Source: a virus. Taken from it: a DNA stretch of 40,777 nucleotides. The notes below the pieces were generated by a model. It was not told the origin of the DNA and made no database searches. It was given only the letters and a program-made list of their open reading frames with translations. The stretch covers positions 1 through 40,777 of the IMG/VR virus record IMGVR_UViG_3300022916_000003; one strand, written 5' to 3'. Both the position numbers and the translations under genes were made by a program. Shown here piece after piece: positions 1 to 40,777 of this stretch (positions are counted from its first letter, which is position 1; every line of letters begins with the position of its first letter).

Positions 1-109
1 TATACAACTGGCGGTCTTATTTCTTCTTCCCCAGCAATCTCCAACGGATATGTTTATGTCGGATCGTATGACAACAAACTCTACCAGTTAAACGCAACAA
101 ACGTGTCTC
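1..109. repeat. Terminal direct repeat, left copy
   Basis: These 109 bases are identical to 40669-40777. The reading frame of the large surface protein passes through both copies in the same phase, so the ends can be overlapped without breaking the gene. This is what a circular sequence linearised by an assembler looks like. A third copy of the same bases lies inside the gene at 40309-40417, so the overlap falls in repetitive DNA and the junction should be treated with care. Confidence 0.9.
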
Positions 110-2088
110 AGATGATAGCTAGTTATGAAACCAGTGGGGATGTTTACTGGTCTTCCCCCGCAGTTGCTAACGGATATGTTTATGTTGGATCTAGAGACAG
201 CAAAGTATACCAGTTAAATGCAACAGACATCTCCCAGATGATAGCTAGTTATGAAACCAGTGAGATTGTCGATTCTTCCCCCGCAGTTGCTAACGGATAT
301 GTTTATGTTGGATCTAGAGACAACAAACTCTACCAGTTAAATGCAACAAATATTTCTCAGATGATAGCAACATATACGACTGGCGCGGATGTCGATTCTT
401 CCCCCGCAGTTGCTAACGGATATGTTTATGTTGGATCTAGAGACAGCAAAGTATACCAACTAAATGCCTCATGGATATATGATTTACAGTCCCAGTCTAT
501 ATCGGGAGTATCAAACCAAACATCTTTCGACTATACATTAGCATCAGAAGATACATACGAATGGAACATATACTCCTGCGATAATGACTCTTCCTGTTCG
601 TTTGCTACTGTTAATCATGCCTTAACAGTTGATGAAACTGCACCAGTATCAACACTAATAAGTCCAACAAATAACTCCTTTACGAAAGAATTAGTAAACA
701 ATCTAATAATTAACTCAACGGATGATACACAGCTAAAGAATATAACTTATTATATTTACAATTCCACAGATAGTTTAATTAATTCATATACAGCATCCAT
801 ATCAGGAATATCGGAGCAATCTATTTATGAGTATAATTTTAGTGTAGACGGCGAATATTTGTTTAATACGTTAGTTTATGACGAAGCTGGCAATTCTTAC
901 CAATCCGATAATTTTACTTTAAATATTTATACAGACAATCCTAATATAATTCTAAACTATCCAACAAATAACTCCTACTTAGACAATATAGAAGTCACAT
1001 TAAATTTCACAGCAACGCACGAGTCTGATATCGATACTTGTATATTATGGAGTAATTTTAATGGCACATGGCAAGAAAACGGCACATTAGATGATGTGAC
1101 TTCTGGAGTGGAGTATTCTGTGTATAGAAATTTAACGGATGAAGCTTATATCTGGAATGTTTGGTGTAATAACACACTCGGCAACATGGCAAATGCAACA
1201 AATAACAATTCTTTTGTAGTAGACTCTGTTAATCCCTCGGTTAATAATATAACCATCAACGTCAGTTCTGGATCAAGTCAAATCTCATTTCTAATCAACG
1301 TTACTGATGATAACTTAAACGCGACTTGCATCTATAATATATATACGGCGGATGTACCGGGAGCAAACACGACCTTCCCCTGTAATAATCAAACAATAAC
1401 TAACGCTCCAGGATTCGGAAGCTATGTTTTTCACCTATGGGCTTATGACCTAGCTGGGAACCTAAATAAAACAAACACGACTTTCATAACATCCGCCAGT
1501 TCTGGAGGAGGGGGTGGAGGAGGGGGTAGTACTACGGTAATAATAGGAGATGATGGATGGACAATGGAAACAACGCCAGGATCGGCTAGTTATACTCTGT
1601 CTCAGGTAAAGGGTACGAGTAGGGATATGGATATAGTTTTTGAAAACAAGGGTTCAGAATCTAGACAAATGTCACTTTCTTGCGAAGACCAAGATGGGAT
1701 AACCTGCAAACTTATAAGTTTTGAGGAGAAGGAGTTTCTTCTCCCTTTAATAAAGGATATAAGGACAATAAAAACATTCACAATAACAATACCAGAGGAG
1801 AATTTAGACAAACAATATTCCTTTAATATAATCGCTACTGATGATCTGAAAAGGAAGGGTGCTATATCAGTGTCTCTGAGTGTTGGGACTCAACCTGCAC
1901 TAGTCGAAACTGTATCAAAATTGGCGTTAAAAACTCCGAGTGGATTCCCATATATAATTATTTTTCTACTTGGATTATTGATTCCTATGATTTTACTTGG
2001 ATCCTTTATGCCCAAATTCGAGTTAAAGGCATTGGTAGTCATAATCATATCTCTATTTACCGCAACATTCTCTGTTTATTTTCTTTAA
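1..2088 (+). CDS. Giant PQQ-propeller surface protein, 3' part (continues from 38461)
   Basis: This is the C-terminal 695 residues of a protein that starts at 38461; joining the ends gives 1431 residues. The frame is open from base 1. It begins with the last four blades of an eight-bladed propeller, each about 40 residues with the core SSPAVANGYVYVGS and ending KxYQLNAT. A closing module with EWNIYSCDNDSSCSFAT follows, then several Asn-rich Ig-like domains (about 650-1480) and a run of glycines (1504-1530). A last beta domain and two hydrophobic segments (about 1945-1995 and 2010-2085) anchor the C-terminus. Many N-x-S/T sites fit an exported, glycosylated protein. Propellers usually bind ligands or partners, so a virion spike, adhesin or receptor-binding role is inferred, not shown. 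Confidence 0.88.
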   Translation, partial: YTTGGLISSSPAISNGYVYVGSYDNKLYQLNATNVSQMIASYETSGDVYWSSPAVANGYVYVGSRDSKVYQLNATDISQMIASYETSEIVDSSPAVANGYVYVGSRDNKLYQLNATNISQMIATYTTGADVDSSPAVANGYVYVGSRDSKVYQLNASWIYDLQSQSISGVSNQTSFDYTLASEDTYEWNIYSCDNDSSCSFATVNHALTVDETAPVSTLISPTNNSFTKELVNNLIINSTDDTQLKNITYYIYNSTDSLINSYTASISGISEQSIYEYNFSVDGEYLFNTLVYDEAGNSYQSDNFTLNIYTDNPNIILNYPTNNSYLDNIEVTLNFTATHESDIDTCILWSNFNGTWQENGTLDDVTSGVEYSVYRNLTDEAYIWNVWCNNTLGNMANATNNNSFVVDSVNPSVNNITINVSSGSSQISFLINVTDDNLNATCIYNIYTADVPGANTTFPCNNQTITNAPGFGSYVFHLWAYDLAGNLNKTNTTFITSASSGGGGGGGGSTTVIIGDDGWTMETTPGSASYTLSQVKGTSRDMDIVFENKGSESRQMSLSCEDQDGITCKLISFEEKEFLLPLIKDIRTIKTFTITIPEENLDKQYSFNIIATDDLKRKGAISVSLSVGTQPALVETVSKLALKTPSGFPYIIIFLLGLLIPMILLGSFMPKFELKALVVIIISLFTATFSVYFL

Positions 2089-2089
2089 G

Positions 2090-2119
2090 ATATTAATAAT
2101 ACAACGAAAACTATAAAAA
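2090..2119 (+). promoter_or_regulatory. TATA promoter for the 2141 operon
   Basis: The box CTATAAAAAC lies about 26 bases before the ATG at 2141, giving a leaderless start. The preceding AATAATACAACGAAAA closely matches 5390-5410 before the gene at 5441, so both promoters share a longer upstream element. Confidence 0.6.
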
Positions 2120-2140
2120 CAACTTAATATAAAAGAATAT

Positions 2141-3124
2141 ATGCAAAAAAAGGGGCTACTATTCACTGGTATAATATTATTATTCTTTATAGCATACTTT
2201 GGAGTGCTTAACTCATTTGTAGGTGTGCCAAATACTTTGAAATATGATACAGAGTGTACTTTAAATGATTATGACAGGGGGCAATGCGAGTCAACGGCTA
2301 GCTTAAATATACTTAATGAAAGCAACGTAACTTCAATAGCCTTCACAGTTGATTATCACGGGAATATAGAATCTATAAGGAACAAAGGAACATGTAGAGT
2401 GGGTGTAGATTACAAATTATTTAATTTTAACACTAATTCTTATGAGAATATACATAGTAAATCTTGGTTTATAGTTGAAAGTAGTAAAAGAGATGCTGAA
2501 TTAAAAATTGATGGCGATAGTATATATTTAGAGGGAATACCAGAGTTGGTGGAAGTTATAACAACAAGAGACTCAAGAAGATCGGAAGATAGGCGGTATG
2601 CGGCTTGGTTCTCGTGTACCTCAAATTTAAATGACGATATATTAAGGGACTTGATAGATTACCATAGAGAGAATGATAGTCGATATAGTTTAAAATGTAT
2701 GTATCCAGACACATATATTTCTGAGCATAGTGTTGACGATGATAGTTACGAAAAGAATGATCTTATTTATTTTCCAAAATTAAATATAGCTTCTAAGCAA
2801 CATATACAAAATAATTCTATGCAACTTAAAGTAAGTTTTGATAAAAAGAGTACATGCGAAAGATTGGATATAGATGATTTTGGCATAGACGTATGGGATG
2901 TAACATATTACGTTAATCCTTTGTCCTGTAAGGAAGTGTCGGATTGTTCTATTGATTGCAGGGAGAATGAGAAAGTAACTTGCGCGGAGAATCTATGTGA
3001 ATGTTCCCCACAGGAAGCGGGTATTAGTCAGAAATATATGTTTTATTTGATCCCACTTGTATTTCTCTTTATTGTTATATTAATATTAAAAAGAAGTAAA
3101 GGGAAAGGAGTGAGGAGAAAATGA
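2141..3124 (+). CDS. Secreted, C-terminally anchored cysteine-rich surface protein
   Basis: This 327-residue protein has an N-terminal signal or anchor helix (residues about 5-25), a large polar ectodomain and a cysteine-rich stalk near residues 265-290 (CKEVSDC, CRENEKVTC, CECSP). A transmembrane helix (about 298-318) and a basic tail KRSKGKGVRRK follow. This is the layout of a cell- or virion-surface protein with its bulk outside. I do not recognise the family. Its stop codon overlaps the start of the next gene (ATGA at 3121), so the two are probably translated together. The start fits a leaderless transcript from the TATA box 26 bases upstream. Confidence 0.8.
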   Translation: MQKKGLLFTGIILLFFIAYFGVLNSFVGVPNTLKYDTECTLNDYDRGQCESTASLNILNESNVTSIAFTVDYHGNIESIRNKGTCRVGVDYKLFNFNTNSYENIHSKSWFIVESSKRDAELKIDGDSIYLEGIPELVEVITTRDSRRSEDRRYAAWFSCTSNLNDDILRDLIDYHRENDSRYSLKCMYPDTYISEHSVDDDSYEKNDLIYFPKLNIASKQHIQNNSMQLKVSFDKKSTCERLDIDDFGIDVWDVTYYVNPLSCKEVSDCSIDCRENEKVTCAENLCECSPQEAGISQKYMFYLIPLVFLFIVILILKRSKGKGVRRK

Positions 3125-4722
3125 GGATGGGGAAAAGGGGGCAAATTGCATATTTAGGAACGTTAGGAGTGTTTACTTCCGTAATTATTATCGGTATAAT
3201 TTTCTTTCTTTCTGAAACTTTTAGAATAATAACATTAGGTATAGCTTTTATGGGCATTGGACTTTTTGTATTCTCTAATAATAATATAAAAATAAAAGAG
3301 AATGCTAGAATAACAATATTCCTTCTTTTTATGGGCATTGGACTAGCCTTTATACTTAGTATCGGAATCACTGAAAGCGTCTTGTCCTTAAGCGAGATAA
3401 CAGAAGACAGTGGAAAGGTATATTGGACATTCTTTGCTTCCGCAAGTAAACCAGAAGAGGCTTATAGCTTTTATTACAACCCGCAAGATTACACCACAAA
3501 GGATGGTCTTAATGTAGAACCTCAGGACAATCTTGAATTAGTAATATATCCAGAACATCCTAAGTGTACCTACCAACTCAATAAACAAGTTAAAAAGTCA
3601 GGCATATTAAATACAATGACATATTACACATTGAGTAATCCAGAAAAAGTCGCGATGGTAACAATATCAGATGGCAAATCTGGAAATAAACAACTTGATG
3701 GGACTGTTGTAAGTAGTTTACAGATAAAGGATACTGACGGAGATGGAAAAGTAACCATAGAAACACAAGGATTACTTTCTGGTAAATTTTCGTGTCCTTC
3801 TCAGAGTAATGTAGTCTTAGTATATGATGAAGATATATCTAAATATAATTTCTTTTATAAAAATGAGCTGGATAATTATATCTCTTCTGTTTCTTATACT
3901 GGTGGGAACATTGTTGGATATCTAGCTGGGCTTTATTTATCTAAAAATAATCTAAAAATAAATAGAGATTTCACTAGCACAGCGGATAATGTTGAATTTT
4001 CGGGGACTGACGAAGTTATATTGGAGATAGATTTTGGATACCCAACCTTTACTATAACAGCAGATCAGGATTATTTCGATAGCACAACTTATCGAACGAA
4101 TGTCGCCAAACCAGAGATATCGGATATAGATTACAATAATGAGGTAAAAGTTGACGATACAACTACTATACAATTAAAACTTAAAAATCTAGAAAAATCT
4201 GAGGCACTGGCATCTATTGAAGCTTCCTCTAAATATGGGTCTATATCCCCATCTTCTAAATCAGTATCAATTAAAGAGGACGCGTCTTATGTGTACTTTC
4301 AATATAAAGCTCCTAATTATAATATATGTTCAGATATAGATTTTAAAATATGTGGAACTAGTCAATTTTCCTCAGTAGAATGTGACTCTGAAAAAATTAA
4401 AATATGCTCTAGGGATGAACGTAATGTACGGGAATATTGTGGGGATAACATCTGCCAAAGTTATGAATCTTTCTCTACATGCCCAGACGATTGCAACAAG
4501 GGGGGCGGAGGAGGGGGTAGTATAGAATGTGCGTGGTATCAAACACCTTCCACAAAAACGGAATATGGCTTTTTATATTGGAGAGCGTATACTCCATTTA
4601 TAGAACCTAAAGAAAAAGAAGTATGTAAGGTTTCTAATATTTTTAATATACTCGCAATCTTAATCGTTTTCTCTATTTTATCAGCATATGCTATATATCT
4701 AAATAAACCTAGAAGAAAATGA
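3121..4722 (+). CDS. Large membrane-anchored surface protein with CGDNIC motif
   Basis: A 533-residue protein. The N-terminus GKRGQIAYLGTLG is followed by three hydrophobic helices (about 12-85), a long beta-rich ectodomain and, near residue 440, the cysteine motif CGDNICQSYESFSTCPDDC. A GGGGGGS linker and a last transmembrane helix (about 508-527) with basic tail NKPRRK follow. The cysteine motif recurs in secreted archaeal and bacterial proteins, and KRGQ-type N-termini are common in Woese- and Pacearchaeota; that comparison is from memory. The poly-glycine linker resembles the one in the giant propeller protein, so the two may belong to one surface assembly. It is coupled by ATGA overlaps to both neighbours. 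Function unknown. Confidence 0.78.
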   Translation: MRMGKRGQIAYLGTLGVFTSVIIIGIIFFLSETFRIITLGIAFMGIGLFVFSNNNIKIKENARITIFLLFMGIGLAFILSIGITESVLSLSEITEDSGKVYWTFFASASKPEEAYSFYYNPQDYTTKDGLNVEPQDNLELVIYPEHPKCTYQLNKQVKKSGILNTMTYYTLSNPEKVAMVTISDGKSGNKQLDGTVVSSLQIKDTDGDGKVTIETQGLLSGKFSCPSQSNVVLVYDEDISKYNFFYKNELDNYISSVSYTGGNIVGYLAGLYLSKNNLKINRDFTSTADNVEFSGTDEVILEIDFGYPTFTITADQDYFDSTTYRTNVAKPEISDIDYNNEVKVDDTTTIQLKLKNLEKSEALASIEASSKYGSISPSSKSVSIKEDASYVYFQYKAPNYNICSDIDFKICGTSQFSSVECDSEKIKICSRDERNVREYCGDNICQSYESFSTCPDDCNKGGGGGGSIECAWYQTPSTKTEYGFLYWRAYTPFIEPKEKEVCKVSNIFNILAILIVFSILSAYAIYLNKPRRK

Positions 4723-4943
4723 GGAAAAGGGGTATTATTGGCAAAATCTTCGGTAAGAAATTTGGGTTATCTGATGTTTTTTTAGTCTCAGGGCTTCTCC
4801 CAGCAATATATTTCACTTTTATGGGAATTAATTTTGAGTCTGGTTTAATGGCTGTATATCTGGATTTTATTGCCACTCCCTTATCTTATGCCACTATTGG
4901 AAAATTACTAATACAAAATATTCTTAATAAAGCTAGTAAATAA
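4719..4943 (+). CDS. Small two-helix membrane protein
   Basis: A 74-residue protein whose ATG overlaps the previous stop. A basic start (MRKRGIIGKIFGKKFG) is followed by two hydrophobic stretches, about residues 20-36 and 42-60. It ends the coupled run 2141-4943. It is the first of four mini membrane proteins of this layout before 5900. Family not recognised. Confidence 0.7.
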   Translation: MRKRGIIGKIFGKKFGLSDVFLVSGLLPAIYFTFMGINFESGLMAVYLDFIATPLSYATIGKLLIQNILNKASK

Positions 4944-4951
4944 TATATAAA

Positions 4952-5116
4952 ATGTTAGAAAAAAGCAAAATTTCATTTAAAACAAAAAATACTGCAATCA
5001 AATATGGAGAGCGTGTATATGGGAAGAAGTCATGTGGTGCTAGGAATTTTATAATATGGAAAACAAAGAATGGTTTCTCCATTAAAAGAAAAAAATACGT
5101 AAGAAGACTTAAATAA
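4952..5116 (+). CDS. Small basic protein, 54 residues
   Basis: The frame opens 8 bases after the previous stop and encodes 54 residues rich in Lys and Arg, ending IKRKKYVRRLK. There is no membrane segment. The charge suggests nucleic-acid or membrane-surface binding, but nothing more can be said. The start is chosen because it is the first ATG in a run of co-directional genes with almost no spacing. An (AAT)n run follows at 5111-5132. Confidence 0.55.
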   Translation: MLEKSKISFKTKNTAIKYGERVYGKKSCGARNFIIWKTKNGFSIKRKKYVRRLK

Positions 5117-5139
5117 TAATAATAATAATATAATTAATA

Positions 5140-5385
5140 ATGGAAGAACTCTTATCTGAATATTTAATAAAAATATTGGGCTTCTCTTGGTTGGCTAATA
5201 TGATATTACTTCCGTTAATTACCAATGTCTTTAAGTCTAAAAATACGGGATGGGGTAGCTTTTTATATATATATTCTGCGTTTGGGCTGACCACTGGACT
5301 TATTCTTATCTATACTATACTTATGCCAGAGGCTCTTTTTTCCATTATAAATGATTTTTTAGGCATGTTCTCTACACCCGCTTAA
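5140..5385 (+). CDS. Small two-helix membrane protein
   Basis: An 81-residue hydrophobic protein with helices at about residues 12-30 and 42-62, a short positively charged loop between them (FKSKNTG) and a C-terminal amphipathic stretch. It sits in the mini membrane-protein cluster. The size and hairpin layout resemble coat proteins of spindle-shaped archaeal viruses, but there is no sequence match I can name. Confidence 0.68.
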   Translation: MEELLSEYLIKILGFSWLANMILLPLITNVFKSKNTGWGSFLYIYSAFGLTTGLILIYTILMPEALFSIINDFLGMFSTPA

Positions 5386-5387
5386 AA

Positions 5388-5418
5388 TATTAATAATATA
5401 AAGAAAACTATATAAACT
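5388..5418 (+). promoter_or_regulatory. TATA promoter for 5441
   Basis: ACTATATAAACT lies about 27 bases before the ATG at 5441. Together with the upstream AATATTAATAATATAAAG it matches the promoter at 2090-2119, which suggests shared control of two structural operons. Confidence 0.6.
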
Positions 5419-5440
5419 GAAAAGTTCAATATATATTATT

Positions 5441-5620
5441 ATGAAATCGGAAGATTTATCTTTTTGGCAAACCGTAGTCCTGACTTTTAAAATTGTTACA
5501 GCTATGTTGCCTTCTATAATTTTATCACAATTAACAGAAGGTGGGGTTTTTATGATAGTTGGTATGCTTAATTTTTGGCTTATAGGATATATGGGTAATA
5601 AAATGTGGAACTTTAAGTAA
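5441..5620 (+). CDS. Small two-helix membrane protein, 59 residues
   Basis: The 59-residue product has a short polar start (MKSEDLSFWQ) and two hydrophobic helices, about 11-30 and 34-52. A leaderless start is supported by the TATA box about 27 bases upstream. It ends 20 bases before the DUF378-like gene at 5641, and its last codons lie inside a 97-base block that is repeated at 8476. Function unknown; possibly a minor coat or envelope component. Confidence 0.6.
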   Translation: MKSEDLSFWQTVVLTFKIVTAMLPSIILSQLTEGGVFMIVGMLNFWLIGYMGNKMWNFK

Positions 5621-5708
5621 TGAAAGGAGGTTTAATAAATATGTTTAACAAAAAACAATGGAAGAATATTGATAAGATTTCTGGTTGGTTGGTTGTGGTT
5701 GGTGCTAT
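5612..5708 (+). repeat. 97-base direct repeat, copy 1
   Basis: Bases 5612-5708 are identical to 8476-8572. The block covers a stop codon, the Shine-Dalgarno sequence GAAAGGAGGT and the first 22 codons of the DUF378-like gene. Identity ends abruptly inside the codon for residue 23. Confidence 0.95.
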
Positions 5709-5877
5709 TAATTGGGGATTCGGGGCGATGGAGGGAGTAGGTTGGATTAAAAACGACATGATTGCCTGGTTAGCTGATGCCACTGTGCAATCTGTAGGAA
5801 CTTTTGTCTACTCTGCAATTGCTTTGGCAGGAGTCCTTGTAGTCTTCAGAAGCTTGTCTGGAAAGTTTATGAAGTAA
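5641..5877 (+). CDS. DUF378-like two-helix membrane protein, candidate major coat protein
   Basis: A 78-residue protein. The start is set at MFNKKQW because GAAAGGAGG sits at the usual distance before it; the in-frame ATG at 5620 is part of that ribosome-binding region. Two hydrophobic helices (about 15-31 and 46-68) enclose GAINWGFGAMEG, resembling the NWG signature of DUF378 (YuzA-like) proteins. It has one of the strongest ribosome-binding sites in the window and sits among mini membrane proteins, so high expression is likely. Coat proteins of spindle-shaped archaeal viruses are small two-helix membrane proteins, so a coat role is an inference. A chimeric second copy starts at 8505. Confidence 0.75.
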   Translation: MFNKKQWKNIDKISGWLVVVGAINWGFGAMEGVGWIKNDMIAWLADATVQSVGTFVYSAIALAGVLVVFRSLSGKFMK

Positions 5878-5920
5878 AATTTATAAACTCCTATTATTAC
5901 TATAATTTGGTACTATTACT

Positions 5921-6091
5921 ATGAGAATCTATAAAGTAAAGGGAAGATTTGAAAAATCAGATATCGATGTGGAGGTTGACGCCGTATCTATTCGGCAGGC
6001 AAAACTAAAAGGTGCATTTATGTCTGGTTTTGGCGGCAAAGACATAAAAAAGTTTATGAATGCCAAATCTATCCGGATAATCAGAAAATAA
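5921..6091 (+). CDS. Small basic protein, possibly ribosomal LX-like
   Basis: A 56-residue basic protein that begins MRIYKVKGRFEKS and ends KSIRIIRK. The order VKG-x-F, an acidic strand EVDAVSIRQAK, a helix and a final basic strand recalls the archaeal ribosomal protein LX (L18Ae) half-domain. The match is by eye and weak. A TATA-like TTTATAAAC lies about 36 bases before the start. A T-rich tract (6115-6129) follows, shared with the convergent gene on the other strand. Confidence 0.55.
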   Translation: MRIYKVKGRFEKSDIDVEVDAVSIRQAKLKGAFMSGFGGKDIKKFMNAKSIRIIRK

Positions 6092-6126
6092 TAACGATTC
6101 CCAGCTACCATAACTTTTTATTTTTT

Positions 6127-6618
6127 TTATTTGAATATCGCCAGAATAACTTCTGCGATATCCACCCAAACTCTCCACAGTAAGTTAACATCTTCTCCCT
6201 TTATTAGAAGATGCCCAAGTTGTATGGCAAAAAAAACCAACAATGTAAAAAGATAAATAATCAATGGAACGTTACTTTGCCCTAAGAATAAATATAATAA
6301 TTTGTATAGAACATAAAGCCATAGGTATATCTTAAGAAGGGCGGAATAAAACGCAAGATATCTCCACATATCTACTATTAAATTATCATCTTGCATTTGT
6401 TTAATATTATGAGCTTCCTGGTACGCAGAATTAATGGGGTTAAACATTTCTTCCCCAATATATGATATACCGGCTCCGATATCTTTTTTGTCCACAGCGA
6501 CCATAAAGCCAGAAACTATAATATAGAATATAAAAAATCCAAAGGCCGCAAACTTAAGGCTTTTTCCTATACTCCATCCACTACTCGCTATTTTATAAGT
6601 GTTCATTAAATTCGCCAT
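6127..6618 (-). CDS. Polytopic membrane protein
   Basis: About 163 residues from the ATG at 6618, preferred over the upstream TTG at 6627 because the preceding gene stops at 6620. One hydrophobic helix near residues 25-43 is followed by an amphipathic stretch, then two or three more helices (about 86-105, 113-132 and the C-terminal end). It follows the winged-helix gene without a gap, so the two are probably co-transcribed. Family not recognised. Confidence 0.65.
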   Translation of the reverse strand: MANLMNTYKIASSGWSIGKSLKFAAFGFFIFYIIVSGFMVAVDKKDIGAGISYIGEEMFNPINSAYQEAHNIKQMQDDNLIVDMWRYLAFYSALLKIYLWLYVLYKLLYLFLGQSNVPLIIYLFTLLVFFAIQLGHLLIKGEDVNLLWRVWVDIAEVILAIFK

Positions 6619-6619
6619 T

Positions 6620-6931
6620 TTATTCAAACCTGAGTATCTTTTCGCCCCACATTTTAACGAAGATGCGATCGTGAATATATTTTATAAATTCTATCTCTGG
6701 AATCATCTCTTTTAATGTTTTTTTATTTAAACTTAAGAAATGACATGGTTTTTCAACAGAAATCTCTTTTATTATATCATTGTCTATAAGCCATTTTTTT
6801 ATTTTTCTGAAATTAGGGTTTTGTGATTTAATACTTAATATTCTAGCCAACTTTTCTGAGGTTAATTGATCTGGGATTGTGGCTTCCCATAACTCTACCA
6901 ATCTCCTTATCTCATTTTTGCTAAAATCCAT
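6620..6931 (-). CDS. Winged-helix DNA-binding protein
   Basis: A 103-residue basic protein. Residues about 8-60 fit a winged helix: helix ELWEATIP, then SEKLARILSI, a recognition-like helix NFRKIKKWLIDNDIIKE and a short wing. The C-terminal part is a further helix. A TATA-like AATATATTTAAAG lies 24-36 bases before the ATG, and the gene faces away from the strongly expressed gene at 7097. A role as a local repressor or activator of that divergent promoter region is likely but inferred. Confidence 0.65.
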   Translation of the reverse strand: MDFSKNEIRRLVELWEATIPDQLTSEKLARILSIKSQNPNFRKIKKWLIDNDIIKEISVEKPCHFLSLNKKTLKEMIPEIEFIKYIHDRIFVKMWGEKILRFE

Positions 6932-7004
6932 AAACTATATAGCGCAAAGTACTTTAAATATATTACTGAGGATGTTTAAATATAGTTAAATGTTTTTTAA
7001 ATTA

Positions 7005-7095
7005 GTCTTATAAAGATACGTCTACACATATTTCTATGTTATATTTATTCTTGGGCAAACGGGAATTATCCTCTTTGAAAGGGGGTTTAATTTAT
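7005..7095 (+). promoter_or_regulatory. Promoter and strong ribosome-binding site for 7097
   Basis: TATA-like stretches are TTATAAAG near 7010 and TTATATTTATTC near 7040. GAAAGGGGG at 7078-7086 is an extended Shine-Dalgarno sequence about 10 bases before the ATG. Together with the hairpin terminator behind the gene this marks a single-gene, high-output unit. Confidence 0.55.
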
Positions 7096-7096
7096 T

Positions 7097-7984
7097 ATGG
7101 CAAAAAAAAGTTCTAGTTTCGCTTTATGGGTTCTCGTAATAGCGATGGTAGGTGCCTTGGTTTATTTTGGTGGAGGTTTTAGCCAAAGCATAAACCCCCC
7201 ATCATCATCCTGTGCGGATTCTACTGGCATTTTAACGGTCACTGCAGTAAGTGCGCTCGATGGTGCCGCTGATCCTTCTTCCCCTACAATTACTTGTGGA
7301 GTTGGAGATGACAAAATTAAGAAATCCGTAACTTCTGGTACAACGGCTTTCGCCATTGGTGCAGATTTGACATGCCTTGTAAGTAAGGATGATTATATCG
7401 ACAAATCCTTTAAGGCGGAGATGGCTTGTGGTGGTTTGGAAAAGCAGTTAGAAATGTTCTACGCAACTTCAGACAACCCGTCTATCACGATTAAAGACCC
7501 GAATAACGCTGATGCAACTGTCGGAGATGATGTGGCTGGAGGAGCTACAACTAATCTTACCAATGTAGACGCCGGTGGTACTGTTGATTTTGATGTAGAA
7601 TTCAAAGGAACTAATACCGAAAGCAGTGGTGCTATTGTCTATGTAATAGAATTCCCAGCTGGTTCTGGAGTCAATATTACAGATGTTACTATGGGTTCTT
7701 TGGAAGAGGTAGAAGTATCTTCTTTACATACTCTACAAAATGCAGGTTCAAAAGCAGTAGCTTTTAAGGTTCCTGCTGTTGAAGGAGCTATCAAAGAAGA
7801 ATATAGCGTCATAGCTACTTTGGGTACTTCTAAAGATTTATCTGGTGGTATTTATACTGACTGGTATGCTGTTCAGGAAGCTATAGATGATAACGGCTTT
7901 ATCTTTGAAGGGATAGAAGATAGTGATGGAACTGCTAAGTATGAAAATACTGGTGATTACGATATCTACGTAAACGCAGCATAA
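7097..7984 (+). CDS. Anchored exported protein, candidate major virion or surface protein
   Basis: A 295-residue protein with a basic start (MAKKSS), one membrane helix (about 8-27) and an acidic beta-rich ectodomain containing a few cysteines. Base composition is more GC-rich than the neighbours, and the codons look well adapted. Its own promoter, extended ribosome-binding site and terminator indicate abundant expression as a monocistronic message. No PilA-type cleavage motif is evident before the helix. Family not recognised; the expression signals and position make it, with the DUF378-like protein, the best candidate for a major structural protein. Confidence 0.8.
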   Translation: MAKKSSSFALWVLVIAMVGALVYFGGGFSQSINPPSSSCADSTGILTVTAVSALDGAADPSSPTITCGVGDDKIKKSVTSGTTAFAIGADLTCLVSKDDYIDKSFKAEMACGGLEKQLEMFYATSDNPSITIKDPNNADATVGDDVAGGATTNLTNVDAGGTVDFDVEFKGTNTESSGAIVYVIEFPAGSGVNITDVTMGSLEEVEVSSLHTLQNAGSKAVAFKVPAVEGAIKEEYSVIATLGTSKDLSGGIYTDWYAVQEAIDDNGFIFEGIEDSDGTAKYENTGDYDIYVNAA

Positions 7985-8014
7985 ATCTGAATTTGATTTT
8001 TAATTTATTTTTTC

Positions 8015-8044
8015 GCCTCTGATTTTCAGGGGCATAATTTTTTT
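8015..8044 (+). terminator. Hairpin terminator after 7097
   Basis: GCCTCTGA and TCAGGGGC form an 8-base-pair stem (one G-T pair) around TTT, followed within five bases by a run of seven T. It lies 30 bases after the stop of the 295-residue gene. Confidence 0.8.
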
Positions 8045-8049
8045 ATAAG

Positions 8050-8061
8050 ATAGTTATATAA
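8050..8061 (+). promoter_or_regulatory. TATA box for 8084
   Basis: GTTATATAAGG is centred about 28 bases before the ATG at 8084, the usual spacing for a leaderless archaeal start. It belongs to the GTTATATAA group of boxes also seen at 10787, 10983, 16703, 30463 and 37518. Confidence 0.6.
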
Positions 8062-8083
8062 GGAACAATTATCTTTAACAATT

Positions 8084-8512
8084 ATGTATCTAAAAAAATT
8101 ACTGATAGGCATAATTATATTTATGTCTTTGGTAACTGTATCGCAATATATAATATATCCAGCTTGGCTTTCTGTGTATGCTTCATGCCAACCTCATGAA
8201 TTTAACGAAACTCTACAAGGCAAATATGAGATAGTGGGTAAGGGTTTGATAAACACAACGGACTGCAACTCGACAAATAAGATATCTCTATATGTAAAAG
8301 ATAAGGATAATGTCCCAATATTAATGCATGAATATTGTCATATTAATCAATTTAACAGGGGGTATTTTAGTCTTTCCTGTGAGCATCGAATACAAAAGCT
8401 TTTTTCAGAAATGGAATGTTACTCTATACAAAGATATTGGGAAATAAGAGAGATCTTCGGCTTTACTGGAGATTATTTAAGTAATGAAAGGAGGTTTAAT
8501 AAATATGTTTAA
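8084..8512 (+). CDS. Membrane-anchored zinc metallopeptidase-like protein
   Basis: A 142-residue protein with an N-terminal membrane helix (about 5-24) and an external domain. The zinc-binding motif HEYCH (residues 82-86) is followed about 25 residues later by Glu within SEMEC, the arrangement of an HExxH gluzincin. The catalytic Glu83 and both histidines are present. At about 110 residues the domain is short for a protease. A host-wall, entry or processing role is inferred. The last 12 codons read through the ribosome-binding block of the next gene, which is part of the 97-base repeat, so the original C-terminus may have been altered by that duplication. Confidence 0.72.
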   Translation: MYLKKLLIGIIIFMSLVTVSQYIIYPAWLSVYASCQPHEFNETLQGKYEIVGKGLINTTDCNSTNKISLYVKDKDNVPILMHEYCHINQFNRGYFSLSCEHRIQKLFSEMECYSIQRYWEIREIFGFTGDYLSNERRFNKYV

Positions 8513-8572
8513 CAAAAAACAATGGAAGAATATTGATAAGATTTCTGGTTGGTTGGTTGTGGTTGGTGCTAT
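8476..8572 (+). repeat. 97-base direct repeat, copy 2
   Basis: Identical to 5612-5708. Here the block is fused behind the metallopeptidase frame and in front of an unrelated 3' half. Confidence 0.95.
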
Positions 8573-8732
8573 GATATGTCTACATTATGCATTTGAAGCT
8601 TTTTCTCAAGGTCGCATACATAATGAATTTATTGCATTTATTTTTATATGGCTCTACGCACTAATTATATTTGCATCTGTTCTTTCAGTCTTTAGAAATT
8701 TAACGAAACTCTACGAGACAAATAAGAGATAA
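8505..8732 (+). CDS. Chimeric DUF378-like membrane protein
   Basis: A 75-residue protein whose first 22 codons and ribosome-binding site are identical in DNA to the gene at 5641. The rest differs completely: the INWG signature is replaced by MICLHYAFEAF and a new second helix follows. The last codons (LTKLYETNKR) come from a second copy of metallopeptidase DNA (8201-8242) read in another frame. The gene is thus assembled from at least three pieces. With its intact strong ribosome-binding site it may be expressed as a variant of the coat-like protein; equally it may be a recombination by-product. Confidence 0.6.
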   Translation: MFNKKQWKNIDKISGWLVVVGAMICLHYAFEAFSQGRIHNEFIAFIFIWLYALIIFASVLSVFRNLTKLYETNKR

Positions 8733-8777
8733 TGGGTAAGGATAAGGATAATGTCCCAATATTAATGCATGAATATT
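8699..8777 (+). repeat. Rearranged duplicate of metallopeptidase DNA
   Basis: Bases 8699-8740 match 8201-8242 with four differences, and 8741-8777 match 8300-8336 exactly, so the 57 bases between them in the original have been lost. The fragment carries only the beginning of the HExxH codons (ATGCATGAATATT) and then stops. It ends the chimeric gene and runs into the space before the recombinase gene. Confidence 0.9.
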
Positions 8778-8819
8778 AACAAATTTTTTACACAGAGGCT
8801 ACCTTATACACAAAGCTTT

Positions 8820-9566
8820 CTATTTATTAATAGAATTATATATCCCCTCCGAGACAATGGGTTGGTGGCTCCCCTTCTTTTCCATATTCTCAAATTGGAT
8901 ATATCCACAATAAACCCTATTTCTTAGTATATTATAATATTGCTGAGGGAAAAGCTTAAATTCCTTGCATGTATCCTTATAATTTACATTATTCAACGCA
9001 TTATTAAAACATTTACGAACTACTTCGGATTTTCTTTTGTCCAAAATAAAACTAACTAGTTTACCGTTTTTCTTTTGTGCTTTATACCCATACGGGGCTT
9101 TAGATGGGAATACTCCGTCTTCAAACTTTTTTAATCTTATATCCCTAACTCTGTCTATTGTCATGTTTCTCTCTAATTCTGCGAAAGTAGAAATTAAGAC
9201 AAACATGGCCTTCCCCATGGGAGTAGTGGTGTCGATGTTTTCCGAACAAGAAACAAAATCTATATTCTTACCCTTAAAATATTCTAGTACAGTTATAGCA
9301 TCTTTAACATTTCTAAAGGCTCGATCTATCTTACATACTAAAACTACTTCAATCTCATTTTCTTCGCAATCTTTTAATAACCTCTTGAAATCTGCTCTTT
9401 TTTCTATCGTTCCAGCAGATTTCCCTTCATCTTTATAAATATCATAAACACCCCATCCCTTAAACTCGCAAAATCCCCGAGCTTTTTTTATTTGGGCATC
9501 CATACTTAAACCCTCCCTTTTTTGTTCCTCCGAAGAAACCCTAACATATATCGCGACATTTTTCAT
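8820..9566 (-). CDS. Serine recombinase, short form
   Basis: A 248-residue protein. The catalytic resolvase domain occupies residues 1-145: YVRVSSEEQ with catalytic Ser11, KIDRAFRN with Arg82, and the helix FAELERN. A recombinase domain follows (APYGYK, then an RNRVYCGYI-like motif). It stops at about the HQPIVSEGIY position, where large serine integrases normally continue with a zinc ribbon and coiled coil for another 200 residues or so. It is therefore a C-terminally truncated or minimal form that may still cut DNA but may lack directionality. Likely roles are integration, resolution of multimers, or rearranging the repeats nearby. Possible truncation by the rearrangement at 8699-8777 should be considered. 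Confidence 0.88.
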   Translation of the reverse strand: MKNVAIYVRVSSEEQKREGLSMDAQIKKARGFCEFKGWGVYDIYKDEGKSAGTIEKRADFKRLLKDCEENEIEVVLVCKIDRAFRNVKDAITVLEYFKGKNIDFVSCSENIDTTTPMGKAMFVLISTFAELERNMTIDRVRDIRLKKFEDGVFPSKAPYGYKAQKKNGKLVSFILDKRKSEVVRKCFNNALNNVNYKDTCKEFKLFPQQYYNILRNRVYCGYIQFENMEKKGSHQPIVSEGIYNSINK

Positions 9567-9578
9567 ATTATACTATAA

Positions 9579-10109
9579 TCATTCATCTTTAATATACCAC
9601 CAATACCTAAATAGTCTCTTATTAACAACCATATCGCCTATATTGCCCTCTGTCGTTTGCTTGACCATTATAGTACAAACATGCACGGGCTTAAAGTGTC
9701 CTTTATTTTTTGCGTGAGATCCACCCATAACTACAAACTTACCAGGACTCCCATCTCTATTCGTCCATCCTATATTGGCTATAAATTGCTCCATCTTGCA
9801 TTTTGTATTTATCATATCAAAAGGAACCCTGAAAGGTTTTATGCTATTCCAATCCGTTACCTCTTTGTATACTCTGGGTCTCATCCTTGTCTGCCAATTT
9901 TTCAGACCGTCCTTCGACATCGGTTTTCTATACCAAACCCACATCCAAAATGAGTTCTTATCTCCAGTCCTCCTCTTATAATAGCTCTTTTTATGCTCAC
10001 ATGGTTTACCAGCGTACATCTGCCGCTTCTTCCCAGCATCCTTCCTCCTTTTCCTATATAATTTAGTTTCATACAACCCAAGCAGTCTCGACATTATGGT
10101 TACTCTCAT
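9579..10109 (-). CDS. Basic protein of unknown function
   Basis: About 176 residues from the ATG at 10109 (MRVTIMSRLLGLYETK). A palindromic TATA box lies about 25 bases upstream of this start, whereas the longer frame to 10160 would begin upstream of the box. The N-terminal 60 residues are very basic (KLYRKRRKDAGKKRQ) with a CEHKKSYYKRRTG stretch; the rest is Trp- and Arg-rich. DNA or RNA binding is plausible. It is 12 bases upstream of the recombinase gene on the same strand and may be its partner, for example a directionality or replication protein. No family recognised. Confidence 0.65.
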   Translation of the reverse strand: MRVTIMSRLLGLYETKLYRKRRKDAGKKRQMYAGKPCEHKKSYYKRRTGDKNSFWMWVWYRKPMSKDGLKNWQTRMRPRVYKEVTDWNSIKPFRVPFDMINTKCKMEQFIANIGWTNRDGSPGKFVVMGGSHAKNKGHFKPVHVCTIMVKQTTEGNIGDMVVNKRLFRYWWYIKDE

Positions 10110-10127
10110 AAATAGGTAGCCAATACA

Positions 10128-10140
10128 ACTTATATAAGTT
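10128..10140 (-). promoter_or_regulatory. TATA box for the recombinase operon
   Basis: The palindrome AACTTATATAAGTT is centred about 25 bases upstream of the minus-strand start at 10109. Being palindromic it could also serve the plus strand, but no gene follows there. Confidence 0.55.
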
Positions 10141-10164
10141 GCTATTAGGTGGCTATTCATGGGC

Positions 10165-10515
10165 TTATATTAAGAAAATCCCTAAATCTAAACTTTTGTA
10201 TACAGGGGGGCATGTCCATTAAACTTTAGGACTTATCTTTAAAGCAATATGTTAAAGGTGTCTACTTGAAACCCCTTATCATATACTTAAAACCTAATCG
10301 AAGGTAATTGAAATCTCGTAATTTCTAATTATATTTTTTCTGTGGCTCAAATATATTATATTAATTATATTAATTTATTATCTATTTTATTTAAAAATAC
10401 CTTTGTTATTAGTAAAATCGAACGTAATATCAAAGGTTACCATTATATGAAGCCTTATTTGACATTTTTGAAATACTATATTGATGAAAAGTTTTAATGA
10501 TTATTTGGTGATAAC
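10165..10515. other. AT-rich intergenic region, candidate origin
   Basis: About 350 bases without a convincing gene. It contains a very AT-rich core (10345-10400), a run of six G near 10206 and a separated inverted pair, ACCTTTG near 10401 and CAAAGGT near 10432. Features like these occur at replication origins, but there are no clear iterons, so the call is speculative. Confidence 0.35.
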
Positions 10516-10719
10516 CTATGGTAATTCAGATAGGCAACTGGAAGAGACTGCGGGGGTGGTCTTCTCGTCGTCTTTTGTTATAAGTATTAGAAGCAATGCC
10601 CCCATACATCCACCTACAACACAACATAAAAAAACATTATTAGATCCTGCAAAGAAACCGAACCATGTCCCCATAAATGAACTTAAAAAAACTATTATAT
10701 ATTTTAATTGTTCTCTCAT
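10516..10719 (-). CDS. Small two-helix membrane protein
   Basis: A 67-residue protein (MREQLKYIIVFLSSF start) with two hydrophobic segments, about 7-26 and 30-48, and a polar tail. A strong TATA box lies about 75 bases upstream (10787-10804), leaving a 5' leader of about 45 bases that holds a perfect 10-base-pair hairpin. The overlapping plus-strand frame (10481-10810) has poor protein-like composition and no such promoter, so the minus strand is preferred. Confidence 0.55.
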   Translation of the reverse strand: MREQLKYIIVFLSSFMGTWFGFFAGSNNVFLCCVVGGCMGALLLILITKDDEKTTPAVSSSCLSELP

Positions 10720-10731
10720 TATATTCAGCCG

Positions 10732-10755
10732 ACTTCTGCCCCGAAGGGCAGAAGT
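10732..10755 (-). promoter_or_regulatory. GC-rich hairpin in the leader of 10719
   Basis: ACTTCTGCCC, the loop CGAA and GGGCAGAAGT form a perfect 10-base-pair stem in otherwise AT-rich DNA. It lies 13 bases upstream of the minus-strand start at 10719 and has no T-run, so a regulatory leader hairpin or protein-binding site is more likely than a terminator. Confidence 0.6.
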
Positions 10756-10786
10756 ACATAGTTACAAGCTGTTATTTAGTCACATT

Positions 10787-10804
10787 GATACTTTATATAA
10801 CTTT
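10787..10804 (-). promoter_or_regulatory. TATA promoter (minus strand)
   Basis: Read on the minus strand, GTAAAGTTATATAAAGTA nearly equals the box before the AbrB-like gene at 11011. It would start transcription near 10765, toward 10719. Confidence 0.55.
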
Positions 10805-10808
10805 ACAT

Positions 10809-10920
10809 AGAGAGAGTCGGGGTTAGTAAGGAAAAAGTAATTGTATATATGTTTACTATATATACTATACAATTAAACAATTCTTGCAAATACTTAATTC
10901 ATCTTCATGTCGAGACTCTC
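10809..10920. other. Structured non-coding region with inverted repeats
   Basis: TAATTGTATA (10838-10847) and TATACAATTA (10866-10875) can pair as a 10-base-pair stem with an 18-base loop. Outside it, GAGAGTC (about 10812) and GACTCTC (about 10914) are also complementary. No frame of note is present. Candidates are an origin hairpin, an operator, or a small structured RNA between divergent promoters. Confidence 0.4.
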
Positions 10921-10969
10921 CGTAACCGTCTTCACTATATCTTTATCTGTCTATTATACCACTAAATAA

Positions 10970-10998
10970 GTTATACAAAGTTATATAAAGTATACATT
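10970..10998 (+). promoter_or_regulatory. Promoter for the AbrB-like gene
   Basis: AAATAAGTTATACA followed directly by AAGTTATATAAA is found base for base at 16692-16717. The TATA element lies about 26 bases before the ATG at 11011. The doubled AGTTATA(C/T)AA may also be a protein-binding site. Confidence 0.65.
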
Positions 10999-11010
10999 TT
11001 ATAAATACAC

Positions 11011-11169
11011 ATGAGAAAACGAAAAGTTAAAAAAATAGGTGGGAGTCTTTTTCTTCCTTTACTTAGTGCAGATGTCAGAGATTATGGTATTCATGAAGGA
11101 ATGGAAATAGATATAGAGGATATTTTAACCAGTGAAGAAAAGTGTAGCGAGGAATCTAAAAATGGTTAG
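11011..11169 (+). CDS. AbrB/SpoVT-like DNA-binding protein
   Basis: A 52-residue protein. Residues 1-40 (RKRKVKKIGGSLFLPL, then a short loop and IHEGMEIDIEDI) fit the swapped-hairpin AbrB/SpoVT fold, including the K-x-GGS-x-x-x-P core. Such proteins are transition regulators or antitoxins that bind their own promoters as dimers. No toxin is evident downstream; the next frame is a membrane protein whose ATG overlaps this stop by 8 bases. It is probably the regulator of this operon and perhaps of the matching promoter at 16692. Confidence 0.7.
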   Translation: MRKRKVKKIGGSLFLPLLSADVRDYGIHEGMEIDIEDILTSEEKCSEESKNG

Positions 11170-11557
11170 TTGGGGGATTGCGTTTATATCGCTTATACTA
11201 TTATTGATTTTAGTTGGTATAGGTTCATGTATGCTTAAAGTTAATATGGGTTCATTTAGCTATGGTCTGGTTGAGAAAACAATTGAAGAAAATAAAATTA
11301 TAGATGAGAAGCTGGCTCAAAGTTTTTACGATCAATATGAGTCTTGTAATACTATAAAGTTAAATCAGTCCCAAATAGATAATTATTATTTAGGTGAAGA
11401 TTTAATGGCGGTAAAGATAAAGAACGATGGACACAAGATGATAATTCTAGATTTTAATATAAATAAAGCTTATCTCTTTGAATTAAGACAAAAATGGGAT
11501 GTAAACCAAGCTTTGCCTATTTGCGATATGAAAATTGAATTAGTTGAAAATGAATGA
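11162..11557 (+). CDS. Single-pass membrane protein
   Basis: A 131-residue protein, starting at the ATG that overlaps the AbrB-like stop rather than at the GTG at 11132. One N-terminal helix (about 5-25) is followed by a soluble domain of about 100 residues with three cysteines (GSCM, ESC, PICDM). The stop overlaps the next start. Family not recognised. Confidence 0.65.
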   Translation: MVSWGIAFISLILLLILVGIGSCMLKVNMGSFSYGLVEKTIEENKIIDEKLAQSFYDQYESCNTIKLNQSQIDNYYLGEDLMAVKIKNDGHKMIILDFNINKAYLFELRQKWDVNQALPICDMKIELVENE

Positions 11558-11927
11558 TGGTAGATTTATGAAAGATAAAAAAGCTTTAATCGAAATAGAA
11601 GAAGGGGATGAGGTTTATTATTATAATCCTTTGGGTACTACTAGATATAGTGGGAAAATTTTAAAAGTTACGGGCGTTACAAAAACGCTAATTATTTGTG
11701 GTAGAGAAAGATTTAGAAACCATTCTGGGACTAGGGTTGGATTTACTTCAACTTGTAAGAATGAGATAGCAGTTTTAACTCCAGATTTAAGGACAGGGAT
11801 TAAGCGGTATACTATTCTTACAAAGATAAGTGAGTTTAATTTTCAGGTTTTGGCGTTAGAAGATTTAAAAAAAATTGATAAAATCATTAAAGAGAGAATA
11901 AACTTAGGGGGATCAAACAATAAATGA
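11550..11927 (+). CDS. Small beta-rich soluble protein
   Basis: About 125 residues from the ATG at 11550. The first 75 residues look like a small beta barrel (EEGDEVYYYNPLGTTRYSGK, then repeated short strands), in the style of KOW or SH3-like folds. An amphipathic helix follows at the C-terminus. It is coupled to both neighbours by overlapping codons. Function unknown. Confidence 0.62.
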   Translation: MNDGRFMKDKKALIEIEEGDEVYYYNPLGTTRYSGKILKVTGVTKTLIICGRERFRNHSGTRVGFTSTCKNEIAVLTPDLRTGIKRYTILTKISEFNFQVLALEDLKKIDKIIKERINLGGSNNK

Positions 11928-12220
11928 AAACAAAAACTGAATGGTTGACATACTGGATAAATGATTTTGATAAGTGGAGTGATGAGGTGTATTGTATGGA
12001 AGCGGTTAAGAAGAATGGAATGTTTTTAAAGTATGTAAAAAATCAGACTGAAGAGATGCGTATGGAAGCTGTTAAGGAAAATGGGGATGCTTTGCAATAT
12101 GCAAAAAATCAGACGGAAGCTGTATGTTTGGCAGCGGTTAAGGAGGATGAGCGGGCTTTGCATTACATCAGAGACAGGGAGATGTTGATTAAAGTATTAG
12201 ATAGGATGGGGATAAAATGA
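11924..12220 (+). CDS. DUF4116-type repeat protein
   Basis: A 98-residue protein with three consecutive repeats of about 23 residues: CMEAVKKNGMFLKYVKNQT, RMEAVKENGDALQYAKNQT and CLAAVKEDERALHYI. This is the AVKxNGxALxY pattern of DUF4116, an alpha-helical repeat found in viruses and parasites with no established function. The DNA of the repeats is also similar, so they arose by recent duplication. The start overlaps the previous stop (ATGA). Confidence 0.75.
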   Translation: MKTKTEWLTYWINDFDKWSDEVYCMEAVKKNGMFLKYVKNQTEEMRMEAVKENGDALQYAKNQTEAVCLAAVKEDERALHYIRDREMLIKVLDRMGIK

Positions 12221-12241
12221 AAATAATAATATTTAAATATT

Positions 12242-12303
12242 TTGAAAGGAGGTATAAAGAATGAAAATAAAAAATAAAACTCATTCGTGGATGAAATGAG
12301 TAA
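12242..12303 (+). repeat. Leader block of duplicated cassette, copy 1
   Basis: This stretch, with the strong ribosome-binding site GAAAGGAGGT, nearly matches 24688-24749; I count one difference in the coding part. It encodes a 12-residue leader and the start of the coupled gene. Confidence 0.85.
12261..12299 (+). CDS. 12-residue leader peptide MKIKNKTHSWMK
   Basis: A short frame directly behind GAAAGGAGGT, whose TGA overlaps the ATG of the next gene (ATGA at 12296). The same peptide with one substitution, MKIENKTHSWMK, recurs at 24707 in the same arrangement. Conservation of both the ribosome-binding site and the peptide suggests it is translated and passes ribosomes to the next gene. Confidence 0.55.
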   Translation: MKIKNKTHSWMK

Positions 12304-12469
12304 ATGCATAGAGATAAATGGAGCATCCGGCAAATACAAAAGAGAATTTACATGTGAGATGAGTCTCGATGAAACAGATGAAGAAATCGAAGCATTGATA
12401 AAATTCCTTAGAAATATGGACTGTTGTAGCTGGGCTCAAGAATTGGCTGACATTATCGAGAACAAGTAA
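12296..12469 (+). CDS. Small cassette protein, paralogue of 24742
   Basis: A 57-residue acidic protein starting MSKCIEI, with GKYKREFTCEMSL near the N-terminus and the ending ELADIIENK. The paralogue at 24742 shares MSxCE, GKYxxxFTC and the same last residues while the middle varies. The start at 12296 is set by the ATGA overlap with the leader peptide; a GTG at 12287 in the same frame is the alternative. Function unknown. Confidence 0.62.
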   Translation: MSKCIEINGASGKYKREFTCEMSLDETDEEIEALIKFLRNMDCCSWAQELADIIENK

Positions 12470-12520
12470 ACCAAACATTTATTATTATTTTATTTCATAC
12501 TCAGCAATGAGAGCGGACGA
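12469..12520 (+). repeat. Spacer block of duplicated cassette, copy 1
   Basis: Matches 25009-25060 with few differences, including CATACTCAGCAATGAGAGCG. It sits between the small gene and the tRNA-like element in both cassettes; identity stops where the tRNA-like bodies begin. Confidence 0.85.
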
Positions 12521-12594
12521 AAACGCTTTGAGGGGCTAGCGCTGGTAAAAAACCTAGGCTCAATGAAACGCGGGTTCGAATCCCGCCGCCCGCT
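12513..12594 (+). ncRNA. tRNA-like element A
   Basis: A T-arm is exact: GCGGG, loop TTCGAAT, CCCGC (12570-12586). The next seven bases CGCCCGC pair with GCGGACG (12513-12519) with one mismatch, making an 82-base element with acceptor and T-arm. The 50 bases between do not form a clear D-arm or an anticodon loop with T33, apart from a possible stem CGCT/AGCG. It is therefore tRNA-like rather than a proven tRNA; an intron-bearing or decayed tRNA is the alternative. Confidence 0.5.
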
Positions 12595-12598
12595 TTGT

Positions 12599-12667
12599 GA
12601 CCCCGAAGCCGGTGAATGTTTGAGTTCGCTACTCATTCATAGGCGGGTTCGAATCCCGCCGGGGTCG
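12599..12667 (+). ncRNA. tRNA-like element B
   Basis: A perfect 7-base-pair acceptor, GACCCCG (12599-12605) with CGGGGTC (12660-12666), encloses a perfect T-arm (GCGGG, TTCGAAT, CCCGC). The 37 bases between are too short for normal D and anticodon arms. They form one hairpin with TGAG and CTCA around TTCGCTA, which would read CGC but has T at position 37. At 69 bases this could be a D-arm-reduced tRNA or a processing signal. It starts four bases after element A. Confidence 0.55.
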
Positions 12668-12707
12668 TTGGGTTAAGTAATAGAAAGGTCACCGCTTAAA
12701 AGAACCC

Positions 12708-12758
12708 TGACACTCGGGAAAGACCGGGATTATAATTAAAATGGTGACAAAAAGATGA
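12708..12758 (+). promoter_or_regulatory. Leader hairpin and mini-frame before 12755
   Basis: Thirty-six bases (12708-12743) are identical to 25172-25207. They include a stem CTCGG/CCGGG around GAAAGA, then ATTATAATTAAAATG. Here the ATG opens a five-codon frame (MVTKR) whose TGA overlaps the start at 12755. In the second cassette the same ATG starts the gene itself. Confidence 0.6.
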
Positions 12759-13243
12759 GCAATGAGGAAAAAGAGATAATGAAAACTAATTTAAAGTTAT
12801 CAGTATTCGATTCATTCCCGTATAAAAGATTGAGAGAAGTTTGTGATAAGATTTGCGAACTAGGATTTGTTTGTGAGTTTGTGAGCAATGGCAATATAGT
12901 TTTTACGGATATATCTAAGGAGAAAAAGACAGAAAAGACAGGTATTCTACCATATAGTCAAAATAAAAATTCACCGATCGATGCGTTGGAAGCGACTGCA
13001 GTCGCTAGAAATTATTTAGAAGAAAATTATGGTAATATTAATATGTTGTTATTTAGAATTAAATATGCCCGTCCAAATGATGCGAAAGATCAATTCCATG
13101 TATTATGTAGCTTATTACATAGTTTTGGAAGTGTTAAGCGACTATATTATCAGATTAAAATGGATATTAATGATGGCAGCATAACGGAAGTGATTAAGGG
13201 TGAAGAAAAAGGAGGTGATAAGAATGGAGACATATGTATATAA
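12755..13243 (+). CDS. Soluble protein of unknown function
   Basis: A 162-residue protein with mixed alpha/beta composition and no membrane segment (KRLREVCDKICELGF near the N-terminus, then LEATAVARNYLEENYG). The start overlaps a five-codon mini-frame behind the conserved hairpin, so translation is probably coupled. Its C-terminal codons contain the GGAGGTGAT ribosome-binding site of the 36-residue gene at 13224. Family not recognised. Confidence 0.65.
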   Translation: MSNEEKEIMKTNLKLSVFDSFPYKRLREVCDKICELGFVCEFVSNGNIVFTDISKEKKTEKTGILPYSQNKNSPIDALEATAVARNYLEENYGNINMLLFRIKYARPNDAKDQFHVLCSLLHSFGSVKRLYYQIKMDINDGSITEVIKGEEKGGDKNGDICI

Positions 13244-13334
13244 TGTTATAATATGGCTAATAATAGGAATAATAGCAGCACTAAATTTGATATTCCTTTT
13301 GCTATTTCATAGAATAGCAAAAGGAATATCCTGA
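13224..13334 (+). CDS. 36-residue membrane protein
   Basis: A very small frame behind a near-perfect Shine-Dalgarno sequence (AAAGGAGGTGAT, ATG 5 bases on). It overlaps the end of the previous gene. After METYVYNV a single hydrophobic helix of about 22 residues follows, then HRIAKGIS. The strong start signal and membrane helix make a real product likely; holin-like or regulatory roles are possible but not shown. Confidence 0.6.
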   Translation: METYVYNVIIWLIIGIIAALNLIFLLLFHRIAKGIS

Positions 13335-13352
13335 TTACGCTCTTGTAGACAG

Positions 13353-13793
13353 ATGGGAAATAAAGATAAGGTATTGATGGGAAAGAGGAGTAGGGCTAGT
13401 GGGATGGCCTGGGAGCGTAAAGTTAGGCAAGACTTAGAATGGCGGGGTTATATTGTTGCTAAATGGATGAATAATGTTGGATTAGATAAAAAGGACGGGG
13501 CGCAAAAATTAATGCCATCTAAACATAAGTTTAGAGGGATGGGTATACCGATGTCGATTAGCACAGGCTTTCCAGATTTTATTGCTTATAAGCCATTCGA
13601 AGTTGGACGTATACTGGGGATTGAGTCGAAGATGAATGGGATATTGGACAAGAAAGAAAAGGAGACTTGCAAATGGTTATTATCGCAGGGGATATTTAAT
13701 AAGATATTAGTAGCAAAAAAGCAAAAAAAGGGCAGAAGAATTATCGTGATATATCGTGATATATATGGAGTAGAGTTAAAAAATGGAGAATAG
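13353..13793 (+). CDS. Hjc/VRR-NUC-like PD-(D/E)xK nuclease
   Basis: A 146-residue basic protein. The nuclease core is visible: Glu21 in AWERKV, Asp75 in GFPDFIAYK, then Glu91 and Lys93 in GIESKM. Archaeal Holliday-junction resolvases (Hjc) and VRR-NUC domains share this fold; the approximate length fits Hjc. The family resolves branched DNA during replication or recombination. The GFPDF and GIESK spacing favours a junction or flap nuclease over a restriction enzyme. It starts the coupled run that ends with the ATPase at 15083, which supports a joint role in genome processing. Confidence 0.75.
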   Translation: MGNKDKVLMGKRSRASGMAWERKVRQDLEWRGYIVAKWMNNVGLDKKDGAQKLMPSKHKFRGMGIPMSISTGFPDFIAYKPFEVGRILGIESKMNGILDKKEKETCKWLLSQGIFNKILVAKKQKKGRRIIVIYRDIYGVELKNGE

Positions 13794-14160
13794 TTTATTT
13801 TTAATTAATGCGTTGAAGGACTATGTTGGAGATCAAAATATTTCAGTTTCTATCGAAAACGAGGACTCAGAAACACCTGATTTTAAATTAATAAAACTTC
13901 AAACTTCAAATCTAGCAAAGTACTATGTGGAGCTTTTTCTAATATTCAAAAAAGTATTTAATAATTATTCTCATGCAAAACCAATAATTAATAAACATTT
14001 AATATTATCCGCTCCGATTATCGATTTAATTAATAATAACTTTTCTTCTGAGTATTGTAAAAATAGAAATGAAGAAAGACTGATACATTATGTTAAAAAT
14101 AATTATTATGGGATAATTGATTTTTGCGATATATTTTTAGAGGTATTTGATATAGAATGA
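13783..14160 (+). CDS. Soluble helical protein, unknown
   Basis: A 125-residue, mainly helical, Asn- and Ile-rich protein. Its ATG overlaps the last codons of the nuclease gene, so they are translated together. No motif is recognised; residues 40-125 look like a helical bundle. Confidence 0.62.
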   Translation: MENSLFLINALKDYVGDQNISVSIENEDSETPDFKLIKLQTSNLAKYYVELFLIFKKVFNNYSHAKPIINKHLILSAPIIDLINNNFSSEYCKNRNEERLIHYVKNNYYGIIDFCDIFLEVFDIE

Positions 14161-14202
14161 ATATAACACAAAATAAAATGGAAATCATAGTTTAGAATTA
14201 AT

Positions 14203-14562
14203 ATGAAGCTTATACATGACATCATTGAGAGAAGATTTGGAGTGGCTAAGGATTATGATCTTAATGGAGAATATCAAAAATCAATATGGGTTTTTTATCA
14301 GATATATAAAATATGTTGTAGTTTTATTGGTAGCGTAGATGCGGATATAAAAAAAAAGGACATTCTTCTTAAAAAAATGATGTTGAATCCAGATAATATA
14401 ATAGTCGTAAATAAACTTAAATTTCTAATGTCTCAAGATAATTTTAAAATTGAATCTGTTATTAATTCTCTAAAGGAGGAAAAACAGAATTTAGAAGAAG
14501 TTTATACTGATTTCTATCCAGCTGACATAATAGGAGTAAATTTATATGAGAGGGGCAAGTAA
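14203..14562 (+). CDS. Soluble helical protein, unknown
   Basis: A 119-residue protein, helical throughout (IIERRFGVAKDYDLNGEY, then KSIWVFYQIYKICC). It lies 42 bases after the previous gene and its stop (TAATGG) overlaps the next start. Its position between nuclease and ATPase suggests a component of the same complex; no family recognised. Confidence 0.62.
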   Translation: MKLIHDIIERRFGVAKDYDLNGEYQKSIWVFYQIYKICCSFIGSVDADIKKKDILLKKMMLNPDNIIVVNKLKFLMSQDNFKIESVINSLKEEKQNLEEVYTDFYPADIIGVNLYERGK

Positions 14563-15086
14563 TGGGAAAAGAAATGATATCTATTAGTAGGATATATGCA
14601 GATACTATAATACAAAAAATCGCACTTTATTGTAGTTCATATAATGGTAATGATATTTATTATTTAAAAGAAGCAATTATGATATTAATTAATTTATACG
14701 GCGAAACCAGATTAATCGATATGATGCTGAATGATGAATCAAATAATAAAGAGAATGTTGTCAGAATAGCGGAGAACTGGTTTAAGCCAAACGGAATGAA
14801 AAAAAAGCTAGAAAATATCTCTGTAATTCTGGAAAAGATACATAGTAGCTATTCTATATTAGAAGACAAAACAATTCCGAAAAAGCAACGTGACAAAATT
14901 AGATTTAAAGATTTCTTAAAACAAAGTATTCAATTTCCGAAGATAGAAATGGATTTTTATGCCCTTTTTGTTTTTTTGATACAAAATTGTACAATTAGTG
15001 GTATGAATATATCGCAGCAGTATCTAAAAGTATTAGATCAGGGGAAAAGGACTTTTGGTGGTATAGACAAGGAGAAGGTAAGATGA
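14562..15086 (+). CDS. Soluble helical protein, unknown
   Basis: A 174-residue protein, largely helical, with no membrane segment. It overlaps the ATPase gene by four bases (ATGA at 15083), so expression is linked. In packaging and conjugation operons the gene before the ATPase often encodes an adaptor; that is inference here, as the sequence shows no known motif. Confidence 0.65.
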   Translation: MGKEMISISRIYADTIIQKIALYCSSYNGNDIYYLKEAIMILINLYGETRLIDMMLNDESNNKENVVRIAENWFKPNGMKKKLENISVILEKIHSSYSILEDKTIPKKQRDKIRFKDFLKQSIQFPKIEMDFYALFVFLIQNCTISGMNISQQYLKVLDQGKRTFGGIDKEKVR

Positions 15087-16663
15087 GGATGCTTAATTAT
15101 ACGAATAAAAACTGCCTTTCTTTCAAAAAGGAAAATGGGAGGATTGAAAATACAACTTTATTAATAGTTGCTAAATCGGGTCATGGGAAGGGTATGTCAA
15201 CTGAATCTATGGTTGAAAGGTGGAGGATGGCAACTGGTGGAATCGTTATTATATTACACGATCCAAAGCAAACTTCCGAGTTTTCCTTTGTCCAATACGA
15301 GCCTAAGGAACCATATCATCTAAAGGAATTAAGAAAAGACGGGATATCCCCCAAGTCCCATACATGTAAAATGTACCATCCCTTTACCTTCAATCTAGCC
15401 AAAAAAGGCATTATCCCAGAGGTCAACTTCTACACTATACCCATTAAAAGTCTTACTAGAGACGACTGGTCAATACTAGCCGAGACAGACGCGGAGACAG
15501 AAGCTATTAAAATATTGGAAAGAACGGCAGAAAATATAAAAAGAAATTCGAGTCTTTTTGAGTTTTTATTGTCTGCTGAGAAGCTCACTGAAACTAAGAA
15601 AGATAAAAAGAAAATGGTGAGAGATAAGGCGAACTGGGGTCTAAAAGTAGGGGGGGGGACAGCAAAATCTATAAAGCAAATAGGGAATATGCTTAGTTCT
15701 TTTAAGAGAGATTATTTTTTAAGAAAAGATACTTGTGATTTAAAACTAAATGCTGAGAAAATATTATTAGACAAGGACAACTATCATATTTTTTTAACAA
15801 ACTGGATTGAAAATCCAAAAACCAGAAACTTTTTAGTAGAGTTTTTAATAGGTCATTTTGTAAGTACTGCGGAAAGATTGGCTGATACCGGAAAGTTAAA
15901 AAAACCGATATTATTTGTAGCTCCAGAATTAAACGCAGTAGTCCCAGAGGAATCCAAAGGCTCGTCTGTTTTTTTAGCACGGGCTTTAAGGAAACATTTA
16001 ATAACCTTTAGAAGTAAGGCGGCGGGAGTTTCATTAATTGGAGACTGTCAGATATGGAGTCAGTTAGCCGCTCCAGTCAGAGCGGCTTTTAGAGAGGTAT
16101 TTTTCGGAAAATTAAACAATGAGGATGCTAGAATTATATTTAATGCTAATAAGTATACTGCGATAGATAGGGAAAGGTTTGATGATTTAGAAGAAAATTA
16201 TTGTTGTTATATCTGGAATGGAAGAGAAAAAGAGGGGGCGATATCCATCTTTCCTCCGTCCCATATGCACAAGGAGGAAAGATATAATTGGATTCAAATG
16301 TGTAAAAAACATAAGTTACCAATGAGAAAATATGACGATTTGGTAAAAAAAATGCGAGAGGATTATATAAAAGAAGAGTATATTATAGACGAGTTACAAA
16401 GAAAAGAATGGAGAGAGCAGGAACAAGAAGAAAAACCGGCAGAAAGTATATCTAAAAAGTCGGATACGGCAATAGAGAAGAATGATAGAATGACGAGGCT
16501 TGGAAAGCAATATTTATATAAAAGAGCTTGGCAATTACATAAAAACGGAATAAGCGACCGGAAGATCGCTGAGGAAATAGGTGTTAAGTCTCATATAACA
16601 GCTAAGAGATACTACGAAAAATATAACGATATATTGGATAAGGAAATAATAGCAGAGGAATAG
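15083..16663 (+). CDS. HerA/FtsK/VirD4-type DNA-pumping ATPase with C-terminal HTH
   Basis: A 526-residue protein. A P-loop lies at residues 30-39 (AKSGHGKGMS), unusual in having Gly after GK where Ser or Thr is normal. IILHDPK at 56-62 matches the D-P-K motif of coupling-protein ATPases. A Walker-B-like strand PILFVAPE ends at Glu282, and SLIGDCQ with Gln323 fits the sensor strand. No membrane helix is present. Residues about 475-515 form a helix-turn-helix (NGISDRKIAEEIGVKS). Enzymes of this superfamily move double-stranded DNA in packaging, conjugation or repair. A packaging or transfer motor is the best reading; HerA-like repair is the alternative. It is the last gene of the 13353-16663 run. 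Confidence 0.78.
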   Translation: MRMLNYTNKNCLSFKKENGRIENTTLLIVAKSGHGKGMSTESMVERWRMATGGIVIILHDPKQTSEFSFVQYEPKEPYHLKELRKDGISPKSHTCKMYHPFTFNLAKKGIIPEVNFYTIPIKSLTRDDWSILAETDAETEAIKILERTAENIKRNSSLFEFLLSAEKLTETKKDKKKMVRDKANWGLKVGGGTAKSIKQIGNMLSSFKRDYFLRKDTCDLKLNAEKILLDKDNYHIFLTNWIENPKTRNFLVEFLIGHFVSTAERLADTGKLKKPILFVAPELNAVVPEESKGSSVFLARALRKHLITFRSKAAGVSLIGDCQIWSQLAAPVRAAFREVFFGKLNNEDARIIFNANKYTAIDRERFDDLEENYCCYIWNGREKEGAISIFPPSHMHKEERYNWIQMCKKHKLPMRKYDDLVKKMREDYIKEEYIIDELQRKEWREQEQEEKPAESISKKSDTAIEKNDRMTRLGKQYLYKRAWQLHKNGISDRKIAEEIGVKSHITAKRYYEKYNDILDKEIIAEE

Positions 16664-16691
16664 TTTATGTGCAACGCCACCAGAGATACCA

Positions 16692-16717
16692 TTAAATAAG
16701 TTATACAAAGTTATATA
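16692..16717 (+). promoter_or_regulatory. Promoter for 16764, twin of the 11011 promoter
   Basis: Identical over 26 bases to the promoter before the AbrB-like gene at 11011, TATA core TTATATAAA. The start here is about 50 bases further on, with its own GGAGG (16750-16754), so the message has a leader. Confidence 0.65.
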
Positions 16718-16763
16718 AACATAAATAATTTATAAATAACAACTAAAATGGAGGATTATAAAT

Positions 16764-17099
16764 ATGGATGAGAGAACAAAATCATGGGCTGCTTTCGGTA
16801 ATAAATACTTAAGGGCTAATAACGTTACGAGTGATAATGAAGAGTTTGTGGTAATAGGAGTAGGTTCAATTAATAACAATGACAAAATCCAAGTAGTTCT
16901 AAAGCTACAACAAGGGGATGTTAACAAGGAATTTGTTTGTAATGATACTAATAAAAGAATTGTCGAGGAAGTGGCACCAAACTCACCTGAGGAGACTATT
17001 GGGAAGATAGTTACCTTTTCAAAAGTAGACACGCAGAAACCAAATGGGACACCCGTTAAGGGATTAAGGATAAAGTTTAAAGTTGAACCAACAGCTTAA
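16764..17099 (+). CDS. Well-expressed small beta-rich protein, possible ssDNA-binding
   Basis: A 111-residue soluble protein with alternating strands (EEFVVIGVGSI, KIQVVLKLQQGD, GKIVTFSKVDTQ, GLRIKFKVEPT) and few aromatic residues. It has its own promoter, a GGAGG ribosome-binding site and a T-rich terminator, so it is probably abundant. The size and strand pattern would suit an OB-fold DNA-binding protein, but no diagnostic motif is visible. The promoter shared with the AbrB-like gene suggests co-regulation. Confidence 0.68.
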   Translation: MDERTKSWAAFGNKYLRANNVTSDNEEFVVIGVGSINNNDKIQVVLKLQQGDVNKEFVCNDTNKRIVEEVAPNSPEETIGKIVTFSKVDTQKPNGTPVKGLRIKFKVEPTA

Positions 17100-17105
17100 A
17101 CTTTA

Positions 17106-17141
17106 CTGCTTTTTATTTTTTTTAAAAATTTTTTAGCAAAA
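17106..17141 (+). terminator. T-rich terminator after 16764
   Basis: Runs of T at 17110-17123 and 17129-17134, with the weak stem TTTTTAAAAA between, follow the stop within 10 bases. Archaeal termination needs little more than such T-runs. Confidence 0.5.
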
Positions 17142-17338
17142 AGGTCACCGGAGTTTGTAATATTGAGTGATTTTGAAAACTAGGATTTTGTTGCGTTATT
17201 ATCTAATATCCAGTAATAAATGGAAGGTGTCTATACTTATTACTCGGTAAATTAAAAGCTTTATTAACTAGGATTTTTTATGCAAACTATGAAAATTCAT
17301 ATTCCTAATAGTGCATGGATTGGAAATAGTTAATTAAT
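17142..17338. other. Intergenic stretch with a possible gene remnant
   Basis: No full gene is visible. A 17-codon frame at 17280-17333 (MQTMKIHIPNSAWIGNS) resembles, from memory, the N-terminus of an archaeal protein family that starts with an IPNSA-x-x-GN motif, so it may be the stub of a lost gene. Confidence 0.3.
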
Positions 17339-17503
17339 ATGAAAAAAGAAAAGAGTGGTTTTGTAAAAATAGGGGTCATTAATAATATAGTTAGGTATGA
17401 AATAAATATTAATAAACTCAACTTCATCCAATTAAAAATTTTGGTTGCTGAATTAGAAATTACTAAACAAAATGTTATATCACGCATAACTAAGTTTGGA
17501 TGA
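17339..17503 (+). CDS. Small basic protein, possible helix-turn-helix
   Basis: A 54-residue basic protein. After a short hairpin (GFVKIGVINNIVRYEI), two helices LNFIQLKILVAELEIT and KQNVISRITKFG give a helix-turn-helix outline. The stop overlaps the next start (ATGATGA). A small regulator is plausible. Confidence 0.55.
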   Translation: MKKEKSGFVKIGVINNIVRYEININKLNFIQLKILVAELEITKQNVISRITKFG

Positions 17504-17820
17504 TGAATCAAAAATTTAACTGTTCATATCTGGAGATTAACGGTGGATATAATGCAGTGATAGAATTGGATGGGGAACCGATAGCTCACAAATATTTTCC
17601 TAATCGAAAGGATGCGGCTCAATGGACTAATGACTTTATTGATGGCTATTTATATAAGGAAGCCAAAGAAGAAAGACGAAAGGATTCTATCAAGAATAAG
17701 ATAAAATTGTTAACTAATAATATGATGTGTTTAGAGAAAAAGATTAAGATGGATATAATGGAGTATACGGATTTTGTGAATATAAGAATGGGTATCAGTG
17801 GGCTTATAGGTGATATGTAG
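17500..17820 (+). CDS. Small soluble protein, unknown
   Basis: A 106-residue protein, coupled to the preceding frame by overlap. An N-terminal beta part (YLEINGGYNAVIELDGEPIA) is followed by a charged helical or coiled-coil region (KEAKEERRKDSIKNKIKLL). No family recognised. Confidence 0.6.
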   Translation: MMNQKFNCSYLEINGGYNAVIELDGEPIAHKYFPNRKDAAQWTNDFIDGYLYKEAKEERRKDSIKNKIKLLTNNMMCLEKKIKMDIMEYTDFVNIRMGISGLIGDM

Positions 17821-17847
17821 CAATATGATAATAACGTTAATTTAACG

Positions 17848-18204
17848 TTATGCGTTAAAAATACTGGTCAGTATATTATCGATATTCTCTGCATGTTTAA
17901 GACATAATCTATTGGATGCCTGTTTGCTGAAATTACATATTGGATTTTTAATAATATTAACTTGTTTCTTGTCAGGATATTCGTTAATTAATTCTTTAAT
18001 AATTTCTTCTTTACCTATCCATATTGCATGGGCTTCTGGATACGGATAACTGAGACTATTCGTCCAAATTCTAGCTTTCTGTATGTTTTCCAGCTTTTCT
18101 TTAAGTTTATTTAATATCTTATCTCGTTCTTGTTTTTTTATAGACTCATAATTCTCCCTATAAATCTTATCAATCTTATGTATAAATGTATCTGGTTTGT
18201 TCAT
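17848..18204 (-). CDS. Helical protein, full-length paralogue of 26102
   Basis: A 118-residue protein. Residues 8-62 are closely related to the frame at 26102: YRENYESIKKQERDKILNKL and LSYPYPEAHAIWIGKEE match with few changes. The C-terminus holds CNFSKQASNRLCLKHAENI, a possible zinc or DNA contact region. The first half is probably a coiled coil. The gene is complete here, whereas the other copy is frameshifted. Function unknown. Confidence 0.65.
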   Translation of the reverse strand: MNKPDTFIHKIDKIYRENYESIKKQERDKILNKLKEKLENIQKARIWTNSLSYPYPEAHAIWIGKEEIIKELINEYPDKKQVNIIKNPICNFSKQASNRLCLKHAENIDNILTSIFNA

Positions 18205-18226
18205 TTTTTAATTATTTTATAAGGAA

Positions 18227-18259
18227 GCGGGGTGGAATACCCCGCCTCTCTCGAGAGAG
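18227..18259 (-). terminator. Hairpin after 18479 gene
   Basis: GCGGGGT and ACCCCGC pair around GGAAT (18227-18245), and the 14-base palindrome CTCTCTCGAGAGAG (18246-18259) adjoins it. Both follow the minus-strand stop at 18261 at once. There is no long T-run, so termination is likely but not certain. Confidence 0.6.
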
Positions 18260-18260
18260 T

Positions 18261-18479
18261 TTAAGTTGCATGTGTATCGCACCAACAAACACATTCGTCC
18301 TCGAATTGTGATTTAGTTAGGTAGTCGTCTAAAAAGATACTACTCAATATATCAGACTTTTTCGTTTTACTCCAGTCTAATCTGTAAACGTTTATTTCTA
18401 GCTCTTTGTTATCGTATTCAAAGAATACGTCAAACCTAACCTCTATTTTGGTTAGTTGTTTTTTTGTTTTGTTTCCCAT
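18261..18479 (-). CDS. Small soluble protein, unknown
   Basis: A 72-residue protein (MGNKTKKQLTKIEVRFDVFF start) of mixed alpha/beta type that ends with a cysteine-rich ECVCWCDTHAT, which could bind a metal. The message would have a leader of about 45 bases containing GGGG near the start; the TATA box is at 18547-18560. The hairpin behind it suggests a monocistronic unit. Confidence 0.62.
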   Translation of the reverse strand: MGNKTKKQLTKIEVRFDVFFEYDNKELEINVYRLDWSKTKKSDILSSIFLDDYLTKSQFEDECVCWCDTHAT

Positions 18480-18544
18480 TTGTTTTTCCCCACGTTTTTT
18501 TAAGAGGTTGTGGATCCTCGTTTAATTAATAATACTACATACTA

Positions 18545-18563
18545 CTACTATATAAATGTTTGG
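18545..18563 (-). promoter_or_regulatory. TATA promoter, ACATTTATATAGTAGTA family
   Basis: Read on the minus strand, AACATTTATATAGTAGTA continues AGTATGTAGTAT. It is nearly the same as the plus-strand sequence at 21447-21474 before the gene at 21481, with a shorter match at 32528. Confidence 0.65.
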
Positions 18564-18571
18564 TTAAATGT

Positions 18572-18593
18572 ACATTGTTACCTTAGCGGGTGT
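18572..18593 (+). repeat. Short direct repeat, copy 1 (TACATTGTTA..TTAGCGG)
   Basis: TACATTGTTA-CC-TTAGCGGGTG here and TACATTGTTA-AG-TTAGCGGTTG at 20101 differ at three positions. The pair brackets the transposase remnant and the RHH gene. Confidence 0.6.
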
Positions 18594-18667
18594 TAATTAT
18601 TTCAAAAAAATAAATTAAAGACTATTTCTTATTTTTTCATGGTTCTGTTTACTCTACAAATTCAATA

Positions 18668-18805
18668 ATGCAGGGTTATGTCATATTTTATAATTTCATT
18701 AGGAAACACCAGACGATCGGAGTTTGTCCTTATGAGTTGGCTTGTCCTGAATTAGAGTTAAAGAGTGGGAATAAGTGGTTAGAGTTGATTAATCTTTCCT
18801 GCTAA
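18668..18805 (+). pseudogene. Transposase C-terminal remnant (IS6-like)
   Basis: The 45-codon frame reads FYNFIRKHQTIGVCPYELAC and ends KSGNKWLELINLS. This matches the C-terminal end of DDE transposases of the IS6/IS240 type, where YNFIRPHQSL, TPAE and GNKWL..LI are characteristic. The catalytic DDE core is absent, so only the tail of an old insertion is left. The first ATG here is fortuitous. It overlaps the end of the minus-strand gene at 18952. Confidence 0.7.
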
Positions 18806-18952
18806 TTGCTTGTTGTATTCTTTAAGCCCTATGGTATAAACTATTCTTAACTCCTCTCTTATGTTCTCCCTTTCTATTTTGATTTTTCTCAAATTCCAAA
18901 ATACATAGATTAAAGAAAGTATTCCAATTATAGTTAATATACTAGTTAGCAT
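18779..18952 (-). CDS. Small single-helix membrane protein
   Basis: A 57-residue protein with one N-terminal membrane helix (MLTSILTIIGILSLIYVFW) and a charged helix (RKIKIERENIREELR), a layout seen in many mini-proteins of mobile elements. A purine stretch AAGAGAAA precedes the start. Its 3' end overlaps the transposase remnant on the other strand. Confidence 0.55.
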   Translation of the reverse strand: MLTSILTIIGILSLIYVFWNLRKIKIERENIREELRIVYTIGLKEYNKQLAGKINQL

Positions 18953-19232
18953 TTTCTCTTATTTTGGATTTAATAACATCTCTTCTAATTTTTTTCAGGA
19001 TTAAAATATTCTTCTTTATCTATTCCATCTTCCATATTTATTTCTAGTATTTGTAACTTATAAATTTTTTGTTATTATTTTCTAGTTTTTTGTAATAACA
19101 CCCCTGATGTTTAATTTATATATCATTATTGCCTTTTTCGATCCCACTTATTTTTTCAGTTATTTTTTCAAAAACTTCATTTGTCTTTCCTGAATAATAT
19201 ATAGATAGTATTAACGTTTCTCTTATATAATA
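18953..19232. other. AT-rich intergenic region
   Basis: About 280 bases, T-rich on the plus strand. I see no frame with a plausible start and no clear promoter; it may be decayed DNA from the insertion-sequence remnant next to it. Confidence 0.4.
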
Positions 19233-19287
19233 TTAATAAGGGCTTTGCAGGGATTTAACCCCTATTCTCGCGCGAAACCCTTATTAA
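19233..19287 (-). terminator. Large inverted repeat behind the RHH gene
   Basis: TTAATAAGGG (19233-19242) and CCCTTATTAA (19278-19287) are perfect complements, separated by 35 bases that hold a second small stem (GGG and CCC around ATTTAA). It follows the minus-strand stop at 19304 by 17 bases. A terminator is the simplest reading; a recombination or origin hairpin is possible. Confidence 0.5.
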
Positions 19288-19303
19288 TTCAATTAAATAG
19301 TTA

Positions 19304-19621
19304 TTATATGTTATTTATTTGCCAGTCTGTTAATCCAAGTTTTTTTAGTCTACTATAATTAATACTTAATTCATCTTGGGCGGTTTTGATGTCTTTAAAT
19401 AAATTTTTGCGATCTTTTATGAAATTTTTTATCTTGAATTTTTTAAATTCTGGCTCATCACTTAACCCATAAATAACAAACCGTCTTACTAATTCTGATG
19501 TTTTATTTGAGCCAAATTCTTTTTCGTATTGATCTATTAGTTCTCTTGCTGGTTCACCTGGTTGACCAAAGTTTATACTCTTAATTAAATACTTTTTTCT
19601 TCTTCCGTTTGTTATTGCCAT
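19304..19621 (-). CDS. Ribbon-helix-helix type regulator
   Basis: About 105 residues from the Met at 19621 (MAITNGRRKKYLIKS). The upstream extension to 19696 runs through the operator-like repeats and is unlikely to be coding. KKYLIKSINFGQ would be the DNA-contacting strand; PARELIDQYEKEFGSNKTSELVRRFVIYGL gives two helices, as in CopG/RHH dimers. A C-terminal helical tail follows. Inverted repeats just upstream are the likely binding sites, so it probably represses itself. Confidence 0.68.
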   Translation of the reverse strand: MAITNGRRKKYLIKSINFGQPGEPARELIDQYEKEFGSNKTSELVRRFVIYGLSDEPEFKKFKIKNFIKDRKNLFKDIKTAQDELSINYSRLKKLGLTDWQINNI

Positions 19622-19641
19622 TCCATTCTTTTTTGTGGTAA

Positions 19642-19702
19642 CAAAGTTAACAACTTTTGTTAACAACTTTTTTTTTGTTGCATGAAAAGTTAACAACTTT
19701 TC
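19642..19702 (-). promoter_or_regulatory. Operator repeats upstream of the RHH gene
   Basis: GAAAAGTTAACAACTTTTC (19684-19702) is an inverted repeat. AAAGTTAACAACTTTTG lies at 19644-19660, and GTTAACAACTTTT follows at once. Such stacked AAAGTT/AACTTT palindromes are typical binding sites of small dimeric repressors. Confidence 0.65.
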
Positions 19703-19813
19703 CTTTTGGGATAATTAACGATTTTCTGGTCGTCCTTCCCACTAAATCAAAACCCTTTTGAATAGTTATTTTGTTGTTATTAACTAACTTTTATTAATTA
19801 ATGTTCTTTCTCG

Positions 19814-19832
19814 GAAAAGTTGTTAACTTTTG
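19814..19832 (-). promoter_or_regulatory. Operator repeat between 19621 and 19845 genes
   Basis: GAAAAGTTGTTAACTTTTG is the reverse complement of the 19684-19702 site with one change. It lies at the 3' end of the Sm-like gene and upstream of the RHH gene, so DNA looping between sites is possible. Confidence 0.6.
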
Positions 19833-19844
19833 TTGTTAAGATTG

Positions 19845-20054
19845 TTACCAAACGTTAACCTCTCTTTTTTTAGGTTTTGATTGTGAATATTTAATAATAA
19901 ATGACAGTCTTATACCAACTAAGTCCCCGTATTTATCTTTTATATGAATAAGTGGATCATTAGAATTCTCTATTTCTAATATTATGCCATTGTACACATC
20001 CCCACCTTTAAGTTTAAAGAAATATTCTTTTCCAATCAATTTTTCCCAGTCCAT
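19845..20054 (-). CDS. Small Sm-like/beta-barrel protein
   Basis: A 69-residue protein: helix MDWEKLIGKEY, then strands YFFKLKGGDVYNGIILEIEN, LIHIKDKYGDLVGI and SFIIKYS. The LKGGDVYxGxI and IKDKYG pattern resembles the Sm fold (archaeal Sm/Hfq-like RNA-binding rings), though it lacks a definite RNA-contact signature. The TATA box (CTTATATAGG on the minus strand, about 20070-20082) gives a nearly leaderless start. RNA binding is a reasonable guess only. Confidence 0.58.
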   Translation of the reverse strand: MDWEKLIGKEYFFKLKGGDVYNGIILEIENSNDPLIHIKDKYGDLVGIRLSFIIKYSQSKPKKREVNVW

Positions 20055-20100
20055 CCTAGTGTTTAAGAATTTATAACCTATATAAGTTTTTCCCTTTGTC

Positions 20101-20122
20101 TACATTGTTAAGTTAGCGGTTG
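20101..20122 (+). repeat. Short direct repeat, copy 2 (TACATTGTTA..TTAGCGG)
   Basis: Partner of 18572-18593. It lies upstream of the methyltransferase gene and of the divergent Sm-like gene. Confidence 0.6.
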
Positions 20123-20200
20123 GTAAGACCTTCTTTTTACCTTTCAGAATGAAAGATAAAAACATTTTAAAAGTTGAAAATAAAAAATAAAGATAATTAA

Positions 20201-21136
20201 ATGAAATTTATAGATTTATTCGCAGGAATAGGCGGGTTTAGAATAGCATTAGAAGAATTAGGAGGAAAATGTGTTTTTAGTTCTGAATGGGACAATAAAG
20301 CACAAGAAACCTATAGGGAAAACTTTAAAGAGACCCCAGCGGGAGATATAACAAAAATAAAAGAGTCTAATATTCCATCTCATGATATGCTTTGTGCTGG
20401 ATTTCCATGTCAAGCGTTTAGTATATCTGGAAATCAAAAGGGGTTTAATGACACTAGGGGAACTTTGTTTTTTGATATTATTAGAATAGCAAACCATCAT
20501 AAATCAAAAATTCTTTTTTTGGAAAATGTTAGAAATCTGAAAAGACATAATAACGGAAGAACATTGAAAATAATATTAAAAAATCTTGATAAGATAGGAT
20601 ATAATGTTTTTTATCAAGTATTAAGAGCGAGTGATTATGGCGTTCCGCAATCAAGAGAAAGAATATATTTTGTTTGTTTTAGAAAAGATTTGATGATAGA
20701 AGACTTTAGTTTTCCCAGTCCTACTTATGAAAGAATATATTTAAGACATATTTTAGAAAAAGATGTTGATGAAGAATTTTTTATTAATAGGAAAGATGTC
20801 GTCTTTTTTGACAGAGAAGAATACAAAGGACTTAAGCCGATTCAGATTGGAAAAATAAATAAGGGTGGGCAAGGAGAAAGAATATACGGAATAAACGGTC
20901 ATGCAATAACCCTTTCTGCATACGGAGGCGGAGTAGCTGGAAAGACGGGGGCATACTTAATTAATGGTAAAATAAGAAAATTAACTCCCAGAGAATGTGC
21001 AAGAGTTCAAGGATTCCCAGAATGGTTTAATATTCCAGTTTCAAAAAGTCAAGCCTATAAACAATTTGGGAATAGTGTAAGCGTTCCGGTTATAAAAAAA
21101 ATAGCAGAAGAAATTATTAAATCTATCAATATTTAA
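20201..21136 (+). CDS. DNA cytosine-5 methyltransferase
   Basis: A complete 311-residue enzyme that transfers a methyl group from S-adenosylmethionine to cytosine C5 in a specific DNA site. Motif I FAGIGGF (7-13), motif IV GFPCQAFS with catalytic Cys70, motif VI ENV (108-110), motif VIII QSRERIYF (150-157), and near the end LTPRECARVQGFP and YKQFGNSVSVPV (motifs IX and X) are all in the right order. The target-recognition part between VIII and IX is short. No restriction endonuclease lies beside it, so it is likely an orphan that protects the element from host cleavage. Confidence 0.93.
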   Translation: MKFIDLFAGIGGFRIALEELGGKCVFSSEWDNKAQETYRENFKETPAGDITKIKESNIPSHDMLCAGFPCQAFSISGNQKGFNDTRGTLFFDIIRIANHHKSKILFLENVRNLKRHNNGRTLKIILKNLDKIGYNVFYQVLRASDYGVPQSRERIYFVCFRKDLMIEDFSFPSPTYERIYLRHILEKDVDEEFFINRKDVVFFDREEYKGLKPIQIGKINKGGQGERIYGINGHAITLSAYGGGVAGKTGAYLINGKIRKLTPRECARVQGFPEWFNIPVSKSQAYKQFGNSVSVPVIKKIAEEIIKSINI

Positions 21137-21137
21137 A

Positions 21138-21386
21138 TTATTGTGCTGAAATGCAGGAAACATGAGTCTTACCCTCCAGTTTATCTATTTTGATATTAGC
21201 CTCTTTTATTAACTCCTGCAACTTTTGTATTTTAGTAAGTAAACTGCACTCTGGGTAATCTATTAAGCATCTATCAGCTAACTTAAATTTCAAACCAAAA
21301 GTTAAAGCTTCATTAAATTTCAAGCCTTCTTCTTCAGACAAAATCTTCAATTTGACATCCACTGTAGTATTAATTTGTGTTTTCAT
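21138..21386 (-). CDS. Small putative regulator
   Basis: An 82-residue protein from the Met at 21386 (MKTQINTTVDVKLKILSEEE). A strand followed by helices (INTTVDVKLKILSEEEGLKF, then NEALTFGLKFKLAD) suggests an RHH-like DNA-binding domain with a coiled-coil tail (KIQKLQELIKEANIKIDKLE). A palindromic operator lies between it and the divergent gene at 21481. Confidence 0.6.
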   Translation of the reverse strand: MKTQINTTVDVKLKILSEEEGLKFNEALTFGLKFKLADRCLIDYPECSLLTKIQKLQELIKEANIKIDKLEGKTHVSCISAQ

Positions 21387-21401
21387 GTTACCATAAGAAA
21401 G

Positions 21402-21474
21402 TATCACTATATAAATGCTTCTGTTTTATGCGTATATACGCATAGAAACATTTATATAGTAGTAAGTATGTAGT
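21402..21474. promoter_or_regulatory. Symmetrical divergent promoter with 16-base palindrome
   Basis: The perfect palindrome ATGCGTATATACGCAT (21428-21443) stands between two mirror-image TATA boxes: minus-strand AGCATTTATATAGTG (about 21405-21419) and plus-strand AACATTTATATAGTAGTA (21447-21464). One regulator bound at the centre could control both directions. Confidence 0.75.
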
Positions 21475-21480
21475 ATAATC

Positions 21481-21822
21481 ATGGAAACAGAAATAAAACA
21501 AATAACAAACGAAGAATATACAAGGGTTAAGGCAGAAATCCGAAGAAGATACCCCTTTGTAACAGTAAGCAGAAATAAACAACAATACGCTTATGGAGGG
21601 TTTCATGTAATCCCTAGGGATTACGAGAATGGCTTAACAAACGAACAAATTGATAAGCTCTGTATTTTTTTGAAGAGTTCTGGTTATAATGATCAGCACC
21701 TTACTATAGAAACAGGAGAGCAGGTTTATGGTGCATATCAAGGAGAATTTTCGGGAACTAAAATGAAGTATGTTTTTTTTAAAAACGGTTTTAGGTTTTT
21801 AATGAACATCTCACGCAAATAA
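21481..21822 (+). CDS. Small soluble protein, unknown
   Basis: A 113-residue protein with an N-terminal helix (TNEEYTRVKAEIRRRY) and beta strands (FVTVSRNKQQYAYGGFHVIP and later YVFFKNGFRFLM). The TATA box about 26 bases before the ATG supports the start. It begins the accessory run that reaches 25 kb. No family recognised. Confidence 0.63.
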   Translation: METEIKQITNEEYTRVKAEIRRRYPFVTVSRNKQQYAYGGFHVIPRDYENGLTNEQIDKLCIFLKSSGYNDQHLTIETGEQVYGAYQGEFSGTKMKYVFFKNGFRFLMNISRK

Positions 21823-21823
21823 A

Positions 21824-21877
21824 ATGAGAGAAATAAAATTCTTAGCAAATCCACCAGAAGATATAATAAAATGGTAA
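21824..21877 (+). pseudogene. Truncated duplicate of the 22251 gene
   Basis: A 17-codon frame, MREIKFLANPPEDIIKW. The stretch AATAAAATTCTTAGCAAATC and the following bases to 21866 recur at about 22300-22336 inside the next-but-one gene. Its stop overlaps the start at 21871, so it may act as a coupling mini-frame. Confidence 0.55.
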
Positions 21878-22254
21878 AACAAAAACAAAATTTAGAAGTC
21901 GGGCAAATAGTTTATGGTGCGAACTATAAAACAAAAAGAATCTCTTTCGATAAAGAGTTGTTTGTAGGTTTAAAATTAATGAAGCCAAATATAAGAAGCA
22001 TTAGTGAAAAATTCATAACATTAGAGTTCGATAAATACAACACCCAACGAATCTCTAAAAGTAAAATTGGAAAAATGTTATTTATTACGCAAGATGGAGC
22101 GATTGATTTTATAATAAAGGAATTAAGAAATAGAATAAAAGAATTAGAAAATCGTAAAAGAAATATGCCATTTGATATTGAATGTCTAAAAGAACTAAAA
22201 ACTAATTTAAAGAAATGGGATAAGATTAAACTAAACCTGGAGTTGTTAGAATGA
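21871..22254 (+). CDS. Small soluble protein, unknown
   Basis: A 127-residue basic protein. The first half is beta-rich (LEVGQIVYGANYKTKRISF), the second a charged helix (IKELRNRIKELENRKRN). It ends KLNLELLE; these codons contain CTGGAG, a ribosome-binding site for the next gene, and overlap its start as ATGA. Function unknown. Confidence 0.63.
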   Translation: MVKQKQNLEVGQIVYGANYKTKRISFDKELFVGLKLMKPNIRSISEKFITLEFDKYNTQRISKSKIGKMLFITQDGAIDFIIKELRNRIKELENRKRNMPFDIECLKELKTNLKKWDKIKLNLELLE

Positions 22255-22511
22255 ATACTAAAGAAGCATTAATATATACATTTGCACATTTGCCAGAAAG
22301 AATAAAATTCTTAGCAAATCCACCAGAAGATATAACAAAAAATAAATATAGCGATATTAAATATTTATTAAGATTTCTAGAAATGGTTAAAGACTTAAAT
22401 GAAACAGATTTTAATACACGAAGAGATGGGATTGAACCATATTCTAAAAAAATTATTATTACTCATATTGAAGCACGAATTAAAAAATTAAACCCGGAGT
22501 TGTTAGAATGA
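22251..22511 (+). CDS. Small helical protein, unknown
   Basis: An 86-residue helical protein (ALIYTFAHLPERIKFLANPP near the start). It ends KLNPELLE, the second of three genes with this ending, and overlaps the next start. A fragment of it is duplicated at 21824. Confidence 0.63.
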   Translation: MNTKEALIYTFAHLPERIKFLANPPEDITKNKYSDIKYLLRFLEMVKDLNETDFNTRRDGIEPYSKKIIITHIEARIKKLNPELLE

Positions 22512-22942
22512 AACAAATAAAAAAGTTAAAAAAACAAATTATAAGAAGTACACATTTAAAAAAAAGTGATGATTTAGTCAGAGAATATTTTTATGAATCG
22601 GAATTATCTATAGAGATGATTGAAAAAGAAGATTTAGAAAAATTAAGTATTCTAATCCAAAAGTACATAGATTTCTATCTTGTAGACGAAACTTATTCTA
22701 TGATTAAAAGATTAAAAATTAAATCTAAAATACAAATTAATAAAGAAGAAATGAAGTTAAGAGTGAGTGGGTATTATTTTAATGATAGGGAAGCCATAAC
22801 TTTTATCAAATCAAAAGACCGAAATAAAAGAATTTATTTTTGTAGAGAACTATGTGGATGTAATCATACTCCGTTTATTTTAGGTTTTATTGATTGGTGC
22901 GATTGGATGAAGATTAAACTAAACCCGGAGTTAGTAGAATAA
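22508..22942 (+). CDS. Small soluble protein, unknown
   Basis: A 144-residue protein rich in Lys and Glu, with CRELCGCNHTPFILGFIDWC near the C-terminus, a possible metal-binding cluster. It ends KLNPELVE, whose codons hold CCCGGAG before the next ATG. Family not recognised. Confidence 0.63.
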   Translation: MKQIKKLKKQIIRSTHLKKSDDLVREYFYESELSIEMIEKEDLEKLSILIQKYIDFYLVDETYSMIKRLKIKSKIQINKEEMKLRVSGYYFNDREAITFIKSKDRNKRIYFCRELCGCNHTPFILGFIDWCDWMKIKLNPELVE

Positions 22943-23166
22943 TGGGATTGAAAACATTGGAGGAAATAATGTTTAATGGTGGTTGTAGTGGGCATTTTAA
23001 ATATCGTGTACGCAAAGAAGCCCTTAAGTGGGTTAAGAGTTTAAATGAGATAAATGGTGAGAATAGGGATTTACCTTTTCTTCACAAGGTTAACGGTGAT
23101 GATATTGATGCCATAAATTCCTTTTGTATTCATTTTTTTAATCTAAGAGAGGAGGATTTGGAATAA
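22942..23166 (+). CDS. Small soluble protein, unknown
   Basis: A 74-residue protein with CSGHFKYRVRKEALKWVKSL; the REALxWLKS theme recurs in the next gene (REEALVWLKSAEG), so the two may be distant paralogues. AGAGGAGGAT near its end serves the next start, which overlaps its stop. Confidence 0.6.
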   Translation: MGLKTLEEIMFNGGCSGHFKYRVRKEALKWVKSLNEINGENRDLPFLHKVNGDDIDAINSFCIHFFNLREEDLE

Positions 23167-23390
23167 TGATCACAATTGATGAAATAAAAAAGAATATGGG
23201 GGTAGATAAATATATTAAATGTCTGGTAGTTAAATATACTAAATGTCTAAAACGCAAAGAGGCAATACGCGAAGAGGCTCTTGTGTGGTTGAAATCTGCT
23301 GAGGGTGATTTAGATGTTGCAGACTGGGTTGAGTTCTTTGGACTTGAGCAAGAGTACTCTGATATGTGCGCGGAGGCTGTAAATGGATAA
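23166..23390 (+). CDS. Small soluble protein, unknown
   Basis: A 74-residue acidic helical protein with repeated VKYTKCLKRK-like segments in its first third. The GCGGAGG before its end serves the next gene at 23383. Part of the coupled run. Confidence 0.58.
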   Translation: MITIDEIKKNMGVDKYIKCLVVKYTKCLKRKEAIREEALVWLKSAEGDLDVADWVEFFGLEQEYSDMCAEAVNG

Positions 23391-23568
23391 AATTAGAAAT
23401 GTAACTAGCATAGTTAAAGTACTTCATATATGTGGACAAGAAAAAAGCAAAATAGAGGAATGTTATCAGTATCTTAGTAGAGCTAAAGAAGATTACGAAT
23501 GGAATGACTGGGATAATATAGAGATAGAATTTAGAGAGAAACTGCGGAGGATTGAAGATGGAGAATAA
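23383..23568 (+). CDS. Small soluble protein, unknown
   Basis: A 61-residue acidic helical protein (SIVKVLHICGQEKSKIEECY). Its last codons contain GCGGAGG and overlap the start of the 56-residue gene at 23558. Confidence 0.58.
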   Translation: MDKIRNVTSIVKVLHICGQEKSKIEECYQYLSRAKEDYEWNDWDNIEIEFREKLRRIEDGE

Positions 23569-23728
23569 GCAAATAAAGTTCACAATATCAGAACTGCATT
23601 TTATTCATAAGAATTTACTGGCAAGAATAGAATATTTAGAAGATAATCCAGAGTGCATCTCTAAAGATGAAGGTGAGTTGTCCAATATCGGAAATACATG
23701 TAATAAAATTGAACTGGTTTTACTTTAA
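23558..23728 (+). CDS. Small soluble protein, 56 residues
   Basis: Starts MENKQIKFTISELHFIHKNL, overlaps the previous gene and has GCGGAGG 8 bases upstream. It is helical with three cysteines. No family recognised. Confidence 0.55.
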   Translation: MENKQIKFTISELHFIHKNLLARIEYLEDNPECISKDEGELSNIGNTCNKIELVLL

Positions 23729-23746
23729 AATGAAAAAAGGAATAAA

Positions 23747-24049
23747 ATGAAAACACAAATATTTGGTAGTTATGATGATTTCTTTAACAGAGAAGATAAA
23801 TCGATTAATGGAGTTGATAAAGGATTTGCTGAGATATTTTCTAATTATGAAAAGATGAATGAGACCAATAAAGGTTGTTGGGATTGTAATGATTGTGAGT
23901 ATTGTGAGGGTTGTAAGGGTTGTGAGTATTGTGAGGGTTGTGAGTATTGTGAGGGTTGTAGGTATTGTAAGGGTTGTAGGTATTGTAAGGGTTGTGATGG
24001 TTGTGATGGTCTTAATAGCGCTGTAGGTTTAGTTGGGGGGATAAAATGA
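23747..24049 (+). CDS. Cysteine-repeat protein (CxxC tandem repeats)
   Basis: A 100-residue protein. After a polar 40-residue head, about 45 residues are made of CxxC steps (CEYCEGC, CRYCKGC, CDGC) encoded by near-identical GAGTATTGTGAGGGTTGT units. Similar Cys-x-x-Cys ladders occur in phage proteins related to pentapeptide-type solenoids; metal binding is the alternative. The DNA repeats point to recent expansion by slippage. It overlaps the zinc-ribbon gene that follows. Confidence 0.72.
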   Translation: MKTQIFGSYDDFFNREDKSINGVDKGFAEIFSNYEKMNETNKGCWDCNDCEYCEGCKGCEYCEGCEYCEGCRYCKGCRYCKGCDGCDGLNSAVGLVGGIK

Positions 24050-24186
24050 AACTAACTTGTAAAAGATGTGATAAGGAATGGGATTATACAGGTGCAAAAG
24101 TACCAACAATATCTTTCCCCCAATATACCAGCTGTCCTCGATGTCACACCTCGGTTATGATAAAATTGGAGAAAGTAGATGAGTAA
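24046..24186 (+). CDS. Mini zinc-ribbon protein, 46 residues
   Basis: Two CxxC knuckles (CKRC and CPRC) about 25 residues apart form a classic zinc ribbon with little else. The start overlaps the previous stop (ATGA), and its end overlaps the next start. Likely binds nucleic acid or a protein partner. Confidence 0.65.
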   Translation: MKLTCKRCDKEWDYTGAKVPTISFPQYTSCPRCHTSVMIKLEKVDE

Positions 24187-24307
24187 AATAAATTCTTGCC
24201 CAAGATGTAATTCATATTTATATGTTGTACTCCTTGAAGTATCTGATGGGGTGAAACATTATGATTATTGTAATTGCGGATTAAAATGGAGGGAAAAAGA
24301 TGAGTGA
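24179..24307 (+). CDS. Mini zinc-ribbon protein, 42 residues
   Basis: CPRC near the start and CNC about 24 residues later (YCNCGLKW) are typical of a short zinc ribbon. It overlaps both neighbours by eight bases, forming a chain of three. Confidence 0.62.
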   Translation: MSKINSCPRCNSYLYVVLLEVSDGVKHYDYCNCGLKWREKDE

Positions 24308-24479
24308 TGATATAATACATAGCCCGTGCTGTTATAACTGTTTGATGAAGCCATTATTATTAAATGGAAAATTTATAACTTATAAATGTAACAGATGCGG
24401 AACAACTTGGAATTTATTAACACAGGAAATTGAAGAATGGAAAAAGTGTGAGCTAGAGAGGATAAAAACAGATGAATAA
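24300..24479 (+). CDS. Mini zinc-ribbon protein, 59 residues
   Basis: CCYNC and CNRCG, 19 residues apart, form the ribbon; TTWNL after it matches the usual strand. A charged helix (EIEEWKKCELERIK) follows. It overlaps the next gene start. Confidence 0.62.
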   Translation: MSDDIIHSPCCYNCLMKPLLLNGKFITYKCNRCGTTWNLLTQEIEEWKKCELERIKTDE

Positions 24480-24723
24480 AAAAGGGACGTACGTAAAAAT
24501 AAGAATCAGAAAAAAACTGGCGAAGATTATCCGAGATGTACTTAATGCTCATCCAAATCAAATGTATATAACCTATAAGGAAGTGCAAGAGATATCCTTA
24601 AAATGTTTTGAGGCTGGAGTTGAAGATGTTGCGGATAAGGTGGTGGAAGCTAAAACCGGATTTTTCAAAGATAAAGAAAGAAAGGAATTGAAAGGAGGTA
24701 TAAAGAATGAAAATAGAAAATAA
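24472..24723 (+). CDS. Small basic helical protein
   Basis: An 83-residue basic protein (KIRIRKKLAKIIRDVLNAHP) with no known motif. Its last codons contain the GAAAGGAGGT that serves the leader peptide at 24707, as in the first cassette, so the cassette begins inside this gene. Confidence 0.6.
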   Translation: MNKKGTYVKIRIRKKLAKIIRDVLNAHPNQMYITYKEVQEISLKCFEAGVEDVADKVVEAKTGFFKDKERKELKGGIKNENRK

Positions 24724-24749
24724 AACTCATTCGTGGATGAAATGAGTAG
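24688..24749 (+). repeat. Leader block of duplicated cassette, copy 2
   Basis: Nearly identical to 12242-12303: ribosome-binding site, leader peptide frame and ATGA coupling are kept. The base change turns one Lys codon (AAA) into Glu (GAA). Confidence 0.85.
24707..24745 (+). CDS. 12-residue leader peptide MKIENKTHSWMK
   Basis: Second copy of the leader at 12261, again right behind GAAAGGAGGT and overlapping the next start by ATGA. The peptide is conserved apart from one residue. Confidence 0.55.
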   Translation: MKIENKTHSWMK

Positions 24750-24921
24750 TTGTGAATTGGTTAAAACTCCTGGTAAATACAGAAAAAATTTTACTTGTAA
24801 AATAGGTCTAAGCATGGTTCCTGATAGCGGAATAGAGGAGATCATCAAAAATCTTAGAAATATCTCGACTGGATACGATAAATGGGCAAGTCAACTAGCT
24901 GACATCATCGAGAACAAATGA
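24742..24921 (+). CDS. Small cassette protein, paralogue of 12296
   Basis: A 59-residue protein, MSSCELVKTPGKYRKNFTC at the start and QLADIIENK at the end, both shared with the first copy, with a different centre (SMVPDSGIEEIIKNLRNIS). Coupled to the leader and to the 30-residue gene that follows. Function unknown. Confidence 0.62.
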   Translation: MSSCELVKTPGKYRKNFTCKIGLSMVPDSGIEEIIKNLRNISTGYDKWASQLADIIENK

Positions 24922-25010
24922 TATGTGAGGACTGTGAACAGGAGTTTGAGTGTTACGAAGGAGAATTTGACGGTGATGACTTTAAGTGCTATCAGTGCTT
25001 AGAGAACTAA
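24918..25010 (+). CDS. 30-residue CxxC mini-protein
   Basis: Starts in the stop of the previous gene (ATGA). Two CxxC pairs (CEDC and CYQC) and Cys12 in a very acidic 30-residue chain suggest a minimal zinc site. It is absent from the first cassette, so it was gained or lost there. Confidence 0.5.
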   Translation: MICEDCEQEFECYEGEFDGDDFKCYQCLEN

Positions 25011-25060
25011 ACCAAACATTTATTATTTTTTTATTTCATACTCAGCAATGAGAGCGGACG
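25009..25060 (+). repeat. Spacer block of duplicated cassette, copy 2
   Basis: Matches 12469-12520 with few differences. After it the two cassettes diverge into different tRNA-like bodies. Confidence 0.85.
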
Positions 25061-25063
25061 AGA

Positions 25064-25148
25064 GAAGAAGGCACCAAAGTTGATGGAGCTGGGCTTCAGA
25101 GCCGATACTCGGACATTGGTTAAGCGGGTTCGAATCCCGCCGTCTTCA
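25064..25148 (+). ncRNA. tRNA-like element C
   Basis: A perfect T-arm (GCGGG, TTCGAAT, CCCGC; 25124-25140) is followed by CGTCTTC, which pairs with GAAGAAG (25064-25070) except at one position. The 53 bases between hold a small stem CCA/TGG and a hairpin GGCT/AGCC around TCAG, but no regular five-pair anticodon stem. If CTTCAGA were the loop, the anticodon would be TCA. At 85 bases it is the size of a class II tRNA, yet the fold is aberrant. Confidence 0.5.
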
Positions 25149-25171
25149 CGTGGGACTAACACGTAAAAACT

Positions 25172-25207
25172 TGACACTCGGGAAAGACCGGGATTATAAT
25201 TAAAATG
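25172..25207 (+). promoter_or_regulatory. Conserved leader hairpin before 25205
   Basis: Identical over 36 bases to 12708-12743. The stem CTCGG/CCGGG is 14 bases before the ATG at 25205. Perfect conservation where the neighbours have diverged indicates function in the RNA or DNA. Confidence 0.6.
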
Positions 25208-25486
25208 CAAAACAAAAAAGAAAACATCGCGAAAATGAATAGAAAGAAAATTATAGATTTTGAATATAAGGCAAGACGTTTATTTTTTAGCTTTATAGAA
25301 AGTGTCGAAGGATTAGATGAATCTTTTTGTGATTGTAACGCTATAGATGGAATACATGAAAAGGACTGTATGACCTCGTTGTTTAGATTGGATGTGCAAA
25401 CTTTGGAAAATAGATATAATGAATTAAAAAATAAATATTCAGAACTTTTTTTATATAAATCAGGTAAAGACGATGAAGATTCTTAA
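25205..25486 (+). CDS. Small helical protein, unknown
   Basis: A 93-residue helical protein with CDC near residue 45 and a downstream Cys. The first codons (MQNKKENIAK) nearly match those of the 50-residue gene at 26339 (MENKKENIAK), including the preceding TAATTAAAA, so the start region was duplicated. It overlaps the methyltransferase gene at 25473. Confidence 0.6.
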   Translation: MQNKKENIAKMNRKKIIDFEYKARRLFFSFIESVEGLDESFCDCNAIDGIHEKDCMTSLFRLDVQTLENRYNELKNKYSELFLYKSGKDDEDS

Positions 25487-26105
25487 CTTATGTTCTGGGC
25501 TAGGGGGAAATAGGAGACTTTGGGGTGACAATCATGAGATTACAGCGGTAGAATTAGACCCTAAAATAGCTAAGGCGTATCAGGATAATTTCCCAAATGA
25601 TAAAGTCATTACTGGAAACGCAGAGGCATATTTATTACAACATTATAAAGAGTTTGATTTTATATGGATAAGTAGACCATGCCAATCTCATACTAGGATG
25701 ATTAGGTGTGGAAAGAATAGAAAACCAATATTGCCAGATATGTCCCTATATGGAGATATAATATTTTTACAACATAATTTTAAGGGTAAATGGGTTGTAG
25801 AAAATGTTAAGCCATACTATATACCTCTAATAAAACCTACAAAAGAAATAGGAAGGCATCTTATTTGGGCTAATTTTGACATAGAAGATTTTGAGCAAAA
25901 AACAATTCCAAATTTTATTATGAAATGCAATACAGCAGGAGCGGAAGAGTTGAAAAAAGAATATGGATTAAACTACAAAGGGAATATTTACTATAAGAAC
26001 AATCATGATCCAGCCCAAGTTTTAAGGAATTGTGTTAATCCTAATATAGCACTCCATATATTGACATATGCAATTAAAGCGATATTTATGGAGGGAAGAA
26101 AATGA
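25473..26105 (+). CDS. Short DNA cytosine-5 methyltransferase-like protein
   Basis: A 210-residue protein with a C5-methyltransferase layout: LCSGLGGNRRLW (motif I, degenerate), VELDP (motif II), SRPCQSH with candidate catalytic Cys70, and VVENVKPYY (110-116). The C-terminus is shorter than in full enzymes and the QxRxR motif is not clear, as in small phage-type members of the family. It may be active on a short site or may have lost activity. It ends in an ATGA overlap with the following frame. Confidence 0.78.
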   Translation: MKILNLCSGLGGNRRLWGDNHEITAVELDPKIAKAYQDNFPNDKVITGNAEAYLLQHYKEFDFIWISRPCQSHTRMIRCGKNRKPILPDMSLYGDIIFLQHNFKGKWVVENVKPYYIPLIKPTKEIGRHLIWANFDIEDFEQKTIPNFIMKCNTAGAEELKKEYGLNYKGNIYYKNNHDPAQVLRNCVNPNIALHILTYAIKAIFMEGRK

Positions 26106-26337
26106 GTAAACAAGAATTTGTAGAAAAAGTTAATGAAATATATAAAGAGAATTATGAATCCGCGAAAAGAGTAGAGCGACATAAAATATTGAATAAGCTT
26201 AAAGAAAAGCTAAAGGACATACAAAAAGCTAAGGCTTGGTCTGTCGGTCTAAGTTATCCATATCCGGAAGCCCATGCAATCTGGATGGGCAAACATTATC
26301 AGTGGTAACTGAAATAATCAGGCAGATGCTTAATTAA
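26102..26337 (+). pseudogene. Frameshifted paralogue of the 17848 gene
   Basis: Residues 1-63 follow the 118-residue minus-strand protein closely (LKEKLKDIQKAKAW, LSYPYPEAHAIWMGK). Then the frame ends early at 26308 with HYQW. A different frame continues VTEIIRQMLN to a stop at 26337, matching EEIIKELIN of the paralogue. A frameshift near 26290-26304 is therefore likely, either real or a sequencing error. Even without it, the C-terminal third of the paralogue is missing. Confidence 0.6.
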
Positions 26338-26338
26338 A

Positions 26339-26491
26339 ATGGAAAATAAAAAAGAAAATATCGCGAAAATAATATACGAAGAAGTAGATAGGACTTTTAT
26401 AATTCATAAAACAAAATGGGAAGATTTGGCTAATTTCAATAAAAAGCAGTATTTAGATATAGCTAGGAAGATTATTAAAACAAACAAATAA
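26339..26491 (+). CDS. Small helical protein, 50 residues
   Basis: Starts MENKKENIAKIIYEEVD. The bases TAATTAAAATG and the first ten codons are shared with the gene at 25205, so one start region was copied from the other. Lys-rich and helical; function unknown. Confidence 0.55.
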   Translation: MENKKENIAKIIYEEVDRTFIIHKTKWEDLANFNKKQYLDIARKIIKTNK

Positions 26492-26506
26492 TTAATATTA
26501 AATAAT

Positions 26507-27547
26507 ATGAAAATAGGCGAATTTGACTTAAATAAGGTTTATTGTATGAATTGTTTTGACATGCTTAAAGGTATCCCAGATAAATCAGTTAATTTGGTGC
26601 TGATTGATCCTCCTTATTTCCAAGTAATGAAGACTGATTGGAAAGGACAGAAATATGAATGGGATAATCAGTGGACAGGTATTAAAGAATATCAGGATTG
26701 GATTAAAAAATTAGGCTTAGAGGTAAAAAGGATTTTAAAAGACAATGGTTCTTTTTACATATTCGCAGATGATAAAGTTTGTGCCTATGTACAGGTTATT
26801 TTAGATGAGTTATTTATTTTATTAAATTCTATCACATGGGTTAAGCCAAATAATTTAACAATAAAAGGATGGAATCAATATCGTAGTTATGCACCGATTA
26901 CAGAAAAGATTCTATTTTATTCAAATGAATGGGATATAAATTCTAATAAAATCCTAGTAACAAAAGCATGTCGAGAATGCAAGGAGTATTTAAGGAATGA
27001 AATATCTAAGGCAAAAGGGGAGATTAACTTTATTAAAGTTGATGAAATTATTAAAAACCCTTTAAATAAAAGAGGCTCAGCTGATAAAATCCTTAGTCTA
27101 GCTTCAGTATATAACCATATGATTACCAAAAAGGAGTATATCAAACTTCAAGAATGGTTAAATAAAGATTGTAATCCGAATTATCAATATCTTTGTAAAG
27201 ATTATAATGAACTTTATTTAAATTATGAAAAGTCATATGAGGACTATAAATATATTCGTCGCCCGTTTGAACCATCTAAAAACTTTACAGATGTTTGGAC
27301 ATTTAATATATTAGGAGTAAAAGAAAGTCTTGGCAAACATCCAACACAAAAACCACTCGCAATAATCAAAAGAATTATCGAAACATCATCGAGAGAGGGT
27401 GATATAGTATTGGATTGTTTTATGGGTTCAGGCACTACCGCAAAAGCTTCGTATGAGTTATATAGAAAGTTTATAGGTTGCGATATAAACCAAGAATATG
27501 TCAATTTAACTAACGGGAGACTTAAGCAAAAAGTTTTAACATGGTAA
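26507..27547 (+). CDS. DNA adenine-N6 or cytosine-N4 methyltransferase
   Basis: A 346-residue enzyme with motif IV DPPY (34-37) near the N-terminus and motifs HPTQKP (about 278) and DCFMGSGTT (about 303-311, SAM binding) near the C-terminus. This is the beta-class order. The 150-residue insert between them should hold the target-recognition domain. It methylates an amino group in a specific DNA site using S-adenosylmethionine. No cognate endonuclease is seen, so it is likely a protective orphan. The gene has its own start after a short gap and is followed by a TATA-rich region. Confidence 0.92.
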   Translation: MKIGEFDLNKVYCMNCFDMLKGIPDKSVNLVLIDPPYFQVMKTDWKGQKYEWDNQWTGIKEYQDWIKKLGLEVKRILKDNGSFYIFADDKVCAYVQVILDELFILLNSITWVKPNNLTIKGWNQYRSYAPITEKILFYSNEWDINSNKILVTKACRECKEYLRNEISKAKGEINFIKVDEIIKNPLNKRGSADKILSLASVYNHMITKKEYIKLQEWLNKDCNPNYQYLCKDYNELYLNYEKSYEDYKYIRRPFEPSKNFTDVWTFNILGVKESLGKHPTQKPLAIIKRIIETSSREGDIVLDCFMGSGTTAKASYELYRKFIGCDINQEYVNLTNGRLKQKVLTW

Positions 27548-27588
27548 TAGAAGCCATATGTACACAGAACTCATATAATTATATATAA

Positions 27589-27834
27589 ATGGAAAATGTA
27601 TCATTAAAAGAAGTGTCTTTAAAGTCTAAAATAGCTCTTTTAAAAGAGCTAGGTTTTGGTTCTGATAACGAATTTGTCTTAAATAAAGATGGAATAAAGT
27701 TATTAGATAGATATTCGAATAGTCCAGTTAAAATAAACAATATGGCAATATTGCATGGAGACACAAACACTATAATTTTAAACGACTGCGTCTTTTCTTT
27801 AACTCACTATATAGAGGAGTTTCCAAGTATATAA
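27589..27834 (+). CDS. Small soluble protein, unknown
   Basis: An 81-residue protein with a helix (LKSKIALLKELGF) and short strands (VKINNMAILHG, NTIILNDCVF). TATATATAAATGG lies right at the start codon, with a further AT-rich box upstream near 27565. It converges on the fibre gene. No family recognised. Confidence 0.58.
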   Translation: MENVSLKEVSLKSKIALLKELGFGSDNEFVLNKDGIKLLDRYSNSPVKINNMAILHGDTNTIILNDCVFSLTHYIEEFPSI

Positions 27835-27864
27835 TAATGATTTTTGGACAATTATTAAACTAAT

Positions 27865-30330
27865 CTAATAATAAATCAAATAATAAACATTCGCGTTCTC
27901 TGGGCGTGTTTCACTTCCCCCACTGCTATAAATAGAAAATCCGTGGTCATGAGATCCCAACCATGCACCGGGTCCCGACTTGGTCGAGCTGTCATGTGTT
28001 ACTACGACATAATTGCCGGAAGATGCAACGGCTCCCCCACTAGCATAATACACATTTGGACTTGTAGGGTAAATATCACCTCCATGCGTATGAGACCCAT
28101 ATATATCCGTTTGTACACTTCCAACATTGCTCCCGGTATTTCCTCCCGTATTACTTGCTGTCCTTGAATTAGCGTCTGGATCTCTTCCAGCTCCACCATC
28201 TACACCACGAGGGAACCGCCCTCTAAAATCTGGAAGATGAAAGGTAGTTGATCCATCTCCATATCCCCAATTTGTTCCAATCGCAGACCATAAAGCCGCA
28301 TAGGTAGTCCGAGACACCGTCGCTCCGCTACAATATAAAGTACCTGCTGGTTTGTTCGCAAGAGAGCCAGCCCACATGATAATCGTTCCTGGTGCTACAG
28401 CTGAACCAGAATTGTCGTCTACGTATTTTTTGTTTGCTGTCTGATAATTTGTTTCTGGTGCAGATGAAGGAGTAACTGGGAAAGAACTAAATGTTTTAAC
28501 TCCGGCGATTGTTTCGGCTCCGGTATCCGATACTTTTGCGTTTAATTGAGTCTGTATGTCAGAAGTAACGCCGTCTAAATATTGAAACTCTACATCACTA
28601 ACAGAGCCATCAGTAATATCAGCAGCATCGATTGGGGTTAAGGCTGTTATGCTATCATCCACGTATTTTTTAGTCGATGGGTTATAATTAGAAGATGGGG
28701 TATAAACATCTGTGTTATCCCTTTCCAGAACGTTACTAGCATTTGGTTTAGAGTTTATTTCTGTCTCTATATCAGACATAGAGCCTATATTTATAAGACC
28801 TTTTAGGTATGTGTTAATTATATTTTCATCACCAAGAACAACAGTATTGCTTCCTTCCCCAGTCGCGTTATACCCAATAACAATCTCATTTATTATAGTG
28901 TCTTCGCCGTCAGAAGGGTCTGAGCCCGATTTTGAGTGGCTACCGATATAAACACTATCTTCCGGACTTTCTAACGCTGTAGACCCATCATTTTGTCTTG
29001 AACCTGCATGTGTGCCGATAAATGTATTGTTATCTCCAAGGGTATTATTCCCCCCCGCGAATGTGCCGACATAAGTATTATCAGAGCCGTAGTTGTTTTT
29101 GTATCCGGCGTATGCCCCAAGTGCCACATTACGAGTCCCGTCTGTTATTCTGTAAAGTGTAAAAGCTCCGTATAAGGTGTTATATAATGCACTCGCACTC
29201 ATCTGGTCATAACCAGCAGAGTCAATTCCTATTATAGTATTTGTAAACGAAGCCTCCCATCTATCAGTAACTAAATCATCTTCTAATATGACGTACCCCG
29301 GAGTTTGTCCCGTTGCGGTTGCTTTGATAGTTAGGTTTTCTACTGCACCTGTTCCCCCTTGCAAAGTCTGCCCCCCGCTCCTGCCATTGATATTAAAATA
29401 TTGTGACAAAAAATCTTCTGATGGGTTTAAAAATTCCAGAGCAGACACTCCACTATTAACTCGCACCAAATACTCAGATGAGCCAGTAAAAGCTCCAGGG
29501 GTGTCATCAAGAGTAATAAAATCACTTAAAGAAGCACTAGGCGTAATTATCCAAGATTCATCCGTTTTAACATATGTTCCCTCCGAGCATATTAAATCAG
29601 GCACTCCGGACTCCAGCTCACTAGATTGTTGTAAATCCCAAATCACAGGAGCATCACTAAAATTATATTCAATCGCGAGTGATCCAGCCCCAAATCCAGC
29701 CACTTTTTCACGGACTTCTCCCTTGATAAAATCTTCACCATTATAAGAAAACGTACTTGTTACCAACCAGTTTCCAAAAAGATAATCCTCATTTGTAGAA
29801 AAGAGGTATAGGGCATCAAGATTGTTACGTATAAGTCCAGTCGAGCTATCGTCTAAATTGTAAAGACAATTACCATCTCCATCACATATATCTCCAGTAG
29901 AATTTACAGAATCTAGAAATTTAATAAAAGAGTAACCCTCAACATCAATGTCAATAGAGTCGGAACTATTTGTAATAATAACTGATTTTACACTTTGGTT
30001 GTTTGGGAAAATCTTTAAAGCTCCGTATGGGGTAAAAATAGAATCTCCAGTAGTATTAAATAAAACTAAATTTTTAACGGTGAAGTCACCATTCAATATA
30101 TCTCCGTCCGAATTAATATATCTTTCATCGTAAGTAGAATTAAATATATCTTCTAAAAATGATATAGTTTGACCATCAAAATTTAACAAAGTCGAATTCT
30201 CAGTAAAATTATAACTATTTGCATAAATTGCAGGAACCGTTAAATTTAAGTCACTTAATTCTGTTGCATATGCTAAAGAGGAAAAACATAATAATATGAT
30301 AAACAATAATTTAAAGTTTTGTCCATGCAT
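27865..30330 (-). CDS. Signal-peptide-bearing tail-collar fibre protein
   Basis: An 821-residue protein. Residues 1-22 are a classic signal peptide (FKLLFIILLCFSSLAYA). A long Asn/Thr-rich shaft follows, then near 400-500 repeats of the NTYVGTFAG / NTFIGTHAG type seen in trimeric fibre heads, KKYVDD-type phage-fibre segments (about 555 and 635), and from about 645 a phage tail-collar domain (PGTIIMWAGS, CSGATVSRTTYAALW, FHLPDFRGRFPRGVD). It ends with a His-rich tip (GSHTHGG, GSHDHGF). Such fibres bind cell receptors. Export by Sec is atypical for tailed phages, whose fibres are assembled in the cytoplasm. The tip DNA is distinctly GC-richer than its neighbours, a sign of transfer. Confidence 0.88.
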   Translation of the reverse strand: MHGQNFKLLFIILLCFSSLAYATELSDLNLTVPAIYANSYNFTENSTLLNFDGQTISFLEDIFNSTYDERYINSDGDILNGDFTVKNLVLFNTTGDSIFTPYGALKIFPNNQSVKSVIITNSSDSIDIDVEGYSFIKFLDSVNSTGDICDGDGNCLYNLDDSSTGLIRNNLDALYLFSTNEDYLFGNWLVTSTFSYNGEDFIKGEVREKVAGFGAGSLAIEYNFSDAPVIWDLQQSSELESGVPDLICSEGTYVKTDESWIITPSASLSDFITLDDTPGAFTGSSEYLVRVNSGVSALEFLNPSEDFLSQYFNINGRSGGQTLQGGTGAVENLTIKATATGQTPGYVILEDDLVTDRWEASFTNTIIGIDSAGYDQMSASALYNTLYGAFTLYRITDGTRNVALGAYAGYKNNYGSDNTYVGTFAGGNNTLGDNNTFIGTHAGSRQNDGSTALESPEDSVYIGSHSKSGSDPSDGEDTIINEIVIGYNATGEGSNTVVLGDENIINTYLKGLINIGSMSDIETEINSKPNASNVLERDNTDVYTPSSNYNPSTKKYVDDSITALTPIDAADITDGSVSDVEFQYLDGVTSDIQTQLNAKVSDTGAETIAGVKTFSSFPVTPSSAPETNYQTANKKYVDDNSGSAVAPGTIIMWAGSLANKPAGTLYCSGATVSRTTYAALWSAIGTNWGYGDGSTTFHLPDFRGRFPRGVDGGAGRDPDANSRTASNTGGNTGSNVGSVQTDIYGSHTHGGDIYPTSPNVYYASGGAVASSGNYVVVTHDSSTKSGPGAWLGSHDHGFSIYSSGGSETRPENANVYYLIYY

Positions 30331-30347
30331 TTATTTGAATTAATTGA

Positions 30348-30362
30348 TAAATATATAAAACT
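30348..30362 (-). promoter_or_regulatory. TATA box for the fibre gene
   Basis: On the minus strand GTTTTATATATTTATC lies about 25 bases before the start at 30330, giving a leaderless message. Confidence 0.6.
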
Positions 30363-30460
30363 ATGGATTTTAATGGCTTTTCTCAACGATATATTTATGT
30401 AACTTTAGTTTCACTTTGTCCGTTTGTCATATGTAATATACGTTACACCTATTACAGATA

Positions 30461-30476
30461 AAGTTATATAAGGTAC
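30461..30476 (+). promoter_or_regulatory. TATA promoter for 30495
   Basis: AAAGTTATATAAGGTA, a member of the AAGTTATATAA group, is centred about 27 bases before the ATG at 30495. Confidence 0.55.
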
Positions 30477-30494
30477 GATATTATATGATAAATA

Positions 30495-30653
30495 ATGCCA
30501 AGTTTACAAATATTAAAGAGCCTATTTATAAGGGATAAATTTAGAAGTAAAAATAAAAACCGCAAAAATAGACCAACCGCCGAAGAAGTTTGTAGAGAAG
30601 AGTTATGTAAAGATATTGAATATAGACAGGATATATTCCCCACTGGGAGATAA
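30495..30653 (+). CDS. Small basic protein, 52 residues
   Basis: A leaderless frame, MPSLQILKSLFIRDKF at the start and a basic centre (RSKNKNRKNRPTAEE). The promoter about 27 bases upstream supports it. Nothing in the sequence reveals its function. Confidence 0.5.
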   Translation: MPSLQILKSLFIRDKFRSKNKNRKNRPTAEEVCREELCKDIEYRQDIFPTGR

Positions 30654-30718
30654 GAATTATTGTTTTAGCACACGAACACAAAACAATCAAAAGAAATTTC
30701 TAAATTCTGAGAAAACAA

Positions 30719-30895
30719 TTATCGACGGCATTCTAAGGGAGATCCCTTAAGAAATTCTTCCTTTCCTGCAAATTTTCCATTTTCAATTCTTACTAAGGCT
30801 TCTTTTATATCACTTAGAAGAGGTTTGTTTAAACAAACAGCTATAGCTTTTTTTAGCCTAGTGTTTTCTTCTATTAGTTTTTCTTCTCTATTCAT
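30719..30895 (-). CDS. Small helical protein, 58 residues
   Basis: Starts MNREEKLIEENTRLKKAIAV, a likely short coiled coil, followed by a helix LLSDIKEALVRIENG. A TATA-like TTAATATAAAA lies about 25 bases upstream on the minus strand. Function unknown. Confidence 0.55.
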   Translation of the reverse strand: MNREEKLIEENTRLKKAIAVCLNKPLLSDIKEALVRIENGKFAGKEEFLKGSPLECRR

Positions 30896-31012
30896 TGCAA
30901 CATTATGTCTTTTTTATATTAATAATAGCATAATGAAGTTTATTAACTTTTTGTATTTTCAGGCCTTGTTTAATATGGAAAAATCTATAAAATAACAAAA
31001 TAATATATAGAT

Positions 31013-31273
31013 ATGGAGCCATACTTTCCAAAAATAAAAAATACGAAAAATTCATCGGATAAGAAAAAAAATCTCCAAATAAATTTAAAAGATAAAAAGA
31101 TACTTATTGATATATTAAAACGTAAAGGATTAACTAACCTAGAAATAGATAAAAGAATTAACTTTTTAATTAACTCACAAAATAACATGCAGAAAAAATC
31201 AACCCCCAGTAACACAAGAAGAAAAAAGGGCAAAGAGGTAACAGTAAAAATGATCAATAAATTAAAAAGTTAA
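31013..31273 (+). CDS. Small basic protein, unknown
   Basis: An 86-residue, strongly basic protein (KDKKILIDILKRKGLTNLEI in the middle, RRKKGKEVTVKMINK at the end). TATAAAATAACAAAATAATA lies 5-30 bases upstream. A helix-turn-helix-like pair (ILIDILKRKGLTNLEIDKRI) suggests DNA binding. The surface-protein gene at 31305 follows 31 bases later. Confidence 0.58.
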   Translation: MEPYFPKIKNTKNSSDKKKNLQINLKDKKILIDILKRKGLTNLEIDKRINFLINSQNNMQKKSTPSNTRRKKGKEVTVKMINKLKS

Positions 31274-31304
31274 TATTTTATACTCTAAAGGAATGTTATA
31301 TTTA

Positions 31305-32174
31305 ATGAAAAAAAACTTTTATCCTTGTTTGTTGTTATTTCTTATGCTTTTAATATGTCAAGTACATGCATTCCAGATTACTAACATAACTATAAAACAT
31401 CAATCTAATATAATATTTATAAATAACTCAATGTCTTGTAATATATTAACAATAGGAGATTCCATAAGTTTTTATAACATTTCTAGCGAAGGGTTTATAT
31501 CTAATACTGGCAATCTTGCTTCTAATTTAACCTTATTTAACCTCAATCAAGATATAAAATTTAGTAATGACACTATCTTAGAGGGTATATTAAATATATC
31601 CCTTTTTATACCCGTCTCTTCTTATATAGAGATAGGAGACTTCGGCCTTCAATCTGGATCTGGGTCGAGAAGTATAGGATTAACTAGTATGCAGTTAGTA
31701 CATAATGACTGGGTAAAGGGGAAGGAGAATGAGATTGTAATTTACACTTATGATAAAAATGGCAATTTTATCGACCCAGACACAGTTATTCTCAAAATAC
31801 CAAATTTAGACCCAGAAGATTATGAATATACTATAAACAGAGTATCTGGCGGTACCTATATCGCTAAAGTCACCTTACTTTTATATAATAGCGATAATAT
31901 TGGTTTGTATCAATCCGTCATACCTAGATATGAGGAAAATCCAATAATAAGAGTCGAAACAGCAGAGAGAGGGAAAACGATCTTTTTGGAAGAATCTTTG
32001 TCATTAATCGATGCCTCTATGTTTAATGATATATTAAATAAACTTGACATCAAAATGAAGAAGTTCGGACTTTTTTTTAGCGACGCTCCGGTAGTTGTGA
32101 CTTTTTGCTCTTGCGTAGTATCCATATTGGTTCTTGCTATTTTCCTTTATCTTTTTAGGCGAAGAAAAACTTAA
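31305..32174 (+). CDS. Secreted and C-terminally anchored surface protein
   Basis: About 289 residues from the ATG at 31305, which puts MKKN directly before the signal peptide (PCLLLFLMLLICQVHA); the ATG at 31293 adds four residues. The ectodomain is beta-rich and Asn-rich (many N-x-S/T sites), with an Ig-like part near 140-205. A transmembrane helix (about 263-284) and RRRKT tail close it. The layout equals that of the 2141 and 33050 products. Family not recognised. Confidence 0.72.
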   Translation: MKKNFYPCLLLFLMLLICQVHAFQITNITIKHQSNIIFINNSMSCNILTIGDSISFYNISSEGFISNTGNLASNLTLFNLNQDIKFSNDTILEGILNISLFIPVSSYIEIGDFGLQSGSGSRSIGLTSMQLVHNDWVKGKENEIVIYTYDKNGNFIDPDTVILKIPNLDPEDYEYTINRVSGGTYIAKVTLLLYNSDNIGLYQSVIPRYEENPIIRVETAERGKTIFLEESLSLIDASMFNDILNKLDIKMKKFGLFFSDAPVVVTFCSCVVSILVLAIFLYLFRRRKT

Positions 32175-32205
32175 AGAAGATTATCTAAAACTTTTATCAA
32201 ACACT

Positions 32206-32487
32206 TCATTTTTTTTGCATTGCCCTTAAAACAGCTCTGTAATATTTACTATTTGGTAAAATCCTTATCGTGTCGGTATCAAAATAATCTATTTGGGAGT
32301 TTGTGTTATTGCTAGGATTTAATGCCTTTGGTAATGACTCATATCCCTTGGCATAAATACTTATTGTTTCTTCAGATAATCCGCTTTGTTTTGTGTAACC
32401 GCCTTTAGAATATCTAACCTTATGCTTTTTCCCCGTTTTTACATCTTTAATTGAACTTTTTAAAAATATGAAGTCATCAGTTGTCAT
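32206..32487 (-). CDS. Small soluble protein, unknown
   Basis: A 93-residue basic protein, beta-rich at the start (DDFIFLKSSIKDVKTGKKHK). Its TATA box (ACATTTATATAATAATT, about 32497-32514 on the minus strand) mirrors the one for 32589, so the two genes share a divergent control region. Confidence 0.62.
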   Translation of the reverse strand: MTTDDFIFLKSSIKDVKTGKKHKVRYSKGGYTKQSGLSEETISIYAKGYESLPKALNPSNNTNSQIDYFDTDTIRILPNSKYYRAVLRAMQKK

Positions 32488-32495
32488 ATGTAGTC

Positions 32496-32545
32496 AACAT
32501 ATAATTATTATATAAATGTACCTGTCAGTAATAAAAACATTTATA
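32496..32545. promoter_or_regulatory. Divergent promoter pair
   Basis: Two ACATTTATATAAT boxes face away from each other about 25 bases apart, like the pair at 21402-21474 but without the central palindrome. The ATG at 32589 is preceded by AAGGAG at 32575-32580. Confidence 0.65.
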
Positions 32546-32588
32546 TAATAGTATTAGTATACCATAGTAATAATAAGGAGTTGCTAAA

Positions 32589-33050
32589 ATGGACAATAAA
32601 CAAATTTATAAGATATCGGGGAAGATGCAAACAGATAACTTTTTTGGTATCGTCCCAGACAAAATCAAATCCAAATCAAGAAGAAAAGATATAAGATTTT
32701 CTACTATACAGACTTCGCGCTCTCTGGATAATGCTTTTGCTTGTCCTAGTGATAGGTATGTAGGAGGTGGTACTAACCTAATGTATCTTTGTTGGATGTT
32801 GTGTTGTGGTTTTGAAAATAAAGAAGATGTATCTTGGTATTTAACAGATTGCCTTTTAAAAAAAGCCGGTGTTTCTAGAAAGAATAAAATAACTGAGATC
32901 TTTGAGGAGAAATTAGCTTACTGGTTTGTACAAAAAATAAAGGATGATTTACGGAATGAAAAAATGCCAACTAACGAAAAAAATACCTTGAAAGAGTGGC
33001 TTTCGCAAATGCAAGAAATACAAAATAAGTATAAAAAGAAGAGGGAATAA
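32589..33050 (+). CDS. Soluble protein of unknown function
   Basis: A 153-residue basic protein with a ribosome-binding site AAGGAG. A cysteine-rich centre (YLCWMLCCGFE) and helical C-terminus are visible. It begins the operon 32589-36429, all five genes overlapping; the others are membrane or surface proteins, so this may be a cytoplasmic partner or regulator. Family not recognised. Confidence 0.65.
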   Translation: MDNKQIYKISGKMQTDNFFGIVPDKIKSKSRRKDIRFSTIQTSRSLDNAFACPSDRYVGGGTNLMYLCWMLCCGFENKEDVSWYLTDCLLKKAGVSRKNKITEIFEEKLAYWFVQKIKDDLRNEKMPTNEKNTLKEWLSQMQEIQNKYKKKRE

Positions 33051-34480
33051 TGAAGAAGAATATTAAATATATAGTTTTTATTACTATATTGGCTTATATT
33101 TTACCTATTATTTCGGCTAATGGGCTGGTAATTAATGGCACACAAAATCTTTTAAATAAAACTTATGGAATAGATGAAAAAATAAGCGTTAATATAACTA
33201 ACACAGAGTCATTTGATTTTTATAATATTGCGATAACTCAAGACTTTGCTAGTGTTGAAAAATTTAATCTTTCATCAGGACAGTCCAAAGTAGTTGAAGT
33301 GAAATATACTGGCGATGAGGATTATGATGGAGCCTTGACTTTTAGGGGTGTTTATCAGGCTTCCATGGGAGCATCTAACCAGACACATATTGTTAATATT
33401 GAATTTGAAAACGGTTTTGATAAATGTAATTTAAATCTAATTGTGGGCGATTCTGTCACGTGGGTCAATAAGGTCAATGATTATATAAAATTAATCAGTG
33501 CAGACTCTGGCGATTCTTTCCAGACTATACTTGAAGATAAAAATGTTACAAGAAAATTTTCCACCCAAGAAACCATAAAATATTATGCCACAAGAATAAC
33601 TAAATTTACTCATATATGTACGATAGAGGTACAAGGAGATGAGGGACTTGTCCATTCCTATAATTATGATGCAAAATTAAACTTAAAATTGAATATCAAT
33701 TATCCTAATACAGAAGTTGAGATTGTTATTATAGAAACTAATTATACTATAAATTACAACGGAGAAAAGGAAGATATATTGAAAGTTAAAAATATCGGGC
33801 AGAAGGAGGCTAAAAATATTAATTTAAAAGCTGAGTGGTTGAGTTTTGGCGAGAACCTTTTTGATTTGAAAGCGGGGGAGAGTAAAAACATAGCCTATAC
33901 AATAGATCCTAAGATTTATAACACAAGTGATACGAATAAAACATATACTAAAAAATTAAAAGTATCTGGGAATTTTCATGAAATAGAAAAGTCTTTTTAT
34001 ATTTTTATTCCTCATAGTATTGTAAGATCAATAGGCGACATCGGAGATTTTGATCCAGAGATGCTTAGAAACTCTTTTATTTTGTATTGCAAGAGTTATC
34101 CAGAGGACTCGATGTGCGTTGCACTTGACTCCTCTGGGGGAGTCCAAGAGGATAATATTACTCAGGTTATATCAAAAAATACACTAGCAGAATTAATGGA
34201 AAGGTATGTCGCCGACTCTAAAAAGAACTCAGACTTTAAAAAAGATCAAACAGAAACAGACATTAATCAAACAAACGAGATAAGTGTTCTAAGTAATAAT
34301 ACCTATGATATAGCGTCAAGACAGGGGGATATAGAGGTTAAACTTGATTCCCTTTCAGTTATTATTTTGTTTGTTATTATTTTGTTTTTATCACTATCCT
34401 GCGGAATATTCGGCATTATAGTATGGCAGAAGCGAAAAAATAAAATACCAAATCAAAAAGCGGGGGAGATGCAATGGTGA
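33050..34480 (+). CDS. Surface protein with cupredoxin-like and Ig-like domains
   Basis: A 476-residue protein: signal peptide (1-24), an Ig-like domain (about 27-115), a segment resembling cupredoxins (LIVGDSVTWVNKVNDYIKLI, residues about 127-190) and a CARDB-like domain (about 210-320). A stalk, a transmembrane helix (about 442-464) and basic tail follow. The copper ligands of a true cupredoxin (His, Cys, His) are not in place, so it would be a structural version. The stop overlaps the next start (ATGGTGA). A virion or cell-surface role is inferred from the layout. Confidence 0.75.
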   Translation: MKKNIKYIVFITILAYILPIISANGLVINGTQNLLNKTYGIDEKISVNITNTESFDFYNIAITQDFASVEKFNLSSGQSKVVEVKYTGDEDYDGALTFRGVYQASMGASNQTHIVNIEFENGFDKCNLNLIVGDSVTWVNKVNDYIKLISADSGDSFQTILEDKNVTRKFSTQETIKYYATRITKFTHICTIEVQGDEGLVHSYNYDAKLNLKLNINYPNTEVEIVIIETNYTINYNGEKEDILKVKNIGQKEAKNINLKAEWLSFGENLFDLKAGESKNIAYTIDPKIYNTSDTNKTYTKKLKVSGNFHEIEKSFYIFIPHSIVRSIGDIGDFDPEMLRNSFILYCKSYPEDSMCVALDSSGGVQEDNITQVISKNTLAELMERYVADSKKNSDFKKDQTETDINQTNEISVLSNNTYDIASRQGDIEVKLDSLSVIILFVIILFLSLSCGIFGIIVWQKRKNKIPNQKAGEMQW

Positions 34481-35121
34481 CTCTTGATGAAGAAAATATA
34501 AAACGCGCGAAAGCGATATCCTGGGTATTGCTTATAATAGCTTGGGGATTATATTTTGGCACCGATATTTCAAATGCAACCAAAGACGCTGTTTTTTATT
34601 CTTCTATTATGGTCACTATAATTACACTTTTTTTAACATTCGGAGAGGACTATTATAAAAATATCGGCAAAAAAAGAGGTTCATACCTTGACAATATACC
34701 AGAACCCATGGCTCCAGATGAAATCAAAGAAGTTATTGAGATAGAGGTTGGGAAGAGGTGGAACAATATATTAAAGGGCAACCCAAGACAAACAAGAAGC
34801 AAGACTGTCAACGGGAATACTATTTATGCGTTAAAACTTGCTTTGGATTTAGATGACGAGGAAGCTATTATGATAATTAATGCAAATTATCATAATAGGG
34901 TACCAACTCTTATCCCGCTATCTAAAGAAAATGCCAACATAAGCCTTTATTCTGATAAAGTAACAAATGAAATGATTAATATAGCCAGTAATCCTTTTGA
35001 TGAGCCTAATATAGAAAAAACGGAAGAGTCTCTTGACCAGTTTGGCAATCCGCTGAGAAGAATAGAGCGCATCACTCGACGAGTAAAAAATGAACGTGCA
35101 GAAAAAGAGGATATAATCTAA
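34474..35121 (+). CDS. Two-helix membrane protein with cytoplasmic domain
   Basis: A 215-residue protein. Two N-terminal helices (about 14-32 and 38-58) precede a soluble alpha/beta domain of about 150 residues that ends in charged residues (RRVKNERAEKED). This orientation leaves the C-terminal domain inside. It lies between two surface-type genes and is coupled to both. Function unknown. Confidence 0.66.
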   Translation: MVTLDEENIKRAKAISWVLLIIAWGLYFGTDISNATKDAVFYSSIMVTIITLFLTFGEDYYKNIGKKRGSYLDNIPEPMAPDEIKEVIEIEVGKRWNNILKGNPRQTRSKTVNGNTIYALKLALDLDDEEAIMIINANYHNRVPTLIPLSKENANISLYSDKVTNEMINIASNPFDEPNIEKTEESLDQFGNPLRRIERITRRVKNERAEKEDII

Positions 35122-35783
35122 TGGTTTTTAGCTTGATTATTAGTGTATTGATTTTCGCCTCCCTATGCCTTGCCACCATAACCATATACCTGTTTTATTT
35201 TTTAATAAAAGATAAGGACAAGAATAGAGACATATCGGTAAATGAAGATTTTATAATTATCTTTGATTCTAATTTGTCAGATGAAGGATGTTTTGGTTTA
35301 ATTGAAGATATAGAATATTCAGATAATAGAGTTAAGGTTGTTTTTTCATCTCGAGACAAGAATATACTCAAAGAAGCCCAGGGCATAGGTCAACTCAATA
35401 CTTTTCTTTCTAGAAAAAACCTTGACGTGCCTATAAAGTCAAAAGTTCTATTTTTTGATAAAAACTTATTGGTGGAAAGTGGACTCTCTACGAATAAAAG
35501 AGTTTACTTTGCCTTTCCCCAGAAATATGATAGAATACCAGAAAATACTAAAAATACCGTAATAGGTAATATGGCTAGTGAATTAATAAATAACAAAAAG
35601 ATTTCTATGGATGAGAAAGAATTATATAAGAAAAGATTAAAGTCTATCAAGGAAATAGCTATGAAGCAGTATGGAGAGGAGTTGTCTTTAAGTTTAATAG
35701 AAAATGCTAACAGACTTCTTAAAGAAAAGAAAGATCTGCTTACATTTGATAATAAAAGAGGTTTCCCACCATCAAATGAATAA
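35121..35783 (+). CDS. Single-helix membrane protein with soluble domain
   Basis: A 220-residue protein with an N-terminal helix (about 5-29), basic stop-transfer KDKDKNRD and a soluble domain (DFIIIFDSNLSDEGCFG, then helices). The C-terminal helix (KEIAMKQYGEELSLSLIENA) may be a coiled coil. Coupled to both neighbours (TAATGG before it, ATGAATAA behind it). Family not recognised. Confidence 0.66.
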   Translation: MVFSLIISVLIFASLCLATITIYLFYFLIKDKDKNRDISVNEDFIIIFDSNLSDEGCFGLIEDIEYSDNRVKVVFSSRDKNILKEAQGIGQLNTFLSRKNLDVPIKSKVLFFDKNLLVESGLSTNKRVYFAFPQKYDRIPENTKNTVIGNMASELINNKKISMDEKELYKKRLKSIKEIAMKQYGEELSLSLIENANRLLKEKKDLLTFDNKRGFPPSNE

Positions 35784-36429
35784 AGTTATAACATTTTTTT
35801 TTATCCTAATAGTTATGTTTTGCATAGGATATTATGGATATACAACTTATTCTCCAGCAACAGAAATAGAAAAAATAAATATATCGTTATCCACCAGATA
35901 TGATCGTGATATAATAGAGACTGGGGTTATTATTAATGGGGAAATATTTAATACCTCCAATACATACGAAGTATTTCAAATAATTAAGGGAGAGAATAAA
36001 ATAGGGAACATTAATATTAGAAATCAAGATTTTTACGAAGAAGAATATATTATAAATGTTAATAATAATAATAGAATAGATATAGAATTGACTAAACCTA
36101 GATACCCAACAGTGAATTATTTTGGAGATCCGATAGTTGTTGAGATGAGTTCAAATAACTTTAAGAATGTTAGTTTTTGTTTAGAGGAGTCGCTTTGCTA
36201 TCTTTTTGTTGAGCCTTTGTTTAATAACGAGACAGAATATAAACTTGTAAATATCGAAGGATTTGATAATTATGAGAATTGCTATAAAACTACATATAGT
36301 TTATATCCAGGGGTTAAAAAGAATATAACTATAAATTATATTGAATTTCAGCCTCCAAAGGAAGATGATTACATAAATATTATTTTGATAGATAAAGATA
36401 AAAATTTTAAGAAATATAAAATTAAATAA
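35776..36429 (+). CDS. Membrane-anchored exported protein
   Basis: A 217-residue protein from the ATG that overlaps the previous stop; the frame is open further upstream, but there it only shadows the preceding gene. A signal or anchor helix (about 5-22) is followed by a beta-rich ectodomain with Cys pairs (VSFCLEESLCYLF, ENCYKTTYS). It ends the operon. Possibly another envelope or spike component; no family recognised. Confidence 0.66.
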   Translation: MNKVITFFFILIVMFCIGYYGYTTYSPATEIEKINISLSTRYDRDIIETGVIINGEIFNTSNTYEVFQIIKGENKIGNINIRNQDFYEEEYIINVNNNNRIDIELTKPRYPTVNYFGDPIVVEMSSNNFKNVSFCLEESLCYLFVEPLFNNETEYKLVNIEGFDNYENCYKTTYSLYPGVKKNITINYIEFQPPKEDDYINIILIDKDKNFKKYKIK

Positions 36430-36436
36430 GCGATAT

Positions 36437-36700
36437 TTATTCAGTATTTTTATTCCAAATATACCATTTACCAAACAGCCCAACTATTCTACTTATAGGC
36501 GATACATAACTTGACCTATTATCGCTATCATTGTTATAGGTATTATTATAGCTTTGGTTTATAGTTTCAATGGGTTGACCTTCTACGTAAACATAATTTG
36601 TCTTTTCTATTCCGAAAGTAAGTGTTGCAGTCGAAGAATATCCACTAACCGCAGTTAAACATAATAAAAGGGTGAGAATTAATGCTGTTAGTTTTTTCAT
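36437..36700 (-). CDS. Small secreted protein
   Basis: About 87 residues from the Met at 36700, where a clean signal peptide begins (MKKLTALILTLLLCLTAVSG) and AAAGGTCAT lies just before. The mature part is Asn- and Ser-rich (NQSYNNTYNNDSDNRSS) and ends with hydrophobic VGLFGKWYIW. It converges on the operon above. Function unknown. Confidence 0.62.
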   Translation of the reverse strand: MKKLTALILTLLLCLTAVSGYSSTATLTFGIEKTNYVYVEGQPIETINQSYNNTYNNDSDNRSSYVSPISRIVGLFGKWYIWNKNTE

Positions 36701-36898
36701 TATGACCTTTATTCCAAATGTAAATATGAACAAGGAGGATCCAAACTAGGACTCATGCATCTGTTAATGAATGTACGAACATGATTTAGGAATAATGTTC
36801 AGACGTATGAGAATAAGTTAGTATCTCCCTTGTTTATGTTTACATGTTAGTATATATACCACATAGTATATAAATATGTCGTTAAGTTATTTTATAAT
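36701..36898. other. Intergenic region with TATA-rich stretch
   Basis: About 200 bases without a plausible gene. TATATATACC and TATATAAATATG near 36852-36877 are candidate promoter elements. A good ribosome-binding AAGGAGGATCC at 36732-36742 reads on the plus strand but leads to no frame. Confidence 0.4.

Positions 36899-40777: not shown

Follow-up and report, generated by a model that had tools for sequence, protein, structure and literature searches.

The window, that is, the whole stretch of DNA analysed (40,777 nucleotides), is an entire IMG/VR virus record. It contains two copies of a cassette, A and B, in which a leader block, a small-protein gene, a spacer, tRNA-like RNA and a hairpin block follow one another (Table 1). 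The initial annotation had claimed a duplicated cassette with these parts in this order, and every part it named was found in the same order in both copies. Alignment of the copies gives identities of 60/61 for the leader, 55/57 for the spacer and 36/36 for the hairpin block. Collinear blocks of 36–61 nt at 96–100% identity, located 12.4 kb apart, are far beyond chance. The payloads between these blocks have diverged, both in the small ORFs and in the tRNA-like bodies, which share little except the T-arm. The reported identity of the 36-base hairpin block and the conserved ends of the small protein were thus borne out. The conserved spacer is present in both copies, at a length of 57 nt rather than the 52 given originally. 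A tRNA-like element likewise occurs in both cassettes, and the count of one per cassette applies only to B, since A carries two in tandem. The view that non-coding parts are as conserved as coding ones was correct about the former and understated the difference: the leader, spacer and hairpin are conserved at 96–100%, whereas the small ORFs and tRNA-like bodies are not.

Table 1. Features of the two cassettes (positions in the window)
Feature	Positions	Strand	Description	Basis
Cassette A	12242-12743			
Leader block A	12242-12302	+	strong SD and leader ORF, with GAAAGGAGGT	60/61 vs copy B
Leader ORF A	12261-12299	+	MKIKNKTHSWMK, then stop; TGA overlaps small-ORF ATG (ATGA)	sequence
Small protein A	12296-12469	+	57 aa	sequence
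Spacer block A	12464-12520	+	57 nt; stop codon, T-rich TTTATTATTATTTTATTT, small hairpin CTCAGCAATGAG, start of tRNA-like element 1	55/57
tRNA-like element 1, A	12513-12593	+	acceptor GCGGACG 12513-12519 / CGCCCGC 12587-12593, one mismatch; T-arm 12570-12586	sequence
tRNA-like element 2, A	12599-12666	+	acceptor GACCCCG / CGGGGTC, 7 bp; T-arm GCGGGTTCGAATCCCGC	fold
Stem a, A	12670-12707	+	GGGUU 12670-12674 / AACCC 12703-12707, abutting U of UGACA	complementarity
Hairpin block A	12708-12743	+	36 nt; U 12708, GACA 12709-12712, stem CUCGG 12713-12717, loop GAAAGA 12718-12723, stem CCGGG 12724-12728, then ATTATAATTAAAATG	36/36 vs B
Cassette B	24688-25207			
Leader block B	24688-24748	+		60/61 vs copy A
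Leader ORF B	24707-24745	+	MKIENKTHSWMK, then stop; TGA overlaps small-ORF ATG (ATGA)	sequence
Small protein B	24742-24921	+	59 aa, 51% identical to A	sequence comparison
Extra ORF, B only	24918-25010	+	30 aa, CxxC...CxxC; ATGA-coupled, between small gene and spacer	
Spacer block B	25005-25061	+	57 nt	55/57 vs copy A
tRNA-like element, B	25064-25147	+	acceptor GAAGAAG 25064-25070 / CGTCTTC 25141-25147, one mismatch; T-arm 25124-25140	sequence, fold
Hairpin block B	25172-25207	+	U 25172, GACA 25173-25176, CUCGG 25177-25181, GAAAGA 25182-25187, CCGGG 25188-25192	36/36 vs A

The two hairpin blocks differ in what they lead into. The last ATG of block A opens a mere 5-codon ORF that overlaps a 162-aa ORF by ATGA, and block B ends in the ATG (25205) of a 93-aa ORF. 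Directly behind cassette B lies the second of three DNA methyltransferase-like genes (20201-21136, 25473-26105 and 26507-27547; two C5-cytosine and one N6/N4). The window holds further repeats. An exact 109-nt direct repeat occupies both ends (1-109 and 40669-40777) within a PQQ-repeat gene; it may mean that the record is a complete circle, or it may have arisen during assembly from the 123-nt repeats of this gene. A 97-nt exact duplicate (5612-5708 and 8476-8572) covers the start of two small genes, probably for membrane proteins. An inverted 178-nt duplicate with 75% identity (18010-18187, minus strand; 26116-26293, plus strand) corresponds to related proteins with PYPEAHAIWxGK. A run of 9-nt repeats at 23857-24037 encodes CxGC/CxYC units in a 100-aa ORF, which follows several small ORFs (22.2-22.9 kb) with LNPELLE-like ends. 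Of the window proteins tested, few are known to family libraries, and the gene style gives the impression of an archaeal virus.

The leader peptide of both copies reads MKI(K/E)NKTHSWMK. In exact scans, no IMG/VR record matched a 28-nt stretch of the leader or a 22-nt stretch of the spacer, and the small protein has no relative in IMG/VR, Pfam or PHROGs. Consequently, these parts are attributed to a local duplication, and the proposal of a recurring unit, to be found in metagenomes by its leader and spacer, fell away. Translational control, also suggested originally, has nothing in its favour at the leader peptide beyond the ATGA overlap. One explanation of this kind is a translational attenuator, in which the leader peptide would be the functional unit while the hairpin and the tRNA-like RNA report tRNA charging. 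The strong SD, the ATGA overlap and the 60/61 identity of the leader ORF block would suit such a device, but over 400 nt separate the leader from the hairpin, and the hairpin recurs in hundreds of viruses that lack the leader block and the small protein. An attenuator is therefore considered highly unlikely. The spacer may have a promoter or terminator role; locus L017 has a comparable T-rich stretch 5' of its tRNA-like RNA.

At the level of the record, a small-ORF operon and a tRNA-like RNA gene bearing the hairpin motif have been duplicated locally. It is a separate matter whether this duplication is merely recent and does nothing apart from carrying its genes. The collinear order of payloads and blocks and the occurrence of the cassette in this virus alone are what such an event would leave, but the leader, spacer and hairpin blocks are 96–100% identical against small proteins down at 51%, and the hairpin covaries across viruses. 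A functionless duplication is contradicted for the hairpin and possible for the leader and spacer blocks; as an explanation of the whole, it has next to no probability. Because the hairpin recurs and the leader and small protein do not, the widespread element is the hairpin together with its tRNA or tRNA-like neighbour. The organised, undescribed system proposed for this locus is accordingly reduced to an apparently undescribed element in which a functional hairpin accompanies tRNA-like RNAs; the complete cassette was not seen to recur.

The tRNA-like elements depart from ordinary tRNAs. Tandem element 1 of copy A is without a normal anticodon arm, and its whole acceptor is not recovered in free folding. 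The Rfam tRNA model responds at 12599-12667 only, with 27.7 bits, under the 29-bit cut-off. A cloverleaf with a 7-nt anticodon loop was not seen by tRNA finders in any of the window's elements, and ARAGORN called no tRNA there. An intron-containing tRNA was considered and rejected, as the intron mode of ARAGORN gave none at the default score and only mutually overlapping, implausible calls at relaxed scores. Minimal tRNA-like RNAs occur elsewhere: in L031, L037, L051 and L085, they consist of an acceptor-type helix (up to 12-13 bp) and a T-arm, with the decoding part little developed or absent. Phage tRNA arrays and adjacent tRNA-like stable RNAs have been known since T4 and T5. The window's elements resemble rnaC and rnaD of T4 and RNA1, RNA2 and RNA3 of T5, which are annotated as stable RNAs (tRNA-like in T5) within tRNA clusters. 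The tRNA regions of T4 and T5, unlike the present locus, contain no copy of the hairpin, and neither does the searched stretch of HK022.

The hairpin motif consists of a U, the sequence GRCR, a 5-bp stem with a closing G-C pair and a loop of the form GA-N(2-4)-GA, mostly GAAAGA; since the search patterns fixed the U, the first and last stem pairs and the first loop, the invariance of these positions is partly imposed. At least 287 fully paired instances were collected in about 250 loci, mostly IMG/VR contigs of very different phages; they were deduplicated only where the flanks were identical, so that the counts are not independent events, and the viral contigs are mostly metagenomic fragments. 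The 20-mer GACACTCGGGAAAGACCGGG alone recurs exactly in 6 unrelated viral contigs of IMG/VR, and in several of these it neighbours tRNAs, a tmRNA or T-arm-like sequences. The pattern TGACACTNNGGAAAGACNNRG, in which the inner stem letters are free, matched 86 contigs. With its four stem letters free, both free pairs are kept in 80 of 84 distinct instances, and the combinations seen are CT/AG, CG/CG, CC/GG, TT/AA, CA/TG, TC/GA, GT/AC, AC/GT, AG/CT and AT/AT. Two further pattern scans gave 64 fully paired instances of 79 and, among the matches listed, 118 of 121.

The stem is conserved as a structure rather than as a sequence. In an alignment of 53 cores, 92.5% of the pair cells are standard pairs, and 77 two-sided changes were counted against 23 in shuffles. 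The covariation score is 0.604, compared with 0.200 for shuffled alignments and at most 0.249 for slid structures. In the variable pairs, G.U and U.G occur 65 times and C.A and A.C 6 times. This wobble excess indicates that one strand is selected, and it is the strand of the neighbouring tRNAs. The initial annotation had asked for further instances and for variation that respects the hairpin pairing; both were found, with covariation in hundreds of viruses on the same strand as the adjacent tRNAs. A sigma-70 promoter (TTGACA...TATAAT) was rejected: TATAAT at the appropriate spacing is found only in the window, and the -2 base is free.

The loop follows a rule of its own. Degenerate copies near the seeds, which were not selected for their loop, carry GAGAGA, GAATAGA, GAATTAGA, GAAACGA, GACAGA and GAACAGA, all of the form GA-N(2-4)-GA; 13 of these neighbouring copies lie on the same strand and none on the opposite one. 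Cultured phages with the loop GAAGAGA are Vibrio 1.113.A, Yersinia P400 and Erwinia Gungnir39, and Enterobacter KKP_3711 has the loop GAAGTAGA directly after its tRNA array. Two tandem sheared G.A pairs atop the stem would account for the conservation of GA...GA. Such pairs might also be read by a protein, e.g., an L7Ae-family or viral protein recognising them as a K-loop and acting on RNA stability, translation or packaging instead of cleavage. The loop variants, which keep the flanking GA...GA with 2-4 nt between, would allow this geometry, and 31 copies precede SD-led ORFs. However, most copies have an A ahead of the second GA, a position usually held by U in the K-loops that L7Ae binds, and a universal protein would be needed, as the hosts differ widely. 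A protein-binding site is therefore regarded as unlikely. The lambdoid boxB is similarly a 5-bp hairpin with a GA-rich loop. In contrast to boxB, which is read by each phage's own N protein, one loop is common here to viruses of distant hosts and archaeal-like viruses.

Copies of the motif share their strand with the viral tRNA and tRNA-like genes and occupy leaders and gaps between cistrons. Where a tRNA follows, it typically begins 4-9 nt further on; other copies directly precede a long helix or an ORF. Among the 40 ARAGORN tRNAs within 100 nt downstream, 34 begin 4-9 nt past the hairpin, where about 0.2 would be expected by an estimate based on the density of tRNAs, and not one of the 40 is on the opposite strand. 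The nearest tRNA at any distance is on the same strand in 68 cases downstream and 57 upstream, and on the other strand in none of either. The downstream tRNAs belong to many isotypes, and CCA is encoded in 21 of 35. They are preceded by U in 22 of 34 cases, the base that bacterial RNase P favours before a tRNA. Leader-trailer pairing of the tRNAs was not significant, with none beyond chance. Downstream of 286 instances, 35 tRNAs, 21 tRNA-like elements, 68 long helices and 31 SD-led ORFs were recognised. The remaining 131 instances have none of these partners, so the link to tRNAs is strong but not universal. The hairpin lies outside ORFs of at least 100 aa in 195 of 287 instances, compared with 27% of random sites. 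In the annotated Microcystis phage Mvi-JY20, it ends 3-4 nt 5' of tRNA-Leu. The window shows the reverse of the commonest order, with the hairpin 3' of the tRNA-like elements and 5' of an ORF. The order of ORF, tRNA-like RNA, stem a or similar, and hairpin seen in the window is also that of the archaeal-like contigs L007 and L017; in L017, the tRNA-like/hairpin RNA is the final gene ahead of opposite-strand genes.

Helices adjoin the hairpin on both sides. A stem a ending one base before GRCR, with at least 5 Watson-Crick pairs, is present in 29 of 78 cases against 8.3 expected. In the window, stem a of copy A is incompletely recovered in free folding, and copy B has an upstream hairpin (25148-25164) that stops short of UGACA. 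A long helix with a score of at least 12 directly follows the hairpin in 23% of cases, compared with 1.1% of control sites. One such helix recurs with the sequence RCYAAYACGCAUGRGGAUUG / CAGUCCYCAGCCGUGUUGGU and the tail GAAUGCGCAGGCUGAUGCGC. This RNA, found directly after the hairpin in L066, L106, L140, L221 and L331 and without an Rfam match in L066, is probably a separate RNA family.

The arrays in L076, L061, L055 and L054 contain several hairpin copies, each with its own downstream RNA, and this arrangement bears on two further explanations. The first is a recombination hairpin acting at the DNA level, like attC, that moves tRNA cassettes among arrays. The copies have the orientation of their cassette, and some arrays have one copy per tRNA, as this model would predict. 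However, stem sequences differ among the copies within one virus (L076), an element acting as RNA would explain the G.U bias no less well, and copies also precede single ORFs and long-helix RNAs, which makes a recombination site very improbable. The second is antitermination by the nascent RNA, in which the hairpin pair would bind the viral or host RNA polymerase like the putRNA of HK022, and thereby allow full transcription of long, structured arrays of untranslated RNA. The motif shares with putRNA the character of a virus-specific cis RNA of two adjacent stem-loops, here in the leaders of untranslated RNAs, and the mechanism could work in bacteria and archaea alike if a conserved surface of RNA polymerase is read. 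Put RNAs work in cis without a protein partner, and a single put site is effective across at least 10 kb (PMC9378689), whereas the hairpin is present in several copies per array, each before its own tRNA. Moreover, comparison with the published structure shows that putRNA, at about 70 nt with two long stems, a triplex, contacts to the beta' zinc-binding domain and no short GA-capped hairpin, differs from the motif in sequence and fold; assignment of the motif to putRNA was rejected. Antitermination also gives no reason for the 4-9 nt spacing to the tRNA and is considered rather unlikely.

Other known systems were compared with the motif. Theta ribozymes, which are HDV-like, are small phage RNA elements that neighbour viral tRNA genes and are proposed to help mature the tRNAs (PMC10879173), and the likeness lies in these features. 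They abut the 3' end of the tRNA and have an HDV fold, whereas the motif is a short hairpin before the tRNA 5' end. The theta/HDV assignment was rejected on two counts: the cleavage site would lie within 5 nt of a tRNA 3' end, whereas the nearest upstream tRNA ends at least 23 nt before the hairpin; and the conserved core is a single hairpin instead of a nested double pseudoknot, with no HDV-type Rfam family in the loci searched. Bacterial Y RNAs (YrlA), partners of Ro60, likewise join a tRNA-like domain to a conserved stem. In Mvi-JY20 (L327 2501-3993), the hairpin and tRNA-Leu are followed by a TROVE/vWA (Ro60-like) gene. Of 47 hairpin-bearing virus records, this is the one with a TROVE gene, the other 46 having none, and the YrlA covariance model scores 15.2 bits against a cut-off of 69. 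A Y RNA was therefore rejected.

Named phages with the motif are the crAss-like cr272_1, Xanthomonas FoX2, zth2-2 and Mvi-JY20, with FoX5 added by sequence match; cr273_1, a relative of cr272_1, has it with one mismatch. No motif was found in 582 sampled cellular genomes of two phyla apart from two seed genomes, and one stem version searched against 84,980 species genomes matched three contigs. There was no match in E. coli genomes for the loop variant GAAGAGA or in plasmids for the loop GAAAGA. Rfam 15 shows no family at the hairpin at gathering or relaxed thresholds, and in the open literature no paper contains the 17-mer. The hairpin is a virus-specific RNA motif and, by the measure of Rfam and the open literature, apparently undescribed. 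The literature search with GGAAAGAC led only to 23S rRNA positions 2056-2063. There, in the macrolide-binding loop of E. coli 23S rRNA (L326, about 2048-2063), GGCAAGACGGAAAGAC fits GRCR-N4-GGAAAGAC in register; the chance of this is estimated at roughly one in a thousand, and it may be a coincidence.

The 4-9 nt spacing, the single copy per unit, the selection of one strand and the position outside ORFs fit RNA processing better than antitermination or recombination. From these sequence patterns, it is put forward, with about even confidence, that the hairpin is a cis-acting boundary element, probably a 5'-end element, of viral stable RNA units. In this role, it would separate stable untranslated RNAs (tRNAs, tRNA-like and long-helix RNAs) from their neighbours and define the 5' end of the downstream unit. 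It would most likely do so by guiding or carrying out RNA cleavage, which could be the work of a host enzyme or of the RNA itself, or by stopping exonucleases. In the window, its action would free the tRNA-like RNAs from an mRNA whose first ATG lies 12 nt past the hairpin. A bolder proposal, which has only a small probability, is that stem a, U-GRCR, the GA-capped hairpin and the downstream helix together act either as a small self-cleaving ribozyme of a new class or as a universal element that forms 5' ends by RNA alone. Viruses of bacteria and archaea would then mature their tRNAs and tRNA-like RNAs without host enzymes.

As a feature that can be mutated, the motif offers a concrete approach to the ways in which viruses arrange and process tRNA arrays and tRNA-like RNAs. 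It is shared by crAss-like, Xanthomonas, cyanobacterial and metagenomic phages and by archaeal-like viruses, and it can serve as a marker for stable RNA genes missed by tRNA finders. Should RNA cleavage or a rewiring of RNA polymerase prove to be its function, the motif would be a new RNA tool of viruses whose hosts span two domains.
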